Shown in pieces: positions 1 through 64,000 of a stretch of DNA of 64,000 nt; position 1 is the first letter of the stretch, and each line of letters starts with the position of its first letter. The notes under the pieces were generated by a model that did not search any database, was not told the origin of the DNA, and saw only the letters and a program-made list of their open reading frames with translations. The position numbers were made by a program, and so were the translations under genes. The stretch is from Capnocytophaga periodontitidis (GTDB lineage Bacteria; Bacteroidota; Bacteroidia; Flavobacteriales; Flavobacteriaceae), in contig NZ_JAEFDB010000003.1 of NCBI RefSeq assembly GCF_016126015.1, positions 62,001-126,000 on the forward strand. Reading direction: 5' to 3'.

Positions 1-563
1 CCTTCTGCAAAAGGTCCCCACGACATTAGCTTGGTATCGTATTTCTTCATTAGTTCTTGGAGGGCTTGCTGTTGGTGGAATACGTGTGTTTCCATTTGGT
101 TTACAGCAGGTTTTATCTCAGCGTGATATGCCAAATCGAGGTATCTATCGGCATAGAAGTTGCTCACCCCAATAGCGCGCACTTTGCCCTCTTTGTAGGC
201 TTCTTCCATAGCGCGATAAGAGCCATAATAGTCGCCAAAAGGTTGGTGAATGAGCAAGAGGTCTATATAATCAGTTTGTAGTTTGCGCAAAGAGGTTTCG
301 ATAGAGGTTTTTGCCTTTTCATAACCAGCATTGCTTACCCACACTTTGGTAACAATAAAGAACTCTTTGCGGTCAATACCACTTTTTTTAATAGCATTGC
401 CTACACCTTCTTCATTGCGATAGATTTGGGCAGTATCAATCATTCGGTAGCCTACCGAAATAGCATCGCTTACGCAACGCTCACATTCTTTAGGGTCTAC
501 TTGGTATACACCATAGCCCAAGAGGGGCATTTGTACTCCGTTGTTCAATTGGATGTTTTTCAT
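1..563 (-). CDS. Aldo/keto reductase, 3-prime end cut by window edge
   Basis: The reading frame starts at ATG 563 and stays open to the window edge, giving about 187 residues of a protein usually near 280. The translation begins MKNIQLNNGVQMPLLGYGVY and carries the aldo/keto reductase motifs: the catalytic Asp and Tyr in MIDTAQIYRNEEGVG, the Lys in TKVW, and the His in LLIHQPFGDYYGSY. The family reduces aldehydes and ketones with NADPH; the sequence resembles the 2,5-diketogluconate/glyoxal reductase branch. A promoter-like CAAAGATA lies 33 bases upstream. The substrate cannot be told from sequence. Confidence 0.9.
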   Translation of the reverse strand, partial: MKNIQLNNGVQMPLLGYGVYQVDPKECERCVSDAISVGYRMIDTAQIYRNEEGVGNAIKKSGIDRKEFFIVTKVWVSNAGYEKAKTSIETSLRKLQTDYIDLLLIHQPFGDYYGSYRAMEEAYKEGKVRAIGVSNFYADRYLDLAYHAEIKPAVNQMETHVFHQQQALQELMKKYDTKLMSWGPFAE

Positions 564-595
564 TTGTAATTCTTATTTTTAGTTTTTAGACCCTG

Positions 596-603
596 CAAAG
601 ATA
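596..603 (-). promoter_or_regulatory. Bacteroidota -7 element for the aldo/keto reductase
   Basis: CAAAGATA on the plus strand reads TATCTTTG on the minus strand, a match to TAnnTTTG. It sits 33 bases before the start codon at 563. No clear -33 TTTG was found at the usual distance. Confidence 0.45.
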
Positions 604-689
604 CAGATATTTTTCATTTCTCCACTACCTCTCTCGTTTTGTATAAAAACATTTAGGGGTAAGTCCGAGTGAATTTTATCAGTAATAAT

Positions 690-724
690 AAAATCCCTAT
701 GTGGTATGCCACATACGGATTTTA
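690..724. terminator. Hairpin terminator downstream of the LuxR gene
   Basis: AAAATCCCTATGTGG pairs with CCACATACGGATTTT around a 4-base loop, and the left A run becomes a U run on the minus strand, so it can end the minus-strand LuxR transcript. It belongs to the CCC(C)GTG-type terminator family seen at 2372, 4041, 11861, 15473 and 16324. Confidence 0.7.
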
Positions 725-735
725 TTTATAGCTTG

Positions 736-768
736 TCGTGCTACGACTCGTGTTACGACTCGTGCTAC
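736..768 (-). repeat. 12-bp tandem repeat, TCGTGCTACGAC x 2.75
   Basis: TCGTGCTACGAC (736-747), TCGTGTTACGAC (748-759) and TCGTGCTAC (760-768) follow each other directly. The array begins at the stop codon of the LuxR gene. Single copies of the same unit lie at 11911, 52273 and 61676, and a degenerate one at 2436, always at gene 3-prime ends of minus-strand genes. Confidence 0.75.
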
Positions 769-1421
769 TACCTTATAGCTTCAATCATATTATCTACTTG
801 TAGTTTTTCGAGGATATTTTGGCGGTGGCGGTTTACAGTATGTACACTGATATTCAGTTTTTCGGAGATTTCTTTGCTGAACATTCCTTCTTTGGCAAGG
901 GCGAGAATTTCTCTCTCACGAGGGGTGAGTAGTGCATCGGTAGCAGTTTCGATAGCAAAAGGTACAATCTCATCGGTAAGGCAGTTTTTTATTTGAAAAC
1001 GGACAGAAGTATTGGCTGATTGCTCGGGAGCGAGGTCTATGATGCCCATCCCCAAAAAATTATCGTCTTTGAATGCCAATATACGCATTTGGTAAATCAT
1101 TCGTACATACTTTCCTCTATCCAAGACTCTCATTTCATAGATGTATTTGTAAGTCAGCTTTTCTTCCTTGGGGAGCGTGTCCAAAAACTCCCATACTTTT
1201 TTATCAATTCGTCTTACCACTTTTAAATCATCAGGATGCACCAATTTTTCAATATTGAGCTCATCAGATGCTTGAATATCTTCGGTTACATATTCAGTTA
1301 CATAATAGTAATGACCGAATCTATCTAACAGAAAAACAGCAAAACTACCTGCTTGTTCTAAGATTTTTAAGTGTGGAATGTATTCCTGTGCTATTTCCTC
1401 TATGCTTTTATCGGTTGTCAT
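768..1421 (-). CDS. LuxR-family regulator with PAS-like sensor region
   Basis: The 217-residue protein ends in a LuxR-type HTH of about 60 residues, recognisable from LTPREREILALAKEG followed by SVHTVNRHRQNILEKL. The first 145 residues look like a PAS-type sensor (FAVFLLDRFGHYYYVTEYV, then a VHPDDL stretch), a common Bacteroidota layout. There is no receiver domain, so it is not a classic response regulator. It is divergent from the CPBP protease gene with overlapping promoters and may control it; the ligand is unknown. Confidence 0.85.
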   Translation of the reverse strand: MTTDKSIEEIAQEYIPHLKILEQAGSFAVFLLDRFGHYYYVTEYVTEDIQASDELNIEKLVHPDDLKVVRRIDKKVWEFLDTLPKEEKLTYKYIYEMRVLDRGKYVRMIYQMRILAFKDDNFLGMGIIDLAPEQSANTSVRFQIKNCLTDEIVPFAIETATDALLTPREREILALAKEGMFSKEISEKLNISVHTVNRHRQNILEKLQVDNMIEAIR

Positions 1422-1446
1422 CTTTAAAAATGGTTATTATTCAGTA

Positions 1447-1488
1447 TTGTGTAGTGATGCGCACCGCCGTAATTTTGCGCCAAAGATA
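1447..1488. promoter_or_regulatory. Back-to-back divergent promoters, LuxR gene and CPBP protease
   Basis: On the plus strand TTG (1447-1449), a 20-base spacer and TAATTTTG (1470-1477) make a good Bacteroidota promoter for the gene at 1507. On the minus strand CAAAGATA (1481-1488) is the mirrored -7 element for the LuxR gene starting at 1421. The two -7 elements are only 3 bases apart, so polymerase cannot occupy both at once. Confidence 0.6.
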
Positions 1489-1506
1489 ATCAAATATTTT
1501 TAAAAG

Positions 1507-2355
1507 ATGAAGAATCAAACACGAACCATTAGGAATTTATGTATTTTTATTTTCGTAGCCCTCAGTTGTGGCTGGATAGGGGTGTGGGTAGATTCGCTTA
1601 CGGGGGAAACGACAGGCGATTTCAGCGATACTAATAATGGTACTAGCGGAATGGGTATTTTTATAGTGGCTCCCCTGCTTACTTCGCTCTTGTTGCGCAC
1701 CTTTATGGGCGATGGTTGGCGCGATGCAGGATTGCGTCCGCTTATTAAGAAAAAACTGCGTTGGTATGGGGTGGCAACCCTTATTTACCCTGCGGTGATT
1801 GCCGCTACCCTGCTTATAGGCGAGTTGTTAGGCTGGCTAAAAGTGCAAATCCGGTGGACGGACTATTTTGCGGGCTTTGGTATTTTTGTGTTAGCGGAAT
1901 TTGTAAAGAATTTCTTTGAAGAATCGGCGTGGCGGGGGTATCTTACGGCTCGTTTGCTCAGTTTGCATATTAAAGACGTGTGGCTTTACCTCATTGTGGG
2001 GGTAGTGTGGTGCTCGTGGCATTGGCCTTACTTTTTCTACTTCATAAAACCGGAACAAATATTTGCCGTATTCCCTTATGATAAGGTTACTTTTTGCGTA
2101 ATGGCATTGGTGTGCTGCATCTCGTGGACGGTGATGTATACCGAACTTTTCCGCCTTACCAAGTCGATATGGGCAGGGGTGTGGATGCACGCTATTGAGG
2201 ATACCACTATCAACAGCTTGATATACGACAAACATATTTTTATAGAAACGGGCAAACATATACTCATTTCGCCAGTTTCGGGGATTATCCCTTGTCTGTT
2301 GTACCTTGGTGTAGGTCTGTGGCTGAGGAAATTACGAATGACGAGAGACGAATGA
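1507..2355 (+). CDS. CPBP family intramembrane metalloprotease
   Basis: This 282-residue polytopic membrane protein has the three CPBP/Abi (CAAX protease) motifs: EESAWRG with Glu138, Glu139 and Arg143, WCSWHWPYFF with His172, and VWMHAIEDT with His228. The glutamates and histidines form the metal site in the membrane. Bacterial members act in protein or peptide processing, bacteriocin immunity or regulation; the role here is unknown. The stop codon lies inside a short tandem repeat (GACGAATGACGAGA), so the last six residues are repeat-encoded. Confidence 0.88.
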   Translation: MKNQTRTIRNLCIFIFVALSCGWIGVWVDSLTGETTGDFSDTNNGTSGMGIFIVAPLLTSLLLRTFMGDGWRDAGLRPLIKKKLRWYGVATLIYPAVIAATLLIGELLGWLKVQIRWTDYFAGFGIFVLAEFVKNFFEESAWRGYLTARLLSLHIKDVWLYLIVGVVWCSWHWPYFFYFIKPEQIFAVFPYDKVTFCVMALVCCISWTVMYTELFRLTKSIWAGVWMHAIEDTTINSLIYDKHIFIETGKHILISPVSGIIPCLLYLGVGLWLRKLRMTRDE

Positions 2356-2372
2356 CGAGAGACGAGTTACGA
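2335..2372. repeat. Tandem repeat at the CPBP gene 3-prime end
   Basis: CGAATGACGAGAGA occurs twice in direct succession followed by a third partial CGAGTTACGA. It supplies the last codons and the stop of the CPBP gene and runs up to the terminator hairpin. Confidence 0.6.
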
Positions 2373-2423
2373 AAACTCCCCGTGATGCGAGCTACATAGG
2401 CAGTTTGCATTACGGGGAGTTTT
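2372..2423. terminator. Bidirectional terminator between convergent genes
   Basis: AAAACTCCCCGTGATGC pairs with GCATTACGGGGAGTTTT, with an 18-base loop; A and T runs flank both sides. It lies between the convergent CPBP and nitroreductase genes and can serve both. Confidence 0.75.
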
Positions 2424-2451
2424 ATTTATTGAGTGTTGTGCTATGACTTAA

Positions 2452-3045
2452 TTAGCGAATTTCCACTACTTCTTCCAGTGGAAGTCTCTTCTTAGGAGTC
2501 TTACTTGGGTGGTTGCCATCGGCTTCACTGTGATAGCCTACTGCTACAGCAAGTACCGCTTTACAGCCTTTTACTTGCAATTTTTCAGTGTAATAAGCCG
2601 TATCAATTCCTTCCATAGGGGTAGCGTCAATACCCTCTGTTCCACAAGCGGCTACAAAGAAACCTGTTGCCAAATACACTTGTTTTTGAAACCATGCCTT
2701 CGCTTTTTCATCATCACCAGCTTTTACACTCTGGTAATAATCTACTACAGGTTGTGGCTGATTGGCTTTGAAATGGTTTTCAAAAACGGCTGTATCATCA
2801 TAAGCGAAAAACACGATGAGGTGACTAGCCTCTTTTATCTTCTGTTCGTTGAAGAATGAATGCGCTGCCAAGTCGGCTTTGAGGGCTTCATCACCTATGA
2901 TAGCAAATTTCCAAGGCTGACTATTTACTGAAGAAGGAGCTAAGCGGAGAATTTCTGCCAATTCTTTGATTTTAGCTTCATTTATCTTCTCATTGCGATA
3001 TGCTTTGGCAGCATATCTCTTTTGTGCGATTTCTAAAAAATTCAT
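2452..3045 (-). CDS. Nitroreductase family NAD(P)H-dependent oxidoreductase
   Basis: At 197 residues this has the size and layout of NfsB-like nitroreductases. The N-terminus has the FMN-phosphate region (KRYAAKAYR) and the APSSVNSQPWKF motif typical of the family; the C-terminal half has TPMEGID and GCKAVLAVAVGYH. Such flavoenzymes reduce nitro compounds and quinones. It lies 18 bases downstream of ohr, so it may be transcribed with the peroxide-response genes. Confidence 0.9.
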   Translation of the reverse strand: MNFLEIAQKRYAAKAYRNEKINEAKIKELAEILRLAPSSVNSQPWKFAIIGDEALKADLAAHSFFNEQKIKEASHLIVFFAYDDTAVFENHFKANQPQPVVDYYQSVKAGDDEKAKAWFQKQVYLATGFFVAACGTEGIDATPMEGIDTAYYTEKLQVKGCKAVLAVAVGYHSEADGNHPSKTPKKRLPLEEVVEIR

Positions 3046-3063
3046 ATTTTCTATTTCTTATAA

Positions 3064-3486
3064 TTAGTTGTTTGTTACCTCTGTAGTTACTTCTATATTC
3101 CCACGAGTAGAGTTAGAATACGGACATACTTGGTGTGCTTTGTCCGCAAGTTCTTTGGCTTGCTCAAGTGATACCCCAGGTACATTCACTTGTAAGGTTA
3201 CAGCAAAGATAAAACCACCAGTATCAAGCTTTCCTATAGATACGTGTGCTGTTACAGTAGTTACCCCTGTGGTTACTTTAGCTTGCTTAATAACCAAGTT
3301 CAGTGCGGTATCAAAACAAGCTGCATACCCTGCTGCAAAGAGTTGCTCTGGATTGGTATAATCATCATTAGCTCCTCCTAAGGCTTTAGGAGAGCGAAGT
3401 TCGAGGCTTAATACGCCATTGTCGGAAGTTACTTTTCTATTAGGGGCTCCGGTAGCGGTAGCCACTGCTGTGTACATTGCTGTCAT
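3064..3486 (-). CDS. ohr: Organic hydroperoxide resistance protein Ohr, copy 1
   Basis: This 140-residue OsmC/Ohr protein keeps both redox cysteines: Cys57 in AAGYAACFDTAL (peroxidatic) and Cys121 in HQVCPYSNSTRGN (resolving). It reduces organic and lipid hydroperoxides in the cytoplasm using lipoylated partners. It is 11 bases downstream of an OhrR-like repressor gene, the classic pairing. A second copy at 15509-15931 differs at only about 15 positions. Confidence 0.95.
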   Translation of the reverse strand: MTAMYTAVATATGAPNRKVTSDNGVLSLELRSPKALGGANDDYTNPEQLFAAGYAACFDTALNLVIKQAKVTTGVTTVTAHVSIGKLDTGGFIFAVTLQVNVPGVSLEQAKELADKAHQVCPYSNSTRGNIEVTTEVTNN

Positions 3487-3497
3487 CTGTCTTCTTT

Positions 3498-3926
3498 TTA
3501 TTTATGATTTAATAATTTGTTTACTAATGTCCTAAGAGTCTCTAATTCTTCAGCGGTAAGTGCTATTGACTCTTTCAATCGCGAAGGAATGTCTTTGATG
3601 GTTTCTTGTAGCTGTTGCCCCTTTTCGGTCAGTGCTATCCACATAATGCGTTCGTCCTTCTTGCAGCGGATACGAGTGAGCAATTCTTTGGCTTCCATTC
3701 GCTTAAGCAAAGGGGTAAGGGTACCACTGTCTAAGTAGAGCCTTTCTCCTATGGCATTCACCGTGAGAGAGCCTTCTTCCGTGAGTACTAAAAGTACCAA
3801 ATACTGTGGATAGGTAAGGTCTAAGGGGGTAAGATATTTAGCATATTGCTGTGTAATCTTACGCGAAGCCGCATAGAGCGGAAAGCATACCTGAGCGCTT
3901 AATTGTAAGTTTTCTTCTATCATCAC
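3498..3926 (-). CDS. ohrR: MarR-family peroxide sensor OhrR
   Basis: The 142-residue winged-helix protein has the OhrR sensor cysteine near the N-terminus (QVCFPLYAASRKI, Cys14) and the MarR core LTYPQYLVLLVL followed by the wing DERIMWIALTEKGQ. OhrR represses ohr and releases DNA when this cysteine is oxidised by organic peroxide. It is the first gene of an apparent ohrR-ohr-nitroreductase operon with its own promoter at 3943-3973, so it is probably autoregulated. Confidence 0.92.
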   Translation of the reverse strand: MMIEENLQLSAQVCFPLYAASRKITQQYAKYLTPLDLTYPQYLVLLVLTEEGSLTVNAIGERLYLDSGTLTPLLKRMEAKELLTRIRCKKDERIMWIALTEKGQQLQETIKDIPSRLKESIALTAEELETLRTLVNKLLNHK

Positions 3927-3942
3927 TTCTTGATTTCGGGGG

Positions 3943-3973
3943 CAAAAGTATAATAAATATTTTAAACAACAAA
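3943..3973 (-). promoter_or_regulatory. Promoter of the ohrR operon
   Basis: CAAAAGTA (3943-3950; TACTTTTG on the minus strand) is a good -7 element and CAAA (3970-3973) the matching -33 TTTG, with a 19-base spacer. The start codon is 16 bases downstream. Confidence 0.6.
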
Positions 3974-4040
3974 ATTTTTTACAAATAAATTTTGCACAAT
4001 GTAATTTTATAATGAATTATTAGGTAGTTCAATAACTAAG

Positions 4041-4075
4041 AATCCCCCGTGTAGCAGGTACTACACGAGGGATTT
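4041..4075. terminator. Terminator of the DJ-1/hydrolase gene
   Basis: AATCCCCCGTGTAG pairs with CTACACGAGGGATT around a 6-base loop, 8 bases past the stop of the minus-strand gene at 4083. Confidence 0.7.
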
Positions 4076-4082
4076 TATGCGT

Positions 4083-6188
4083 TTATTTACTAATTTTCTC
4101 AGCCCAATCGAAGAGTTCTTCGAGGTCGTAATCACCACTATGAGGTTTATCCCAAGGGAGGGCATAATCTACAGCGTAGCGGTGATTTTGGAGTGTAGTA
4201 GCAAGAATTAAGGATATAGCTGCTGAGGTATCACTGTCCTTAGCCCCGTGGCGTATGCGCCAATATTTTGGCAAATGAGCATTCTTTTTACCTATAAAAC
4301 TCATTGGGTTCATCAGTTTTACGATATTGGCATCTGCCATTTGGCTCTCTACAATACTGTTCTTAAAAGCATAAGGGGTGAAATGCTTTTTATCGGTGGT
4401 GCTATCGCCAAAGAGTTGGTTCTCTCCTGTGCTTAGGTCGAGGGCATCGAAGGCTGGAGGACTTTTGTGTCGCTCCATATAAGTGATGTAGCCTTCCCAA
4501 TTGATAGCCGTAACTTTACCGTTTTTAAGGGTAAGGAAAGAATATTGACTAAGATCAGTACCTTCTTTTTGTGCTTTTTCGGCAGCCGCTATAACCGTTT
4601 GTTTTAGTAGTTCTTTAAAGCTACCTTCGCCTTTGGAGTTTAGAGTAAGCTGTTTGCCTTTACTGTCTTTTAGCTTTAGACTATTGAGGTAAGCGGGGAA
4701 GTCTTTTCTAAGGTCAGCAGAAACTTTAGCTTGCTCAGCGGTAAAAGTCCCTGTCTTATAAGTGCGTTGTACGTTGTAATCAAGCATAGAAACCTCCATC
4801 GTTTTATACTGACTAAGGTTACCAAACTGCCATTCATAGGCTTTATCAGCGTTCTCTAAGTTGGTGATAGGGCAGTAGGCTGATACAGCAAAAATAGCAT
4901 CGGTAGCGGGGGCAGCACCTAATTCCTTTAAGTAAGGCTCGTAATCGGCTTGGTCGCCTGAGGCTCCTAAAAGGGCAGATGAGGCTCCTCCTGCACTGGT
5001 ACCATTAGAGATGATTTTATTAGCATCACCAGGTATTTCTTTGTCGTTGTATTTGAGGTAACGTACGGCAGCTTTTAAATCGACAATTACAGCGGGGGCT
5101 TTGCCGGTAGCCGAGGTACGTCCGCGTGCACCAGGTGAGGCAACCACGAAGCCTTTGCTAAGAGCCATAATGAGCGAATTATTTGTGTCTTTAAACTTAC
5201 CTCCGGTAAGCGAAAGAGGCTTGGCAGGCATATAGCCTCCTACACCATTAGGAAAAAAGATAGGGGCAGTTTGAGCGTTAAAGCCGTTGATTGTTTCGCC
5301 ATTGAAGTAGGCTTCAGGAATGTAGAGATTGAGCTGTTGGTATTGTTCTTCTACCGGATTGGCTACATATACAATTCCTTCATAGGCGCGTACTGCAAGG
5401 GTCTGGTTACCTTGTGTCACTTGCTGGGTAGTGTATTTAGTAGCATCAAAGCGGAGAGGTGATTTTTGCAGTTCTTTTAAGATTGCTTCGCCTACACTCT
5501 TAGCTGATTGTGGGTTTTGCCCTGTAATTACGCGATTATCTACGCTCACTTTGTCTTGCCACAAACCTGCTTTATCAATGATAGCCCCGCGCTCTTTGAG
5601 TTTGTCTTCTAACGAGTAAGGCACTACTTGGCTGAGTTTTACAGCCTCTTCTTCCTCATTAGTAAAAGGACTCAAAGTTTTGCCACTCACTAAATATTTG
5701 CCGTTAGAGAGCTTAATATTCACTAAGCCCGATGGTCCGTGGCATACCGCTGCTACTATGCCACCTTTTTCGTAAATCTGTTGGGCTATTTTGGCAAGGG
5801 CTTCACTGTTAGCAAAATCCCACATTGTGCCGTGCCCACCCGCATAAAAGATAGCTACATAATCATTAGCTTTTACTTGTGAGGGGGCAAGGGTGTGAGC
5901 TAACTGTTTTTGATAGTCGGCACTTTCCCAATATTTTTTATTGATAGGATCGTCTAACTTTACGCCGTAGGCAGTAGCTGTACCTCCTTTCGGACTCACA
6001 AAATCGACCTTATAGCCTGCCTCTGTAAGCACTTCTAAGGGGTGAGTTACTTCCGATAGAAAATAGCCTGTAGTTTCACCTGTATTCCCCAGTTGGGTAT
6101 GGTTTGTTACTACAAAAAGTACTTTTTTGTTCTGTGCTACCCCAGCTACACTGTAGATAAGGGTGAGCAATACGATTAATTTTTTCAT
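4083..6188 (-). CDS. Secreted DJ-1/PfpI domain fused to a tannase-like esterase
   Basis: The start chosen is MKKLIVLLTLIYSV at 6188, which gives a signal peptide and 701 residues; a start at 6215 would lie in the -7 element. Residues 20-240 are a DJ-1/PfpI domain with the nucleophile elbow AAVCHGPSG (Cys149, His150). Residues 250-701 form an alpha/beta-hydrolase with NGTSAGGASSALLGASG (Ser398 as likely nucleophile), a layout like subtype-B tannases and feruloyl esterases, and a C-terminal His in KPHSGDYD. The protein should be exported and hydrolyse ester substrates; the DJ-1 part may be a chaperone or glyoxalase-like module. The fusion is unusual. A Crp-type regulator lies 37 bases beyond the long frame. 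Confidence 0.8.
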   Translation of the reverse strand: MKKLIVLLTLIYSVAGVAQNKKVLFVVTNHTQLGNTGETTGYFLSEVTHPLEVLTEAGYKVDFVSPKGGTATAYGVKLDDPINKKYWESADYQKQLAHTLAPSQVKANDYVAIFYAGGHGTMWDFANSEALAKIAQQIYEKGGIVAAVCHGPSGLVNIKLSNGKYLVSGKTLSPFTNEEEEAVKLSQVVPYSLEDKLKERGAIIDKAGLWQDKVSVDNRVITGQNPQSAKSVGEAILKELQKSPLRFDATKYTTQQVTQGNQTLAVRAYEGIVYVANPVEEQYQQLNLYIPEAYFNGETINGFNAQTAPIFFPNGVGGYMPAKPLSLTGGKFKDTNNSLIMALSKGFVVASPGARGRTSATGKAPAVIVDLKAAVRYLKYNDKEIPGDANKIISNGTSAGGASSALLGASGDQADYEPYLKELGAAPATDAIFAVSAYCPITNLENADKAYEWQFGNLSQYKTMEVSMLDYNVQRTYKTGTFTAEQAKVSADLRKDFPAYLNSLKLKDSKGKQLTLNSKGEGSFKELLKQTVIAAAEKAQKEGTDLSQYSFLTLKNGKVTAINWEGYITYMERHKSPPAFDALDLSTGENQLFGDSTTDKKHFTPYAFKNSIVESQMADANIVKLMNPMSFIGKKNAHLPKYWRIRHGAKDSDTSAAISLILATTLQNHRYAVDYALPWDKPHSGDYDLEELFDWAEKISK

Positions 6189-6212
6189 TGTTTTTCTTTT
6201 TAAATTCGGAGA

Positions 6213-6220
6213 CAAAATTA
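6213..6220 (-). promoter_or_regulatory. -7 element upstream of the DJ-1/esterase gene
   Basis: CAAAATTA reads TAATTTTG on the minus strand, 25 bases before the preferred start at 6188. It supports that start over the longer frame. Confidence 0.45.
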
Positions 6221-6252
6221 CAACTAATATCTCTATATTGCTGTGAGGTATG

Positions 6253-6831
6253 TCACTTTTTTGTGTGTGAAGAAAAATACAGACGGCTGAGGGTTTCGCG
6301 TGATACCCCTAAATACGAGGCTATCAAGCTCTTAGGTAGGCGTTGTAACAACGAGGGGTAGAGTGCTACAAACTGTTCATAACGAGTGCGAGCATCATCA
6401 CTGAGCAGGGAAAGGATGCGCCTTTGTTGAGCAGCATACCCCATATTACATTTTTGGCGGTGGAAGGTGTTAAATTGAGGTAGTTCGGCACATAGCTTTT
6501 CTTTGTCGGTATAAGTAATTGCGAGTAGTTCAGTATCTTCTAAGCAGCAAATGTTAAGGGTAGCTTTCTTCTTACCGAAAAAAGCTTGATAATCGGTAAC
6601 CCACCAGTTTCCCATAGCGAACTGCACAATGTGCTCTTTACCATTAGCATCTAAGAAGTAAGTTTTTAAGAGCCCTTTCACTACCCAATATTCGTGGGTA
6701 ACGATTTTACCTTCGTGTAGTAAGAAATCGTTTTTTTTAAGTGATAGGGGCGTAAAATGTGAGGCGATATAGTCGAACTCCTCATCGGTAAGAGAGAGGA
6801 GTTCCTCAAAGTGCTGTCGTAAAGGGTGCAT
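6253..6831 (-). CDS. Crp/Fnr-family transcriptional regulator
   Basis: The 192-residue protein has a cyclic-nucleotide-binding beta-roll (KNDFLLHEGKIVTHEYWVVKG, shown in part at residues 33-52) and a short C-terminal HTH with PKSLIASYLGVSRETLSRL. There are no clustered cysteines for an Fnr-type iron-sulfur site. It precedes the DJ-1/esterase gene in the same direction and is the obvious candidate regulator of it. A CAAAGATA -7 element lies at 6861. Confidence 0.88.
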   Translation of the reverse strand: MHPLRQHFEELLSLTDEEFDYIASHFTPLSLKKNDFLLHEGKIVTHEYWVVKGLLKTYFLDANGKEHIVQFAMGNWWVTDYQAFFGKKKATLNICCLEDTELLAITYTDKEKLCAELPQFNTFHRQKCNMGYAAQQRRILSLLSDDARTRYEQFVALYPSLLQRLPKSLIASYLGVSRETLSRLYFSSHTKK

Positions 6832-6860
6832 ATTTTTCTAATTAGTAAATGATAAGGCAG

Positions 6861-6868
6861 CAAAGATA
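6861..6868 (-). promoter_or_regulatory. -7 element upstream of the Crp-type regulator
   Basis: CAAAGATA (TATCTTTG on the minus strand) is 30 bases before the start at 6831. Confidence 0.45.
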
Positions 6869-6896
6869 GTGCTAATTTTCTAATTCTCTCATTTGC

Positions 6897-7361
6897 TCAT
6901 TTGCTAATTGACGATCTTATCAACTGTCGCATTGCTGCATCTATTTTCTCTGCCGTAGCGAAGTTTTGCTTTATATGGTATTTTTCGGCGATAGCAGAGA
7001 TTTTCTCGTAGCGTATGCGTACAATTTTTTCCTCCTTGTAGATAAGTATTTTCAAAGGAAGTTCAATAGCCAAGCGAGGGTTTTCCTGCATTAGGGCAGT
7101 CCCTACTTTGGGGTTGCCCACTATAAGTACAGTCGCGGGCTGCATACTTTCGCCTACTGCCTCGGCTGCCTTGTGGTGTTCAATAGTAGCAAAAATGTTA
7201 ATCCCTTTGCTGTTCAGTGTTTTCTGAAGAGCTGCTACAGTCTCTTCAAAAGTCAATGGACTCTCAAAATCAGCATAAGGTTTTATCACATCAGTACAGC
7301 TAATAATAGGTTGTGCTGCAGCTAAGAATGGGAATAATAAGAAGATAATTAAGTGTTTCAT
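6897..7361 (-). CDS. Exported DUF302 family protein
   Basis: The 154-residue protein has a signal peptide (MKHLIIFLLFPFLAAAQ) and a DUF302 domain: EETVAALQKTLNSKGINIFATIEHH, then TVLIVGNPKVGTALMQENP and LPLKILIYKE. The fold of this family resembles a small alpha/beta ligand-binding domain, with no firm function known. It follows the PAF-acetylhydrolase-like gene by 8 bases, so the two probably share a transcript. Confidence 0.8.
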   Translation of the reverse strand: MKHLIIFLLFPFLAAAQPIISCTDVIKPYADFESPLTFEETVAALQKTLNSKGINIFATIEHHKAAEAVGESMQPATVLIVGNPKVGTALMQENPRLAIELPLKILIYKEEKIVRIRYEKISAIAEKYHIKQNFATAEKIDAAMRQLIRSSISK

Positions 7362-7369
7362 ATAGTTTA

Positions 7370-8539
7370 TTATAAATGTTTTTCAAAGAAATTAAGAGTA
7401 AGTTTATTTAGTTTGCGGTGGGTTTCCTCAATAGGAGTTTTGCCACTAAATCCCAAGGTATGAGCAAAAGGTATCCACAGAGGCGCATCGGTAAAATCTA
7501 CGTGGAAGATGTTGGGGATTTGTACAAATTCACTCTCAGGTGTGTTTTTGCATAGGTTTTCCATTGTGCTGAGGTGCTCTTGAATATCGCTTTCTGTCCA
7601 TCCTCCTGAGCGTTCTCTTTCTGTACACATAGCTTCTGCTGGACGTGTGATAACCATTGTAGGCACACATAAGCCCGTTTGCGCTATTTTTAGCGGAATC
7701 TGTGATTCCATAATCAAATTAGCCTTGATGCGCGCGTCTTTCCACGAAGCTTCCGATACGATAATTCCTCCGAGAGAGACGCCAAAAGCTCCTAATTTAT
7801 CTAAGTTGAGTTTATTGTAAAGAAAATTGTTAGGGTCGTTGGTATTGAGTGTGGTGAGGAAATCTATTACTCGCGATACATCTTTAGCAAAGTAGGCAAT
7901 AAGTCCCCCTTCAAAAGTTTTTCCGTTATAGTTCAAAAGAGGATTTTCTTCTGTCAAACTCTCATTGAGCATAGGGTCGATGAGAGTTCGCGGCAGGCTT
8001 TTGAGCGTACTGCCATCGGCGAAAGTTGCTAAGGCTACTGCTATAGGGCAATCAATACCTACCACTATATAGCCTTGCGAGACTAATTCTTGTGTCTGGA
8101 AAGTGCTTATACATCGGTGACCATAAAGACCTGTGAGGTACAAAAGTACAGGATATTGGGATTTTCTCTTGCTTATGGGTGCTTTTTCTAAGGCATTAGA
8201 ACGCTTGAATTGCAACGGATAAAGTAATGCCTTTGGGATGTGCAAAAGCTCTGAAATAGCCTCGCTCACCTTTGTAGCTTCAGGGATATAAGGGGCGTAA
8301 TCGTGGTGAGAGGTATTTTCGGCGGGGTACCACACTTGTATAGGGATTTGTCTGACTTGGTGTTTATCCGTGATAAAAATCTCTTCCCTATCAGGGTCGG
8401 TTACACAGTAGGTTACTGTGCCAATGGCATACTTGCCCGTAGGTTTTGCAAAAAGCACAGGACGGAATATATAGTAAGCCCCTGCCACGAGCAAGAGCAA
8501 TAGTATGGTGATAAGGATATACATCTTTTTCTTTTTCAT
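7370..8539 (-). CDS. PAF-acetylhydrolase-like alpha/beta hydrolase, membrane-anchored
   Basis: A hydrophobic N-terminal segment (residues 5-25) would anchor or export the 389-residue protein. The region RQIPIQVWYPAE followed by YPVLLYLTGLYGH and the nucleophile elbow GAFGVSLGGI match the platelet-activating-factor acetylhydrolase isoform II family. These enzymes hydrolyse short or oxidised acyl esters from phospholipids, but bacterial relatives have varied substrates. It heads a two-gene unit with the DUF302 gene. Confidence 0.8.
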   Translation of the reverse strand: MKKKKMYILITILLLLLVAGAYYIFRPVLFAKPTGKYAIGTVTYCVTDPDREEIFITDKHQVRQIPIQVWYPAENTSHHDYAPYIPEATKVSEAISELLHIPKALLYPLQFKRSNALEKAPISKRKSQYPVLLYLTGLYGHRCISTFQTQELVSQGYIVVGIDCPIAVALATFADGSTLKSLPRTLIDPMLNESLTEENPLLNYNGKTFEGGLIAYFAKDVSRVIDFLTTLNTNDPNNFLYNKLNLDKLGAFGVSLGGIIVSEASWKDARIKANLIMESQIPLKIAQTGLCVPTMVITRPAEAMCTERERSGGWTESDIQEHLSTMENLCKNTPESEFVQIPNIFHVDFTDAPLWIPFAHTLGFSGKTPIEETHRKLNKLTLNFFEKHL

Positions 8540-8591
8540 TTGCTAATACAGTGAGGAAATTGTAATCTTAAAGTATAAAAGTAGTGAAAAT

Positions 8592-10154
8592 TTAGAAATA
8601 CTCTTTCATTGTTCTGATGTCTAGATAACCTTTCTTGCCTTTTTTTATAATGTGATAGAAAGAGTGGGTTTGGGGTTCTATTTTTTCGTATATAACCTTT
8701 TTATGCTGGGGGTAGATGCCTATCTTATTATCCTTGTAGAAATAGATAAGTCCATCCTTATGTTGCTCAATATTATCGTAGATGATAGGGAGCTGTTCTT
8801 CTCCTGTGAGATGAGTTGAAGCATATTTGCGTACATTGCGTTTAAAACTATTTTCTTCTTCGTTTTCTTTATTCTCCTCTATTCCCTCAATATATAGTTC
8901 TTTTTCTGAAATTTTTTGATAATTGTATTTGAACAGTCCGTATTTGTTCCCTCGTTGTACGCGAATGAGTTCGGGATGATGGTAAATGTTATCGACAAAA
9001 AAGTCATTATCATCCCATACAAAATACCTACTACCATCAATGAAAGAAAGTGTTTCATCGGCACTTCTATCAGAAAGATAGTTTCGTTTTTCGGCTTCAA
9101 AATCTGAAGCAAAGCCTCCAAAACCATAAAGCATATAGTGAGGGTGTTCAGATTTTTTAGGGTCTTTTTTCAATGAATAACGACTTTCATATACGGTTCC
9201 GCAGAGTGAGTAACTGATTTTGGGGAATTTCTCGATACGTTCGCCATCTATTGTGTAATATGCTGCTCCTTGCTTGTTAAGCATCTCAATACCATTGCGG
9301 TAGAAATAAGCACTACGCATCCCTTTGAACGATTTTTTTTGTAAGTAACTATCATAGAGAGTGAATTTGCTTCCTCTTCTACCTATAACGCCAAATTTGT
9401 TATAATAGATTGTATCGTATCTGCCAGAAAGCACTTTTTCTTTATACGTATTCATAAGCTCATAACGTTTGCCTTTGGGGCGAAGTATGAGATGCTCTTC
9501 TGGCTCATAATCGATAAAATCATCACTATAGGAGGAAGGGTATTGAGTTGGCGCAAGTATGGTTGTCTCTCTGCCGGTTAAAAACAAGGTTTTATCTTTT
9601 AAGGGTACCATAAAGCCCTCGATATTTCCTCCATCACTTAAGAGGTAAATGTTTCGCCCCTTTTTTAGATGGATAGTGTGTAGTGCATAATAGTCTTTTC
9701 TTTGATAAGGTTTTTCTTCTTCTGTGTCGATATCACATAACAGAGCCAAGTGAGGGTTAAAAATCTTCAGAATTGTTTGAGTATTCTCGTCATAGATAGG
9801 AGGAAGTGTCTTGAAGGTTTTGCCTACAAAGTCGCTGGGGGTAGTGCGTTGTATATCTTTGAGGTAGATAATTTTCTTATCGTCCTCTTTTATCTCGCTC
9901 AGGGTCTCCAAAATCTCCTCATTATAATCAACCAATTTGAGATCGTAGACTTCGGTATCGGTATCTACATTTTCATCTTCTTGAGCATCAAATTCTAACT
10001 CTGAAAACTTGTCTTTCTGTTTTTGAGCATAAAAATAAAGTCCCCCATCAGAGTCATAAGCGAGGATATCAATATGACGGATTGAAGTTTCTTTTTGTGC
10101 TTGCGCTAAAGAAGTGAGCAAGAGAGCAATGATAAGGGTAAAGTTTTTTAACAT
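8592..10154 (-). CDS. Exported hypothetical protein with degenerate WG-type repeats
   Basis: A signal peptide (MLKNFTLIIALLLTSLAQAQ) precedes 500 residues rich in Tyr, Lys and Glu. Segments such as RGNKYGLFKYN, DNKIGIYPQHKKVIYEKIE and KKGKKGYLDI resemble weak WG-repeat units, which fold as beta-propeller-like blades and are common in Bacteroidota outer surface proteins. No catalytic motif is seen. The gene has its own -7 element at 10177. The function is unknown. Confidence 0.65.
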   Translation of the reverse strand: MLKNFTLIIALLLTSLAQAQKETSIRHIDILAYDSDGGLYFYAQKQKDKFSELEFDAQEDENVDTDTEVYDLKLVDYNEEILETLSEIKEDDKKIIYLKDIQRTTPSDFVGKTFKTLPPIYDENTQTILKIFNPHLALLCDIDTEEEKPYQRKDYYALHTIHLKKGRNIYLLSDGGNIEGFMVPLKDKTLFLTGRETTILAPTQYPSSYSDDFIDYEPEEHLILRPKGKRYELMNTYKEKVLSGRYDTIYYNKFGVIGRRGSKFTLYDSYLQKKSFKGMRSAYFYRNGIEMLNKQGAAYYTIDGERIEKFPKISYSLCGTVYESRYSLKKDPKKSEHPHYMLYGFGGFASDFEAEKRNYLSDRSADETLSFIDGSRYFVWDDNDFFVDNIYHHPELIRVQRGNKYGLFKYNYQKISEKELYIEGIEENKENEEENSFKRNVRKYASTHLTGEEQLPIIYDNIEQHKDGLIYFYKDNKIGIYPQHKKVIYEKIEPQTHSFYHIIKKGKKGYLDIRTMKEYF

Positions 10155-10176
10155 ATCGTCCTAAGGTTTTTGTTGG

Positions 10177-10184
10177 CAAAGGTA
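10177..10184 (-). promoter_or_regulatory. -7 element upstream of the WG-repeat gene
   Basis: CAAAGGTA (TACCTTTG on the minus strand) lies 23 bases before the start at 10154. Confidence 0.45.
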
Positions 10185-10213
10185 ATAATAATTAGCGAAT
10201 AAAACTACTCCTC

Positions 10214-11434
10214 TTATTTCACTAATTGTTCTATCTGTTTTTGCAGTGTTGCTCGCTCGTTAGCCGATTTAGAAAGAGCAATCGCTTTTTGGTAGTGAGC
10301 AATTGCTTTTTGGTTATTGATATCAGTATACAAATATCCTAATAACTCGTGGTAGTAACGATTGTTTTGTAATCCTAATTTTTCAGCCTCTACAATAGCT
10401 TTTTCTTTGCCGTACACCTTGCCGTAAGCAAAAGTCCTATTTAAGGCTATTACAGAAGAATATTCAATGATAATGAGTTGGTTATATAGGCGGAGAATAT
10501 ACTCCCACTTATTTTCATCGGTAGGGGTAGTATGCCAATAGGCAATACCAGCTTCTAAGTGATATTTAGAGATTTGTGATCCTTCGCAGGCTTTTACTAA
10601 GTAATAGTTGCCTCTGTGTATGAGTTCTTTATCCCATTTGCTTTTATCTTGTTGTTCATAAAGAGTGTTTTCACCAGTGGTATTGATACGGGCTTCAAGT
10701 CTGGAACTTTGGAAACACATCAGCGATAAAAGAGCATTCACTTGTGGCGTATCAGTTTGAGGGTGCTCGGCAAGTAAGAGCGTAAGACGTAAGGCTTCTT
10801 TGCAAAACTCCTTTCGTATAAACTGATTGTTAGTTTCGGAAAAATAGCCTTCATTGAAAAATAAGTACAAACAGCGCAGTACAGTTTCTAATCGGGCTTG
10901 TATATCGGCTGGGATTACGGTTTTGATTTGAAAATGATGCTCTCTGAGTTTGCTTTTAGCTCTAAGAAGTCGTTTTTTTATAGTTTCAGTATTGGTGAGT
11001 AGGGCATTGGCAATCTCTTCTACTGTAAAACCACAGAGTATTTGCAAAGCCAAACTTATTTGTGATTCTACAGAAATAGAAGGGTCACATATATTGAAAA
11101 GCATTTCTAACTGACTGTCGTTTATTTCAGAAGTTTCAAAGGTAAGTTCTTCGCTTTTCTCAGTAGGTGTAAGTGTCTTTTTTACTTTATCTTCAAATAT
11201 AGCTATGTGTTTCTCATAGTCCTTAGCTTTGTTTTTAGCGACGGTGTAAAGCCACGCAGTAGGGTTAGTAGGCAAGGGCTGTATTTCCCATAATTCATAG
11301 GCTTTTAAGAAAGTATCACTCGCAATATCTTCAGCAATTTCCAAATGAGAAAAGCCAAAATGGCGACATAACACTGCCACCATTTTAGCGTATTCTTTTC
11401 GAAACAAATCGGATAAAAGTTGTGAGTGAGGCAT
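10214..11434 (-). CDS. ECF sigma factor with C-terminal TPR extension (ECF42 type)
   Basis: The first 180 residues contain sigma region 2 (AEDIASDTFLKAYELW, then NPTAWLYTVAKNKAKD) and region 4 (ISLALQILCGFTVEEIANAL with TETIKKRLLRAKSKLRE). Residues 190-406 are the helical extension with TPR-like pairs (LGYLYTDINNQKAIAHYQKAIAL) typical of the ECF42 group. These sigma factors have no anti-sigma factor and are paired with DGPF/YCII proteins. Exactly such a gene precedes it by one base. Targets and signal are unknown. Confidence 0.88.
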   Translation of the reverse strand: MPHSQLLSDLFRKEYAKMVAVLCRHFGFSHLEIAEDIASDTFLKAYELWEIQPLPTNPTAWLYTVAKNKAKDYEKHIAIFEDKVKKTLTPTEKSEELTFETSEINDSQLEMLFNICDPSISVESQISLALQILCGFTVEEIANALLTNTETIKKRLLRAKSKLREHHFQIKTVIPADIQARLETVLRCLYLFFNEGYFSETNNQFIRKEFCKEALRLTLLLAEHPQTDTPQVNALLSLMCFQSSRLEARINTTGENTLYEQQDKSKWDKELIHRGNYYLVKACEGSQISKYHLEAGIAYWHTTPTDENKWEYILRLYNQLIIIEYSSVIALNRTFAYGKVYGKEKAIVEAEKLGLQNNRYYHELLGYLYTDINNQKAIAHYQKAIALSKSANERATLQKQIEQLVK

Positions 11435-11435
11435 T

Positions 11436-11780
11436 TTAATCTCTTTTTAGCACTTCACGTACTTCAATACTGCCACCTACTTGTTCAAAAATAGGGTTGG
11501 CTTTAGCCATTTCCACTGCTTCATCAATGTTTTCAGCTTTTACTACCACATAGCCACTGATAAACTCTTTAATTTCGGTAAAAGGTCCATCGGTTACAAC
11601 CTTATCGGCTTTGATAGTTTTGGCACTACCAGCGATAGGCAAAAGGGTATTGCCTTTGTCGGCTAATTTGTTTTGTGAAGCGATACCTGCAAGCCAGTTC
11701 ATACGTTCTTGCATTTGCTCAGGAGTAGGTTTGAAATCAGCGATGTTGTTCAAACGAAAAATCAATACAAAATCTTTCAT
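11436..11780 (-). CDS. DGPF/YCII-family partner of the ECF sigma factor
   Basis: This 114-residue YCII-related protein carries the diagnostic VTDGPFTEIKEFISGYVVV motif. DGPF proteins are the usual genomic companions and often the regulon members of ECF42 sigma factors. Only one base separates its stop from the sigma factor start, so they are translationally linked. A CAAAGATA promoter element lies at 11836. Confidence 0.9.
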   Translation of the reverse strand: MKDFVLIFRLNNIADFKPTPEQMQERMNWLAGIASQNKLADKGNTLLPIAGSAKTIKADKVVTDGPFTEIKEFISGYVVVKAENIDEAVEMAKANPIFEQVGGSIEVREVLKRD

Positions 11781-11835
11781 ATATTTTTAAATTTAATATT
11801 ATACCCCTATAACGATTGAATTTTTTCTATGGGGA

Positions 11836-11843
11836 CAAAGATA
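11836..11843 (-). promoter_or_regulatory. -7 element upstream of the DGPF/ECF pair
   Basis: CAAAGATA on the plus strand, 56 bases before the start at 11780. A sigma-specific promoter for the ECF factor itself was not identified. Confidence 0.4.
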
Positions 11844-11860
11844 GTAAAAATTAACAAATA

Positions 11861-11902
11861 AAAAACTCCCCGTGCAGTTATTCACTACACAGGGAATTTT
11901 TT
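11861..11902. terminator. Terminator downstream of the DUF389 gene
   Basis: AAAAACTCCCCGTG and CACAGGGAATTTTTT form a stem with A/T runs on both sides. It sits just past the GTCGTAGCACGAC element and the stop of the minus-strand DUF389 gene. Confidence 0.7.
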
Positions 11903-11910
11903 ACAGCTTG

Positions 11911-11922
11911 TCGTGCTACGAC
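11911..11922 (-). repeat. 3-prime element TCGTGCTACGAC
   Basis: Same unit as at 736 and 52273. It abuts the DUF389 stop codon at 11923 and precedes the terminator hairpin. Confidence 0.65.
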
Positions 11923-13239
11923 CTAATCTGCCAATTTACAAATTACTTTCTTGTCGCCAAACTTCTCAACGAGCCATTGTTGTAACTTTTGGGTATCTAC
12001 TTCTTTGGCGACTTCTTTACCCTTCACAGTTTCTTTTTTAGGCGTGTAGAGCAGTACAGTAGCCGTTTGTAGAGAATCTTTATTAGACAAGAGGTTCAGC
12101 TTACCAAAATAAAAATCGTCTATGCTCGGGAATAATACCTGCATTTCTTTAGCAAAAGTAGCATCAGTAGGCTTGTATTTTTCCAGCTCGTCAGTTAGGT
12201 TCTTTATCATCACATCTTTACTAGAGAGCGACGACTTGTTTTTGTTGATTTCTGATAGTATTTCTTTATCAATTTCCGATTCTTTTTGTAGTATAATAAG
12301 CTTGGTATTGAGCAATTTGAATTTTTTAAGGTTGCTTTGTAGCGTTTTCAGCTCTTCATCGCTAAATTTCTTATCCAAAAACGCTAATTCTATGCTTTTA
12401 GGGTTCGTATTGTAACGTATTTTCTTATAAATGATAGTATAACCGCTATTTTCAAACTCTGCAGTGATATAGTGTGCCACATTCTCGTGGAATTCCTTCT
12501 CTTTCAAAAGAGTATATGCCAAATACAAACTCGGGGTAACAATGAGGATTACCAAGGTAGAAATAACAATCCGCAAACGTTTGTTAAGCGCCTCATTACC
12601 CGTATTCTTAGGGGTGTATTTCAAGTATTTAATAATGAGAAAAGTAGCAATACCTATGAAGAAGCAGTTAATGTTGTATAGGTAAAAAGCCCCTAAAAAG
12701 TAGCTAATATTGCCGGTCGCTAAGCCAAAACCTGCTGTACAAAGCGGAGGCATTAGGGCAGTAGCGATAGCTACCCCAGGGATAGGATTTCCTTTGTCCT
12801 CGCGAGTGAGCGAGATAGCCCCTACCAACCCACCCACAAAGGCAATAAACACATCGTAGATAGTAGGCGAGGTGCGAGCTAAAAGCTCCGACTGCACATC
12901 CTTAAACGGACTGATATAGAAGTAGATAAACGATACTATAAGGCTCACAACGGTAGCGATAAGCAGACTGCGCCCTGTTTTCTTCAGTAGCTCAAAGTCG
13001 TAGGTAGCCAACGCAAATCCTGCCCCCACGATAGGCCCCATAAGCGGAGAGATAAGCATCGCTCCGATAATAACAGCCGTAGAATTGACATTTAGTCCAA
13101 TTGAAGCAATAAGGATAGCACAGGCTAAAATCCACAAGTTAGCACCTCTGAAAGAGATATTGCTGAGGATATCCTCAATTACTTTTTCTTTTTTCTCTTC
13201 GCCTTGGTGTAGATTAAATAGGTTTTTTAAGAAACTCAT
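11923..13239 (-). CDS. DUF389 family inner-membrane protein
   Basis: The 438-residue protein has the DUF389/TIGR00341 core in its first 220 residues: about six membrane segments with STAVIIGAMLISPLMGPIVG and GVAIATALMPPLCTAGFGLA. The C-terminal 200 residues are soluble and coiled-coil-like, ending in a domain with LQQWLVEKFGDKKVICKL. The family is of unknown function. The gene stands alone with its own promoter element (13279) and terminator. Confidence 0.85.
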   Translation of the reverse strand: MSFLKNLFNLHQGEEKKEKVIEDILSNISFRGANLWILACAILIASIGLNVNSTAVIIGAMLISPLMGPIVGAGFALATYDFELLKKTGRSLLIATVVSLIVSFIYFYISPFKDVQSELLARTSPTIYDVFIAFVGGLVGAISLTREDKGNPIPGVAIATALMPPLCTAGFGLATGNISYFLGAFYLYNINCFFIGIATFLIIKYLKYTPKNTGNEALNKRLRIVISTLVILIVTPSLYLAYTLLKEKEFHENVAHYITAEFENSGYTIIYKKIRYNTNPKSIELAFLDKKFSDEELKTLQSNLKKFKLLNTKLIILQKESEIDKEILSEINKNKSSLSSKDVMIKNLTDELEKYKPTDATFAKEMQVLFPSIDDFYFGKLNLLSNKDSLQTATVLLYTPKKETVKGKEVAKEVDTQKLQQWLVEKFGDKKVICKLAD

Positions 13240-13278
13240 AATGTTAAGTATTTATGATGTTAGTTTAAATATTAGGGG

Positions 13279-13286
13279 CAAAGATA
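13279..13286 (-). promoter_or_regulatory. -7 element upstream of the DUF389 gene
   Basis: CAAAGATA (TATCTTTG on the minus strand), 40 bases before the start at 13239. Confidence 0.45.
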
Positions 13287-13330
13287 GTAATAATTTGCTC
13301 ATTAGGCAATGATAATTCACTGTTTTTTCC

Positions 13331-13338
13331 TACTTTTG
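13331..13338 (+). promoter_or_regulatory. -7 element just upstream of the DUF488 gene
   Basis: TACTTTTG ends 10 bases before the ATG at 13349, so the transcript would have almost no leader. No well-placed -33 element was found. Confidence 0.45.
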
Positions 13339-13348
13339 CTTTCTGATT

Positions 13349-13882
13349 ATGAAGAAAATATATACTATAGGGCACTCTACCCATACCTTGGAGGAGTTTA
13401 TAAAAATGTTACAATCGTTTGAGATACAACATTTAGTGGATGTTAGGGGACTACCAGGGTCTAACAAATATCCGCAATTCAACAAAGAGAATTTAGAAGT
13501 GGCATTACCCCAAGTTGGTATTGCTTATACTCATTTGGCGCTATTGGGGGGCAGACGAAAAGTGCACAAAGACTCCAAGAATACCCGCTGGCATAATGAG
13601 TCTTTCCGCGCTTATGCCGATTATATGGAAACTCTTGATTTTGAAGAAGGTATTGCGCAGCTTATCGCTATTGCCAAAAGAGAAACAACGGCTTATATGT
13701 GCGCTGAAGCCCTCTGGTGGCGCTGTCATAGATCGATGATATCCGATTATCTGAAAGCCAAAGGATGGCAAGTAGACCATATTATGGCAATAGACAAAGA
13801 AGAACTTCATAAATACACTGCCCCAGCTCGTGTTATAGGAGACAAGGTAGTGTACTATGATGATGGAATTCTTTGGGGGTAA
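13349..13882 (+). CDS. DUF488 family protein
   Basis: The 177-residue protein starts with IYTIGHSTHTLEEF and has LVDVRGLPGSNKYPQFN and the cysteine-containing AYMCAEALWWRCHRSMI, all hallmarks of DUF488. The family has no firm enzymatic role; conserved His, Arg and Cys residues suggest a nucleotide- or metal-dependent reaction. It is the only plus-strand gene between 2.4 and 21 kb and its stop is 4 bases from the stop of the convergent DUF421 gene, with no terminator between. Confidence 0.88.
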   Translation: MKKIYTIGHSTHTLEEFIKMLQSFEIQHLVDVRGLPGSNKYPQFNKENLEVALPQVGIAYTHLALLGGRRKVHKDSKNTRWHNESFRAYADYMETLDFEEGIAQLIAIAKRETTAYMCAEALWWRCHRSMISDYLKAKGWQVDHIMAIDKEELHKYTAPARVIGDKVVYYDDGILWG

Positions 13883-13886
13883 TTTG

Positions 13887-14552
13887 CTAATTATCATACA
13901 GTATCACCTTTATTTGCGCACTTTCGTATTCTGCTAAAAATACTTCCGACGGACTATCATAGCCTAATTCTTGTAGCTTCGCAAACAACCATTCTTCAGT
14001 TTTATCTACATCTTCCAATACGCTTTTTTGGATAATACCATCGGTGATGATAGGGTATTTAGGATTTTCTTCACCCGATAATACAATAATGAGCTCACCA
14101 TTCTGTTCAAGTACGGCTCTTTTTACATCCCTGATGTAGTAAACCCCTTCTTTGCGGAGCTTGAAAGCGAGTTCGTGTGCTGTGATTTTAGCTTTTTTGC
14201 AAGCCGCGATGTCTATCTTGCCACGATTGATAACAATCACGGGGTTACCATCTATAAAACTCTTAAAAGCGTGGTTCTTGGTTTTGAGTTTTCGCAAGCC
14301 AATGATGAGTAATGCCCAAATAATCAATACAATAGCAAACTGAAAGAGCGTAACCGACGGACTGTAAATCACGCCCCCCGATAATACCCCCAAGTACGTA
14401 GTTTTGCACCTGATCCATAGCCGAAGTAGGCGCCAAATTACCCTTGCCCGATTTGTTGATAATTAGGGCAATAGCCAACAATCCTAAAAGAGTTTTAGGA
14501 ACACATCCAAGTAGAAAAACTCCTCGGATTCAATATAAGGAATTGTAAACAT
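13887..14552 (-). pseudogene. DUF421 (YetF-like) membrane protein, two homopolymer frameshifts
   Basis: Three frames together rebuild one DUF421 protein of about 221 residues. It starts MFTIPYIESEEFF at 14552, shifts at an A4/T4 run (14486-14489) into LLAIALIINKSGKGNLAP, then shifts at a C6/G6 run (14374-14379) into GGVIYSPSVTLFQFAIV and continues with the soluble YetF-like domain (FIDGNPVIVINRGKID). One G fewer in the second run restores YVLGGIIGGVIY. Either the gene is decayed or the sequence has two homopolymer errors. DUF421 proteins are membrane proteins of unknown function. Confidence 0.8.
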
Positions 14553-14615
14553 AAAATTGATTTATTGATGAGACAATTTACTAATTTGCTAATTGACAAA
14601 TCGACAAATTGATAA

Positions 14616-15402
14616 TTAAAATGAAACATTAAGCCCTACTTCAAGCGAATGATACTCTTTTTTTATAGGTACAATAGGGGCAGTGTCATAGATAATTCGG
14701 TAAGTACCCATAATGCCTATGGTAGGGGTAATGTTGTAAGTGAGGTCGAGTGCCCCGCCAAAACGCGCTTCTTTGAAGTAAGTGCTATCGGGTTTCCCCT
14801 GATGTATAGCAGTGGTGATAAACGTCCATTTCTCAGCTAATTGAAGTTTGTAGCTGAGCGATAAATGAGTTTTGATACTACGACTATAAGTGTGGTCAGG
14901 GGTATTGGTATCAGGGGCAGGGTGTTGCCATTTTTCGTATTCAAAGAATAAGCCTACAGCAGCAAACATCAGTGAGGAATTAGTGTTTATTAATCGATAG
15001 CGCGACTGTAACCCCGTAGAAATCTTGTGGTTCATTCCCCTGCTCTCTGCCCATTGTGATTCGGCATAAGGATACACCTCAAAAGCGTGGTCTAACAAGT
15101 AGCGGTATTCTAAATGTACATACCCACCACTTAAGATTACTTGACTACCATAAGTAGAAAGTTCAAACTTGTTAATTACATTGATGACCCTATTGCGATT
15201 GATGAGCAAGTTGAGGTTTGCTGTATTTTTAAGAGTAAAAACGTCCTCTTTTTCGGTTTTGAAGTCCAAGATAGGCATCAAGCTCCCTTGTAGGGTTTTG
15301 GTACTATCTATCGTCATCGTGAGATTTTTCCGAAAAAAGCATCTGTGAGTAGGCAGAAGCCGAAGATAATAGTGTTAATAACACATAAAGTAATTTTCTC
15401 AT
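14616..15402 (-). pseudogene. Outer-membrane beta-barrel protein (DUF481-like), one frameshift
   Basis: A signal peptide (MRKLLYVLLTLLSSASA) begins at ATG 15402 but its frame ends after about 32 codons. The rest of the protein continues in another frame from MTIDSTKTLQGSL. Removing one base from the T5 run at 15325-15329 joins the two as SENLTMTIDSTKTL, giving about 262 residues. The body has alternating beta strands (YVHLEYRYLL, KISTGLQSRYRL, AALDLTYNI-like) and ends in an aromatic residue (VGLNVSF), as in outer-membrane barrels of the DUF481 type. A CAAAAGTA promoter lies at 15431. Confidence 0.75.
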
Positions 15403-15430
15403 TGTGCTTAAGGTTTTCTTTTTCAAGCGA

Positions 15431-15438
15431 CAAAAGTA
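15431..15438 (-). promoter_or_regulatory. -7 element upstream of the barrel gene
   Basis: CAAAAGTA (TACTTTTG on the minus strand) lies 29 bases before the ATG at 15402, which supports that upstream start over the internal one. Confidence 0.5.
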
Positions 15439-15472
15439 AGAATAGTTAGATAATTAGCAAGTTAGCTAATGA

Positions 15473-15507
15473 AAAAATCCCCGTGTAGTCATACCACACG
15501 GAGATTT
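15473..15507. terminator. Terminator of the second ohr gene
   Basis: AAAATCCCCGTGTAG pairs with CACACGGAGATTT just past the stop at 15509; A run on the left gives a U run on the minus strand. Confidence 0.7.
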
Positions 15508-15508
15508 A

Positions 15509-15931
15509 TTAGTTATTTGTCACTTCTGTAATTACCTCTATATTCCCACGAGTAGAGTTAGAATACGGACAAACTTGATGTGCTTTTGCGGCAAGTTCTT
15601 TGGCTAGTTCAAGTGATACATCGGGTATATTCACTTGTAAGGTTACTGAAAAAATAAAGCCGCCATTATCGAGCTTTCCTATAGATACGTGTGCTGTTAC
15701 AGAGGTCTCGCCAGTGGTTACTTTAGCTTGCCTAATAACCAAATTCAGAGCAGTGTCAAAACAAGCCGCATAGCCAGCTGCAAAGAGTTGCTCAGGATTG
15801 GTATAATCGTCATTAGCCCCACCTAAGGCTTTAGGAGAGCGTAGTTCAAGGCTTAACACGCCATTATCGGAAGTTACTTTCCTTTTTTGACCACCGGTAG
15901 CGGTCGCCACTGCTGTGTACAATGCTTTCAT
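15509..15931 (-). CDS. Organic hydroperoxide resistance protein Ohr, copy 2
   Basis: This 140-residue paralogue of the protein at 3064-3486 differs at about 15 residues, mostly near the N-terminus and at 67-115. Both redox cysteines (57 and 121) are kept, so it should be an active peroxidase. Unlike copy 1 it has no adjacent ohrR; it stands alone with a long upstream region. A single OhrR could control both, or this copy may be constitutive. A CAAAGATA element lies at 16020. Confidence 0.93.
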   Translation of the reverse strand: MKALYTAVATATGGQKRKVTSDNGVLSLELRSPKALGGANDDYTNPEQLFAAGYAACFDTALNLVIRQAKVTTGETSVTAHVSIGKLDNGGFIFSVTLQVNIPDVSLELAKELAAKAHQVCPYSNSTRGNIEVITEVTNN

Positions 15932-16323
15932 AATAATTCTTACTTATTTTGTTATTTATTCTTACTTTGTGAGTTTTATAGGTCAGGCTTTTAAGAACCT
16001 TAAACTATATTTCGAGAGACAAAGATACAACAAATATTTTTAACAATGTTTTTTATAAACAATTTTCTAAAATAACGTCAGTTCGATATAACAGAATATT
16101 GATTTACAGCTTTATATCATAATATATTCACAAAATAATTCACCGTCAGGTGAAAATTCGTGAGATAATAAAAAATAAAGACTTTTATACATTCCCAAAT
16201 TCGTGAAAATTTGTGAAATTCGTGGGAGATTAAAAATATTTTACTGATTGTTAAGTAATTACTTACGTCGAACTCACGTTAAAATAGAATTTATGATGAT
16301 TAGTGGGGCAATTGATGATTAAC
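15932..16323. other. 392-base non-coding region with short dispersed repeats
   Basis: No supported gene. It holds a CAAAGATA element (16020-16027) 89 bases before ohr copy 2, a copy of ACCGTCAGGTGAAAATTCG (16142) shared with 20539, and a set of near-repeats of AAATTCGTGA around 16195-16226. The rest is A+T-rich and structureless. Confidence 0.6.
16142..16163. repeat. 22-bp dispersed repeat, copy 1
   Basis: Starts ACCGTCAGGTGAAAATTCG and is identical over 22 bases to 20539-20560. Both copies are intergenic and followed by further AATTCGTG units. Confidence 0.7.
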
Positions 16324-16362
16324 AAAAATCCCTATGAGGTAAGTACCTCACAGGGACTTTTT
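16324..16362. terminator. Terminator overlapping the TfoX-N gene end
   Basis: AAAAATCCCTATGAGGTA pairs with TACCTCACAGGGACTTTTT. The right arm includes the stop codon (16348-16350) and last codons of the TfoX-N gene, so part of the coding region is also terminator. Confidence 0.75.
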
Positions 16363-16716
16363 AGTTGTTTTATTCTTTTTCTTAGAACTCTTTGCTTTGC
16401 TGTTGAACTCTAAACAGAGTTGCAACCAAAACTGAAAGTCCTCTTTTTGGCTATACCCTGAGGGCTCTACATAGCAATAGCCAGAGAGCTCTTTCCCTCT
16501 CATTACCACTGGCGAGAAGCCCTGCCTTTCGGCAATTTCTTCTGTCTGCTTAGGGTCAAACCTACACATTAGGCAATCATCTCCTATATTGATGCACATC
16601 TTGTTATTCACCAAGAAAGCCAAACCGCCAAACATCGCCTTTTCCTCCACCGTGATATGAGGAATTTCAGCTAAATATTCGCGAACTCTATTGGCAAGTG
16701 TTATACTATAAGCCAT
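16348..16716 (-). CDS. TfoX N-terminal domain protein
   Basis: The 122-residue protein matches the TfoX/Sxy N-terminal domain: VEEKAMFGGLAFLVNNKMCINIGDDCLMCR and VVMRGKELSGYCYVEP. It lacks the TfoX C-terminal domain, as do most stand-alone members, and ends in a Lys/Ser-rich tail (SSKKKNKTTKKS). Competence regulation is known only for the full-length proteobacterial protein, so no role is assigned. It follows the DinB gene by 3 bases in an operon. Confidence 0.85.
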   Translation of the reverse strand: MAYSITLANRVREYLAEIPHITVEEKAMFGGLAFLVNNKMCINIGDDCLMCRFDPKQTEEIAERQGFSPVVMRGKELSGYCYVEPSGYSQKEDFQFWLQLCLEFNSKAKSSKKKNKTTKKSL

Positions 16717-16719
16717 ATA

Positions 16720-17190
16720 TTAAATTTTTGAGCTAAAATAGTTTAAAGCGACTACAGTTCCCAAATGTCTCGATTCGTGCATATTGTTTACATACATAGC
16801 ATCTTCTATAGTATCAATAGAAAATAAACCTACCTTAACCGTTGGAAACTCATTGAATAACCTTCCTTGATAATCTTCTTGTAATTGATTTACTGTACTA
16901 AGTAACAATTCCTTTACTTGGTAGATTTCTCCCTTTGAAGGTGCAATCTTTTGAGGAAAGGTGCCACGATTGTATTTCTCTAAAAAATCATTGCTTATTA
17001 GCAGTTTATTTCCACTGAGTTGATAACATAAGAATTGCTGTACAGCAATACAATGTGCTATATTCCAAAAGATATTATTAGAAAAACCTGTTGGAATATA
17101 ACCTAATTGTTCAGGAGTAAGATTATCCAAGTAAGTCAATAGGTTTTTGCGAATGGATAAAAGAAAATCAAAGTGTTTTGTTTTTGTCAT
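16720..17190 (-). CDS. DinB-family four-helix protein
   Basis: Start at MTKTKHFDFLLSIRKNLLTY (17190) is preferred because the -7 element CAAAAGTA lies at 17218-17225, inside the longer frame. The 156-residue protein has DinB metal-site histidines in FWNIAHCIAVQQF and NNMHESRHLGTV. DinB-like proteins include bacillithiol or mycothiol transferases and damage-inducible proteins of unknown role. It is followed by the TfoX-N gene after 3 bases. Confidence 0.82.
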   Translation of the reverse strand: MTKTKHFDFLLSIRKNLLTYLDNLTPEQLGYIPTGFSNNIFWNIAHCIAVQQFLCYQLSGNKLLISNDFLEKYNRGTFPQKIAPSKGEIYQVKELLLSTVNQLQEDYQGRLFNEFPTVKVGLFSIDTIEDAMYVNNMHESRHLGTVVALNYFSSKI

Positions 17191-17217
17191 TTTTAAATAC
17201 TTTTTAAAATTCGGGGG

Positions 17218-17225
17218 CAAAAGTA
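17218..17225 (-). promoter_or_regulatory. -7 element upstream of the DinB gene
   Basis: CAAAAGTA (TACTTTTG on the minus strand) is 28 bases before the start at 17190 and decides the start codon. Confidence 0.5.
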
Positions 17226-17266
17226 CTGCCTTCAAACAAAAAAAATCTTGCCATAAGACAAGATTT

Positions 17267-17836
17267 TCACATTTCTTTCCTGATACGACTCAGCGAAGTA
17301 TCTGTAATGCCTAAATAAGTAGCTATATGTTTTAAGGGGGCGTACTTTATAGCACTCGGTTTTTCCTTAATAAACTGCATATAGCGCTCTTTGGCAGGGA
17401 GTATAATCATTTCAAGCGATCGTTTCTTTGCCTCAAACAATTTCTCTGTCATAAAGAGTCGCCCCCATTCCGAATATCCTTTCAAACTGTGATAAAGTTC
17501 TTGAAAATGGTCATAATCGATATGCCAGCCCTCACAATCGGTAAGGGCTTGGATATTTTCGGCAGAAGGCAAATGCTTAAAAAGAGAAAGTTCTTGCACG
17601 ATAATTTCACCTTCACAAAAGAAGTCGGTAGAGATATCATTCCCTTCATAGTCATACACAAAGGCGCGAGCAACTCCTCTCTGCAAGATGAGATAACCAC
17701 GAGCTATTTCGTCCTTACGCAAGATAAAATCACCTTTGCGAAAAGCAATAGGCTGATGGGCTTTTTGTATTTGTTGTAGTTCTTGCGCTCCTATCAGAGG
17801 GTGTTTGTAGATGTTTTGAAATAAGTTATGTGTCAT
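17267..17836 (-). CDS. Crp/Fnr-family transcriptional regulator
   Basis: This 189-residue regulator has the cNMP-binding roll (FRKGDFILRKDEIARGYLIL) and a C-terminal HTH (KHIATYLGITDTSLSRIRKE). It has no Fnr-type cysteine cluster. Its start overlaps the stop of the preceding 17833-18177 gene by 4 bases (ATGA), so the two are translationally coupled. It resembles the regulator at 6253 in size but not closely in sequence. Confidence 0.88.
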   Translation of the reverse strand: MTHNLFQNIYKHPLIGAQELQQIQKAHQPIAFRKGDFILRKDEIARGYLILQRGVARAFVYDYEGNDISTDFFCEGEIIVQELSLFKHLPSAENIQALTDCEGWHIDYDHFQELYHSLKGYSEWGRLFMTEKLFEAKKRSLEMIILPAKERYMQFIKEKPSAIKYAPLKHIATYLGITDTSLSRIRKEM

Positions 17837-18177
17837 TGTTGTTCTTCATATTTGCCCTCGTGAAAGTATTCATAAGCACTGACTTCCAATTCCCCACAAT
17901 CGGAAATAAGATTGCCATCTTTATCGTATATTTTGTAAGTCTGCTGGGTGTTGCCTATGGAATTTTCGCCATCTAATCCTAATAAAATGCTGTAAAACAC
18001 ATCTGTTAAGAGGGTATCTATTACATCTTTAAGCTGCTCTTGATGAGTGCTACTGAGTGCCATTTCTTTTATTTTAGCATTTACAGTGCTGGGGTATTCG
18101 GGCTGCTCTTCAAAGCAGGATTTTAGAATATTTAGTTTTTCGAGATAAAAGTTCTTTGCAAATTCGTCGGAGGTCAT
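17833..18177 (-). CDS. Hypothetical protein coupled to a Crp-type regulator
   Basis: I do not recognise this 114-residue acidic protein. The start MTSDEFAKNFYLEKL is a choice; an upstream Met at 18201 is possible. The second half (FYSILLGLDGENSIG, then TYKIYDKDGNLISDCGELE) looks like a compact alpha+beta domain such as seen in small immunity-like proteins. Its last 4 bases overlap the start of the Crp regulator, which suggests a joint function. Confidence 0.6.
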   Translation of the reverse strand: MTSDEFAKNFYLEKLNILKSCFEEQPEYPSTVNAKIKEMALSSTHQEQLKDVIDTLLTDVFYSILLGLDGENSIGNTQQTYKIYDKDGNLISDCGELEVSAYEYFHEGKYEEQQ

Positions 18178-18248
18178 AATGTTATTGAATAAATTTATCA
18201 AAATCTGATTGAAAAAGTGAAGATGCTCTTACTATAAAAAATGAGAAA

Positions 18249-19448
18249 TTACTCTTGTGGATACTTTATTTCATAGGACAAAAGCCATACATTATTCTTC
18301 TTTTTTAAGCTGATTGAAACAATTCCTAAGGGCACTTCTTTTTCTATGATAACACTGTTTTTCTGTATTGTGTAATTTATATAGTGTTTATTATCATAGA
18401 AACTTTTTAGAGGTATTTTATTCAATAAGTTTTCTGAAGCATAAGGAAAATCGGTTAAAAAGCAATTGTATGCCTCTTGGAGGTCGCTAAAATTATATTC
18501 TTTTTCTACTTTCCAATAATTTCTGTCATCACCTGGAATTCCTTCTATATGAAAGTTTTTACTTGCAGAATCATCTTTGTATTTCTTTTTAAAATAGAAG
18601 AAATAACCTCTGTCACGGAAGATAATAGTTGTATCGTTCAAATACAATGTATTAAAGGTATTATCACACTGCAAATCATCTTCAATCCCTTTGATAAAAC
18701 TAATACTATCCTGTTTAGGTTTTAAAAATATTATGTAACTATCCTCCTCATTATCCTTTTTTAATTTTGTGGGGTATTTATACTGAAAAACGTATTTAGA
18801 ACAACCCTTAGGAACGATCAAAGAATCTTTTTTTATTTCAAATTGAGCAAAATGAGAAAATTGCTTAGCGTAGTTCTCACTAAATATTTCATTTTCATTG
18901 TTATTTCCATCATCTTTAATGTATTTAAAGCATTTCCATTTCCCCTCATATCTTTTATCCACTAAATTCTTCTTTATCTTGGTATGGTTACTACTTTCAG
19001 ATTCCGATATAATTTTGTTTTCATTACTCTCCTTACATATTTTTTCAATGTTATCTGCAGTAAGTAAATTTTTGTCGAAAGTTAGAATAATAGGATTTTC
19101 TATATCGTAAGTTATATTGTACAGTTTTTTTTCCTTCACACAAAGCAATAACCAAGCAACGGCATTTTCAACAATTTGTTTGGTATTAGATTCATCTTTA
19201 TCAGTAATATCCATATCAAAAAAGACTTTGATAAATATACTATCTCCCGAAATGCGATCTATTCTTGTGAAAGCTTCAGGGTAATGTTTCCAATCTAAAG
19301 AACTTGATTGTACAATTTTTGAAATAATTTCTTCACAATCTAATTCTTCCTCTTGTTTGTTTTGATTGTTATTACTTTGATTATTAATAAAATCACAAGA
19401 GATAAGTACTCCTATAAGGAAGAAAAGATAAATTATTTTTCTAATCAT
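18249..19448 (-). CDS. Hypothetical lipoprotein
   Basis: The 399-residue protein has a lipoprotein signal with the lipobox LISC (Cys18), followed by an Asn-rich linker (NNQSNNNQNK). The rest is charged, with a predicted beta-rich region around SKYVFQYKYPTKLKK and VSISLKKKNNVWLLSYEIKY at the C-terminus. It should be anchored in the outer or inner membrane facing the periplasm. No family is recognised; it stands alone and is more A+T-rich than its neighbours. Confidence 0.65.
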   Translation of the reverse strand: MIRKIIYLFFLIGVLISCDFINNQSNNNQNKQEEELDCEEIISKIVQSSSLDWKHYPEAFTRIDRISGDSIFIKVFFDMDITDKDESNTKQIVENAVAWLLLCVKEKKLYNITYDIENPIILTFDKNLLTADNIEKICKESNENKIISESESSNHTKIKKNLVDKRYEGKWKCFKYIKDDGNNNENEIFSENYAKQFSHFAQFEIKKDSLIVPKGCSKYVFQYKYPTKLKKDNEEDSYIIFLKPKQDSISFIKGIEDDLQCDNTFNTLYLNDTTIIFRDRGYFFYFKKKYKDDSASKNFHIEGIPGDDRNYWKVEKEYNFSDLQEAYNCFLTDFPYASENLLNKIPLKSFYDNKHYINYTIQKNSVIIEKEVPLGIVSISLKKKNNVWLLSYEIKYPQE

Positions 19449-19487
19449 TTTGATTGTTTTTTAATTATCATTTAAACGATTCCTTTT

Positions 19488-19679
19488 TCAATGTATCACA
19501 AAGTTTGCCTTGTACTGTCTTGCGTATTTGGGCAAATCTATAAGAGTAGAACCTTCAAATATTAGTTCTATATAATAAGGCAGGTCATACGCTTGTATTT
19601 CCTCGTCTATAAGGTGATCAGTAGGGGCGTCGAGTTCGTCAAAATTATATATAGTTATTAGTTTTTTTAATCGATTAGT
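19488..19679 (-). pseudogene. Possible gene remnant without a start codon
   Basis: A frame of about 60 codons reads FDELDAPTDHLIDEEIQAYD, then LPYYIELIFEGSTLIDLP, and ends at 19488. It has no ATG, GTG or TTG at its head and starts after an A+T-rich stretch, so it looks like the 3-prime remnant of a lost gene. The rest of 19449-19789 shows nothing else. Confidence 0.35.
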
Positions 19680-19789
19680 AAATTAGTAAATTTGGAAATT
19701 ATCAAATGGGTGTATTGTTCTTTCATTGCAGCAGAAAGAAAACTACTCTCAACCCACTGTTGCCAAGTAGGTAACGCTTACTACTTGTT

Positions 19790-19990
19790 TCATTCCTCAA
19801 TAATACTTACGACTCCTACTTCGGCACCGAAGAGAGCCAATACTTGATTTACTTTATCCAAACGCAAGTTTTTTTTACCTTGTTCCAATTCGCGTACAAA
19901 ACGCAGTCCAACGCCCGCTCGCATTGCCAATTCAGGCTGTGTAAGGCGTAACTCCTTACGCCTTTCCTTTACAAAAGAAGCGATATTCAT
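19790..19990 (-). CDS. Small XRE/HipB-like HTH protein
   Basis: This 66-residue protein is almost entirely an XRE HTH (FVKERRKELRLTQPELAMRA, GLRFVRELEQGKKNLRLDKV) and ends AEVGVVSIIEE. It matches the size and form of y4mF/HipB-type antitoxin regulators. A HipA-type toxin would be expected directly downstream, but only broken sequence and the remnant at 19488 are there. It may therefore be an orphan antitoxin. Confidence 0.8.
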   Translation of the reverse strand: MNIASFVKERRKELRLTQPELAMRAGVGLRFVRELEQGKKNLRLDKVNQVLALFGAEVGVVSIIEE

Positions 19991-20024
19991 AATTAGTAAA
20001 TTGACTAATTAGCAAATTAGCTAA

Positions 20025-20144
20025 TTAGATTATACCTTTTCGGGTGTATTTTTTATTAAAATTTCTCAACTCGTCAAACCACTGCGTTATTTTTTCTTCC
20101 TCAATAGTAAAAGGTAATGTTGAGTAAAAACATATATTTCCCAT
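20025..20144 (-). CDS. Tiny ORF downstream of a small membrane protein
   Basis: A 39-residue frame MGNICFYSTLPFTIEEEKIT then WFDELRNFNKKYTRKG starts 2 bases after the stop of the membrane protein gene. It may be a true small protein, or the C-terminal remnant of something longer. No family is recognised. Confidence 0.35.
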   Translation of the reverse strand: MGNICFYSTLPFTIEEEKITQWFDELRNFNKKYTRKGII

Positions 20145-20146
20145 AT

Positions 20147-20470
20147 TTACTTGTTTATTAATATCAGAAAGGTCATCAATACCGAAAAAAACGCTACCAA
20201 TAATGTAGTAGGTAAATGAACTTTTACAGCTAATAGCACAGTGAATCCCACTAAAAGTACATTTATAATAATACAATAACGAAAACTAAGAGGCAGTTGC
20301 AGTTGGTAATGCATCAAGTTAGCAATCCCAGCAAAGATAAGAGCTAATCCAGCACTGAAAAACCAAAAACCTTCAGCTGAAAAATGCTCATACTTCTTAA
20401 AACTCAGTGCCGAGTGTACCACCCCCAGCATTATAATTACTATAATAGTAATGAAATAAAGACTCCTCAT
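20147..20470 (-). CDS. Small four-helix membrane protein
   Basis: The 107-residue protein has four hydrophobic segments (about residues 4-22, 33-52, 60-80, 86-105) with short loops; WFFSAGLALIFAGIANL and FSVLMTFLILINK are typical. It looks like the small DUF-type inner-membrane proteins common in Bacteroidota. A CAAAGGTA promoter element lies at 20493. Function unknown. Confidence 0.7.
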   Translation of the reverse strand: MRSLYFITIIVIIMLGVVHSALSFKKYEHFSAEGFWFFSAGLALIFAGIANLMHYQLQLPLSFRYCIIINVLLVGFTVLLAVKVHLPTTLLVAFFSVLMTFLILINK

Positions 20471-20492
20471 TGTAAAAAATGTTTATCAAAGG

Positions 20493-20500
20493 CAAAGGTA
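20493..20500 (-). promoter_or_regulatory. -7 element upstream of the small membrane protein gene
   Basis: CAAAGGTA (TACCTTTG on the minus strand), 23 bases before the start at 20470. Confidence 0.45.
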
Positions 20501-20538
20501 ATACTTTCTAATAACAAATACAAATAGATTCGTAATTT

Positions 20539-20560
20539 ACCGTCAGGTGAAAATTCGTGA
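20539..20560. repeat. 22-bp dispersed repeat, copy 2
   Basis: Identical over 22 bases to 16142-16163, in the same orientation, and again followed by another AAATTCGTG unit. Confidence 0.7.
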
Positions 20561-20605
20561 AAATTCGTGGAGTTGTGATAATCAATCACTTTTGTAGTAT
20601 GTTAT

Positions 20606-20832
20606 GTAGGGGCGTTTTGCAAACGCCCTTTTGCAAACGTCCTTTTGTAAACGTCCTTTTGCAAACGCCCTTTTGTAAACGCCCTTTTGTAAACGCCCTT
20701 TTGTAAACGCCCTTTTGTAAACGCCCTTTTGTAAACGCCCTTTTGTAAACGCCCTTTTGTAAACGCCCTTTTGTAAACGCCCTTTTGTAAACGCCCTTTT
20801 ATAAACGCCCTTTTATAAACGCCTTCACAAAT
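20606..20832. repeat. 14-bp tandem array grown from a GGGGCGTTT hairpin
   Basis: TGTAGGGGCGTTT (20606-20618), loop TGC and AAACGCCC form the start of a hairpin identical to 61735-61763. Instead of closing with CCTACA, the right arm continues as about 15 head-to-tail units of GCCCTTTTGTAAAC, the first few reading TTTGCAAAC and some with T for C, the last two TTTATAAAC. There are no spacers, so this is a minisatellite and not a CRISPR array. Confidence 0.85.
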
Positions 20833-21060
20833 AAAACATTTTAAACACCTTACATTTTCTTATCTCTTATCTCTTATCTAAAAAAAACAACTTTTTTGTG
20901 ATATTTGTAACAAAATTAAAAGTATATAACTCCTTATAATATAATCACTTCTATAAAAAGTAAATGTATAATATGTTGATAATCAGTTTTTAATAGGTGA
21001 TTACTGCATCTAACCCCTAACCCCTAATCCCTAATCCCTCTTACCTCTTATCTTTCAGAT
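20833..21060. other. Non-coding leader region before the ribosomal cluster
   Basis: No gene. It has short direct repeats (TTATCTC three times near 20858, and a CCCTAA/CCCTAAT run at 21014-21036) and an A+T-rich stretch. The rpsL promoter follows. Confidence 0.5.
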
Positions 21061-21063
21061 AGT

Positions 21064-21094
21064 TTTGTGGTTTTAAAAAATAATTGTACTTTTG
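21064..21094 (+). promoter_or_regulatory. Promoter of the rpsL-fusA-S10 cluster
   Basis: TTTG (21064-21067), a 19-base spacer and TACTTTTG (21087-21094) are an excellent match to the Bacteroidota promoter. It is 70 bases before the rpsL start and is the only strong promoter seen before 35.3 kb. Confidence 0.75.
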
Positions 21095-21163
21095 CACCCG
21101 CTTTGAATAATTAAAGCCTAAAACTCAAGTAAACAAATAAATAAATATATAGTATTGTAAATT

Positions 21164-21577
21164 ATGCCAACAATTTCACAATTAGTACGAAAAGGAAGAA
21201 CCAGAATTACCAAGAAGAGTAAATCGGTTGCTTTGGATTCGTGCCCACAACGCCGCGGTGTATGTACACGTGTGTACACCACTACGCCTAAAAAACCGAA
21301 CTCTGCTATGCGTAAAGTAGCTCGTGTTCGTTTAACTAATGGCAATGAGGTGAACGCTTACATACCAGGTGAAGGTCACAACCTCCAAGAGCACTCGATA
21401 GTATTGGTACGAGGCGGAAGGGTAAAAGATTTACCAGGTGTTAGATATCACATCGTGCGTGGCGCACTTGATACTGCCGGTGTTGCCGGTAGAACGCAAC
21501 GTCGCTCTAAATACGGTGCTAAACGCCCTAAACCAGGACAAGCCGCTGCCGCACCAGCTAAAGGTAAGAAAAAGTAA
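21164..21577 (+). CDS. rpsL: 30S ribosomal protein S12
   Basis: S12 of 137 residues, longer than the 124 of E. coli because of a basic tail ([13 protein letters not shown]). The decoding-site loops [16 protein letters not shown] and [16 protein letters not shown] are intact, with Lys at the two classic streptomycin-resistance positions (43 and 88), so a wild-type, sensitive allele is expected. First gene of the cluster, followed by rpsG after 32 bases. Confidence 0.98.
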
Positions 21578-21609
21578 TTTAACACACAAAATCTTTTAAC
21601 TGAAAAGAA

Positions 21610-22086
21610 ATGAGAAAAAGACAGGCTAAAAAACGCCCACTTTTACCGGATCCTAAGTTTAACGACCAATTGGTTACCCGCTTCGTGAATAACCTTATGT
21701 GGGACGGTAAAAAATCAGTGGCTTTTAAAGTATTCTACGACGCTATCGATATCGTAGAACAAAAGAAAAATAACGACGAAAAGTCGGCATTAGAAGTTTG
21801 GAAAGACGCTCTTAGCAACGTAATGCCTCACGTCGAAGTACGCTCTCGCCGTGTAGGGGGTGCTACCTTCCAAATCCCTATGCAAATTCGCCCAGACCGT
21901 AAAGTCTCTATGGCTATGAAATGGCTCATCGGGTACGCTCGTAAACGCAACGAGAAATCTATGGCTCAGAAATTGGCTGCCGAAATTATCGCGGCCTCTA
22001 AAGAAGAAGGTGCTGCCGTGAAGAAAAAAATGGATACGCACCGTATGGCTGAAGCTAACAAAGCATTCTCACACTTTAGATTTTAA
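21610..22086 (+). CDS. rpsG: 30S ribosomal protein S7
   Basis: S7 of 158 residues with the usual [19 protein letters not shown] start and the 16S-binding [19 protein letters not shown] segment. S7 nucleates the head of the small subunit. In E. coli it represses its own operon; no matching site could be judged here. The stop is 8 bases before fusA. Confidence 0.98.
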
Positions 22087-22094
22087 TTAACACG

Positions 22095-24215
22095 ATGAGT
22101 AGAGACTTAAAATATACAAGAAACATAGGTATTGCCGCTCACATCGATGCTGGTAAAACCACCACTACCGAACGTATACTTTTCTATACCGGTAAAACTC
22201 ACAAAATCGGTGAAGTTCACGATGGTGCATCTACTATGGATTGGATGGAACAAGAAGCTGAACGCGGTATCACTATCCAATCTGCTGCAACCACTTGTAA
22301 ATGGAACTTCCCTACCGAAAATGGTAAACCTACAGCCGACGCTAAAGAGTATCACTTCAATATTATCGATACTCCCGGTCACGTCGATTTTACCGTTGAG
22401 GTAAACCGTTCTTTGCGCGTACTTGATGGATTAGTATTCCTCTTCTCTGCCGTAGACGGTGTAGAACCTCAATCTGAAACTAACTGGCGCTTGGCTGATA
22501 ACTACAAAGTACCTCGTATCGGATTCGTAAATAAAATGGACCGTCAAGGTGCTAACTTCCTCAATGTTTGCAACCAAGTAAAAGATATGCTCAAATCTAA
22601 CGCTGTGCCTATCGTATTGCCTATCGGTGACGAAGCAGATTTCAAAGGCGTTGTAGATTTGATTAAAAACCGCGCTATTGTATGGCACGAAGAAAACTCA
22701 GGTTCTACCTTTGATATAGTAGAAATTCCTGCCGATATGAAAGAAGACGTAGCTAAATACCGTGCTCAATTGATTGAAGAAGTAGCTGGTTACGACGAAG
22801 GTCTTCTCGAAAAATTTATGGAAGATGAAAATTCTATTACTGAAGACGAAATCCACAAAGCATTGCGCGCTGCAGTAATGGATATGGCTATCATTCCTAT
22901 GGTATGCGGCTCATCATTCAAAAACAAAGGAGTACAGTTTATGCTTGATGCTGTTTGCCGTTACTTGCCTTCACCTCTTGACAAAGAAGCTATCGAGGGT
23001 ACTAATCCTGAAACTGGCGAACCTGCCCTACGCAAACCAGCCGTTGATGCTCCTTTCTCAGCCTTGGCATTCAAAATCGCAACCGACCCTTATGTAGGAC
23101 GTTTAGCATTCTTCCGTGCTTACTCTGGTCACCTCGATGCAGGTTCTTACGTATTGAACACTCGTTCAAACAACAAAGAGCGTATCTCTCGTATCTACCA
23201 GATGCACGCTAATAAACAAAATCCTATCGAATACATCGAAGCTGGTGATATAGGGGCTGCAGTAGGTTTTAAAGATATCAAAACTGGTGATACCCTTTGC
23301 GACGAAAAATATCCTATCGTACTCGAAAGTATGGTATTCCCTGATCCAGTAATCGGTATTGCTGTAGAACCTAAAACAAAAGCCGACGTTGATAAATTAG
23401 GTATGGCTTTAGCTAAACTCGCTGAAGAAGACCCTACCTTCCAAGTAAAAACTGACCAAGCCTCTGGACAAACTATCATCTCTGGTATGGGTGAGTTGCA
23501 CTTGGATATCATCGTAGACCGCCTCAAACGCGAATTCAAAGTAGAAGTAAACCAAGGACAACCTCAAGTAGAGTACAAAGAAGCCATTACTGGTAAAGCT
23601 GATCACCGCGAAGTCTACAAAAAACAAACTGGAGGTCGTGGTAAATTCGCCGACATCGTATTCCGTATGGAACCAGCCGAAGAAGGTAAAGTAGGTCTTG
23701 AGTTTGTCAACGAAATCAAAGGTGGTAACATCCCTAAAGAGTATATCCCATCAGTTGAAAAAGGTTTCAAAGAAGCTATGAAAAACGGACCTTTGGCAGG
23801 CTTCGAAATGGACGCAATGAAAATCGTTCTTATCGATGGCTCTTTCCACCCTGTCGATTCCGATTCATTGTCATTCGAGTTGGCAGCCAAATTGGGTTAC
23901 AAAGAAGCTGCTCGCGCTGCAAAAGCCGTATTGATGGAACCTATTATGAAATTGGAAGTTATTACTCCAGAAGAAAATATGGGAGATATCGTAGGCGACT
24001 TGAACCGCCGTCGTGGTCAAGTAAATAATATGGACGACCGTAATGGCGCTAAAGTAATCAAAGCTTTTGTTCCATTATCAGAAATGTTCGGCTATGTAAC
24101 AGCACTTCGAACTCTCTCATCAGGTCGTGCTACTTCTACAATGGAGTTCTCTCACTATGCCGAAACTCCTTCTAACATTGCAGACGAAGTAATTAAAAAC
24201 GCCAGAGGCAACTAA
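22095..24215 (+). CDS. fusA: Translation elongation factor G
   Basis: EF-G of 706 residues, the usual length. The GTPase motifs are present: AHIDAGKTT (P-loop, residues 15-23), the switch [10 protein letters not shown], and NKMD. Domains II-V follow without interruption, ending in [17 protein letters not shown]. It drives translocation on the ribosome. Codon use is strongly biased, as expected of a highly expressed gene. Confidence 0.98.
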
Positions 24216-24227
24216 ATTATTAAGCAA

Positions 24228-24539
24228 ATGAGTAATCAACAAAAAATAAGAATAAAGTTAAAATCTTACGACCACAACTTGGTAGATAAATCTGCTGAGA
24301 AAATCGTAAAAACAGTAAAAGCAGCTGGTGCTGTAGTAGTAGGACCTATTCCACTACCTACCCACAAAAAAATATTTACTGTATTGCGCTCTCCTCACGT
24401 AAACAAAAAAGCTCGTGAGCAATTCCAATTGAGCTCTCACAAACGTCTCCTCGACATCTACAGCTCTTCATCTAAAACTATCGACGCTTTGATGAAATTG
24501 GAATTACCAAGCGGTGTTGACGTAGATATCAAAGTTTAA
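24228..24539 (+). CDS. rpsJ: 30S ribosomal protein S10
   Basis: S10 of 103 residues ([20 protein letters not shown], then VVGPIPLPT). Here rpsJ is 12 bases behind fusA, joining the str genes to the S10 genes. S10 is also the NusE antitermination factor. A 181-base gap with hairpins separates it from rplC. Confidence 0.98.
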
Positions 24540-24550
24540 TAACTTTACTA

Positions 24551-24633
24551 AAATGTCCCGAAACTGCGGGTTAGGGAAAAACGGATAAAAATGATTCAGG
24601 GTTAAAAAGCCTCGGGCATTTTTTGACCCTGAA
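24551..24633 (+). promoter_or_regulatory. Candidate attenuator between rpsJ and rplC
   Basis: Two overlapping hairpins are possible. One pairs AAATGTCCCGA (24551-24561) with TCGGGCATTT (24612-24621), one bulged base, and is followed by U residues like a terminator. The other pairs TTCAGGGTTAAAAA (24595-24608) with TTTTTGACCCTGAA (24620-24633), 14 bp with one G-U. They share bases and cannot form together. This is the layout of an attenuator; the ligand, for instance L4, is only a guess. Confidence 0.55.
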
Positions 24634-24720
24634 ACATTTATAGGTATCATTCCCTGATACCTCACACCTGTCCCCTGACTCCTAAATAAAAAACTAATAA
24701 CTAATTTAATATTTAATTTT

Positions 24721-25338
24721 ATGTCTGGGTTAATCGGAAAAAAAGTAGGAATGACCAGCATTTTTGATGAGAACGGTAAAAATGTACCTTGTACCATCAT
24801 CGAAGCAGGTCCTTGCGTAGTTACCCAAGTCAGAACCAAAGAGGTTGATGGCTATGAGGCTCTTCAACTTGGTTTCGATGACAAAGCAGAAAAACGTGCT
24901 ACCAAAGCTGAGCTTGGTCACTTCAAAAAAGCAGGTACTTCTGTAAAGAAAAAAGTTGTTGAATTCCAAGGTTTTGAAAACAATTACAAATTAGGTGATA
25001 CTATCACCGTCGATTTCTTCACCGAAGGCGAGTTCGTCGATATCACAGGAACTTCCAAAGGTAAAGGCTTCCAAGGGGTGGTACGTCGCCACGGTTTTGG
25101 CGGAGTAGGTCAAACTACTCACGGTCAGCACAACCGCCTCAGAGCACCAGGTTCAGTAGGTGCTTCGTCTTACCCCTCTCGCGTATTCAAAGGTATGCGT
25201 ATGGCTGGACGTATGGGAGCTGAAAAGGTAACAGTACAAAACTTGAAAGTATTAAAAGTGGTTGCTGAGAAAAATCTTTTACTAGTAAAAGGTTGTATCC
25301 CAGGTCACAAAAATGCTTACGTAACTATTCACAAATAA
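24721..25338 (+). CDS. rplC: 50S ribosomal protein L3
   Basis: L3 of 205 residues with the signature loop [20 protein letters not shown] that reaches the peptidyl transferase centre, where a conserved Gln is normally methylated. The stop TAA overlaps the rplD ATG by one base (TAATG). Confidence 0.98.
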
Positions 25339-25967
25339 TGGAAGTAGCAGTATTAAACATACAAGGAAAAGAAACAGGTAGAAAGGTAACCCTTTCTGAT
25401 GCTGTATTCGGTATCGAGCCTAACAATCACGTAGTATACTTAGATGTAAAACGCTATTTAGCTAACAAACGTCAAGGTACTCACAAGGCTAAAGAAAGAA
25501 ACGAAGTAGCTGGTAGTACTCGCAAAATCAAAAAACAAAAAGGTACTGGTACAGCTCGTGCAGGTAGCGTAAAATCTCCTGTATTTGTGGGTGGCGGTCG
25601 CATATTCGGTCCTCGTCCTAAAGATTATACACAAAAACTTACTAAAAACGTAAAACGATTGGCTCGCCGATCTGCCCTCAGCGCTAAAGTGCAAAACCAA
25701 GCCCTCGTCGTAGTTGAAGATTTAAATTTCAACGCCCCTAAAACTAAAGATTTTACAGCTGTTGTGAAATCCCTCGGCTTAGAAAATAAAAAATCACTTT
25801 TTGTGTTGCCAAATACAAATAATAACGTATATTTGTCCTCTCGTAACGTACCTACTTCAAGCGTGGTAACAGCTTCAGAATTAAACACTTACCAAGTAGT
25901 CAATGCTGCAAAGGTAGTACTTACTGAGAGCTCAGTAACAGTTTTAGAGTCAATTTTAACAAAATAA
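25338..25967 (+). CDS. rplD: 50S ribosomal protein L4
   Basis: L4 of 209 residues. The start [17 protein letters not shown] at 25338 is chosen over an upstream frame because it gives the standard N-terminus and translational coupling with rplC. The exit-tunnel extension ([20 protein letters not shown]) is present. In enterobacteria L4 represses the S10 operon by attenuation. Confidence 0.97.
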
Positions 25968-25974
25968 GAAGAAA

Positions 25975-26262
25975 ATGAGCGTATTAATTAAACCTGTAAA
26001 TACAGAAAAAGCAACCGAAAATAGCGAGTTAAAAAACTGCTATACTTTCGTAGTAGCTAACGACGCTAACAAGATTCAAATCAAAAATGAAGTTGAAGCT
26101 ACTTATGGCGTTAAAGTAAAATCCGTACGTACCCTTAACTACGGCCCTAAACGTTCTACTCGTTATACAAAAACAGGCTTGCAAATCGCTAAAACAAACG
26201 CAGTGAAAAAAGCAGTTGTGCAAGTAGAAGATGGAACTATAGATTTTTATAGTAATATATAA
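25975..26262 (+). CDS. rplW: 50S ribosomal protein L23
   Basis: L23 of 95 residues (IKPVNTEKATENSEL; VKSVRTLNYGPKRS). It lines the tunnel exit and docks trigger factor and SRP. Seven bases after rplD. Confidence 0.97.
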   Translation: MSVLIKPVNTEKATENSELKNCYTFVVANDANKIQIKNEVEATYGVKVKSVRTLNYGPKRSTRYTKTGLQIAKTNAVKKAVVQVEDGTIDFYSNI

Positions 26263-26283
26263 GTATTTAACAAATAGACAAAA

Positions 26284-27111
26284 ATGTCAGTTAGAAAATT
26301 AAAACCAATTACCCCCGGTCAGCGTTTTAGAGTAGTAAACGAATTCGACACCATTACTACTGATAAGCCGGAAAAGAGCTTACTCGTTCCGTTGAAAAAG
26401 ACTGGTGGTAGAAACAATCAAGGAAAAATGACCATGCGTTACATTGGTGGTGGTCATAAGAAAAAGTACCGTATCATCGACTTCAAACGAAACAAATTCG
26501 GCATCGACGCCAAAGTAGTTTCTATCGAGTACGACCCTAACAGAACAGCATTCATTGCTCTTGTTCAATACACCGACGGCGAAAAACGTTACATCATCGC
26601 TCCAGCAGGTTTGAAAGTTGATCAAGTAATCGTTGCAGGTCAAGAAAATATCGCCCCTGAAATCGGTAATGCAATGCCGCTCTCTCAAATCCCACTCGGT
26701 ACCGTAATTTCTTGCATTGAATTGCGCCCTGGACAAGGAGCTAACATCGCTCGTTCCGCAGGTACTTTCGCCCAACTAATGGCTAAAGATGGTAAGTATG
26801 CTACCGTAAAATTACCTTCTGGTGAAACCCGTATGATCCTCCTCACTTGCCTCGCAACCATAGGAGCTGTATCAAACTCCGACCACCAATTGGTACTTTC
26901 TGGTAAAGCTGGTCGCTCTCGCTGGTTAGGACGCCGTCCTCGTACACGTGCCGTAGTAATGAACCCTGTCGATCACCCAATGGGTGGTGGTGAAGGTCGT
27001 GCTACCGGTGGTCACCCACGCTCACGTAAAGGAATACCAGCTAAAGGTTATAGAACCCGTTCTAAAACCAAAGCAAGTAATAAGTATATTGTAGAACGCA
27101 GAAAAAAATAA
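26284..27111 (+). CDS. rplB: 50S ribosomal protein L2
   Basis: L2 of 275 residues with the usual [19 protein letters not shown] and the C-terminal [20 protein letters not shown] loop containing the conserved His near the peptidyl transferase centre. Length is standard. Confidence 0.98.
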
Positions 27112-27122
27112 GAGACTAACAA

Positions 27123-27401
27123 ATGGCACGTTCATTAAAAAAAGGACCTTACGTTCACTATAGCTTGGAAAAGAAAATCCAACAAAATATACAATCAGGT
27201 AAGAAAAACGTTATCAAAACTTGGTCACGAGCTTCTATGATTACACCTGATTTCGTTGGCCAAACTATCGCTGTACACAACGGTCGTCAGTTCGTCCCTG
27301 TATATATTACTGAAAATATGGTGGGACATAAATTAGGAGAATTTTCACCTACTCGTTCCTTCCGCGGACACGCAGGTGCAAAAAATAAAGGTAAAAAATA
27401 A
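27123..27401 (+). CDS. rpsS: 30S ribosomal protein S19
   Basis: S19 of 92 residues ([53 protein letters not shown]). Eleven bases after rplB and 8 before rplV. Confidence 0.98.
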
Positions 27402-27409
27402 TTAAGGCT

Positions 27410-27820
27410 ATGGGAGTTAGAAAAAAATTAAGAGCAGACGAAATTAAAGAAGCTAAAAAAAGCTTGGCTTTCGCAAAGTTAAATAACTGCCCTACTTCCC
27501 CACGAAAAATGCGCTTAGTAGCAGATTTAGTTCGCGGTCAGCAAGTAGATAAAGCCTTGGCTATTTTGAAATTCAACCAAAAAGAAGCAGCAGCTCGTTT
27601 AGAAAAATTGTTGCTTTCAGCTATCGCTAACTGGCAAGCTAAAAACGAGAACGCTAACTTGGAAGAAGCAGGAGTATTCATCAAAGAAATCCGCGTGGAT
27701 GGTGGCGCTATCCTTAAACGCTTACGCCCAGCCCCACAAGGAAGAGCACACAGAATTAGAAAACGCTCTAACCACGTAACTTTAGTGCTTGGAGCTAAAA
27801 ATTTTAACACAGAAAGCTAA
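27410..27820 (+). CDS. rplV: 50S ribosomal protein L22
   Basis: L22 of 136 residues, with the tunnel hairpin region ([20 protein letters not shown]) that carries macrolide-resistance changes in other species. The N-terminus has a Bacteroidota-style extension ([16 protein letters not shown]). Confidence 0.97.
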
Positions 27821-27828
27821 GATAAACT

Positions 27829-28569
27829 ATGGGACAAAAAACAAATCCAATCGGAAATCGCCTAGGAATTATCAGAGGATGGGAGTCTAACTGGTATGGA
27901 GGCAATGATTACGGAGATAAACTCGCTGAAGACGACAAAATCAGAAAATATGTTCTCGCTCGTTTATCTAAAGCTAGTGTTGCTCACGTGATTATCGAAC
28001 GTACTTTTAAACTTGTAACCGTTACTATCACCACCGCCCGCCCCGGTATCATCATCGGTAAAGGAGGTCAGGAGGTAGACAAGCTGAAAGAAGAACTTAA
28101 GAAAATCACCGGTAAAGACATCCAAATCAACATTTTTGAAATCAAACGCCCTGAGCTCGACGCCGCTCTCGTTGCAGCAAGCATCGCCCGCCAAATCGAA
28201 GGTCGTGTCTCTTACAAACGCGCTATCAAAATGGCTATCGCTTCAGCTATGCGTATGAACGCCGAAGGCATCAAGGTAATGATTTCTGGCCGTTTGAATG
28301 GAGCCGAAATGGCACGTTCCGAAAGCTTTAAAGAAGGTCGTATCCCTCTTTCAACCTTTAGAGCTGATATCGATTACGCTATTGACGAAGCTCACACTAC
28401 TTATGGCCGTATGGGCATCAAAGTGTGGATTATGAAAGGCGAAATCTATGGTAAAAGAGAACTCTCCCCACTCGTAGGTATGACTAAAAAAGCTACCGGT
28501 GGAAACTTCTCCGGTAAATCAACTGACAAGCCTGCTGGTGCACCCAAAAAAGCGCGTCGCAAAAAGTAA
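27829..28569 (+). CDS. rpsC: 30S ribosomal protein S3
   Basis: S3 of 246 residues, with the KH domain ([20 protein letters not shown]) and the C-terminal [17 protein letters not shown] basic tail ([10 protein letters not shown]) extends it. It helps form the mRNA entry helicase. Eight bases after rplV. Confidence 0.98.
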
Positions 28570-28589
28570 TTTTTTAAAGAACAAGAAAG

Positions 28590-29009
28590 ATGTTACAGCC
28601 AAAAAGAACGAAATATCGTAAACAACAAAAAGGCAGAATGAAAGGCGTAGCTCACCGCGGTGCGCTCCTTTCTAATGGTACTTTCGGAATTAAATCGTTA
28701 GATTCAGCATTCATCACTTCTCGTCAAATCGAGTCAGCTCGTGTCGCTGCTACCCGTTATATGAAACGCGAAGGTCAACTTTGGATCAAAATCTTCCCAG
28801 ATAAACCTATTACCAAAAAACCACTCGAAGTACGTATGGGTAAAGGTAAAGGTGCCGTTGAATACTGGGCAGCCGTAGTAAAACCAGGTAGAATAATGTT
28901 CGAGGTTGGCGGAGTGCCGCTCGACGTAGCCAAAGAAGCGCTACGCCTCGCCGCTCAAAAGCTACCCGTGAAAACAAAATTCGTTGTAGCAAGAGATTAT
29001 CAAAATTAA
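28590..29009 (+). CDS. rplP: 50S ribosomal protein L16
   Basis: L16 of 139 residues ([37 protein letters not shown]). It binds near the A-site tRNA. Confidence 0.98.
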
Positions 29010-29019
29010 TTAAAGAACA

Positions 29020-29211
29020 ATGAAACAGTCTGAAATTAACAAATTGACAATAACTGAGCTACAAGAAAAGCTTGGTGAGTTTAAGAAATCGTATGCAGAT
29101 TTGAAAATGGCACACGCAATTTCGTCATTGGAAAAACCAATTCAATTACGTAACGTAAGAAGAACTATCGCGAGATTGGCTTGTGAGCTAACTAAACGTG
29201 AATTACAATAA
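29020..29211 (+). CDS. rpmC: 50S ribosomal protein L29
   Basis: L29 of 63 residues, a two-helix protein ([38 protein letters not shown]). It contacts L23 at the tunnel exit. Ten bases after rplP. Confidence 0.96.
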
Positions 29212-29225
29212 TTCGAACCTGCCTT

Positions 29226-29483
29226 ATGGAAAAAAGAAATTTAAGAAAAGAAAGAATAGGGGTTGTTACAAGCAACAAAATGGATAAATCTATCGTCGTT
29301 TCAGAAGTGAAACGTGTAAAACACCCTATGTACGGTAAGTTCGTGTTGCGCACAAAAAAATACGTTGCGCACGACGAAAAAAACGATTGCAACATTGGTG
29401 ATACTGTACGCATAATGGAAACACGCCCATTGAGCAAAACCAAATGTTGGAGATTAGTAGAAATCATTGAAAGAGCTAAGTAA
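29226..29483 (+). CDS. rpsQ: 30S ribosomal protein S17
   Basis: S17 of 85 residues ([39 protein letters not shown]). Two bases before rplN, so translation is probably coupled. Confidence 0.97.
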
Positions 29484-29485
29484 TT

Positions 29486-29854
29486 ATGGTACAACAAGAA
29501 TCAAGACTAAAAGTAGCCGATAATACTGGCGCTAAAGAAGTGCTAACTATCCGTGTACTCGGTGGTACTAAGCGCCGATACGCCTCTGTTGGCGATAAGA
29601 TTGTAGTTACCGTCAAAGAAGCTACCCCTAACGGAAACGTAAAAAAAGGACAAGTTTCTACCGCGGTGGTTGTAAGAACTAAAAAAGAAGTACGCCGTGC
29701 CGATGGTTCTTATATCCGATTTGATGAAAACGCTTGCGTTCTCTTGAACGCAGCTGGTGAAATGAGAGGTACCCGTGTATTCGGTCCCGTAGCACGCGAA
29801 CTTCGTGATAAACAATTTATGAAGATCGTTTCATTAGCACCAGAAGTGCTTTAA
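29486..29854 (+). CDS. rplN: 50S ribosomal protein L14
   Basis: L14 of 122 residues ([39 protein letters not shown]). Standard length and intersubunit-bridge motifs. Confidence 0.98.
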
Positions 29855-29870
29855 TTTTTAACTAAAGTAA

Positions 29871-30185
29871 ATGATGAAACTAAAAATTAAAACTGGAGAT
29901 ACCGTAAAAGTAATTGCCGGAGAAGAAAAAGGTAAAGAAGGCAAAGTATTACGTGTAGACCGCGAGAAGAACAGAGCGATTGTTGAGGGGCTTAACTTGG
30001 TGAAAAAACACACCAAACCTAACGCACAAAACCCTCAAGGTGGAATCGTAGAAAAAGAAGCATCTATTCACATTTCTAACCTCTCCCTCATCGACCCTAA
30101 AACAAAAAAAGCTACTCGTGTAGGTTTCGAAGTGAAAGACGGTAAAAAAGTGCGAATCTCTAAAAAATCTAATGTAGTAATATAA
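29871..30185 (+). CDS. rplX: 50S ribosomal protein L24
   Basis: L24 of 104 residues with the KOW motif ([20 protein letters not shown]). The first two codons are both ATG, so the start may be 29874. One base separates it from rplE. Confidence 0.97.
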
Positions 30186-30186
30186 T

Positions 30187-30738
30187 ATGGCTTACGTACC
30201 TAGATTAAAACAAGAATACAATGAGCGCATCATTGCGGCTCTTAAACAAGAATTTGGCTATAAAAACGTAATGCAGGTTCCTAAACTTGAAAAAATAGTT
30301 GTGAGCCGTGGTGTTGGTGCTGCCGTAGCCGATAAAAAACAAATCGACTACGCCGTAGACGAACTTACCAAAATTACTGGTCAGAAAGCTGTTCCCACTT
30401 ATTCTAAAAAGGACGTCGCTTCTTTCAAACTCCGTAAAGGTATGGCTATAGGTGCCAAAGTTACCCTCAGAGGCGAAAGAATGTACGAGTTCTTAGACCG
30501 CCTTATCACTACAGCTCTTCCCCGTGTAAGAGACTTCCAAGGCGTCAAAGCAAATGGATTCGACGGTAGAGGTAACTATAACTTAGGCGTTACCGAACAA
30601 ATCATCTTCCCTGAAATCGACATCGATAAAATCAATAAGATTGCAGGTATGGATATTACCTTCGTTACTTCAGCTCACACTGATAAAGAAGCTAAATCAT
30701 TATTAAGCGAATTAGGATTACCTTTTAAAAAGAACTAA
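30187..30738 (+). CDS. rplE: 50S ribosomal protein L5
   Basis: L5 of 183 residues ([41 protein letters not shown]). It binds 5S rRNA in the central protuberance. Confidence 0.98.
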
Positions 30739-30742
30739 GTAT

Positions 30743-31012
30743 ATGGCTAAAGAATCAATGAAAGCCCGCGAGGTGAAACGTCAAAAGTTAGTAGCTAAAT
30801 ACGCTGCTAAACGCAAAGCTCTAAAAGAAGCTGGTGATTATGAAGCACTTCAGCTCATCCCTAAAAATGCTTCCCCTGTCCGTTTGCACAACCGTTGCAA
30901 ACTCACCGGACGCCCTAAAGGGTATATGCGCACCTTTGGAATTTCACGTGTGTTATTCCGCGAAATGGCAAACAAAGGATTAATTCCTGGTGTAAAAAAA
31001 GCAAGTTGGTAA
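30743..31012 (+). CDS. rpsN: 30S ribosomal protein S14, zinc-free form
   Basis: S14 of 89 residues ([36 protein letters not shown]). Only one Cys is present, so it is the long zinc-independent form, not the short CxxC...CxxC form. Four bases after rplE. Confidence 0.97.
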
Positions 31013-31033
31013 TAATTTAAAAGGACAAAATTT

Positions 31034-31432
31034 ATGTATACAGATCCTATCGCAGATTATTTAACAAGAATTAGAAATGCTAATAGCGCTGGTCACAGAG
31101 TCGTTGAAATCCCAGCATCTAAACTCAAAAAGGAAATTACTAAAATCCTTTTCGACCAAGGGTTCATCCTTAGCTATAAATTCGATGACTCTACCGTTCA
31201 AGGTACCATCAAAATAGCTCTGAAATACGACAAAGTAACCAAAGAACCCGTTATTAGGCATATTGAAAGAGCCAGCCGCCCAGGTCTGAGAAAGTACGCG
31301 GGCGCTGATAACCTACCTCGCGTATTAAACGGTTTGGGTATCGCTATCATCTCTACATCACAAGGCGTGATGACTGGTAAAAAAGCGAGAGAACTCAATA
31401 TCGGTGGTGAGGTAATTTGTTACGTTTACTAA
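31034..31432 (+). CDS. rpsH: 30S ribosomal protein S8
   Basis: S8 of 132 residues ([39 protein letters not shown]). In E. coli S8 represses the spc operon by binding the rplE region; nothing here proves or excludes that. Confidence 0.98.
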
Positions 31433-31453
31433 TCAATAAAAAGACAATAAACA

Positions 31454-31996
31454 ATGTCAAGAATAGGTAAAGCACCCATCAATATTCCCGCAGGCGTTAC
31501 AGTTACTATCAAAGATAATACCGTAACCGTAAAGGGGAAATTAGGCGAATTAACCCAAGAGGTTAAAGACATTGCTGTAAAGCAAGAAGATGGACATTTA
31601 GTGTTTGAAACTACAGATACTACCAAAGACCAAAACGCTAAACACGGATTATACCGTGCATTAGTACACAATATGGTCGTAGGTGTCTCTGAAGGTTTCA
31701 CTAAAGAATTAGAGTTAGTAGGGGTTGGATACCGTGCAGCTAACCAAGGTCAAAAACTCGACTTAGCCCTCGGTTTCTCCCACAATATCATTCTCGAATT
31801 GCCTAAAGAAATTAAACTCGAAACAATCAACGAGAAAGGTAAAAACCCCATCATTAAATTAACTTCTCACGACAAACAACTACTCGGTCAAGTAGCGGCT
31901 AAAATCCGTAGCTTCCGTAAACCTGAACCTTACAAAGGTAAAGGTGTTAAATTCGTAGGCGAAGTGTTGAGAAGAAAAGCAGGTAAATCAGCTTAA
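31454..31996 (+). CDS. rplF: 50S ribosomal protein L6
   Basis: L6 of 180 residues with two related halves ([57 protein letters not shown]). Standard length. Confidence 0.98.
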
Positions 31997-32007
31997 TAGT
32001 TAGAACA

Positions 32008-32364
32008 ATGGCATTATCAAGAATAGAAAGAAGACAACGTATTAAAAGCAGAATCAGAAAAGTAGTAAAAGGTACTGCTGAACAACCTCGTTTGGCTGTT
32101 TTCAGAAGTAATAACGAAATCTATGTCCAAATCATAGACGATACTAAAGGTACTACCCTGTTGGCTGCATCTTCACGCGATAAAGAAATTAGTGCCGCCA
32201 AAGGTACTAAAACTGAAAAAGCAGCATTGGTCGGTAAAGCTATTGCTGAAAAAGCTTTAAAACAAGGTATCGAAAAAGTATCCTTCGACCGCGGAGGTTA
32301 CCTTTACCACGGACGTGTAAAATCATTAGCCGACGGTGCTCGAGAAGGCGGACTTAAATTCTAA
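32008..32364 (+). CDS. rplR: 50S ribosomal protein L18
   Basis: L18 of 118 residues ([40 protein letters not shown]). It binds 5S rRNA together with L5. Six bases before rpsE. Confidence 0.97.
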
Positions 32365-32369
32365 TAACT

Positions 32370-32894
32370 ATGTATCAGAAATATAAAAATGTAGAATATG
32401 TAAAACCAAGTGGTTTGGAATTGAAAGACCGTTTGGTAGGTGTACAACGTGTTACTAAAGTAACTAAAGGTGGTCGCGCTTTCGGTTTCTCCGCTATCGT
32501 TGTAGTTGGCGACGAAAACGGAGTCGTAGGTCACGGGTTAGGTAAATCTAAAGAGGTTTCCGAAGCTATAGCTAAAGCTGTTGAAGACGCTAAGAAAAAC
32601 TTAGTGCGTATCCCCCTCAACGGTACTACCTTGCCTCACGAACAAAAAGGAAAATACGGCGGTGCCCGTGTATTCCTACAACCCGCTACCGATGGTACTG
32701 GAGTTATTGCTGGTGGTGCAGTACGTGCCGTATTGGAATCCGTAGGTATCCATAACGTACTCTCTAAATCTCAAGGCTCTTCTAACCCTCACAACGTGGT
32801 CAAAGCTACTTTCGACGCTTTATTACAATTGCGTAGCGCTAAAACTGTCGCTGCTCAACGTGGCATCTCTTTAGAAAAATTGTTTAAAGGTTAA
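32370..32894 (+). CDS. rpsE: 30S ribosomal protein S5
   Basis: S5 of 174 residues ([26 protein letters not shown]-type loop [20 protein letters not shown]). Residues around VTKGGR are the usual spectinomycin-related loop and look wild type. Confidence 0.98.
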
Positions 32895-32905
32895 TTTATA
32901 TAGCT

Positions 32906-33088
32906 ATGGCAAAAATTAAAGTAACTCAAATTAAAAGTAGCATCAAACGCCCTAAAGACCAAAAACTTACTCTCGAAGCTTTAGGTCTTACTCGTATCGG
33001 TAGAACCGTCGAACACGACGCTACACCAAGCATCCTTGGTATGATCAATAAGGTAAAACACTTAATTTCTGTAGAAGAAGTTAAATAA
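32906..33088 (+). CDS. rpmD: 50S ribosomal protein L30
   Basis: L30 of 60 residues ([40 protein letters not shown]). Standard single-domain form. Confidence 0.97.
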
Positions 33089-33105
33089 TATTTTTATACA
33101 AAGTT

Positions 33106-33558
33106 ATGAACTTGAGTAATTTACAACCCGCACAGGGTTCAATTCACAGAGAAGGGAAGCGCGTAGGTCGCGGTCAAGGTTCTGGTAAAGGAGGAACTTC
33201 TACCCGCGGTCACAAAGGAGCTAAATCTCGTTCTGGCTTTTCTAATAAGATTGGCTTCGAAGGTGGTCAAATGCCCCTACAACGACGCGTACCAAAATTC
33301 GGTTTCAAAAACTTTAACCGTAAAGAATACGTCGGTATCAACTTGGGTCGTATCCAAGAACTCGTTGATAACGGTAAAATTACCGATAAAGTTGACCTCG
33401 AAACCTTAGTTCAACTAAACCTCGCTAAAAAAACCGACTTGGTTAAAATTTTAGGAGGTGGAGAACTAAAATCTAAATTAAAAATATCTGTTCATAAGTT
33501 TACTGCAAGTGCTAAAGCCGCTATCGAAGCTGCTGGTGGCGAAGCAGTAACCTTGTAA
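33106..33558 (+). CDS. rplO: 50S ribosomal protein L15
   Basis: L15 of 150 residues with the Gly/Arg-rich N-terminus (KRVGRGQGSGKGGTSTRGHK) that threads into 23S rRNA. Ten bases before secY. Confidence 0.98.
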   Translation: MNLSNLQPAQGSIHREGKRVGRGQGSGKGGTSTRGHKGAKSRSGFSNKIGFEGGQMPLQRRVPKFGFKNFNRKEYVGINLGRIQELVDNGKITDKVDLETLVQLNLAKKTDLVKILGGGELKSKLKISVHKFTASAKAAIEAAGGEAVTL

Positions 33559-33568
33559 TATTCAATTT

Positions 33569-34912
33569 ATGAAGAAGTTTATCGAGAACCTGACCAATAT
33601 TTGGAAAATTGAAGAGTTAAAAAATAGAATCATTTTAACTCTCGGAATTTTGTTAGTTTATCGCTTCGGAGCTCACATCGTCCTCCCTGGTATCGACTCC
33701 GCTCAATTACACGAGTTGTCTACCAGAACCTCTGGCGGTGGTCTCCTCGACATCCTCAACGCTTTTACCGGTGGCGCTTTCTCCAATGCCTCAGTATTCG
33801 CACTCGGGATTATGCCCTACATCTCAGCTTCTATCGTCGTTCAGTTGATGGGAATCGCTATTCCTTATCTCCAAAAACTACAAAAAGAAGGTGAAAGCGG
33901 ACGCCGAAAGATAAACCAAATCACTCGATGGCTTACTATTGCAATATGTATTGTACAAGCACCCGTATACCTATACGGTATCAATAGATTAGGAGTCCCT
34001 GATTCTGCCTTCCTTTTAGGCAAGGGACTCTCTTTTATAGTACCCGCGGTGCTTATCTTAGTAACAGGAACTATTTTCGCAATGTGGTTAGGTGAAAAAA
34101 TCACCGATAAAGGAATTGGTAACGGTATCTCCCTACTCATTATGGTAGGTATCATCGCTCGCCTCCCTCGCGCATTCCTCTCCGAAACCGCTTCTCGACT
34201 TACCGGTACTGGTGGACCTCTGTTAATTCTCATCGAGATAATCCTTTGGTTCGTGATCATCCTGCTCTGTATCTATCTGATCAAAGCAGTACGACAAATC
34301 CCAGTACAGTACGCCCGTAGAACAGCCGACGGAGGAACCGCTAACGAGAGAAATATCTTCGGCGCTCGCCAATACATTCCTTTAAAACTCAACGCTGCAG
34401 GGGTAATGCCTATCATCTTCGCTCAAGCCTTGATGTTTATCCCAGCCACTGTAGCCGGATTATCACAATCCGAATTTGCCAAAAGTGTTCAAGCAGCCTT
34501 CTCCAACGTCTTCGGATTTTGGTACAACCTGCTCTTTGCAGCTATGATTATACTATTCACGTATTTCTACACTGCAATTACAGTGCCTACTAACAAAATG
34601 GCCGACGACCTAAAACGTAGCGGAGGTTTCATCCCAGGTATACGCCCAGGTAAAGAAACTGGCGACTATTTAGACAAAATTATGTCGCTCATCACATTCC
34701 CTGGCTCTATATGTATAGCCTTGGTAGCTATCTTCCCTTCACTGCTCAAAATTATCGGTATGCAAGACCAATGGGCATTGTTCTACGGGGGTACTTCACT
34801 ACTCATCTTAGTAGGGGTTGCTATTGATACTATGCAACAAGTAAATTCATATCTGCTCAATCGCCATTATGATGGTTTGATGAAAACAGGTAAAAATAGA
34901 AAAGTATCTTAA
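33569..34912 (+). CDS. secY: Protein translocase subunit SecY
   Basis: SecY of 447 residues with ten predicted membrane segments, the plug-region SGGGLLDILNAFTGGAFSN and the cytosolic loop GGFIPGIRPGKETGDYL. It forms the Sec channel with SecE and SecG. The adk and map genes that often follow secY elsewhere are absent; infA comes next after 9 bases. Confidence 0.98.
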   Translation: MKKFIENLTNIWKIEELKNRIILTLGILLVYRFGAHIVLPGIDSAQLHELSTRTSGGGLLDILNAFTGGAFSNASVFALGIMPYISASIVVQLMGIAIPYLQKLQKEGESGRRKINQITRWLTIAICIVQAPVYLYGINRLGVPDSAFLLGKGLSFIVPAVLILVTGTIFAMWLGEKITDKGIGNGISLLIMVGIIARLPRAFLSETASRLTGTGGPLLILIEIILWFVIILLCIYLIKAVRQIPVQYARRTADGGTANERNIFGARQYIPLKLNAAGVMPIIFAQALMFIPATVAGLSQSEFAKSVQAAFSNVFGFWYNLLFAAMIILFTYFYTAITVPTNKMADDLKRSGGFIPGIRPGKETGDYLDKIMSLITFPGSICIALVAIFPSLLKIIGMQDQWALFYGGTSLLILVGVAIDTMQQVNSYLLNRHYDGLMKTGKNRKVS

Positions 34913-34921
34913 TTAAAATTT

Positions 34922-35137
34922 ATGGCTAAACAAGCAGCAATTGAACAAGACGGAACTATTGTAGAAGCACTGTCTAATGCAATGTTCAGAGTAGAGTTAG
35001 ACAATGGGCACGTAGTCATCGCACACATCTCAGGAAAAATGCGTATGCATTACATCAAACTACTCCCAGGTGATAAAGTAAAACTCGAAATGAGCCCTTA
35101 CGACCTAAGTAAAGCTCGCATCACCTACCGTTATTAG
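34922..35137 (+). CDS. infA: Translation initiation factor IF-1
   Basis: IF-1 of 71 residues with the OB-fold sequence ([39 protein letters not shown]). It blocks the A site during initiation. Last gene before a 277-base structured gap. Confidence 0.98.
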
Positions 35138-35174
35138 TTTTAATTAAGAGAATTCTTCCAATATTTTGGTTGAT

Positions 35175-35219
35175 AATTTCTCACAGATACAACCCTTTTA
35201 GTTATATCTGTGAGAAATT
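35175..35219. terminator. 15-bp hairpin after infA
   Basis: AATTTCTCACAGATA pairs perfectly with TATCTGTGAGAAATT around a 15-base loop. There is no long U tract after it, so it may be a terminator, a processing site or a barrier between the spc and alpha parts. Confidence 0.6.
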
Positions 35220-35258
35220 ACAATCATAAAATAAGAATTTTTTATTTGTGGTATTTTT

Positions 35259-35304
35259 AGCGTAAAACATTTGTATTCAAAATGTTGAATACAAAAATTA
35301 CGCT
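35259..35304. promoter_or_regulatory. Two-tier hairpin upstream of rpmJ
   Basis: Inner stem TTGTATTC (35271-35278) with GAATACAA (35287-35294), outer stem AGCGTAA (35259-35265) with TTACGCT (35298-35304). It lies before the rpmJ promoter, so it would be a 3-prime structure of the infA transcript rather than a leader of rpmJ. Confidence 0.5.
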
Positions 35305-35378
35305 CAAAAAAACGAGTGAACTAAATGCAAAATGAAATTTTTGTACACTAAAAATGTGGCTATTACAAAAAAAAATTG

Positions 35379-35386
35379 TAGTTTTG
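35379..35386 (+). promoter_or_regulatory. -7 element for the rpmJ-rplQ genes
   Basis: TAGTTTTG matches TAnnTTTG, 29 bases before the rpmJ start. The -33 region is weak. It suggests the alpha-operon part has its own promoter. Confidence 0.55.
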
Positions 35387-35414
35387 CGCACTCTATTGAT
35401 ATAAACAAAACAAA

Positions 35415-35531
35415 ATGAAAGTTAGAGCATCAATTAAAAAAAGAAGTTCCGAGTGCATCATTGTGCGCAGGAAAGGACGATTGTACGTAATTAACAAGAA
35501 AAATCCTAAATTTAAACAACGACAAGGATAA
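35415..35531 (+). CDS. rpmJ: 50S ribosomal protein L36, zinc-free form
   Basis: A 38-residue frame [20 protein letters not shown] then [18 protein letters not shown] is a clear L36. Of the four zinc ligands found in the classic protein (Cys11, Cys14, Cys27, His32) only Cys14 is kept; the others are Ser, Asn and Lys. The protein therefore cannot bind zinc in the usual way. It ends 2 bases before rpsM. Confidence 0.96.
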
Positions 35532-35533
35532 TT

Positions 35534-35908
35534 ATGGCACGAATTGCAGGTATTGACTTACCAAAAAACAAAAGAGGGGTTATTGGTTTAACCTACATTT
35601 TTGGTATTGGAAAAAGTAGAGCTAAAGAAATATTAAGTAGAGCTCAAGTAAACGAAGACACTAAAGTAAACGAATGGAATGACGACGAAATTAGCCGCAT
35701 TCGCGAAATCGTTGCGTCTTACAAAATCGAAGGAGAATTGCGCTCCGAAATCCAATTAAACATCAAACGTTTGATGGACATCGGTTGTTACCGCGGTATC
35801 CGCCACCGTAACGGATTACCTTTGCGCGGTCAAAAAACTAAAAACAATTCTCGTACAAGAAAAGGTAAAAGAAAAACTGTTGCGAACAAGAAAAAAGCAA
35901 CTAAATAA
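35534..35908 (+). CDS. rpsM: 30S ribosomal protein S13
   Basis: S13 of 124 residues ([40 protein letters not shown]). The basic C-terminal tail reaches the P-site tRNA. Confidence 0.98.
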
Positions 35909-35921
35909 TAAGTAGTAGAGT

Positions 35922-36323
35922 ATGGCAAAACAAAATGCAAAAAATGCAAAAGTCTCTAAAAAGAGAAAAGTAGTCGTTGAGTCTGTTGGCGAAGCTCACG
36001 TTTCAGCTACTTTCAACAACGTTATCATTTCTCTTACCAATAAAAAAGGAGATGTAATTGCTTGGTCGTCAGCAGGTAAAATGGGCTTCAGAGGCTCTAA
36101 GAAAAATACCCCTTACGCCGCACAAGTAGCCGCCGAAGATGCTGCTAAAGTAGCTTTCGACGCCGGTCTTAAAAAAGTAAAAGTATACGTAAAAGGTCCA
36201 GGTAACGGTAGAGAATCCGCTATCCGCACTATCCACAACGCTGGTATCGAAGTAACTGAAATTATCGACGTTACTCCCCTTCCTCACAACGGATGCCGCC
36301 CTCCTAAAAAACGTAGAGTATAA
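35922..36323 (+). CDS. rpsK: 30S ribosomal protein S11
   Basis: S11 of 133 residues ([40 protein letters not shown]-type end). Standard length; a short hairpin-bearing gap follows before rpsD. Confidence 0.98.
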
Positions 36324-36340
36324 TTTAATATAACAAGTAA

Positions 36341-36389
36341 GAAAGGTGAGTTGTTATCGAAGGAATGCCTTAATTCATAACTGCCTTTC
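36341..36389 (+). promoter_or_regulatory. Hairpin in the rpsK-rpsD gap
   Basis: GAAAGG (36341-36346) pairs with CCTTTC (36384-36389) and GTTAT (36353-36357) with ATAAC (36377-36381), with internal mismatches. S4 autoregulates its synthesis in other bacteria by binding a structured leader, so this is a possible S4 site; the structure is only moderately strong. Confidence 0.35.
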
Positions 36390-36406
36390 ATTTTAAACAA
36401 TTCAAA

Positions 36407-37012
36407 ATGGCAAGATATACAGGACCAAAAACTAAAATAGCTCGTAAATTTGGTGAAGCTATCTTCGGAGATGATAAATCTTTTGAAAGAAAAAACTATC
36501 CTCCCGGACAACACGGCTTGGCTCGCCGTAGAGCAAAACGCTCTGAATACGCCACCCAGCTACAAGAAAAACAAAAAGCTAAATATACTTATGGAATCCT
36601 CGAAAAACAATTCCATAACCTATATGAAAAAGCTAAAAGAAGTAAACACATCACCGGTGAGGTACTTCTTCAACTTTGCGAATCTCGCTTAGACAACGTC
36701 GTATACCGTATGGGTATCGCTCCTACTCGTAGCGCCGCACGCCAATTGGTGTCTCACCGCCACATCACCGTAAACGGAGAAATCGTAAATATCCCATCTT
36801 ACTCACTTAAACCTGGCGATGTAGTAGGCGTTCGCGAAAAATCAAAATCTTTAAGCGTGATCGAAAATTCATTGGCCGCTCACAGCACCGTATACGAATG
36901 GATCACTTGGAACCCTGAAAAATTAGAAGGTACTTTCGTAGCTGTACCTCAACGTATTCAGATTCCTGAAAATATTAAAGAACAGTTAATCGTAGAGTTG
37001 TACTCTAAATAA
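36407..37012 (+). CDS. rpsD: 30S ribosomal protein S4
   Basis: S4 of 201 residues with the S4 RNA-binding domain ([35 protein letters not shown]). It is a primary 16S-binding protein. It lacks the N-terminal cysteine zinc motif of some S4 proteins. Confidence 0.98.
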
Positions 37013-37039
37013 TAAATAAAAAAAGACAGCAGTCAAAAT

Positions 37040-38032
37040 ATGGCATTATTTAACTTTCAAAAACCAGATAAAGTTATAATGATTGAATCATCTGATTTCG
37101 AAGGGCGATTTGAATTTCGCCCTTTGGAACCAGGATATGGTTTAACTATAGGTAACGCATTGCGCAGAGTTATGCTCTCCTCCCTCGAAGGTTTCGCTAT
37201 TACCTCTGTGAAATTTGATAAAGTAGACCACGAATTTTCTACTATACCAGGCGTGAGAGAAGACGTAACCGAAATCATTCTCAACTTGAAACAAGTTCGC
37301 TTCAAACGCCAAGTCGAAGATGTAGAAAATGAAACAGCTACCATTACTGTTTCTGGTAAAAAACAATTGACTGCCGGTGATTTTCAAAAAACTCTTTCAG
37401 GTTTTCAAGTGCTAAACCCTGATTTGGTGATTTGCAATATGGAAACTTCCGCCGCCTTTACTATGGAAATTACCATTGAAAAAGGTCGTGGATACGTGTC
37501 CGCCGAAGAAAACGCAAAACCAAACGCCGCTATAGGAGTCATCGCTACCGATTCAATCTTTACTCCTATCAAAAACGTGAAATACACCGTTGAAAATTAT
37601 CGTGTTGAACAAAAAACTGACTACGAAAAATTAGTCTTCGAAATTAAAACCGACGGTTCCATCCACCCTAAACAAGCTCTTACTGAAGCAGCTAAAACCC
37701 TCATCCATCACTTTATGCTCTTCTCCGACGAGAGAATTACCCTCGAAGCCGATGAAGTAGCCCAAACCGATGCTTACGACGAGGAATCATTACACATGCG
37801 TCAGTTGCTCAAAACTAAATTGGTAGACATGGACCTTTCAGTGCGCGCTCTCAACTGCTTGAAAGCCGCCGAAGTAGAAACATTAGGCGACTTAGTATCA
37901 TTCAACAAAGCCGATTTGATGAAATTTAGAAACTTCGGTAAAAAATCCCTCATCGAACTCGACGAATTAGTGGCTAACAAAGGTTTGGTGTTCGGTATGG
38001 ATACCTCAAAGTATAAATTGGATAAAGATTAA
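37040..38032 (+). CDS. rpoA: RNA polymerase alpha subunit
   Basis: Alpha of 330 residues: the dimerisation domain ([20 protein letters not shown]) and, after a linker near residue 235, the C-terminal domain with [20 protein letters not shown] and [18 protein letters not shown]. Standard length and domain order. Confidence 0.98.
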
Positions 38033-38063
38033 CTCGCTCTTGCGATATTTTAACTAAGGAAAA

Positions 38064-38591
38064 ATGAGACACGGAAATAAAATTAATCATTTAGGAAGAA
38101 AATCTGCTCATAGAAATTCAATGCTCGCCAATATGGCTTGCTCTCTTATCGAGCATAAACGAATCAATACCACCTTGGCAAAAGCAAAAGCTCTAAAACT
38201 TTTTGTAGAGCCATTGGTAACTAAATCTAAAGAAGATACTACTCACAATCGTCGTATCGCTTTTAGTAAATTGCGCAACAAATACGCTGTAACCGAACTC
38301 TTCAAAGAAGTAGCAGTAAAAGTAGGCGACCGCCCAGGTGGATACACTCGTATCATCAAATTAGGAAATCGTTTAGGCGATAACGCCGAAATGGCTATGA
38401 TTGAGTTTGTAGACTACAACACTACTTACAACGTAGCTAATAAAGCAGCTAAAAAGAAAACTACTCGTCGTGGTAGAAAAAAAGCAACTGAAGAAACTGC
38501 AACTGAAGCAAAAGCTGAAGTTAAATCTGAAGTGAAGTCTCAGGTTAAATCTGAAGCAAAATCTGAGGTTAAAGCTGAAACAGCTGAATAA
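38064..38591 (+). CDS. rplQ: 50S ribosomal protein L17 with repetitive tail
   Basis: The L17 core ([40 protein letters not shown]) takes about 125 residues. It is followed by an Ala/Glu/Lys tail of repeated [19 protein letters not shown] units, giving 175 residues. The tail is low-complexity and probably disordered; its length may vary between strains. Confidence 0.97.
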
Positions 38592-38619
38592 TTGCAATTA
38601 TTTAAGTTAATAAAAATAA

Positions 38620-38647
38620 GGAGGTTTGCCACGGCAAGCCTCTTTCG
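38620..38647 (+). terminator. Terminator of the ribosomal cluster
   Basis: GAGGTTTGCC (38621-38630) pairs with GGCAAGCCTC (38633-38642), followed by TTTCGTTTT. It lies 29 bases after the rplQ stop. Confidence 0.75.
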
Positions 38648-38660
38648 TTTTCTAAATAAA

Positions 38661-38692
38661 TTTGGCAGAATAGATTATATTTCATACCTTTG
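38661..38692 (+). promoter_or_regulatory. Promoter of the YceI lipoprotein gene
   Basis: TTTG (38661-38664), a 20-base spacer and TACCTTTG (38685-38692). The start at 38712 is 19 bases downstream. Confidence 0.65.
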
Positions 38693-38711
38693 CCCAATTA
38701 ATGACTTAAAA

Positions 38712-39392
38712 ATGAAATCACTAATGAAAAAAATCGTCTTGAGCTTAGCTGTTATAGCAAGCATTGCACTCGTGAGTTGTAACAATACAAATACTCAACA
38801 AAGTACTGAAACAACTACCCCTACTACCGATCAAACTACTGCACCTGAAGCTACTCAAGTATCTACTTTTGCTTACTCAGTTGATCCTACTTCAGTAGTA
38901 GAATGGGTGGGTAGCAAACCTGCAGGTAAACACAAGGGTACCGTAAATGTTACCAAAGGCGGTGTAAATGTAGAGAATGGTGCTATTACCAAAGCTGAGT
39001 TCGTGTTGGATATGAATACTATCACAGTACTCGACCTCCAAGCAGGCAAAGGTAAAGAAGACCTCGAAGCTCACCTTAAAGGTACTGATCCTGAAAAAGT
39101 AGACCATTTCTTCAATGTGAAAGATTTCCCAACAGCTTCTTTTGTATTCAAGAAATTCGATGGTAAAAACCTTACTGGTGACCTTACTATCAAAGGTAAA
39201 ACTAAAGAAGTGTCTTTCCCTGCTACTGTTACTGTTACCGATAACGAAGTGAGCATCGTTTCTCAACCCTTCAAAATCAATCGTGTAGATTTTGGAGTGA
39301 ACTATGGTTCTAAATCAGTGTTTGATGATTTAAAAGATAAATTTATCAACGATGATGTAGAGTTAGTAGTAAAAGCTAAGGCTACCAAGTAA
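38712..39392 (+). CDS. YceI-family lipoprotein
   Basis: The start MKSLMKKIVLSLAVIASIAL at 38712 is chosen because the longer frame runs through the promoter. A lipobox ALVSC (Cys23) is followed by a Thr-rich linker and a YceI domain (VEWVGSKPAGKHKGTVNVTK; GDLTIKGKTKEVSFPATVTV). YceI proteins are lipocalin-like barrels that bind isoprenoid lipids in the periplasm. Here a lipid anchor would hold it at a membrane. Confidence 0.88.
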   Translation: MKSLMKKIVLSLAVIASIALVSCNNTNTQQSTETTTPTTDQTTAPEATQVSTFAYSVDPTSVVEWVGSKPAGKHKGTVNVTKGGVNVENGAITKAEFVLDMNTITVLDLQAGKGKEDLEAHLKGTDPEKVDHFFNVKDFPTASFVFKKFDGKNLTGDLTIKGKTKEVSFPATVTVTDNEVSIVSQPFKINRVDFGVNYGSKSVFDDLKDKFINDDVELVVKAKATK

Positions 39393-39410
39393 AAATTCTT
39401 TTCATAAATA

Positions 39411-39437
39411 AAAGGCAGTTGCTACCAACTGCCTTTT
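39411..39437. terminator. Terminator of the YceI gene
   Basis: AAAGGCAGTTG pairs with CAACTGCCTTT around CTAC and is followed by TT. It ends 12 bases before the next gene start. Confidence 0.75.
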
Positions 39438-39449
39438 TCTATTATTCTT

Positions 39450-40703
39450 ATGGTTGAACCTATTTCTATAATTATTATCCTTACTACGCTGGCACTTTCA
39501 GCCTTCTTTTCGGGCTTTGAAATAGCATACGTATCGTCTAACAAAGTACACTTAGAAATCCTCAAAAAGCAAGAGGGTGTGATTGCCAACGTGCTTACTA
39601 AACTCACCCGAAAGCCCTCTAAACTGTTGGCTACTATGCTCGTGGGTAACAATGTGGCTTTGGTAGTCTACGGTTTTGAAATGGGCAAGGTGATGACTGC
39701 CCTCTTGCCCGAATTCTTCCAAAATGTGCTTTGGCATACTATAATCTCTACCCTTATCATCCTCATTACAGCAGAGTTTATGCCTAAAGTATTCTGCCAA
39801 ATTTATGCTAATCAGTTGTTGAAAATATTTGCTATTCCTGCTTATTTTTTCTACCTACTGTTTTATCCGCTTTCCAGCTTTGTAATGTGGATTTCCGATT
39901 TTGTACTGCGCGTGTTCTTCAAAACAAAAGGCGATTACGTGCCTCTTTCATTCACTAAAGTAGAATTAGTAGACTACATCTCTGAACAACTGGAAAATGT
40001 GCCTAAAAAAGAAGAAATGGATAGTGAAGTGCAGATGTTCCAAAACGCTTTAGAGTTTTCGGGAGTAAAAGCGCGTGAGATAATGATACCCCGCACCGAA
40101 ATAGTAGCTGTAGAACTCAACGAATCTATTGAAAATCTGATTGCTACTTTTGTCTCTTCGGGATTTTCTAAAATATTGATATACAACGAAAATATCGATG
40201 ATATTTTGGGCTATGTACACTCGTTTGATATGTTCAAAAAACCTAAAAATATCAAAGAGGTACTCATTCCTATCGTGAATATCCCTGAAACTATTCAAAT
40301 AAACGAAGTGTTGAATCTCCTTACCCGTAAGCGCAAAAGTATGGCTGTAGTACTCGATGAATATGGCGGTACTTCAGGGATTGTAACCTTAGAAGATATT
40401 GTAGAAGAACTCTTTGGCGAAATTGAAGACGAACACGACAAAGATAAGTTTATAGAGGAACAACTATCGGAAACTGAATACCTATTTTCAGCGCGTTTAG
40501 AGGTGGAATACCTCAATGAGACATATCATTTAGAAATTCCTGAAAGTGAAGAATACGAGACCTTAGGAGGCTTTATTGTGCTTCACAATGAAGGAATCCC
40601 TACCCAAGGTGAAAAGATAGAAATTTCTCCATTTACTTTTGTAATTGAAGCTTGTTCCCAAACCAAAATAGAAACTGTAAGATTGATAGTAAACAACGAA
40701 TAA
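39450..40703 (+). CDS. CNNM/CBS-domain membrane protein (CorC/HlyC family)
   Basis: The 417-residue protein has a CNNM membrane domain with four segments (LALSAFFSGFEIAYVSSNKV; ATMLVGNNVALVVYGFE), a CBS pair (IMIPRTEIVAVELNESIENL; AVVLDEYGGTSGIVTLEDIV) and a CorC_HlyC C-terminal domain (LGGFIVLHNEGIPTQGEKI). Relatives export Mg2+ or Co2+, and the Flavobacterium gliding protein GldE has the same layout. Which applies here cannot be told. Confidence 0.9.
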   Translation: MVEPISIIIILTTLALSAFFSGFEIAYVSSNKVHLEILKKQEGVIANVLTKLTRKPSKLLATMLVGNNVALVVYGFEMGKVMTALLPEFFQNVLWHTIISTLIILITAEFMPKVFCQIYANQLLKIFAIPAYFFYLLFYPLSSFVMWISDFVLRVFFKTKGDYVPLSFTKVELVDYISEQLENVPKKEEMDSEVQMFQNALEFSGVKAREIMIPRTEIVAVELNESIENLIATFVSSGFSKILIYNENIDDILGYVHSFDMFKKPKNIKEVLIPIVNIPETIQINEVLNLLTRKRKSMAVVLDEYGGTSGIVTLEDIVEELFGEIEDEHDKDKFIEEQLSETEYLFSARLEVEYLNETYHLEIPESEEYETLGGFIVLHNEGIPTQGEKIEISPFTFVIEACSQTKIETVRLIVNNE

Positions 40704-40722
40704 TTATCAATTGTTATCAATT

Positions 40723-40756
40723 AAAAAAAGACTCTCCCTTTCGGAAGAGCCTTTTT
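40723..40756. terminator. Terminator of the CNNM/CBS gene
   Basis: AAAAAAAGACTCTCC and GAAGAGCCTTTTTT form a stem with A and T runs, 20 bases past the stop at 40703. Confidence 0.7.
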
Positions 40757-41338
40757 TCACAATGCATATAAATACTACTACTAACTCCAAAATTAATACT
40801 TTTAAGCTAATAAAAATTTTATGAACTTAAAAGTATTTGTTTTTTCCATAAAATTTTGTCCTATAAATAGCTTAATAAATGATCTTTTTCAGTAATTTAT
40901 TTTTTTTCAATTTCTGCTTTAATGATAATGTTTCTTATAGTAAGCAATTTTGATTAACAATTAGCAATCTCTGTTTCTCAAAATCTTGTTTTCAATGAAA
41001 TAATCTTTATCTAACAATGTTTCTTATAGCAATTTTTCAGTAATTTTGTTTAATTCAGTTTTTTCAAGCAATTTTCAGTATAATCATTTATTATGATTTA
41101 AATGCACTTGTAAGCTTTACTAACATCCCGTCTGTCAAACTTACGCTTACTATATAGAAAATAGTGTGCCAAAAATGGAAAGTCTATCTGTTTTACGTAT
41201 AAGTTGCTTATTATCAGTGTTAAATAAAGTTTTGATACTTCGTGCCAAAAAATGAAGTTACAGTTTTTTGTATATACGCTACACGGAAATTTTGTATAAC
41301 TTTCTCATTTTACACGTTGTTAGCTCATACTTCTTCTC
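40757..41338. other. 582-base A+T-rich non-coding region
   Basis: No supported gene. It has a perfect 12-bp inverted repeat, AATACTTTTAAG (40795-40806) with CTTAAAAGTATT (40826-40837), and irregular direct repeats: AATGTTTCTTATAG near 40928 and 41016, TTTTCAGTAAT near 40889 and 41034, GTGCCAAAAA near 41165 and 41243. Spacing is irregular, so it is not a CRISPR array. It may hold an unrecognised RNA or decayed DNA. Confidence 0.5.
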
Positions 41339-42640
41339 TTAAAAATCTACGGTTACGCCTAATTTTTTAGCAATAATGCCATTGATATACTCTGAAAGAG
41401 CAGGGATTTTTACGCTTTCTAACACGGTATTTGCAAAAGCATACGTGAGTAGGGCAGCCGCTTCTTTTTTGCCTATGCCTCGTGTTTGCAAATAGAATAA
41501 GGAGTCTGCGCTGAGAGAGCCTACGGTACAACCGTGCGAACACTTCACATCATCGGCGAAGATTTCGAGTTGGGGCTTGGTGTATACCGTTGCCTTATCG
41601 GAGAGAAGGATATTGTCGTTCTGCTGATAAGCATTCGTTTTCTGGGCGATTTGCTCCACCATTATCTTACCGTTGAACACATTGGTGGCTTCATCACTTA
41701 CGATACTCTTATAATCCTGATGACTCTCGCAATTAGGGCAAGCGTGGTTCACTAGCGTATAATGGTCGGTGTGTTGTGTGCCTTTGAGGATGCTCAACCC
41801 TTTGAGGGTAGATTCTAAATGCTCGCCTTGGTGATAGAAATTGAGGTTGTTGCGAGTGAGTGTCCCCCCAAACGAGAAAGTATGTACGCTGGCGTGGCTA
41901 TTTGCTTCTTGCGAAATATAGGTGTTATCAATAAGGGAAGCAGTAAGACTATCGTTTTGCAATTTGTAATAGTCGAGGAAAGCCTCTTTGGCTACAAATA
42001 CCTCGGTTACTGCATTGGTAAGGATAGCCGTAGCTGTATCCGATAGGTTTTGGTGTACTTCAATGACTTTGAGCTGTGCATTCTCGTCCACAGCAATAAT
42101 ATTGCGCGGTTGGTAGCAAGTGGTTTCTCTTCTATCGTTGAAATACAACAGCTGTATGGGTTTATCTACTATTTTTCCTTTAGGTACTTCTATATAGAGC
42201 CCTTCTGAGGCAAAAGCCGTGTTGAGGGCTGTGAATATATCGCCTTTTTCGGTATTGGTGTTGAAGTATTTTTTGATAAAGGCTTCTCCACCCTTGTGTA
42301 GTGCCTCTAATAGAGGGCTAATAGTCGCGCCTGCAATCTCTTTGCTTGACATTTCGGGGCAGTAATAGCCGTTTACAAACACAAGCTGATAACAATCCGC
42401 GATAGCGTACTTGTGTAATACTTCGGGAGAGAGGGTTGTTTTATTGTGAATAGGTTGCCACAAACTGTAATCAGTAGCTTGGAGGTTAGAGAGTGAAGTG
42501 TATTTCCACGCTTCTACTTTCTTATGTGGGAAACCTTTTTCGGCAAAGAAACTAAGGGCTTCTTTGCGAATGTTTTTTAATATATCGTCTTTATGTGGGA
42601 ACGCCTCGAAGGCAGCAACCCATTTTTCTTTTAAATTCAT
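41339..42640 (-). CDS. sufD: Fe-S cluster assembly protein SufD
   Basis: SufD of 433 residues with the beta-helix core (NAVTEVFVAKEAFLDYYKLQ) and the C-terminal motif CSHGCTVGSLSADSLFYLQT RG-type region (KCSHGC with the conserved Cys and His). It joins SufB and SufC in the scaffold complex that builds Fe-S clusters. Its start lies 4 bases after the Imm26-like gene, so it is translated from a transcript that also carries sufC. Confidence 0.95.
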   Translation of the reverse strand: MNLKEKWVAAFEAFPHKDDILKNIRKEALSFFAEKGFPHKKVEAWKYTSLSNLQATDYSLWQPIHNKTTLSPEVLHKYAIADCYQLVFVNGYYCPEMSSKEIAGATISPLLEALHKGGEAFIKKYFNTNTEKGDIFTALNTAFASEGLYIEVPKGKIVDKPIQLLYFNDRRETTCYQPRNIIAVDENAQLKVIEVHQNLSDTATAILTNAVTEVFVAKEAFLDYYKLQNDSLTASLIDNTYISQEANSHASVHTFSFGGTLTRNNLNFYHQGEHLESTLKGLSILKGTQHTDHYTLVNHACPNCESHQDYKSIVSDEATNVFNGKIMVEQIAQKTNAYQQNDNILLSDKATVYTKPQLEIFADDVKCSHGCTVGSLSADSLFYLQTRGIGKKEAAALLTYAFANTVLESVKIPALSEYINGIIAKKLGVTVDF

Positions 42641-42644
42641 CTTC

Positions 42645-43814
42645 TTAATCTTTTAATTCATTTGGTAAGGGTATTGTGTATAACTTCTTGCAATTTGCGG
42701 CATAGCTTGCTGTAGGGTCAAGTCCGAAAATTGTAAGGATTTCATCTTTGATAGCTTTGTTGAAAGGAGCACGCAAATCTCTATCACACCAGCATAAGTC
42801 ATCGCCACTGAGCATTTGTGCTAAACGATGTTTTCTATACATCTGTGGTGAAATACCATTTCCTCTATTGTTATAATCCAAATTATCGGTGAGTGTTTTG
42901 AGTTTTCCGACTCTTTCATCAAAGGCGGCTTCACTCATTCCTAATTGTATCAATCCCCATTGCAAAAAATATTTAGGACCGCCGTATAACATAAATCCAT
43001 CATCTTCAAAGTTGATAGGGAAGTCGTATTCTTCATCGGGGATAGGAGCGTTGCCTATAATTTCATATTCGCCATAGAACAAATTGTTGTCCATCATCAC
43101 GTTAGAGGGCATTGTTTTCTGCTGTTGCAATACTTCTATAGCTACATTTTTAGTATCGGAAGCGTATACAAAGAACTGTATCATCACAGGTCGACCGAAA
43201 AGAAATCTCCAAAAGTGGTTTTCGGGGATCATATTTTCTTTTTGAACCTTATAGATATCTAAAACCACTCTGCCAAATCCGTATTGGGTGCGATTGAGTT
43301 TAAAACAGAAGATATCGCCTTTTTTGAATTTTACGTGCTTGCGTTTCTGTTGTTTAAATTCGGCTATTTCCTCTAAATGATTTGCTGGTGATTGAGCTAT
43401 AAAATCAGCTATTTGCTGTGGGATAGAGGTTTGCTTTCTATCGGAAGGCTTTTCCCAAAAAGTATCGTAAAAAGTGATTTCGGAGGTGTAGCTCGTTATT
43501 GCCAAGCGGTCATTTTTGATTTCTACCCACACGCCAATAGGGGTGCGTTTTTCAAAATGATTGGCTTGCAAAGGCACTTCTTTACCTTTTTGGGTTTTAG
43601 GTAACAATATTTTGCGGTTGCGTGTTGCTTCCTCGTACTGTTTTTCAATATACTTTTCCTTTGTGGAGATGATTTGCCTTTTGATGATATCGCCGTCAAA
43701 ATACAATATGCTCTCAGGGCGGTGTTTGTCGCCTGCCAATAAAACCCTATCCCAATGAGGTAATATAGGGTCTAAACCTACGTATTTGCGTTGTTCGTTG
43801 TTGAGTTCAAACAT
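42645..43814 (-). CDS. Imm26-like immunity-family protein inside the suf operon
   Basis: The 389-residue protein has an Imm26-like domain in its middle: HVKFKKGDIFCFKLNRTQYG, then FGRVVLDIYKV, LFGRPVMIQFFVYASDT and a C-terminal YEIIGNAPIPDEEYDFP. Imm26 proteins are predicted to neutralise polymorphic toxins. The flanks (residues 1-130 and 280-389) are not recognised. It stands 4 bases before sufD and 41 bases after the gene at 43856, between sufC and sufD, where no such gene belongs. Confidence 0.7.
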   Translation of the reverse strand: MFELNNEQRKYVGLDPILPHWDRVLLAGDKHRPESILYFDGDIIKRQIISTKEKYIEKQYEEATRNRKILLPKTQKGKEVPLQANHFEKRTPIGVWVEIKNDRLAITSYTSEITFYDTFWEKPSDRKQTSIPQQIADFIAQSPANHLEEIAEFKQQKRKHVKFKKGDIFCFKLNRTQYGFGRVVLDIYKVQKENMIPENHFWRFLFGRPVMIQFFVYASDTKNVAIEVLQQQKTMPSNVMMDNNLFYGEYEIIGNAPIPDEEYDFPINFEDDGFMLYGGPKYFLQWGLIQLGMSEAAFDERVGKLKTLTDNLDYNNRGNGISPQMYRKHRLAQMLSGDDLCWCDRDLRAPFNKAIKDEILTIFGLDPTASYAANCKKLYTIPLPNELKD

Positions 43815-43855
43815 ACCGATTTGTCAATTTGTCGATTTGCTAATTAGCACATTGG

Positions 43856-44716
43856 CTAATTTTCTAATTTACTAATGAGCCAATGGTATATAGGATTACT
43901 TTGTTTATCTACTTCGGTATATCCTCCTATCAGCTGACCGTTGTGGTAGTTGAGTTCGTCAATATCGCTTACTAAAAACTCTTCTACCTCATCTTGATAA
44001 GGTTCAAAACCTTTGAAAATGATTTCGTCTTCCACTGTGAGGGTACTGACATCAAAAATGTAATGCCGATTGCAGTACATATCGGTAATCAGTATTTTGT
44101 CACCTTTGAAAGGTTGTGCTACGGCTCCCCAATCCTCAGAGAAATGGTGCTTTTTGAGCGTTTTTAGCGATGGATAACTCATTACATAAAGCTCTGCCTC
44201 GTAGAAATTGGTGAATACAGCTTCTTTTTCACTGAGCATACAGCAGAAATCTACATCGTTAGGCAATTGTTTGGCGACTTTTAGTTTTTCGTTTTCAAAA
44301 GATAGCAGATAGCTCATACAGCCGTTTTGTCCGCCATAGAAAGTGATAACTACCTTGTTGTTAGGTAATGCTTTCAGCTCTATATTAGCATCGTAGATTT
44401 CGTCATCCATAGGCATAGAAGCCAATGCCTTCTCTTGTAAATCATACGCCCATACGGTGATATGTTCAGCATCGTGGCGCTGGGCAAGCCAAATTTGCTG
44501 GCGATCTATCGCTAATAAAGCCCCAACAATAGGTTTATTTATTTCCCAAAGCAGTTCTTTTTCAAAAGTGTAGAGCGAAAATCCTTCTGACTCATTGCAT
44601 ACGCCTATTTGCTGATGTTCATAGTCAATAGCAAAGATGTCTTTTCTTTTTAAGAACTGAAATGTCTCAGGCAACAAAGGGTTTGTTAAGGTTTCTGTGT
44701 ATTTTTCAATAAGCAT
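43856..44716 (-). CDS. Hypothetical protein, beta-propeller-like
   Basis: The 286-residue protein is beta-rich with repeated strands such as IFAIDYEHQQIGVCNESEGF, KVVITFYGGQNGCMSYLLSF and GDKILITDMYCNRHYIFDVS, in the style of a WD/PQQ-like propeller. No signal peptide. The last codons (ISKLEN) and stop are formed by a degenerate GCTAATTTG-type repeat. It lies 15 bases after sufC in the same direction. No function is recognised. Confidence 0.6.
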   Translation of the reverse strand: MLIEKYTETLTNPLLPETFQFLKRKDIFAIDYEHQQIGVCNESEGFSLYTFEKELLWEINKPIVGALLAIDRQQIWLAQRHDAEHITVWAYDLQEKALASMPMDDEIYDANIELKALPNNKVVITFYGGQNGCMSYLLSFENEKLKVAKQLPNDVDFCCMLSEKEAVFTNFYEAELYVMSYPSLKTLKKHHFSEDWGAVAQPFKGDKILITDMYCNRHYIFDVSTLTVEDEIIFKGFEPYQDEVEEFLVSDIDELNYHNGQLIGGYTEVDKQSNPIYHWLISKLEN

Positions 44717-44731
44717 AACCGTAATTCATCA

Positions 44732-45472
44732 TTATCCTTTCAACCAATCATAACCTTTGGCTTCCAATTCTAAGGCGAGGTTTTTGTCGCCTGTTTTTAC
44801 GATTTTACCATCGGAAAGCACGTGAACATAATCGGGGACGATGTAGTCTAAAAGGCGTTGGTAGTGGGTGATAACGAGCACTGCATTGTTTTCGTTTTTG
44901 AGTTTGTTCACGCCATTAGCGACAATGCGGAGGGCATCGATATCGAGACCAGAGTCGGTTTCGTCGAGGATAGCAATTTTGGGTTCGAGCATAGCCATTT
45001 GGAAGATTTCGTTGCGTTTCTTCTCACCGCCAGAAAATCCTTGGTTAAGGGAGCGAGAGAGAAAATCGGGGTTTATTTCTAAAAGGGCTGCTTTTTCGCG
45101 TATTTTTTTGAGGAGTTCGGCAGCAGGCATATCAGGGAGTCCTTTTGCTTTGCGACTCTCATTGATAGCTGTTTTGATGAAGTTCGTTACAGATATACCA
45201 GGGATTTCCACTGGGTATTGGAAAGACATAAAGATACCTTTGTGAGCGCGCTCTTCGGGGGCATCTTCTAATAGACTTTCGCCTTCTAAGAGGATATCAC
45301 CCTCGGTTACCTCGAAGTTTTCGTTGCCTGAAATTACCGAAGAGAGAGTGGATTTTCCGGCTCCGTTAGGTCCCATAATAGCGTGAACTTCACCTGCTTT
45401 TATTTCTAAGTCAATCCCCTTGAGGATTTCTTTGCCGTCCACACCAGCGTGGAGATTTTTTATTATTAACAT
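44732..45472 (-). CDS. sufC: Fe-S cluster assembly ATPase SufC
   Basis: SufC of 246 residues with Walker A GPNGAGKST, the signature SGGEKKRNEI, Walker B IAILDETDSGLD and the switch His in VITHYQRLL. It is the ATPase of the SufBCD scaffold. sufB, which normally precedes it, is not upstream here: a DUF6348 gene is. A possible -7 element CAAAATTA lies at 45527. Confidence 0.96.
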   Translation of the reverse strand: MLIIKNLHAGVDGKEILKGIDLEIKAGEVHAIMGPNGAGKSTLSSVISGNENFEVTEGDILLEGESLLEDAPEERAHKGIFMSFQYPVEIPGISVTNFIKTAINESRKAKGLPDMPAAELLKKIREKAALLEINPDFLSRSLNQGFSGGEKKRNEIFQMAMLEPKIAILDETDSGLDIDALRIVANGVNKLKNENNAVLVITHYQRLLDYIVPDYVHVLSDGKIVKTGDKNLALELEAKGYDWLKG

Positions 45473-45526
45473 TTTAATTGAGTTTAGCGTTAAGGGCGCA
45501 AAGTTCCGATATTATTTTGAATTATG

Positions 45527-45534
45527 CAAAATTA
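45527..45534 (-). promoter_or_regulatory. Possible -7 element upstream of sufC
   Basis: CAAAATTA (TAATTTTG on the minus strand), 55 bases before the sufC start. No clear -33 element. Confidence 0.35.
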
Positions 45535-45539
45535 GGCGC

Positions 45540-46217
45540 TTATTTATCGTTGTGTATAGCATCGCAAAGGCGGAATATCAGTATTTGTTTTATAGATAGG
45601 AAAGAAGCTTCGTCTTGCCAAGTTTGGGCGTATTGACGCAGGCGTTCTGCTCCTTCGTCCCAATCTTCATTGTTTAACAAACACTCGGTTACATATCCGC
45701 TTTTTGTACGTGCTACAAAACATTTTAGCGACTGGATACGGTATTCGGTAGTGAATTTTTGAGGTAGAATGTCTATCAAAAGGTTGTAAAAATCTCTTTC
45801 ATTGCGAGGCGTTTGCCATTTTCCTAATAAGTATAGGTTGCCTATAGAGGTATGCCAATGATAATTGCCCCGATAGATATCGCAACCTTTATCAAAAAGG
45901 CAACCCAAACTATTGATGATGGTTTGGAATGTAGTAGAAAGGTAATTTTCTATGAATGAATCTATCTTTTCTTCATCGGTATCACCAAAACCTGCTATAT
46001 TATCCAAAATTCCTTGTGGAAAAAAACCGTCCTCTAAATAAGTGCCTATATGTATTGGCAACACACTTTTATGAATATCGGGGGTGATAGGGATAGGATC
46101 AAGCTCAATACGCATTTTGTCGCCTATTCGTATCATAAGATTAGGCAAATCTGGAGTGGCGTCGTACCCTTGATCTCTTATCTGTTTAGAAAGTTCTAAA
46201 AGTATTATTTCTTCCAT
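45540..46217 (-). CDS. DUF6348-like protein
   Basis: The 225-residue protein resembles DUF6348 proteins, which occur among polymorphic-toxin immunity genes. Visible features are an N-terminal helix, VLPIHIGTYLEDGFFPQGIL, then YHWHTSIGNLYLLGKW and a charged C-terminal half (NNEDWDEGAERLRQYAQTW). The assignment is from general resemblance only. It lies 15 bases after the SUKH fragment in the same direction. Confidence 0.55.
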   Translation of the reverse strand: MEEIILLELSKQIRDQGYDATPDLPNLMIRIGDKMRIELDPIPITPDIHKSVLPIHIGTYLEDGFFPQGILDNIAGFGDTDEEKIDSFIENYLSTTFQTIINSLGCLFDKGCDIYRGNYHWHTSIGNLYLLGKWQTPRNERDFYNLLIDILPQKFTTEYRIQSLKCFVARTKSGYVTECLLNNEDWDEGAERLRQYAQTWQDEASFLSIKQILIFRLCDAIHNDK

Positions 46218-46232
46218 AATATCTAAATTTTA

Positions 46233-46487
46233 TTAGCTTAGTTTCTCTAAAAACTCTAAAAAACTACTTGCTACTTTGCGCCATTTCCACTCACCTGCAC
46301 CGTGGGGAGCTTTGTAGATAGGCGCATCGTTGCCATCACTTTTGGAAAGGTTGAGTATATAAGGGTCGGCATCTTTATCGGCGATTACGAGCCAATGGGC
46401 TTTCCAATCGGGGAAGAGTTCATCTTTTTTAATTTTCACTTTGCATAGAATGTTACAAAAGCTATTAGAAAAGTCGGGCAAATACAT
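46233..46487 (-). CDS. SUKH/SMI1-type C-terminal fragment
   Basis: The 84-residue frame matches only the second half of a SMI1/KNR4 (SUKH) immunity domain: AHWLVIADKDADPYILNLSK, APIYKAPHGAGEWKWRKVAS and FLEFLEKL. The usual N-terminal half is missing, and an in-frame TAG lies four codons upstream, so it is either a truncated gene or a minimal domain. It follows the SH3-type secreted protein gene by 15 bases. Confidence 0.6.
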   Translation of the reverse strand: MYLPDFSNSFCNILCKVKIKKDELFPDWKAHWLVIADKDADPYILNLSKSDGNDAPIYKAPHGAGEWKWRKVASSFLEFLEKLS

Positions 46488-46502
46488 AAATTTGCACTAA
46501 AA

Positions 46503-47168
46503 TTAGAAAGAGCCTACTTTTCTGTCTTTGTAAATACCATTTATTATCTGCCAACAAACATCATATTCTGCAGCTCCAGCCCCGCCTGTTGTTACTATGT
46601 ATAAAGCATCATTATCTTTATCGTAATAAACTTTTATGGCAGACAAAGGATCAAGCAAATCACTATAAGCCTTTTTAGGGAAATCAACTTTTTTACCGTT
46701 AATGGTTACTTCAATGCTTTTATATTCGTCTTTAGGAAGGTCGTAATCAACGCCATAAGGGTCAAATCCGTCTATTTTAGTAACACCAAACTTTTTAGTA
46801 TAAATAATTTTATGTTTGTTTTTGTCGAACTTTTGAGTTGCAACCTTTACTTCAATACCATCTTGTGAGAAAATATCTAAGTATTCATTCCCTCCAACTG
46901 ATGGAATAGCTTTAAAATGATGTATCCATTGTACTCTATCTTTATAGATATATCCATTGTCTTCGTTTTTAAGCCAATTGCCAATAGGATCTTCACCAAT
47001 ATAAACCATTGTATTATTGTTAAGTGTACCAATAACCTTACTTTTGATGTTGGCTTTCTCACGAATATTTACATAACCATCGTTATCTTTGATAATGCCA
47101 AAGAAGTCTTTTACTTGTGCAAAACTGCAATGACTTATGAATAATAGTGCTAAAAGGATTCGTTTCAT
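46503..47168 (-). CDS. Secreted SH3-domain protein
   Basis: The start MKRILLALLFISHCSFAQ at 47168 gives a signal peptide; the frame extends 42 codons upstream but that part looks non-coding. A bacterial SH3 domain follows (DGYVNIREKANIKSKVIGTL; NGYIYKDRVQWIHHF), then about 130 residues of unknown type (EYKSIEVTINGKKVDFPKKA). It should act in the periplasm, perhaps on cell-wall ligands. Family use is otherwise unknown. Confidence 0.75.
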   Translation of the reverse strand: MKRILLALLFISHCSFAQVKDFFGIIKDNDGYVNIREKANIKSKVIGTLNNNTMVYIGEDPIGNWLKNEDNGYIYKDRVQWIHHFKAIPSVGGNEYLDIFSQDGIEVKVATQKFDKNKHKIIYTKKFGVTKIDGFDPYGVDYDLPKDEYKSIEVTINGKKVDFPKKAYSDLLDPLSAIKVYYDKDNDALYIVTTGGAGAAEYDVCWQIINGIYKDRKVGSF

Positions 47169-47271
47169 TACTATGATATTAATTTTGTTCTTTTGTAACG
47201 CAAAATATGACTCACTACCATCGGTAGTGATGAGGAGTTTTTGAGAGAGAACGCTGAAATCTTTTTCTTGT

Positions 47272-48279
47272 TTAGTCATTGTTTGCTTCTTCAAAAGTTA
47301 CGGTTACATTGGGGAATTGCTTCAGCGCCTCAATACGCTCTTTGAAAGCGCCTAAAATATACTCTTCCCACGGAACGCCATACTGGTCGCTGTAGTACAA
47401 TTGCATTTTCTTGCTGTACTCTAAGCGATCGGTAACAGCTTTGTTTTGTCGCCAATTCAGTGCTTTGAGGGCATCATACACTTTGTCGTTTTTGGCAGGG
47501 ATAGGACTTACCCTTACATAGAGCGTTCCGTCTATATATCGCAGAGGTGTACTTTCTACTTCATTTTCAGTTGTATATACAAAGGTCTTTTCGCCTGCTA
47601 TGGGGATATGTTGTTGCAGGATTTGCTCCAATTCTTCATCAGATAATAATCCTTGATAGGTTTGGGTAGAACGAGGGAATACACGTGTGAAATCGGTGAG
47701 TTTCCGGATGTAAACTTCTTGTATTACTTGCCGTTGCGCCTCGTTGGTTATATAAGGCAGGTGACTTTGTAGTAGGCGGGCTATATTTTCGTAGAAATCA
47801 CCTTCACTACGTACGAGCGCCCCCTCGTATATATCGTTCACCGAGTTGAGCATCTCATAGAAAAAGAAGTCTTCGAGGGTGTTTGCCAATAGCTCAGCCT
47901 CGTCCGAGTCGTGATGCAAGAGTACTATTGGGCACGAGCAACAAGCTCGCGCCAGCGAAAGAGCGTTTTGGTCGTACAAAAAGCAATAATAATCACCGCC
48001 GCCCGTTTGTCCGAAAGGAATAAAAAGGTAATCGGGGTTGATGCTGAACCAACTGTCCTCGCCGTTGAGTTCTTCGATAGTTTCGGCAATATTAGCAAGT
48101 GGAATCAACTCAAACTCACCGCTGTACAAAAAGAGCGGTGGGTGGTTTTTAAGTCGTGGATATACTTCTTTACTCCAAAGCGAAGAATATTCGCCTATAT
48201 CGAGCATTTGGTCGGCATAAAGCCGATGATATAGTTCAGAATATTGAAATTGGTATTGTTGTTCTAAGGCTTTTAACAT
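47272..48279 (-). CDS. SMI1/KNR4 (SUKH) family protein
   Basis: The 335-residue protein has a SUKH domain in its first 180 residues: LFLYSGEFELIPLANIAETI and YLFIPFGQTGGGDYYCFLYD are typical. SUKH proteins are immunity proteins to many toxin types, but also occur in other roles. The C-terminal half (TYQGLLSDEELEQILQQHIP) has helices of unknown function. No toxin gene is seen nearby. Confidence 0.75.
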   Translation of the reverse strand: MLKALEQQYQFQYSELYHRLYADQMLDIGEYSSLWSKEVYPRLKNHPPLFLYSGEFELIPLANIAETIEELNGEDSWFSINPDYLFIPFGQTGGGDYYCFLYDQNALSLARACCSCPIVLLHHDSDEAELLANTLEDFFFYEMLNSVNDIYEGALVRSEGDFYENIARLLQSHLPYITNEAQRQVIQEVYIRKLTDFTRVFPRSTQTYQGLLSDEELEQILQQHIPIAGEKTFVYTTENEVESTPLRYIDGTLYVRVSPIPAKNDKVYDALKALNWRQNKAVTDRLEYSKKMQLYYSDQYGVPWEEYILGAFKERIEALKQFPNVTVTFEEANND

Positions 48280-48324
48280 AATGGAAAATTAGCAAATTAG
48301 AGAATTAGCAAATTGGCAAATTGA

Positions 48325-49110
48325 CTAATTTGCTAATTTGTGAATGTGAATAGCATCCGATTGGTGGAGGGGAGTGACGGTAATATCAGTAATCTGGATT
48401 TTATCAGGCAGATTGACGATATAGGCGATAGTATCGGCGATATCTTCGGCATATAGGGGTGTGATGCCTTTGTAGACATTATCCGCTTTCTGCTGGTCGC
48501 CTTTGAAACGCACCTTGCTGAAATTGGTTTCTACCAAACCTGGTTTTACGTTGGTTACCTTTATATTTTTGTCCATTAGCTCTATGCGCATCGCATCGCT
48601 GAGAGCTCTTACGGCAAACTTGGTCGCGCAATAAATACTGCCATTTGGGTAGGCTATTTCCCCCGCTACCGACCCGACGTTCACTATCGTCCCCACCTTG
48701 TCGGTGGCAATCATTAGCGGAATCACACTATTGGCAATATAGGTAAACCCTTTGATGTTGGTGTCAATCATCTGGTCTATATCTTCTATGGCGTAGGTGT
48801 GGAGGTGTTGCAATCCTATTGCCAAGCCCGCATTGTTGATAAGCATATCTATTTGTTGCCATTTTTCGGGTAAGGATTGGATATTTTTCGCCACCTCTTG
48901 GTAGTTTCTCACATCGAAAACTAAGGTAATGACCTCTATAGCGTGTTCTTTTTCGAGTTGGGTTTTCAATTCTGCCAATACCTCAGCACGGCGAGCGCAA
49001 AGAATGAGGTTTACGCCCATTTGCGCCAATTTTTCAGCTACTGCTTTACCTATCCCACTGCTAGCACCTGAGATAAAAGCGATTTTTCCTTTGATACGAT
49101 TTAGTTCCAT
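48325..49110 (-). CDS. Short-chain dehydrogenase/reductase
   Basis: A classical SDR of 261 residues: NADP-binding SGASSGIGKAVA with ARR, NNAG, the Ser of NVGSVAGEIAYPN, and the YCATK active site. It is closest to YdfG-like 3-hydroxy acid dehydrogenases (NADP-dependent). The stop and the last codons lie inside an A+T-rich GCTAATTTG repeat. Substrate unknown. Confidence 0.9.
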   Translation of the reverse strand: MELNRIKGKIAFISGASSGIGKAVAEKLAQMGVNLILCARRAEVLAELKTQLEKEHAIEVITLVFDVRNYQEVAKNIQSLPEKWQQIDMLINNAGLAIGLQHLHTYAIEDIDQMIDTNIKGFTYIANSVIPLMIATDKVGTIVNVGSVAGEIAYPNGSIYCATKFAVRALSDAMRIELMDKNIKVTNVKPGLVETNFSKVRFKGDQQKADNVYKGITPLYAEDIADTIAYIVNLPDKIQITDITVTPLHQSDAIHIHKLAN

Positions 49111-49159
49111 TTGTTTAGATATTTAAGTGTTAGGTTTTAGAATATTTCACTTTAGAAAA

Positions 49160-49531
49160 TTATTCTTTTCTTAAATAGGCTATTTCTTTCTGCAACTGAG
49201 CAATTAAATCATCTTTAGATTTGATGAGTAGTTCAGTTATTTCCTTATTTTCTTGGTAAAAATGTTCTATTTTTTGTTGGTATACAGCATCGTTATGGTA
49301 ATTGTTCTGTACCATTTGTTGTTTTTCTAAATCGAGCAATTCTCCTACGGGGATTTCTAATATCATAGAAATTTGAAAGAGTCTTTCTACTGATAGTTTA
49401 GTTTCTCCTATTTCCAATTTGCGATAAGCAGGCACAGAGAGGTGTAATTCCTCCGCCATATTTTCATAAGAATACCCTTTTTTAGTTCTCTCTTGTACAA
49501 TTCTATTGATTACTTTTTCTATATCCATCAT
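49160..49531 (-). CDS. XRE-family regulator with coiled-coil tail
   Basis: The 123-residue protein has an N-terminal XRE HTH (ERTKKGYSYENMAEELHLSV; YRKLEIGETKLSVERLFQIS) and a C-terminal coiled coil (IEHFYQENKEITELLIKSKD). The layout is typical of small dimeric regulators. It is divergent from the lipoprotein gene at 49669, with promoters 49554 (minus) and 49628 (plus), and may control it. Confidence 0.82.
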   Translation of the reverse strand: MMDIEKVINRIVQERTKKGYSYENMAEELHLSVPAYRKLEIGETKLSVERLFQISMILEIPVGELLDLEKQQMVQNNYHNDAVYQQKIEHFYQENKEITELLIKSKDDLIAQLQKEIAYLRKE

Positions 49532-49553
49532 AATAAGTTAATGATTTGAGAGG

Positions 49554-49635
49554 CAAAAGTAAAAAATATTATCGAAAAAGTAAAATATTTTTTGAAAAAG
49601 TTTAAATAGAATATTGTTTTAAACACTTACTTTTG
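49554..49635. promoter_or_regulatory. Divergent promoter region, XRE gene and lipoprotein operon
   Basis: CAAAAGTA (49554-49561) is the minus-strand -7 element and TACTTTTG (49628-49635) the plus-strand one, 34 bases before the ATG at 49669. Between them are two similar A-rich segments containing GAAAAAGT (around 49573 and 49594), possible binding half-sites for the XRE protein. Confidence 0.5.
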
Positions 49636-49668
49636 CACCATTAAAAATCATTTAAAAACCATAAAACA

Positions 49669-50226
49669 ATGAAGAACTTTCTATTATTTCTAATTTTTGG
49701 AATGGGATTAATGTCTTGTTCTGATAATCTAACAACTTCTAAAACTGATAAGCTAATAAAAGAAGCCTTGGCAGAAACAACTCCTTTTTATGGAGCTGCC
49801 CGTATTTCAGAAAGTAAAGGAGAATTTATTTCTAAAGATGATTTACCTATCTATGAGAAGTTAGTTCAAGAAGGCTATATCACTATGAAAAATACAGAGT
49901 TGCCTTATGGTATTATTAGTAAAAGTAGCTATGATATAGCTTTTACTGATAAAGCTAAACCTTATATGATTGGTAATAGAGTGCGTGCTTACACTCTTGT
50001 ATTTGATAAAACTGACGAAATACAAATAGTAATGCAGAACAAAGCACGTGTAAAAGCTATTTTTAAAAAAGAAGATAGAACGCCTTTTTACGATTTGTCT
50101 TTTTTAGGTAAAGATGACACGTATATGAGAACCTTTACCTTTGATAAAACAGAGAACAAGGGTTGGGTAACACACAGCGTACTTCCTATGCTTAGACTTT
50201 CAATGGGAATTTTTCAAAAAGAATAA
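49669..50226 (+). CDS. Hypothetical lipoprotein
   Basis: The 185-residue protein has a lipobox GLMSC (Cys17). Positions 40-175 form a mixed alpha/beta region (TPFYGAARISESKGEFISKD; YTLVFDKTDEIQIVMQNKAR). No family is recognised. It is followed after 25 bases by the duplicated-domain protein and probably shares its promoter. Confidence 0.7.
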   Translation: MKNFLLFLIFGMGLMSCSDNLTTSKTDKLIKEALAETTPFYGAARISESKGEFISKDDLPIYEKLVQEGYITMKNTELPYGIISKSSYDIAFTDKAKPYMIGNRVRAYTLVFDKTDEIQIVMQNKARVKAIFKKEDRTPFYDLSFLGKDDTYMRTFTFDKTENKGWVTHSVLPMLRLSMGIFQKE

Positions 50227-50251
50227 ATAATTAAAACAAGTATATAAACTG

Positions 50252-50866
50252 ATGAAAAATCTATTTTTAATGCTATTTGCTGCCTTGTCTTTTATAGGGT
50301 ATGCTCAAACCAATAACGATTGGGAAAAAGTAATCATCACTCGTAATCCTGAAGATATTAAAGGATTAAAACGTTTGAATGATGTTTCTGCCGAAACGAG
50401 TAGATTGTATGGAAAGCAATCTAAATTGCGAGATGAAACTACTAAGAAAATCAAACAAGAGGCAGCTAAAATAGGTGCTACTATAGTACTTATCACAGTT
50501 GATAATTTTGCGATGACACCTATCAATAACGTGAATATGGTAGGGACTGCTTATAGTGGTGAAGTTTCTCAGCAGGAAGAAAAAGTTCCTCAAAAAGTAG
50601 AAGTGAGTGGAGAAAAAGTATCAGAAGAAGATATTATTATTACACGAAATCCTGAAGATATTAAGGGATTAACACGTTTGGGAGATGTATCATCAGAAGC
50701 AAGTAGACTTTATGGAAAACAATCCAAATTACGAGATGAAGCAACCAAAAAATTAAAGAAAGAAGCTGCAAAATTAGGAGCGAGTATAGTGCTCATCACA
50801 GTTGATAATTTTGCAATGACCCCAATCAACAATGTAAATATGGTAGGAACAGCTTATAAAAAATAA
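50252..50866 (+). CDS. Secreted protein with two near-identical domains
   Basis: After a signal peptide (MKNLFLMLFAALSFIGYAQ) the protein has two copies of an approximately 75-residue domain, each with ITRNPEDIKGL, SRLYGKQSKLRDE, and IVLITVDNFAMTPINNVNMV, and differing at only a few residues. The domain resembles RcsF/DUF4156-type small exported proteins (a helix of the KKxAAKxGA type then a VLITVDN strand). A recent internal duplication is likely. Role unknown. Confidence 0.72.
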   Translation: MKNLFLMLFAALSFIGYAQTNNDWEKVIITRNPEDIKGLKRLNDVSAETSRLYGKQSKLRDETTKKIKQEAAKIGATIVLITVDNFAMTPINNVNMVGTAYSGEVSQQEEKVPQKVEVSGEKVSEEDIIITRNPEDIKGLTRLGDVSSEASRLYGKQSKLRDEATKKLKKEAAKLGASIVLITVDNFAMTPINNVNMVGTAYKK

Positions 50867-50888
50867 TCTGCTATCATAATAATATCTA

Positions 50889-50937
50889 ACTTTGCCAAAG
50901 TTTTTGCCTATGTGGCTCGCATCTTTGGCAAAGTTTT
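50889..50937. terminator. Terminator between convergent genes
   Basis: ACTTTGCCAAAG pairs with CTTTGGCAAAGT around a long loop and is followed by a T run. The same arms recur at 61650-61699, and one arm in degenerate form at 52246. Confidence 0.7.
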
Positions 50938-50950
50938 TTTATTCTATCTC

Positions 50951-51475
50951 CTAACCCCATATTTTCTTCATTACCTCCTCCACAGTAGGCTCGTGATATT
51001 TGCCTTTTTTATCTTTGGTGGTATTGAACACAGTAGGGTCGAAATGCGGGCAGTTGAGTTCTAAAAACTGAAAGAAGTAGCCATCGCTGTAAAACATATA
51101 AGGCATAAACTCCTCCTGAAAGTCGTTTTCGCACTCAAATTCATTGTCTATGATGATACGTACAAAAGCAGCGATATCTTCACGAGTGAGGTTGTTGTGC
51201 TTTATAGGGTCGGGCATTGCCAAATCAAAGGCAAAAGCCTCAATACCATTGCCTTCCCACCATTCCCATAGCCAAGTATCGGAAAGGTCTTTGCCCGTGA
51301 GTTTACTGAGGTATTGCTCCATCGCCTTGTATTCTTTGTCAAATACTTCTTCGGGAGTGTCTTCACTTTGGGCATCATGAAAGGCTTCGTAGTCTTCCAA
51401 ACGTTTTAGTACAAACGGGTACAGCTTTTCTGCTGTTGCAAAATCGGGGCGTAGTTCTTTTCTAAGTGTTTGCAT
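50951..51475 (-). CDS. Hypothetical acidic protein
   Basis: The start MQTLRKELRPDFATAEKLYP at 51475 is used because the -7 element CAAAGGTA lies at 51498. The 174-residue protein is acidic, with several Trp (TWLWEWWEGNGIEAFAFDLA), a size and style common in polymorphic immunity proteins. No family is recognised with confidence. Confidence 0.6.
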   Translation of the reverse strand: MQTLRKELRPDFATAEKLYPFVLKRLEDYEAFHDAQSEDTPEEVFDKEYKAMEQYLSKLTGKDLSDTWLWEWWEGNGIEAFAFDLAMPDPIKHNNLTREDIAAFVRIIIDNEFECENDFQEEFMPYMFYSDGYFFQFLELNCPHFDPTVFNTTKDKKGKYHEPTVEEVMKKIWG

Positions 51476-51497
51476 TTGTTTAGGGTTTAGAATGGGA

Positions 51498-51505
51498 CAA
51501 AGGTA
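51498..51505 (-). promoter_or_regulatory. -7 element upstream of the acidic hypothetical gene
   Basis: CAAAGGTA (TACCTTTG on the minus strand), 23 bases before the start at 51475. Confidence 0.45.
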
Positions 51506-51545
51506 GTGAAAAATTAGTAGATTAGCAAATTTTCCAATAGGCACA

Positions 51546-52208
51546 TTAGCTGTATTTCTTTTCTATTCTGTTGATGATGATTTTGCCTGTGCTTTTGTAA
51601 TAGGCTTCTGTAAAAGGGAGTGCTTTGAGGTAGGGGATATCACTCTTGTCACCAAACGCCTGAAAGCATACAGCAGCACTACACATTAGCATTTCGTCTT
51701 TTTTAGACTGCCCAAAGCTGATGATTTGTTTTAAGATAGGTACAAAAGCCTCGTGAAGGTTTTTATTCACTTTTTCACTTTTGAGTTGGTGTGATATATC
51801 ACAAAGTTCATAGGTGTATTCTTTTACAAAATCCTGCTGCTCATCGGTGATTTTAGAAGAAAAATTTTGGGCAATTTCCAAAAAAGCAGGGAGTGATTCC
51901 TCTATGGGTAACTCTTTTAATACTCCAAAAACAATGCTAAAGAAATCTTTTGTTTTGTGTATTGATTTTACCAAGCCTTGTACCCCTTCTTCTAAATAAA
52001 TGCAAATGGCATCTACCCACGAGGCGAAAGGCACAATAAGCTCATCGTTCAGTGGTTGCCAATGGTATTGCACTACCATTTCCTGCAAGGGAGTAATGTA
52101 CTCTTTATTAGGCGTTTTGAGAATTTTTAAGAGGTCTTCTACCTCCAAATTGCCTTTTTTCTCCAACTGATGGAGCTTTTTGATGTGTTTTGCTACTGCT
52201 TCGGTCAT
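51546..52208 (-). CDS. Hypothetical all-helical protein
   Basis: The 220-residue protein is mostly alpha-helical (SLPAFLEIAQNFSSKITDEQ; EMLMCSAAVCFQAFGDKSDI) with HEAT/ARM-like pattern. It has no signal peptide. No family is recognised. It lies between two immunity-like genes. Confidence 0.6.
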   Translation of the reverse strand: MTEAVAKHIKKLHQLEKKGNLEVEDLLKILKTPNKEYITPLQEMVVQYHWQPLNDELIVPFASWVDAICIYLEEGVQGLVKSIHKTKDFFSIVFGVLKELPIEESLPAFLEIAQNFSSKITDEQQDFVKEYTYELCDISHQLKSEKVNKNLHEAFVPILKQIISFGQSKKDEMLMCSAAVCFQAFGDKSDIPYLKALPFTEAYYKSTGKIIINRIEKKYS

Positions 52209-52272
52209 ATTGTTAATTTAGTTAATTTAGTAGCTATATAATTTTAACTTTACCAAAATATTTAATTGCCTG

Positions 52273-52284
52273 TCGTGCTACGAC
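52273..52284 (-). repeat. 3-prime element TCGTGCTACGAC
   Basis: The stop codon of the SUKH gene (52278-52280) lies within this unit. A degenerate ACTTTACCAAA arm precedes it on the plus strand. Confidence 0.65.
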
Positions 52285-52985
52285 TCATCGTCGTAGGAAG
52301 TGTAATCCCATTCCAAGCCAAAGTTTTCCATAGCGTCTAAAAGAGTATCAAATAACTCTTGTTGAGCGCTGCCTATAAAAATAGCTGTGGCTCGGTTTGT
52401 ATCTCGGTGTACAGCAAGGGTAATGACTATTTGAAAATTAGCATCGGTAAAGGTGCGTTGTCCTTCCCAACTGAGAGAGGTAAGTTCGGTATATTGTTTT
52501 TCTATATGGGCAACTGCTCCTGTGGGTACTTCAAAGTCTTCCATTTTCCAACCGCCCATTGCATTAGCATTGTAACGCAAGCCTCCCATCACACCGTTGT
52601 AAATAGCTATGTACAGCCAAAAGTCGGAGAGCGTTTGAGTTTCTAATACCCAATCGGGGTCGGTTTCTGAGCCGTAATTTCCCCAAACGGGTGGGTTAGA
52701 GATTGTCAAATCCTCTTTGCGAATTGCCCACATTACCACCCCTTGGTTTTCTTCACAAAAGCAAAGGTAATCCCCTGCAAAGTACAACTGCTGGGGTGTT
52801 GCTAAACTGTTAAACGACTGGTTTACGCTTTTCGTTGCCCCTAACTGTAAGTAATACGCTCGGAACATTTGAGGCAAGGTGATGTTTAAGCGCTTTTCAG
52901 CTTTTAACAACTGTGCTTCCGAGAAGCCTTTGCAGTCTTTTGGTGTGAGATTGTATAGTTTTTTGATGTTTTCCATATCACTCAT
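52278..52985 (-). CDS. SMI1/KNR4 (SUKH) family protein
   Basis: The 235-residue protein is a SUKH protein: an N-terminal helix with FSEAQLLKAEKRLNITLPQM, then YYLQLGATKSVNQSFNSL, YLCFCEENQGVVMWAIRKED and a C-terminal domain. SUKH members are often immunity proteins. It ends the KptA gene group, 20 bases after the 104-residue gene. Confidence 0.8.
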   Translation of the reverse strand: MSDMENIKKLYNLTPKDCKGFSEAQLLKAEKRLNITLPQMFRAYYLQLGATKSVNQSFNSLATPQQLYFAGDYLCFCEENQGVVMWAIRKEDLTISNPPVWGNYGSETDPDWVLETQTLSDFWLYIAIYNGVMGGLRYNANAMGGWKMEDFEVPTGAVAHIEKQYTELTSLSWEGQRTFTDANFQIVITLAVHRDTNRATAIFIGSAQQELFDTLLDAMENFGLEWDYTSYDDES

Positions 52986-53005
52986 AATACTTGTTTTTTA
53001 ATTAA

Positions 53006-53320
53006 TTAACTGAAATATTTGCTAAAATCTAAAAAGTGTTGTATTTTTGTCCCCGAAGATGAGTTAAAGTCATAGACTCGCTGGGCTAATAACCCAGATG
53101 CGTTATCGGACGTGTTGAGTAAGGATTTTAACTCATCTTCTATTATTTTATCTTCTTTCTTTTTCAAGAATAAAGCTGAAATATTTTTCAATATCTCCAT
53201 TGCATCAGGAGTTAATGTTGCAATTAAATAATCTTTAGCAACTATTTCACTTCTTTTTACTTTATTGAACAAACTCATTATAAAGTTCTTAGCCTTATCC
53301 TTTAAAGTTTTCATAATCAC
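53006..53320 (-). CDS. Hypothetical 104-residue protein
   Basis: A second ATG two codons in (53314) is an equally good start. The protein is basic at the start (LKDKAKNFIMSLFNKVKR) and helical after that (LTPDAMEILKNISALFLKKK). No family is recognised. It lies 6 bases after the 83-residue gene, in the KptA operon. Confidence 0.5.
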   Translation of the reverse strand: MIMKTLKDKAKNFIMSLFNKVKRSEIVAKDYLIATLTPDAMEILKNISALFLKKKEDKIIEDELKSLLNTSDNASGLLAQRVYDFNSSSGTKIQHFLDFSKYFS

Positions 53321-53326
53321 GATTGT

Positions 53327-53578
53327 TTAATATTTCAATAAATAAAAGCCCCATATCATATTGCTAAATTCTCCTGCTACAAAGCTGTGTGTCTCGCCGT
53401 TTATCACTACTTTATAAAGGCAAAAAGACCTTTCGGCGTGATAGAGAGGGTCTGTTACTTTTACGTATTCTCCCGTATCTTGCCATTTGTAGTCAAATAT
53501 ATTTACGCCAAAGAGTTTTACCTCGCCTTCTACTCCCGAGGTTTCAAACTGCCACGTTTTTTGCTTGAATAATTTCAT
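53327..53578 (-). CDS. Hypothetical 83-residue protein
   Basis: A small beta-rich protein (WQFETSGVEGEVKLFGVNIF; YKVVINGETHSFVAGEFSNM). It overlaps the kptA stop by 4 bases (ATGA), so the two are coupled. No family is recognised. Confidence 0.6.
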   Translation of the reverse strand: MKLFKQKTWQFETSGVEGEVKLFGVNIFDYKWQDTGEYVKVTDPLYHAERSFCLYKVVINGETHSFVAGEFSNMIWGFYLLKY

Positions 53579-54126
53579 ACGTTAACGATTAGTTCTAAAA
53601 ACTTCGAGAGTACTTCATCTGTAAGCCAAACCCCATTGGCAGAAAGGTAAAAAACATACCCAGACTGGTGCATTGCCATTGTATTTACTTTAAAAATGAC
53701 GGGCTTGCCGTGTCGGGCACCTACTTTGGTTGCGGTTGCTATATCAATGCTGAGGTGTACGTGTTGGCGGGTTTGCTTTTGGAGTCCGCTTTTGAGAATG
53801 CTCTCTACAAACCTGCTGGCAGTGCCGTGATACAAACATTCGGGAGGTGTTTGGGGCTCTAATTCTAATGTTACGGCAAGTGAATGCCCTTGATTGGCGC
53901 GTATTTTTGTGTTATCCTCGCTAAAAGCATACCGCTGTTTGCTATCGGTAGTGACGATTTCTTCTAACATTTTAAGGCTGAACACTGGGAATTTACGCTT
54001 CATATTCTTAATGAGCACATTCACCTCAGCCCAACCGTGTGTGTCGAGGCTAATACCAATCGCCTCAGGGTGGTGTCGCAGTACCAAACTAAGAAATTTG
54101 CTCTCTTTTTTATGTTTTTCAATCAT
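53575..54126 (-). CDS. kptA: RNA 2-prime-phosphotransferase (Tpt1/KptA)
   Basis: The 183-residue protein is a KptA/Tpt1: SKFLSLVLRHHPEAIGISLD at the start, then ANQGHSLAV, LYHGTASRFVESILKSGLQK, RQHVHLS, and GKPVIFKVN with the usual Arg, His and Ser active-site motifs. Tpt1 moves the 2-prime phosphate of RNA to NAD+, forming ADP-ribose-1,2-cyclic phosphate. In bacteria without tRNA splicing its natural substrate is unknown. It heads a four-gene group with two unknowns and a SUKH gene. Confidence 0.92.
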   Translation of the reverse strand: MIEKHKKESKFLSLVLRHHPEAIGISLDTHGWAEVNVLIKNMKRKFPVFSLKMLEEIVTTDSKQRYAFSEDNTKIRANQGHSLAVTLELEPQTPPECLYHGTASRFVESILKSGLQKQTRQHVHLSIDIATATKVGARHGKPVIFKVNTMAMHQSGYVFYLSANGVWLTDEVLSKFLELIVNV

Positions 54127-54210
54127 TTTTATAGGGGGTAGGGAGTAATTTTTGATAGGTTACTTTTTACAAAAACACTATTTTATTTTCAAATAAACAA
54201 GATATAAAAC

Positions 54211-54915
54211 CTATTTCCGAAACAAGTTCCTCGCTGCTTTCTCACTGCATTTTTGGTGTTTAGCATAAGCCTTAGCTGCACGCAGGCGTATCTGTTCATC
54301 GCTTTCACCATTCACATAGCCCGTAAGTGCATCGTGAAGCGTGTAGGCTTCGGCAGCCATCAATCCTGAAGTCCAAACCAGTGGATTTACCTTTGCGTGT
54401 TGCAGGTGAGGCTCGAAAAAACGCTTACTATAGCACGCCAAGATAATCACATCGCGTGTCTTGCCATCGGTATTTTTATAAGTGGTGTTGAGTTGAAAAT
54501 CCATCAGTCCGTCGTGTCCTACATACGCAACCAAATCGGCATTGCCAGCAGCGGCATTTTTCAAGAAGTTTTCTGTACAAGTTTTGATATATTTGCCGTC
54601 GTAAGCATCGGCGATGAGCGTATAGTTTTTAGTAGCGTGTTTAAAGGTTACTCGCTCCAAAATAATATCACTATAAGGCTTTTCCGATTTTATGAACTTC
54701 CATTCCTTACTGCGTTTAAAATAAGTGCGCACGCCATAACCACAACCCCAATAGAGGTTGCTATCAGCATCTTGCCCATTGCCAATCCCTTTGGGTACCG
54801 GCACAATGCCCTGATACTTATTATCGCAGAGGGCTACCAAAACGTGTATGGTTTTCGTCTGTTGCGCCCATATAGGGGCTGTAACCAAGCAAAAGAATAA
54901 TAGGAGGTGTTTCAT
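54211..54915 (-). CDS. Secreted caspase-like (C14-type) hypothetical protein
   Basis: The start MKHLLLFFCLVTAPIWAQ at 54915 gives a signal peptide and 234 residues. A His in LVAYVGHDGLMDFQL (His134) and a Cys in VIILACYSKRF (Cys161) lie about 27 residues apart after beta strands, as in the His-Cys dyad of caspase-fold peptidases. The rest (NSNLYWGCGYGVRTYFK-like N-terminal segment, YVNGESDEQIRLRAAKAYAK) is unusual. I would call it caspase-like with low certainty; it may have another function. Confidence 0.5.
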   Translation of the reverse strand: MKHLLLFFCLVTAPIWAQQTKTIHVLVALCDNKYQGIVPVPKGIGNGQDADSNLYWGCGYGVRTYFKRSKEWKFIKSEKPYSDIILERVTFKHATKNYTLIADAYDGKYIKTCTENFLKNAAAGNADLVAYVGHDGLMDFQLNTTYKNTDGKTRDVIILACYSKRFFEPHLQHAKVNPLVWTSGLMAAEAYTLHDALTGYVNGESDEQIRLRAAKAYAKHQKCSEKAARNLFRK

Positions 54916-55014
54916 TGTGTTTTCAGTCAAATATTGTTTGTCTGTTTCTAAGAAAGAATCTTTTATAGTTTTAATTATTTCAATCGAAATGTCTCGTTAT
55001 ATTCTTCTTAAAAA

Positions 55015-55066
55015 TCAAAGGTTGAAAAATGGTTTTGCTTTCCTCTACACCACCTTCAACCTTTGA
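55015..55066 (-). terminator. Terminator of the M1 peptidase gene
   Basis: TCAAAGGTTGAA (55015-55026) pairs perfectly with TTCAACCTTTGA (55055-55066). On the minus strand a T run follows the second arm. The gene stop is 15 bases upstream. Confidence 0.75.
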
Positions 55067-55080
55067 TTATTATTTAAAGT

Positions 55081-56949
55081 CTATTGTTTAAACACGTTGT
55101 TTTCTCTGTTGATATCCACACTTCTGTTGTTAGGGTCTAACACTATGCTTTGGATATCACTCAGTGGCATATCAAGCTCAAAAGTGTAAGTGAGGTTACC
55201 CCATCCCCAAGCAGGGAGCACAAGGCGAGAGTAAGCAGGATAAGTATTAGGTTTTTCGCCGTAAGTCATTCGCAAAGGCACATATACATATTGAGTTTTT
55301 CCAGCTTTATCAGTTACAAAAAGGTCGATAGAGAGGGGCAATCTGCCTAAACGCTTGAGGGTAACAGTAGTTTTATTGCCTTTGGCAGTCACCTTGTCGA
55401 TAGCGTAATCGGCTACGTGGTCGGTTTGCATAAACTCGTTGAGAAACCACTGCAATTGCAAACCCGATACTTTTTCGGCAATGCGAATAAAATCGTTAGG
55501 GGTAGGATTTTTGAAAGCAAATTCGCGGTAGTAACGTTTGAGAGTTTTTAGTAGTGCCTCATTGCCCATTAAGTAGTCTAACTGGGTGAGAAACAACTGA
55601 CCTTTGTAATAAGCGGCAATGCTATAGGCGTAGTTGGTTGCATAACGATCGGAATGAGTGATAGTAGGCTCTTGCAAACCCGATTGTACCAAATTGAAGT
55701 AGCCTTCATAAGCATCTTCAAAAGGATATGCGTTTTGAGGGACAAGTCCTAAAACTTGCTGTTCCGCAAGGGTTTGTATATACGAAGTAAAGCCCTCGTC
55801 CATCCACGGATAAGCTGCTTCATCGGTAGCTAAAAGATGCTGAAACCAAGCGTGGGCAAGTTCGTGAGTGGCAGTACCTACTAATTTTTCATATTTTTCA
55901 CCGCCTACCATAAGGGTACACATAGCGTATTCCATACCGCCGTCACCACCTTGGATAAAAGAGTATTGAGGCCAAGGATAAGCACCGATGAGCTTGTTGA
56001 AATAATCAAACACTTTTAGCATATCAGGCTGAATGCGTTTCCAAGTTTCAGGATATTTTTTGTAGAAGAAGTGTATAGTTTTACCATCGGCAAGTTGGTG
56101 TTTGTCGTGTACATACTGAGGGTCGGCAGCCCAAGTGAAATCGTGTACGCGTTCGGCGACAAAATGCCAAGTTCTGGTTTTAGCTTTTTTAGGTAGCGCA
56201 GGAACTTTCACTCCTGTATCTTCATAGCCAAAACCTATTTCGTTAGCGTTTTGGAGTATACCTGAACCTGCTACCATATAGGTTTTGTCGAGGGTGATTT
56301 TCACATCAAAATTGCCCCAAACGCCATAGAACTCACGTCCTAAGTACTCGGTGGTATGCCAACCTTGGTGATCGTAAGCCACCATTTTGGGGTACCATTG
56401 TGCCATTGAAAGAGCTACACCATCGGGGTTGTTGCGCCCTGCACGGCGTATCATTACGGGCAACTGACCTTCAAAAGTCATATCCAGTACTGTTTTGCTA
56501 TGAGGGAGGATAGGGGAGGGGAGGGTAACTTTCAAGATAGTACTCTCGTGAGTGAAAGTCGCTTTTTGCCCATCTTGAGTCATAGCTGTAATGCGCAAAG
56601 AGCCTATTTCCGAAGGTGATAGTTTGGCAATTCTACTCTCGTAGATAGGTTTTTGTTTAGTACCTACGTTGTTAGCCATACGTCTATCGGGGTCGGGGAG
56701 GGCTTGCAAGTTGCTGTCCATCTCGCTATTAGGTTGGAAAGCATTGTAGTAGAGGTGGTAGAATACCACGCGAAGAGTGTCGGGGGAGTTGTTTGTATAC
56801 GTGAGTTTTTGAGTGCCTTTGTACTGAAAGGTTTTCACGTCCATTGTCACGTCCATTTGGTAATCAGCTTGTTGTTGCCAAGGATTGTCTTGCGCACTTA
56901 CATTCAGCGCAAAAGCGAAGCCACAAAGGGCTAATAGCATTTTTTTCAT
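55081..56949 (-). CDS. Secreted M1-family metallopeptidase
   Basis: The start MKKMLLALCGFAFALNVSAQ at 56949 gives a signal peptide; the longer frame runs through the promoter element at 56982. The 622-residue protein has the M1 zinc motif HELAH (362-366) with the third ligand Glu385, and the exopeptidase-type GGMEY loop (337-341). M1 enzymes remove amino acids from peptides; a periplasmic location fits the signal peptide. It stands alone between terminator and promoter. Confidence 0.9.
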   Translation of the reverse strand: MKKMLLALCGFAFALNVSAQDNPWQQQADYQMDVTMDVKTFQYKGTQKLTYTNNSPDTLRVVFYHLYYNAFQPNSEMDSNLQALPDPDRRMANNVGTKQKPIYESRIAKLSPSEIGSLRITAMTQDGQKATFTHESTILKVTLPSPILPHSKTVLDMTFEGQLPVMIRRAGRNNPDGVALSMAQWYPKMVAYDHQGWHTTEYLGREFYGVWGNFDVKITLDKTYMVAGSGILQNANEIGFGYEDTGVKVPALPKKAKTRTWHFVAERVHDFTWAADPQYVHDKHQLADGKTIHFFYKKYPETWKRIQPDMLKVFDYFNKLIGAYPWPQYSFIQGGDGGMEYAMCTLMVGGEKYEKLVGTATHELAHAWFQHLLATDEAAYPWMDEGFTSYIQTLAEQQVLGLVPQNAYPFEDAYEGYFNLVQSGLQEPTITHSDRYATNYAYSIAAYYKGQLFLTQLDYLMGNEALLKTLKRYYREFAFKNPTPNDFIRIAEKVSGLQLQWFLNEFMQTDHVADYAIDKVTAKGNKTTVTLKRLGRLPLSIDLFVTDKAGKTQYVYVPLRMTYGEKPNTYPAYSRLVLPAWGWGNLTYTFELDMPLSDIQSIVLDPNNRSVDINRENNVFKQ

Positions 56950-56981
56950 CAGATGAATTGTTTTAGTTTTTTTAGAAAGCG

Positions 56982-56989
56982 CAAAGATA
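56982..56989 (-). promoter_or_regulatory. -7 element upstream of the M1 peptidase
   Basis: CAAAGATA (TATCTTTG on the minus strand), 33 bases before the start at 56949. Confidence 0.5.
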
Positions 56990-57013
56990 AAGGTTAATTT
57001 GCTCATTTCCAAA

Positions 57014-57045
57014 TTTGCTCATTAGCAAATTCTTTACTACCTTTG
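57014..57045 (+). promoter_or_regulatory. Promoter of the TerC operon
   Basis: TTTG (57014-57017), a 20-base spacer and TACCTTTG (57038-57045), 51 bases before the ATG at 57096. Confidence 0.6.
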
Positions 57046-57095
57046 TCGCCTCAATTATTGTTAATTATTCATTGTCAATTGTTAATTGAAATATT

Positions 57096-57878
57096 ATGGA
57101 TTTTTTATTTTCTGTTGATGCTCTTGTGGCACTCCTTACCCTTACTTTCCTCGAAATCGTTTTGGGGATTGATAATGTGATATTTATCTCTATCGTTACA
57201 GGTAAATTACCCGAAAACCAACGCAAACGTGCTACTCGCTTGGGACTCTTCTTGGCAATGTTTATGCGCATAGGTCTGCTATTAGGGATTTCCTTCCTCA
57301 TTCGCCTCAAAGACCCGCTTATCAGTTTTGATTGGGGTTGGTTCTCAGCACATTTCAACGGACAAGCACTGATACTTCTCGCGGGAGGTATTTTCCTACT
57401 CTACAAATCAACTAAAGAAATTCACGCGAAAGTAAATCATATAGAGCACGTTACAGAATCGGAACAGCCTCAAGCGCGACAACACGCCTCATTTGGCGGG
57501 GTTATCGTGCAAATCTTACTGATAGACATTATCTTTTCAATAGATAGTATCCTCACAGCTGTGGGTATGACTAACGGACTTAATGGTGCTTTGTACCTAA
57601 TGATTATCGCTGTAATTCTTTCGGTGGGAATAATGATGCTCTTTGCCAACCCAGTAGGTAATTTTGTGAACCGCAATCCGTCAATCCAAATATTAGCACT
57701 TTCATTCCTGATACTCATTGGTTTTATGCTCATTACCGAGAGTATGCACCTATCAGAAGCAGTACTCGCTGGACAAACAGTAGGGGCAGTGCCTAAGGGT
57801 TATTTATACTTTGCTATTGCCTTCTCATTGGGCGTTGAGTTTTTGAATATGAAAATGCGGAAGAAGACTGAAAAATGA
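57096..57878 (+). CDS. TerC-family integral membrane protein
   Basis: The 260-residue protein has seven or so membrane segments with the TerC acidic motifs LEIVLGIDNVIFISIV and IDIIFSIDSILTAVGM and the region NPVGNFVNRNPSIQILALSF. TerC proteins are linked to tellurite resistance and to metal (Mn2+) homeostasis. Its stop overlaps the next start by 4 bases (ATGA), so the two genes are coupled. Confidence 0.92.
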   Translation: MDFLFSVDALVALLTLTFLEIVLGIDNVIFISIVTGKLPENQRKRATRLGLFLAMFMRIGLLLGISFLIRLKDPLISFDWGWFSAHFNGQALILLAGGIFLLYKSTKEIHAKVNHIEHVTESEQPQARQHASFGGVIVQILLIDIIFSIDSILTAVGMTNGLNGALYLMIIAVILSVGIMMLFANPVGNFVNRNPSIQILALSFLILIGFMLITESMHLSEAVLAGQTVGAVPKGYLYFAIAFSLGVEFLNMKMRKKTEK

Positions 57879-58249
57879 AAGTATATACCAAATGCAAACA
57901 TTGCGCTGAAGAACTGTCTTGCGCTACAGAAGCTACTGATCGTGTGGAATTTGCGATGCGCGAAGGGGAAGAAAAATCACTCGTCTGCCCTAACTGCAAT
58001 CGCCGTTTTACTTATGAACCCAACGATTTTCGCGCCAAACCCTCAAAAATAGGGCAAATAGTAGCCTTAGCCATTCTCATTTTGGGAGTGCCTATACTTA
58101 TCTATGCTTTTGCGGGAAAAAACTACATTGTATTAGGAGGCTATTTACTGATTCCGTGGGCTGTCTATGCGATTATCACCCAACAAGACCGCAGCAGAGT
58201 AAGTAGTTTTAACCAAGTGCTTTTTAGAAGAAAATCACAACGAGAATAA
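57875..58249 (+). CDS. Zinc-ribbon membrane protein coupled to TerC
   Basis: The 124-residue protein has two CxxC pairs (CKHC near residue 7 and CPNC near 38), forming a zinc ribbon, and then two hydrophobic segments (IVALAILILGVPILIYAFA; YLLIPWAVYAII). The C-terminal end is basic. No function is known; coupling to TerC suggests a metal-related partner. Confidence 0.72.
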   Translation: MKVYTKCKHCAEELSCATEATDRVEFAMREGEEKSLVCPNCNRRFTYEPNDFRAKPSKIGQIVALAILILGVPILIYAFAGKNYIVLGGYLLIPWAVYAIITQQDRSRVSSFNQVLFRRKSQRE

Positions 58250-58330
58250 CTTGCCAGAAAATATAAAATAATACATCTTGACACATCTTAGTGAAATTGC
58301 TGAAGTTGTATAAGTTATAGAAAAACAAAA

Positions 58331-58363
58331 CCCGATAGTTTGATTGCTCAGAGACCTATCGGG
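58331..58363 (+). terminator. Hairpin after the TerC operon
   Basis: CCCGATAG (58331-58338) pairs with CTATCGGG (58356-58363) around a 17-base loop, with an A run before it. A TTG codon in the loop opens a longer frame for the next gene, so the true start should be further downstream. Confidence 0.6.
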
Positions 58364-58414
58364 AATAAAACTGGGGCAAAAATACGAATAATTTTAGAAA
58401 CAACAAAAAATATA

Positions 58415-59104
58415 ATGGTTTTTGATGATTTTAAAGATATTATTTCAGAGCAACGTATGAATAGATATCTTTTTTCTGTAAACAATAACACGCGTAATGC
58501 ACAAACTCTCTACAGGAAAAATCTAAAACTCTCACAAGAAATGTTTACTATTATTTCTTGTTTTGAAGTAGCTTTACGAAATAAGATAAACAAACATTAT
58601 ACTTCTCTATATGGTATTGAGTGGCTGTCCGATTTTATTTATGAAGGAGGAAGATTTGATACTCCATCTACAGAAAGAACTCAAAATATTATTCGTTTTG
58701 CAAAAAATAAATTAGGTGCTGATTATACACATTTTAAGTTGATGGCAGAATTAGATTTTGGTTTGTGGAGATATTTATTTGCACGTCCTCAATTTGTAGC
58801 AGGAGGACAGAATTTATTACAGATTTTTCCTTCTAAACCACGCAGTTCAGTTTCTATGCAATATAATAACACTTATATTTTTAACGAACTTACAAAAATT
58901 AATGAACTTAGAAACAGAATAGCCCATCACGAACCAATATGTTTCAAAAATAATACTGCTGTTATTGATACTAACTATATAAGACAGATATACAATTTGA
59001 TTTTACAATTATTTACTTGGATGAATATCAATGCTGCTGAACTACTTTATGGTTTAGATCATATTCAAAATGTTTGTAATGAAATTGATAAATTAAAAAA
59101 TTAG
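58415..59104 (+). CDS. Abi_2-family protein with HEPN motif
   Basis: The start MVFDDFKDIISEQRMNRYLF at 58415 is preferred over the TTG inside the hairpin. The 229-residue protein matches the abortive-infection Abi_2 family: ISCFEVALRNKINKHYTSLY and ELDFGLWRYLF, and ends with the HEPN motif ELRNRIAHHEPICF (Arg166 and Arg168, His171). HEPN proteins with RxxxxH motifs are ribonucleases, here probably acting against phage or as a toxin. It stands alone between a terminator and holB, more A+T-rich than its neighbours, without an obvious antitoxin. Confidence 0.85.
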   Translation: MVFDDFKDIISEQRMNRYLFSVNNNTRNAQTLYRKNLKLSQEMFTIISCFEVALRNKINKHYTSLYGIEWLSDFIYEGGRFDTPSTERTQNIIRFAKNKLGADYTHFKLMAELDFGLWRYLFARPQFVAGGQNLLQIFPSKPRSSVSMQYNNTYIFNELTKINELRNRIAHHEPICFKNNTAVIDTNYIRQIYNLILQLFTWMNINAAELLYGLDHIQNVCNEIDKLKN

Positions 59105-59112
59105 TAAAAACA

Positions 59113-60234
59113 ATGAACAATATTTTAGGATATGACACTATAAAGAACTATTTAAAAGCTAGTGTGGAAGCAGGTCGCATTCCACACGCTCAGTTATTTG
59201 TCGCTAGCGAAGGACAAGGAGGACTGCTAATGGCAATCGCCTACGCGACTCTCATTCTTTCGCACGATAACCCTAAAGCAAAAAACCAATGTGCTCAACT
59301 CGCTCACCCCGACCTCCATTTTGCTTTCCCCACAGCGACTAACGACAAGGTGAAAAAAGACCCTATTAGCTCGCTCTTTATGGACGAATGGCGCACTTTT
59401 GTAAAGGAACAGCCCTATGGCTCTCTTTTCGATTGGTTCGTATTCCTTGGAATTGAGAAAAAACAAGCCAACATAGGGGTAAACGAGGCTAAAGAGATTA
59501 CTAATAAGTTAGCACTGAAATCATTTGAAGGGGGCTATAAGGTGATGATTATCTGGATGGCAGAGAAGATGAATCCCGAAGCCTCTAACAAGCTCCTCAA
59601 ACTCCTTGAAGAACCCGCCGATAAAACGGTCTTTCTCTTGGTGGTAGAAGATGAAAATGCCCTATTAGACACTATCAAATCGCGTTGCCAAATTCTGCGT
59701 TTTCCGCCACTCAGTGAGAAAGCTATCAAGGAAGCGCTCATCGCACGTGGTTTGGCTGAAGCCGAAGCAACCAAAATAGCCCTACGCGCTCAAGGAAACT
59801 TCAACAAAGCCCTCCAACTGATGGACAACAAAGAAAGCGAAGAAGCAACCTTTGAACGTTGGTTTATTGCGTGGGTGCGTACTGCCTACCGTGCGCGTGG
59901 CAACAAAGCCTCTATACGAGGACTCTTGCAATGGAGCGACGAGATTAATACGGTGAATAGAGAGATGCAAAAGCAATTTTTACTCTATTGTGCAGAGGTG
60001 TTTCGTCAGGCATTTTTGCTGAACTACACAGCCTCCAATTTGGTGTATATGCAATTCAACGATCCTACTTTTCAACTTGCTAAATTTGCGCCTTTTATTC
60101 ACGGCAACAATATCGAGGCAATACATAACCTCCTCGAAGAAGCCCAGTTACACGTGGAGCGCAATGGTAATGGCAAAGTTATTTTTACCGATTTGGCTAT
60201 CAAACTCACCCGACTATTACACACTAAGCAATAA
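59113..60234 (+). CDS. holB: DNA polymerase III subunit delta-prime
   Basis: The 373-residue protein begins LGYDTIKNYLKASVEAGRIP and has HPDLHFAFP, the AAA+ sensor 1 stretch and the SRC motif (DTIKSRCQILRFPPL). The P-loop is degenerate, as expected for delta-prime, which does not hydrolyse ATP. It is part of the clamp loader. It begins 9 bases after the Abi gene, so the Abi gene may be co-transcribed. Confidence 0.9.
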   Translation: MNNILGYDTIKNYLKASVEAGRIPHAQLFVASEGQGGLLMAIAYATLILSHDNPKAKNQCAQLAHPDLHFAFPTATNDKVKKDPISSLFMDEWRTFVKEQPYGSLFDWFVFLGIEKKQANIGVNEAKEITNKLALKSFEGGYKVMIIWMAEKMNPEASNKLLKLLEEPADKTVFLLVVEDENALLDTIKSRCQILRFPPLSEKAIKEALIARGLAEAEATKIALRAQGNFNKALQLMDNKESEEATFERWFIAWVRTAYRARGNKASIRGLLQWSDEINTVNREMQKQFLLYCAEVFRQAFLLNYTASNLVYMQFNDPTFQLAKFAPFIHGNNIEAIHNLLEEAQLHVERNGNGKVIFTDLAIKLTRLLHTKQ

Positions 60235-60281
60235 GACAATTTTTCTAATTTTCTAATCTGCTAATTTGCTAATTTGAAATT

Positions 60282-61613
60282 ATGTTAACCGCAATTTCCC
60301 CCATTGATGGTCGTTATGCCGATAAAACGACCTCCCTTGTGCCTTTCTTTTCCGAAATGGCACTCATTCGTTATCGCGTACAAGTGGAAGTAGAGTACTT
60401 CATCGCGCTCTGTGAACTCCCCTTGCCTCAACTCGCTGCCTTTCCTAAGGAAAAATACACCGATTTGAGAAAACTCTACCAAAATTTTACCGAAGAGGAA
60501 GCTCTAAAAGTAAAAGAAATAGAGCAAACTACCAATCACGATGTGAAAGCGGTAGAATACTTTATAAAAGAAGCCTTTGATTACTTACAACTGCAACCCT
60601 ATAAGGAGTTTATCCACTTTGGTCTTACCTCTCAGGATATCAACAATACCGCTATTCCGCTTAGCATCAAGGAAGCCGTACAACAAGTGTATTTACCTGC
60701 CTTAGAGCAATTACTCGGAAAACTGAGAAGTTTAGTAGTCCAATGGAAAGATGTGCCATTGTTAGCACGCACTCACGGTCAGCCGGCATCTCCTACGCGT
60801 TTGGGCAAGGAATTCGAGGTGTTTGTCGTTCGTATGGAACAGCAGTTACAAACCCTTATCGCAGTGCCTTATGCTGCCAAATTTGGGGGAGCAACCGGTA
60901 ACTACAACGCTCATAAAGTAGCCTATCCTAATATCGATTGGAAGGCTTTCGGTACCCGCTTTGTTGAGGAAATATTAGTGTTACACCACTCATTCCCTAC
61001 TACCCAAATTGAGCATTACGACCATTTAGCTGCTCTTTTCGATGCTCTCAAACGCATCAATACGATTCTCATCGATTTGAACCGCGATATTTGGACGTAT
61101 ATCTCTATGGATTACTTCAAACAACAGATAAAAGCAGGCGAGGTAGGCTCTTCGGCTATGCCTCATAAGGTAAATCCTATTGATTTTGAAAACTCTGAAG
61201 GTAATTTAGGTATTGCCAACGCTCTTTTAGAGCATCTATCGGTGAAATTGCCTATTTCCCGCCTGCAGCGCGACCTCACAGATAGTACAGTATTGCGCAA
61301 TGTAGGGGTGCCTTTTGGTCATATACTCATCGCCTTGCAATCTACCCTCAAAGGACTCAACAAACTGCTTTTAAACGAAGATAAAATCCGCCAAGATTTA
61401 CAAGACCATTGGGCAGTAGTAGCCGAGGCTATCCAAACGATTTTGCGTCGTGAAGGCTATCCTAATCCGTATGAAGCCCTCAAAGCCCTTACGCGTACCA
61501 ATACCGCTATCACTGCCGAGACTATCAGCAACTTCATTGATACCTTGGAAGTAAGTGAAGATGTAAAGGCAGAACTAAAAGTCATCACCCCCGAGAACTA
61601 TACAGGAGTTTAG
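60282..61613 (+). CDS. purB: Adenylosuccinate lyase
   Basis: The 443-residue protein starts TAISPIDGRYADKTTSLVPF and has the signature GSSAMPHKVNPIDFENSEGN and the active-site HFGLTSQDINNTAIP and RTHGQPASPTRLGKE regions. It makes AMP and an IMP precursor in purine synthesis. Standard length. It lies 47 bases after holB and is followed by a terminator-type hairpin. Confidence 0.97.
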   Translation: MLTAISPIDGRYADKTTSLVPFFSEMALIRYRVQVEVEYFIALCELPLPQLAAFPKEKYTDLRKLYQNFTEEEALKVKEIEQTTNHDVKAVEYFIKEAFDYLQLQPYKEFIHFGLTSQDINNTAIPLSIKEAVQQVYLPALEQLLGKLRSLVVQWKDVPLLARTHGQPASPTRLGKEFEVFVVRMEQQLQTLIAVPYAAKFGGATGNYNAHKVAYPNIDWKAFGTRFVEEILVLHHSFPTTQIEHYDHLAALFDALKRINTILIDLNRDIWTYISMDYFKQQIKAGEVGSSAMPHKVNPIDFENSEGNLGIANALLEHLSVKLPISRLQRDLTDSTVLRNVGVPFGHILIALQSTLKGLNKLLLNEDKIRQDLQDHWAVVAEAIQTILRREGYPNPYEALKALTRTNTAITAETISNFIDTLEVSEDVKAELKVITPENYTGV

Positions 61614-61649
61614 TTTAGGCAAGAGATAAGAAGTAAGAAAAAATGCTAT

Positions 61650-61699
61650 ACTTTGCCAAAGTTTTTAATTGCTCGTCGTGCTACGCCCTTTGGCAAAGT
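61650..61699. terminator. Composite hairpin after purB
   Basis: ACTTTGCCAAAG (61650-61661) pairs with CTTTGGCAAAGT (61688-61699). The loop holds TCGTGCTACGCC, a variant of the 3-prime element. It lies between convergent purB and the phase-variable gene. Confidence 0.65.
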
Positions 61700-61734
61700 T
61701 TATTACCCTGATAATCAATCGTCTTTAGTTACAT

Positions 61735-61763
61735 TGTAGGGGCGTTTTGCAAACGCCCCTACA
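61735..61763. repeat. GGGGCGTTT hairpin element
   Basis: TGTAGGGGCGTTT, loop TGC, AAACGCCCCTACA: a 13-bp perfect inverted repeat. The left arm is identical to that at 20606-20618, where the right arm has become a tandem array. Confidence 0.75.
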
Positions 61764-61791
61764 AATAGAATTCTTCAAACAGATTTATTTT

Positions 61792-63044
61792 TTATTGGAA
61801 TAGTTGTATCAAATTTTCTATGACCCCGAAGTTGGTTTGCTTAGCAAGGGCGCGTAAGCGCTCTTTTAAGGTCAAACGCTTGCTCAACTCTCCTTTTTTA
61901 CAGCGCTTCAAATCGATGAGAAGTTGCTGAATTTCTTCATATATCCTTGTTTTCCAATGCGGCTGACGTTTAGAAACAAGCTCAGGAATTGAAGGGTCAA
62001 ACAAACGCAACATATCCACCGTTTGGGCAGCAAATTGAGTGTCGCGCTCATACACAAAACGCTGCGACATATTTTCTACAGGATCTTTCGTTAGAAAAAG
62101 TTCTTCGCTAAAAGTACTATAAATCTCTATTGCAAAATCCACTTTCCCCATCCATATAAGGGCATTACACAGTTTAGAAATGAGAATATCAGGAGTGTTA
62201 AATTCCTCATCAAACACGTGTAAGGGTTTGGCGCGTAGGTTGCGATGTAAAGCAACTTCAGCCACGCGAATCGCTTCTTGTTCATTGTTGTTCAAGTAAG
62301 CCAATACTACTTTGGCTATGGTATAACGCGTTTCAGGATAATGAAAGAAACTATCAGGATAATCTCGCCATACCGATTCGATGTATTTATCAGCTTCTGC
62401 AGTATATTTTTCTACAAAACCCCCCCCCCCCCCCCCCCCCATTTTGTACTGCAAAATACACCATAAGCAAGAAAAGAATTTTGGCATACTCTCAAGTGTT
62501 CCAAAGGTTGAGTGGCGAGATAGGTTTCGATGAGGTGAACATAACTCGCTTGTGCCATATAATCGTAGTACGGGAACCAAGGGTAAAGCGACTGAGTGAT
62601 TTTTGGAGTGTTTTTATAGCGTTCCAAAAACGAATAGGCATAAGGTAAATCGTTTAAAATGATAGGAGCGTAAGCCTCGTGAGTGTCACGCAGTTTAACG
62701 TCGAAAAAACTCGCGCCCGAGAAAGCAATAGTGTCGTAGAAAGAGTTGATAACCTCGCGCAGTTGTGTAGGGGTAGCAGGGGTTGTGTTGTTGCAAAAGC
62801 TCTGCCAGTCAGCAAAACCAATGTAGTTACACAGCAAGTTTAAGCTTGCAGTGCTAAGTTGTTTCTCCTTGTCAATTTTTCCAAAGAAGCGGCGCAAGGT
62901 TTGGGTAGATAGACGCGTTTTTTCCGATAATTCTTCAAAGTCAGCTATAGAAGTAACTGTTTTTCCAAAGGAGCGGTTTACTTCGTTTTGTAAGCGGTTA
63001 ATGTGTTGTTTATAAGCGTTATCAGTAGCTAAATCATTTGTCAT
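61792..63044 (-). CDS. Phase-variable HTH-type protein, off in this sequence
   Basis: The gene starts MTNDLATDNAYKQHINRLQN at 63044. Its N-terminus has an HTH-like region (RLSTQTLRRFFGKIDKEKQL). After about 202 residues (CSTKW) a 21-base G tract (62440-62420) throws the frame into GVL and a stop at 62412. The frame VEKYTAEADKYIESVWRDYP continues beyond the tract in another phase for 208 codons to 61792. With 19 or 22 G the parts join into about 417 residues; with 20 or 21 they do not. The C-terminal half is helical, with ALHRNLRAKPLHVFDEEFNT. The function is unknown; the likely role is regulatory. Confidence 0.7.
62420..62440. repeat. 21-base C tract (G tract on the coding strand)
   Basis: An uninterrupted run of 21 C lies within the coding region of the gene above. 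Such tracts change length by slipped-strand mispairing. It is the only homopolymer of this length in the window. Confidence 0.95.
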
Positions 63045-63074
63045 TTTCCACGTCAAGTATTTATAATAGGGGTG

Positions 63075-63178
63075 CAAATATACACAAAAAACACCAAACT
63101 GTACAAAATTGTACAGAAATTTTATACACAATTGTACAAAATTGGACTTTTGTATTTTTTGGAGCGATTATACTTTTG
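63075..63178. promoter_or_regulatory. Divergent promoters with two palindromic operators
   Basis: For the minus gene: CAAATATA (63075-63082) and CAAA (63104-63107), spacer 21. For the plus operon: TTTG (63149-63152), spacer 18, TACTTTTG (63171-63178). A perfect palindrome TGTACAAAATTGTACA (63100-63115) covers the minus -33 element, and a second, imperfect copy TGTACAAAATTGGACT (63133-63148) abuts the plus -33 element. Their starts are 33 bases apart, about three helical turns. Confidence 0.65.
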
Positions 63179-63221
63179 CCGCTGAAAAAAGATAACAACA
63201 GAAACCGAAAAATAATAAATA

Positions 63222-63476
63222 ATGTCAGTAGAATATTACAGAAAACAAATCATCGACCTCAGAGCGCGATTAGCCAAAGAGAAAGAAAACAAGAAGAAGG
63301 ACAATGCTTATTATGGCGATATGGCAAAAAAAGCTTCTTCTCCTAGTAGTAAAGCTTCTTATAAAAAGACTAAAGTAGATAAAGCCGCTTCTCACGACCG
63401 TGCTATCGAAAGTCTCAAAAAACAAATAGAGCGTTCTAAAGAAAGTCTTGCTCGCGAAAAGGCAAGAAAAAAATAA
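63222..63476 (+). CDS. Small basic coiled-coil protein
   Basis: The 84-residue protein (MSVEYYRKQIIDLRARLAKE) is Lys/Glu-rich and predicted helical at both ends, with a Ser-rich middle (KKASSPSSKASYKK). Its first line, with SVEYY and a heptad-like helix, resembles small proteins I associate with defence loci, but I cannot prove this. Promoter at 63149-63178; 29 bases before the next gene. Confidence 0.65.
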   Translation: MSVEYYRKQIIDLRARLAKEKENKKKDNAYYGDMAKKASSPSSKASYKKTKVDKAASHDRAIESLKKQIERSKESLAREKARKK

Positions 63477-63505
63477 ACAAGTAAACAATTTAAAATTTTT
63501 ATAAT

Positions 63506-63898
63506 ATGATTAAGCAATACAAAGAATTGGTAGCTACTGATTTGTATATCGTGGCTATCTACGACAACAAGTCTATCGACGTGTACAACCGCTACGAAAA
63601 CGCTAAAGGTGCTTTGCGTCAAATCGCTGATGAAAACAACTTCAAGTATGACGAATCTTGGAATACTCGTCAGTTTGGCAAAAAATTAATTGATGCCCTT
63701 GGAGGCGGAGCTCCTGCTATTGCCGATGAAACTTACTGTGTGTATACCGATGCCAAAGGTACCGTTATCTGTGGAAGCAAGTTTGAAGGCAGTACTAAAG
63801 AAGGTTTGCGTACCGTAGCTGCTAAGTACAAAATTAAGTACGACGAGGCTTGGAACACTCAACAGTTCGGTAAAAAAGTAATTGAAGCTTTGCGATAA
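63506..63898 (+). CDS. Protein with two related repeats
   Basis: The 130-residue protein has two copies of a unit of about 60 residues: GALRQIADENNFKYDESWNT then RQFGKKLIDAL, and GLRTVAAKYKIKYDEAWNTQ then QFGKKVIEAL. Each is preceded by a beta-strand segment (YIVAIYDNKSIDVYN; YCVYTDAKGTVICG). No known domain is recognised. It is the second gene of the operon facing the phase-variable gene. Confidence 0.7.
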   Translation: MIKQYKELVATDLYIVAIYDNKSIDVYNRYENAKGALRQIADENNFKYDESWNTRQFGKKLIDALGGGAPAIADETYCVYTDAKGTVICGSKFEGSTKEGLRTVAAKYKIKYDEAWNTQQFGKKVIEALR

Positions 63899-63910
63899 GA
63901 GCTGATTTCT

Positions 63911-63940
63911 AAGAGAGTGTCTATTTTTAGGCACTCTCTT
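63911..63940. terminator. Hairpin after the repeat protein gene
   Basis: AAGAGAGTG (63911-63919) pairs with CACTCTCTT (63932-63940). It is followed by A, not T, so it is a weak terminator for the plus strand; it may only partly stop transcription into the next gene. Confidence 0.5.
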
Positions 63941-63986
63941 AAAAAAAACTGAAATAAACATACTAACACTAAATAAAGAAATAAAA

Positions 63987-64000
63987 ATGGCAAAAAAAGC
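63987..64000 (+). CDS. Start of a further gene, cut by window edge
   Basis: ATG GCA AAA AAA GC (MAKKA) begins here after an A-rich leader, 88 bases after the repeat protein gene. Only five codons are visible, so no identity can be given. Confidence 0.45.

What the first reader, a model, noticed from the sequence alone, without database searches (positions are those of the whole stretch)
61792..63044. Phase-variable gene switched by a 21-base G tract
Seen: two frames of 202 and 208 codons meet at an uninterrupted G21 tract and would form one protein of about 417 residues only if the tract had 19 or 22 G (any length equal to 1 modulo 3). With the 21 G here the upstream part ends in GVL and stops at 62412. 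Known: long G/C tracts within genes are classic slipped-strand switches. Inference: this is an on/off switch for a protein with an HTH-like N-terminus. A phase-variable regulator would switch other genes with it.
Basis: partly seen in the sequence, partly recalled or inferred. Interest (0 to 1): 0.85.

Follow-up and report, generated by a model that had tools for sequence, protein, structure and literature searches.

The report
G-tract switch beside swappable defence genes
An oral bacterium appears to carry a gene-control protein that is switched on and off by a slippery run of 21 G's and that sits back to back with exchangeable gene sets, several resembling virus-defence genes, so cells of one population may differ at random in whether those genes are active.

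Summary
In detail: G21 (- strand, 62420-62440) is the only G run of 12 or more in the 3.23-Mb assembly, and it splits one gene (61792-63044) into two frames. The gene is probably not a dead relic: both halves show purifying selection, an intact single-frame copy exists in Capnocytophaga sputigena NCTC11653, and two other Capnocytophaga species have G13 (frame broken) and G9 (in frame) at the same place. A length-switched gene is well supported; within-strain variation could not be tested. The protein is most likely a local transcription regulator; its Cro/C1-type HTH has only weak profile support. It is divergently transcribed from a variable operon. The intergenic control region (18-bp inverted repeat, -7 boxes both ways) is conserved at all four loci found, while the operon behind it differs: PADLOC candidate phage-defence genes PDC-M57A/B at three, a porin-like gene plus an Mrr-type endonuclease at the fourth. 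Best reading: a phase-variable regulator with a conserved operator/promoter at which accessory, probably anti-phage, cassettes are exchanged. Poly-G phase variation and phase-variable defence (Pgl) are known; I saw no switched dedicated regulator of an exchangeable cassette in the listings of my ten literature searches. DNA binding, direction of control and defence function are inferred. Structure prediction could not be run.

The parts
62420..62440 (-). G21 homopolymer tract inside the gene (C21 on + strand)
   Evidence: Read directly; only G run of 12 or more in the assembly; G13 and G9 at the same place in two other species
62412..63044 (-). Upstream frame: N-terminal half with HTH-like domain, 210 aa, stopping just after the tract
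   Evidence: dN/dS 0.068 against the intact C. sputigena copy
61792..62418 (-). Downstream frame: C-terminal half, 208 residues plus stop, no family match
   Evidence: dN/dS 0.137 against the intact copy
63045..63221 (.). Divergent intergenic control region, conserved in 4 of 4 Capnocytophaga regulator loci
   Evidence: local alignment scores above all 300 shuffles for 6 of 6 Capnocytophaga pairs
63099..63116 (.). 18-bp inverted repeat (8-bp arms, 2-bp spacer): putative operator
   Evidence: I5; same letters in G018; imperfect counterparts (92%) in G009 (L019 10978-10997) and G001 (L020 898-917)
63132..63147 (.). Second operator-like site next to the operon promoter
   Evidence: this site (from which the pattern was taken) and 63099-63114 (1 mismatch) are the only sites in the assembly with 0-1 mismatch
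63148..63178 (+). Promoter-like element of the accessory operon: TTTTG, 18-base spacer, TACTTTTG (63171-63178)
   Evidence: TAnnTTTG consensus recalled for Bacteroidota. The -7 box is kept at all four loci, the TTTTG only in the window
63075..63082 (-). TATATTTG -7 box facing the regulator gene
63222..63476 (+). First ORF of the divergent accessory operon (84 aa, coiled-coil-like by eye)
63506..63898 (+). Second ORF of the accessory operon (130 aa)
63987..64000 (+). Start of the third ORF (167 aa, running out of the window). The operon continues on the contig to a TerB-like ORF and PDC-M57A/PDC-M57B (C23:128106-129180)

Best explanation
The gene is a contingency locus encoding a local transcription regulator. 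Slippage of the G tract during replication changes the reading frame, so the regulator is either full length or cut just past its middle. Step 1, frame switching by tract length: strongly inferred from comparison, not observed in reads. Step 2, the full-length protein binds the inverted repeat(s) between the two divergent promoters and controls the operon that starts at 63222, and probably its own gene: inferred from the conserved control region, the divergent layout and an HTH-like domain. Repression is my guess for the sign, because the second site abuts the -33 region. Step 3, the regulator with its control region is a fixed platform, and the operon behind it is exchanged between species: shown by synteny for the window against C. 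sputigena, and by different cargo at four loci. Step 4, the cargo is mostly anti-phage or conflict genes, so the switch gives clonal cells different immunity states: inferred from PADLOC candidate-family matches only. In the sequenced state the full-length protein is OFF.
For: Only long G run in the assembly. Intact homologue in C. sputigena NCTC11653, 96% and 98% identical in the two halves. Tract at the same site as G13 (frame broken, G009) and G9 (in frame, G001). Purifying selection in both halves: dN/dS 0.068 and 0.137, against 0.034 for purB. Control region conserved in 6 of 6 pairs of the four Capnocytophaga loci, scores 287-665 against shuffle maxima of 172-326. The inverted repeat is exact in the window and G018 and 92% symmetrical in G009 and G001. 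A second site at 1 mismatch from the first lies in the same region and none that close elsewhere in the assembly. Homology of window and C. sputigena stops at the 5' edge of the operon and resumes beyond it. PDC-M57A/B beside 3 of 4 regulator loci, although PDC-M57A is in only 4 of 20 genus genomes and 2 of 395 class genomes, own included. The fourth locus has a porin-like gene and then an Mrr-type endonuclease. Of the 8 G runs of 11 or more in 20 genus genomes, several others also sit at frame breaks or before promoter boxes.
Against: No within-strain length variation could be seen. The C. sputigena copy has an interrupted, presumably stable tract, so switching is not universal. G001's copy is split over two contig ends. 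The HTH call rests on weak profile hits, and there is no solved relative and no model. No DNA-binding or expression data. PDC-M57 is only a candidate defence family; I found no paper naming it. G009 has the regulator without PDC-M57A, and PDC-M57A occurs without a regulator beside it in G012, in G379 and in a second copy in G001. The link of regulator and M57 presence has Fisher p 0.013 on 20 non-independent species. Sites with 2-3 mismatches to the operator pattern occur all over the assembly. Part of the conserved control region is a generic promoter that also precedes a greA-like gene in two species. The -33 element is not kept letter by letter.
Confidence: 0.65

Rival explanations
1. Recent pseudogene: the tract expanded by chance, the gene is dead in this strain, and no switching takes place.
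For: Frame broken here and in G009, gene split in G001; only 1 of 4 copies is plainly intact. dN/dS averages over the whole time since the species parted, so a very recent death would not show.
Against: dN/dS of 0.068 and 0.137 on the two sides of the break; both halves are otherwise open; a tract at the same site in three species; control region conserved.
Confidence: 0.12
2. Truncated and full-length forms are both functional: the tract toggles between a full-length regulator and a short HTH-only form (210 aa), perhaps plus a separately translated C-terminal half from the ATG abutting the tract (62441-62443), rather than on/off.
For: The N-terminal half keeps the HTH-like domain; in the window the abutting ATG is in frame with the C-terminal half; stop and ATG lie about 30 bases apart, close enough for re-initiation (inference).
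Against: That ATG is absent in G009 and G001, so it is not a conserved feature; no expression data.
Confidence: 0.2
3. Transcriptional slippage on the G tract makes a mixture of full-length and short protein from one DNA state, so it is recoding and not phase variation.
For: A 21-base homopolymer is prone to polymerase slippage (general knowledge); the gene shows selection although out of frame.
Against: A DNA tract of 21 is far longer than recoding needs and is expected to be unstable itself (general knowledge); two of the other long tracts of the genus lie just before promoter boxes, where only DNA length should matter.
Confidence: 0.08
4. The protein is switched but does not control the divergent operon; its neighbour genes are an unrelated hot spot.
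For: No binding data; weak HTH evidence; variable cargo could be a simple insertion hot spot.
Against: Control region with inverted repeat conserved at four loci with different cargo and, for G009 and G001, different flanking genes; a distant homologue in another genus (G300) is also divergent from a relative of a window cassette gene.
Confidence: 0.25

Closest known systems
Poly-G/C simple-sequence contingency loci (Campylobacter, Neisseria, Helicobacter)
   Same: Long homopolymer inside a reading frame; different lengths and frame states in relatives; selection kept on both sides
   Different: In a Bacteroidota genus for which the listings I saw held no such report; the gene is a putative regulator and not a surface enzyme; within-strain variation not shown
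Pgl (type 2 BREX) of Streptomyces coelicolor, phase variable through a G tract in pglX (PMC4365076, passages read)
   Same: G-tract slippage switching a phage-defence locus
   Different: There the tract is in the methyltransferase; here in a putative regulator beside the cassette; no BREX match among the 19 neighbour and cassette proteins scanned
BrxR regulators of BREX and other defence systems (PMC9122589, passages read); CapW (recalled)
   Same: Dedicated DNA-binding regulator next to a defence operon, binding near a promoter
   Different: BrxR is wHTH-WYL-WCX; no WYL match here; this one carries a hypermutable tract
PADLOC candidate system PDC-M57 (M57A = DUF6884; M57B GIY-YIG-like, E 0.014, below Pfam's cut-off)
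   Same: The divergent operon contains M57A and M57B (E 2.7e-63 and 7.6e-103)
   Different: I found no description of PDC-M57 as regulated or phase variable (no paper); the regulator itself matches no PADLOC model

Membership tests
Phase-variable (contingency) gene by simple-sequence slippage | Homopolymer far longer than chance inside a reading frame | tested here: met
Phase-variable (contingency) gene by simple-sequence slippage | Relatives with an intact frame and different tract lengths | tested here: met
   G018 intact (interrupted tract), G009 G13 broken, G001 G9 in frame; between species only
Phase-variable (contingency) gene by simple-sequence slippage | Selection maintained on both sides of the tract | tested here: met
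   dN/dS 0.068 and 0.137 against G018
Phase-variable (contingency) gene by simple-sequence slippage | Reversible length change within one strain | not testable with these tools
   no reads, one genome per species
Cro/C1-type HTH transcription regulator | Recognisable HTH profile in the N-terminus | tested here: inconclusive
   HTH_26 in 2 of 18 homologous domains, best E 0.0019; the C. sputigena domain's own best match is another winged-helix model at E 0.0047, below cut-off; none for the window piece itself; nothing convincing in PDB
Cro/C1-type HTH transcription regulator | Symmetrical operator in its own promoter region | tested here: met
   inverted repeat in a conserved region; binding itself not testable
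BrxR/CapW (WYL) defence regulators | WYL domain | tested here: not met
   no WYL match in Pfam for the two halves or the intact copy
Pgl/BREX phase-variable defence | Tract in pglX, BREX genes around it | tested here: not met
   no BREX match among the 19 proteins scanned with PADLOC models
PDC-M57 candidate defence cassette (the cargo, not the regulator) | Adjacent M57A and M57B | tested here: met
   window genome, separate genes; G018 and G001, fused
PDC-M57 candidate defence cassette (the cargo, not the regulator) | Protects against phage | not testable with these tools
   candidate status only; no paper found under that name

The most novel reading that the evidence does not exclude
A 'plug-in' immunity switch: a hypermutable regulator gene plus its conserved operator/divergent promoter forms a fixed control socket into which unrelated anti-phage or conflict cassettes are exchanged, so any cassette that lands there at once becomes stochastically phase variable and the population hedges between protected and unprotected cells.
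Probability: 0.4. Interest if true: 0.8.

Novelty: new variant of a known kind. Interest (0 to 1): 0.62.

Why it matters
Phase variation usually switches one surface enzyme or one restriction component. A switched regulator sitting at a cassette-exchange site would let a bacterium put whatever defence genes it acquires under random on/off control, which bears on why costly immune genes persist and on why clonal cultures differ in phage sensitivity. It also points to a poly-G contingency repertoire in Capnocytophaga, for which I saw no report in the listings of my searches, and it is directly testable by counting tract lengths and operon transcripts.

Tried and rejected
Family searches of the two halves in Pfam and NCBIfam gave nothing usable. 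PDB by sequence gave nothing for the intact homologue and nothing convincing for the profiles of alignments A3 and A4 (best E 0.048 and 0.006, unrelated molecules). PHROGs gave one weak family of unknown function. No homologue in plasmids, phages or viral contigs at the thresholds used, so there is no evidence that the regulator itself is mobile. A genome-wide regulon was considered and found no support, but it is not excluded: besides a third, 2-mismatch site in the same control region, there are 10 sites with 2 mismatches elsewhere; 6 lie inside ORFs and 4 between or beside ORFs (one, L096, just upstream of an ORF), and the 85 sites with 3 mismatches were not examined one by one. The distant homologues G300 and G285 do not share the control region, so I do not extend the operator claim beyond Capnocytophaga. 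Independent genes on both sides of the tract: rejected because C. sputigena has one uninterrupted frame. I checked whether G001's broken copy carries a known transposase at its contig end: Pfam found none in the 40-residue fragment, so a mobile element there is only a suspicion.

Structure prediction of the intact homologue was asked for 16 times and never accepted because the queue was full. The HTH and the fold of the C-terminal half therefore stay unmodelled.

Full report
WHAT IS THERE. On the - strand, 21 G stand at 62420-62440. The upstream frame starts at ATG 63044 and stops at 62412 (210 aa). The downstream frame is open from the tract to 61792. The tract is the only G run of 12 or more in the 3.23-Mb, 55-contig assembly, and the number of runs of 21 or more expected from base composition is 4e-9 to 1e-8. 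The neighbour on one side is purB (60282-61613).

WHICH ORGANISM. The C-terminal half found one record in the named genome collection, Capnocytophaga sputigena NCTC11653. G018 of the unnamed set has a contig of the same length (800,954 bases) and the gene at matching coordinates, so I take G018 to be that strain. The aligned blocks of window and G018 around the locus are 91.4-95.5% identical (8 blocks). The window is therefore from a Capnocytophaga close to C. sputigena; its own name was not shown.

INTACT AND SWITCHED RELATIVES. The N-terminal half has a match in 4 of 20 genomes of the genus, the own genome included. G018 has one uninterrupted frame across the homologous place, with the G run broken up by other bases. 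G009 has G13 and the frames do not agree. G001 has G9 and reads through, but its gene is split over two contig ends. So at one position, inside a Gly-rich stretch of low conservation between conserved blocks, there are G21, G13, G9 and an interrupted version. In the wider family, 21 of 299 genomes match a profile at E 1e-5 or better; the 20 outside the genus match only over 52-102 positions in the N-terminal 110. None of the 21 loci of these 20 genomes has a G or C run of 7 or more. As far as sampled, the tract is a Capnocytophaga feature.

NOT A PSEUDOGENE. Window against G018, Nei-Gojobori: N half dS 0.282, dN 0.019 (ratio 0.068); C half dS 0.090, dN 0.012 (ratio 0.137); purB 0.034 as yardstick. 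For the more distant pairs 7 of 8 comparisons have saturated synonymous values and give no ratio; the eighth gives 0.09. Both sides of the break are conserved, so the broken state is recent or transient. The threefold difference of dS between the halves is unexplained.

THE CONTROL REGION. The gene is divergent from an operon starting at 63222. The intergenic regions of the four Capnocytophaga loci align: 6 of 6 pairs score above every one of 300 dinucleotide shuffles (window-G009 317 against mean 134, maximum 187; window-G001 307 against mean 151, maximum 200). Of the 9 pairs that involve the distant homologues G300 and G285, none does. The shared part holds an 18-bp inverted repeat, CTGTACAA-AA-TTGTACAG at 63099-63116, with imperfect counterparts (92%) in G009 and G001, a second similar site at 63132-63147, and TAnnTTTG boxes facing both ways. 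That consensus is recalled knowledge of Bacteroidota promoters; the -33 element of the window is not kept letter by letter in the other three. With a pattern taken from the second site, 98 sites in the assembly match with up to 3 mismatches (35 for the reversed control pattern). Only two have 0 or 1 mismatch: the source site itself and the inverted repeat beside it. A search of 20 genus genomes with the region gave matches in 8: the four strong ones (E 1.3e-8 or better) are exactly the four regulator loci. The five weak ones (E 5e-4 to 3e-3) are a greA-like promoter in two species (G019, G006; name by eye), one place each in G015 and G007, and a piece near a second PDC-M57A copy in G001. So the right part of the block is partly a generic promoter.

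THE CARGO IS SWAPPED. Window and C. sputigena are collinear through purB, the regulator and the control region; homology stops at the 5' edge of the operon (L017:1190, L018:10166) and resumes beyond it. In the window's genome the operon has small ORFs of 84, 130 and 167 aa, a TerB-like ORF (E 0.013, below Pfam's cut-off), a 132-aa ORF resembling the 130-aa one by eye, PDC-M57A (DUF6884), PDC-M57B and a 168-aa ORF. C. sputigena has a fused M57A-B and a 184-aa ORF. G001 has a fused M57A-B followed by other genes. G009 has a porin-like gene (by eye), then an Mrr-type endonuclease. The genes on the regulator's far side also differ between G009, G001 and the window (by eye). PDC-M57A is found in 4 of 20 genus genomes at five places, three of them beside the regulator, and in 2 of 395 class genomes, own included. 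Co-occurrence Fisher p is 0.013, species not being independent. It occurs with no regulator seen beside it in G012, in a second copy in G001 and in G379, and G009 has the regulator without it. A distant 388-aa homologue in another genus (G300) is divergent from a gene related to the window's 167-aa ORF (BLASTP E 5e-13). That gene family elsewhere (G547) lies with a KAP NTPase and a TerB gene; it is rare, 2 of 295 class genomes with the own one. DUF6884 is described as distantly related to the DNA-binding protein YaaA (PMC11701544, passages read).

WHAT THE PROTEIN IS. The N-terminal 85 or so residues are a domain shared by other Bacteroidota proteins, including ones followed by an NTPase region that scores weakly as NACHT (E 0.0014, below cut-off). 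Of 18 such domains scanned, 2 match Pfam HTH_26 (Cro/C1 type, best E 0.0019). No convincing solved relative was found and no structure could be predicted because the queue stayed full. 'Regulator' is thus an inference from a weak HTH signal, the divergent layout and the conserved inverted repeat.

MECHANISM. Most likely slipped-strand mispairing moves the frame, giving full-length protein (ON) or a 210-aa truncated form (OFF, the sequenced state). The full-length protein acts at the inverted repeats on the divergent operon. The sign of control is unknown; repression is a guess. The truncated form might keep DNA binding, so the switch could be 'sensing against non-sensing' rather than on/off. 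In the window an ATG abutting the tract is in frame with the C half, but this ATG is absent in G009 and G001.

CONTEXT IN THE GENUS. Runs of 11 or more G occur 8 times in 20 genomes. All eight were read: two are this gene (G21, G13), one breaks an acyltransferase-like frame (G17, G014), two lie just upstream of a -7 box in G010 (G15 before a porin-like gene, G12 before a lipoprotein-like gene), one is in a SusC-like gene (G12, G004), one is near the end (G11, G002) and one near the start (G12, G004) of an open frame (gene names by eye). Poly-G contingency loci may thus be a habit of the genus.

LITERATURE. Ten searches of the held open library, of which I saw the listings only. 'Capnocytophaga' with 'phase variation': 6 papers, all listed, none on the subject by title and abstract start. 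Three further searches with Capnocytophaga among the terms showed 8 of 277, 8 of 23 and 10 of 58 papers, none on the subject by listing; the one whose passages I read is about a methyltransferase of Aeromonas (PMC10569733). 'PDC-M57': none. Searches on phase-variable regulators and defence showed 20 of 65 and 3 of 3 papers. Pgl phase variation by a G tract in pglX and BrxR were read in passages. 'Not reported' therefore means not in these listings.

VERDICT. The larger result is the conserved control socket with swapped, defence-like cargo. New variant of a known kind; the decisive data are read-level tract counts and operon expression by frame state.

Noticed in passing
L049, L052, L056, L061, L063, L069, L070, L074 (position about 1501); L135 for a G12: G9 runs (G12 in one) at what looks like the same in-frame place early in SusC/TonB-receptor-like genes of several Capnocytophaga species (8 of the 30 loci read, out of 76 matches; family name by eye): a possible second class of length-variable genes.
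   Followed up: partly
L137 1497-1511 and L141 1502-1513 (G010): G15 and G12 lie just upstream of a TACTTTTG -7 box, ahead of a porin-like and a lipoprotein-like gene: candidate promoter-spacing switches.
   Followed up: partly
L139 1495-1511 (G014): G17 at a frame break in an MBOAT/O-acyltransferase-like gene (family name from memory).
   Followed up: no
L066 about 1500 (G019): G10 between two overlapping frames that look like parts of a type I restriction-modification gene pair (name from memory).
   Followed up: no
G001:C17:1-283 and C13 end (L020, L021): The G001 copy of the regulator is split over two contig ends, as if by a repeated element; a short transposase-like fragment at the C17 end was not recognised by Pfam.
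   Followed up: partly
window 62441-62443, - strand: An ATG directly abutting the G tract is in frame with the C-terminal half in the sequenced state; not present in G009 or G001.
   Followed up: partly
window 61792-63044 against L018 10311-11561: Synonymous divergence from C. sputigena is three times higher in the N half (dS 0.28) than in the C half (0.09), purB lying at 0.23: perhaps recombination within the gene.
   Followed up: no
L117, L118, L119: The same N-terminal HTH-like domain occurs at the start of open frames of 823-876 aa with a P-loop, weakly NACHT-like region in other Bacteroidota (only L117 was scanned).
   Followed up: no
G001:C13:280888-280925 (L130): A short, weak match to the control region (E 0.003) near a second PDC-M57A gene, with a transposase-like fragment between them and no regulator.
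   Followed up: partly
L133 (G547): Cluster with KAP NTPase, TerB, an OmpA-domain gene related to the window's 167-aa ORF, and coiled-coil genes, next to an unrelated HTH gene: looks like a conflict or defence module.
   Followed up: no
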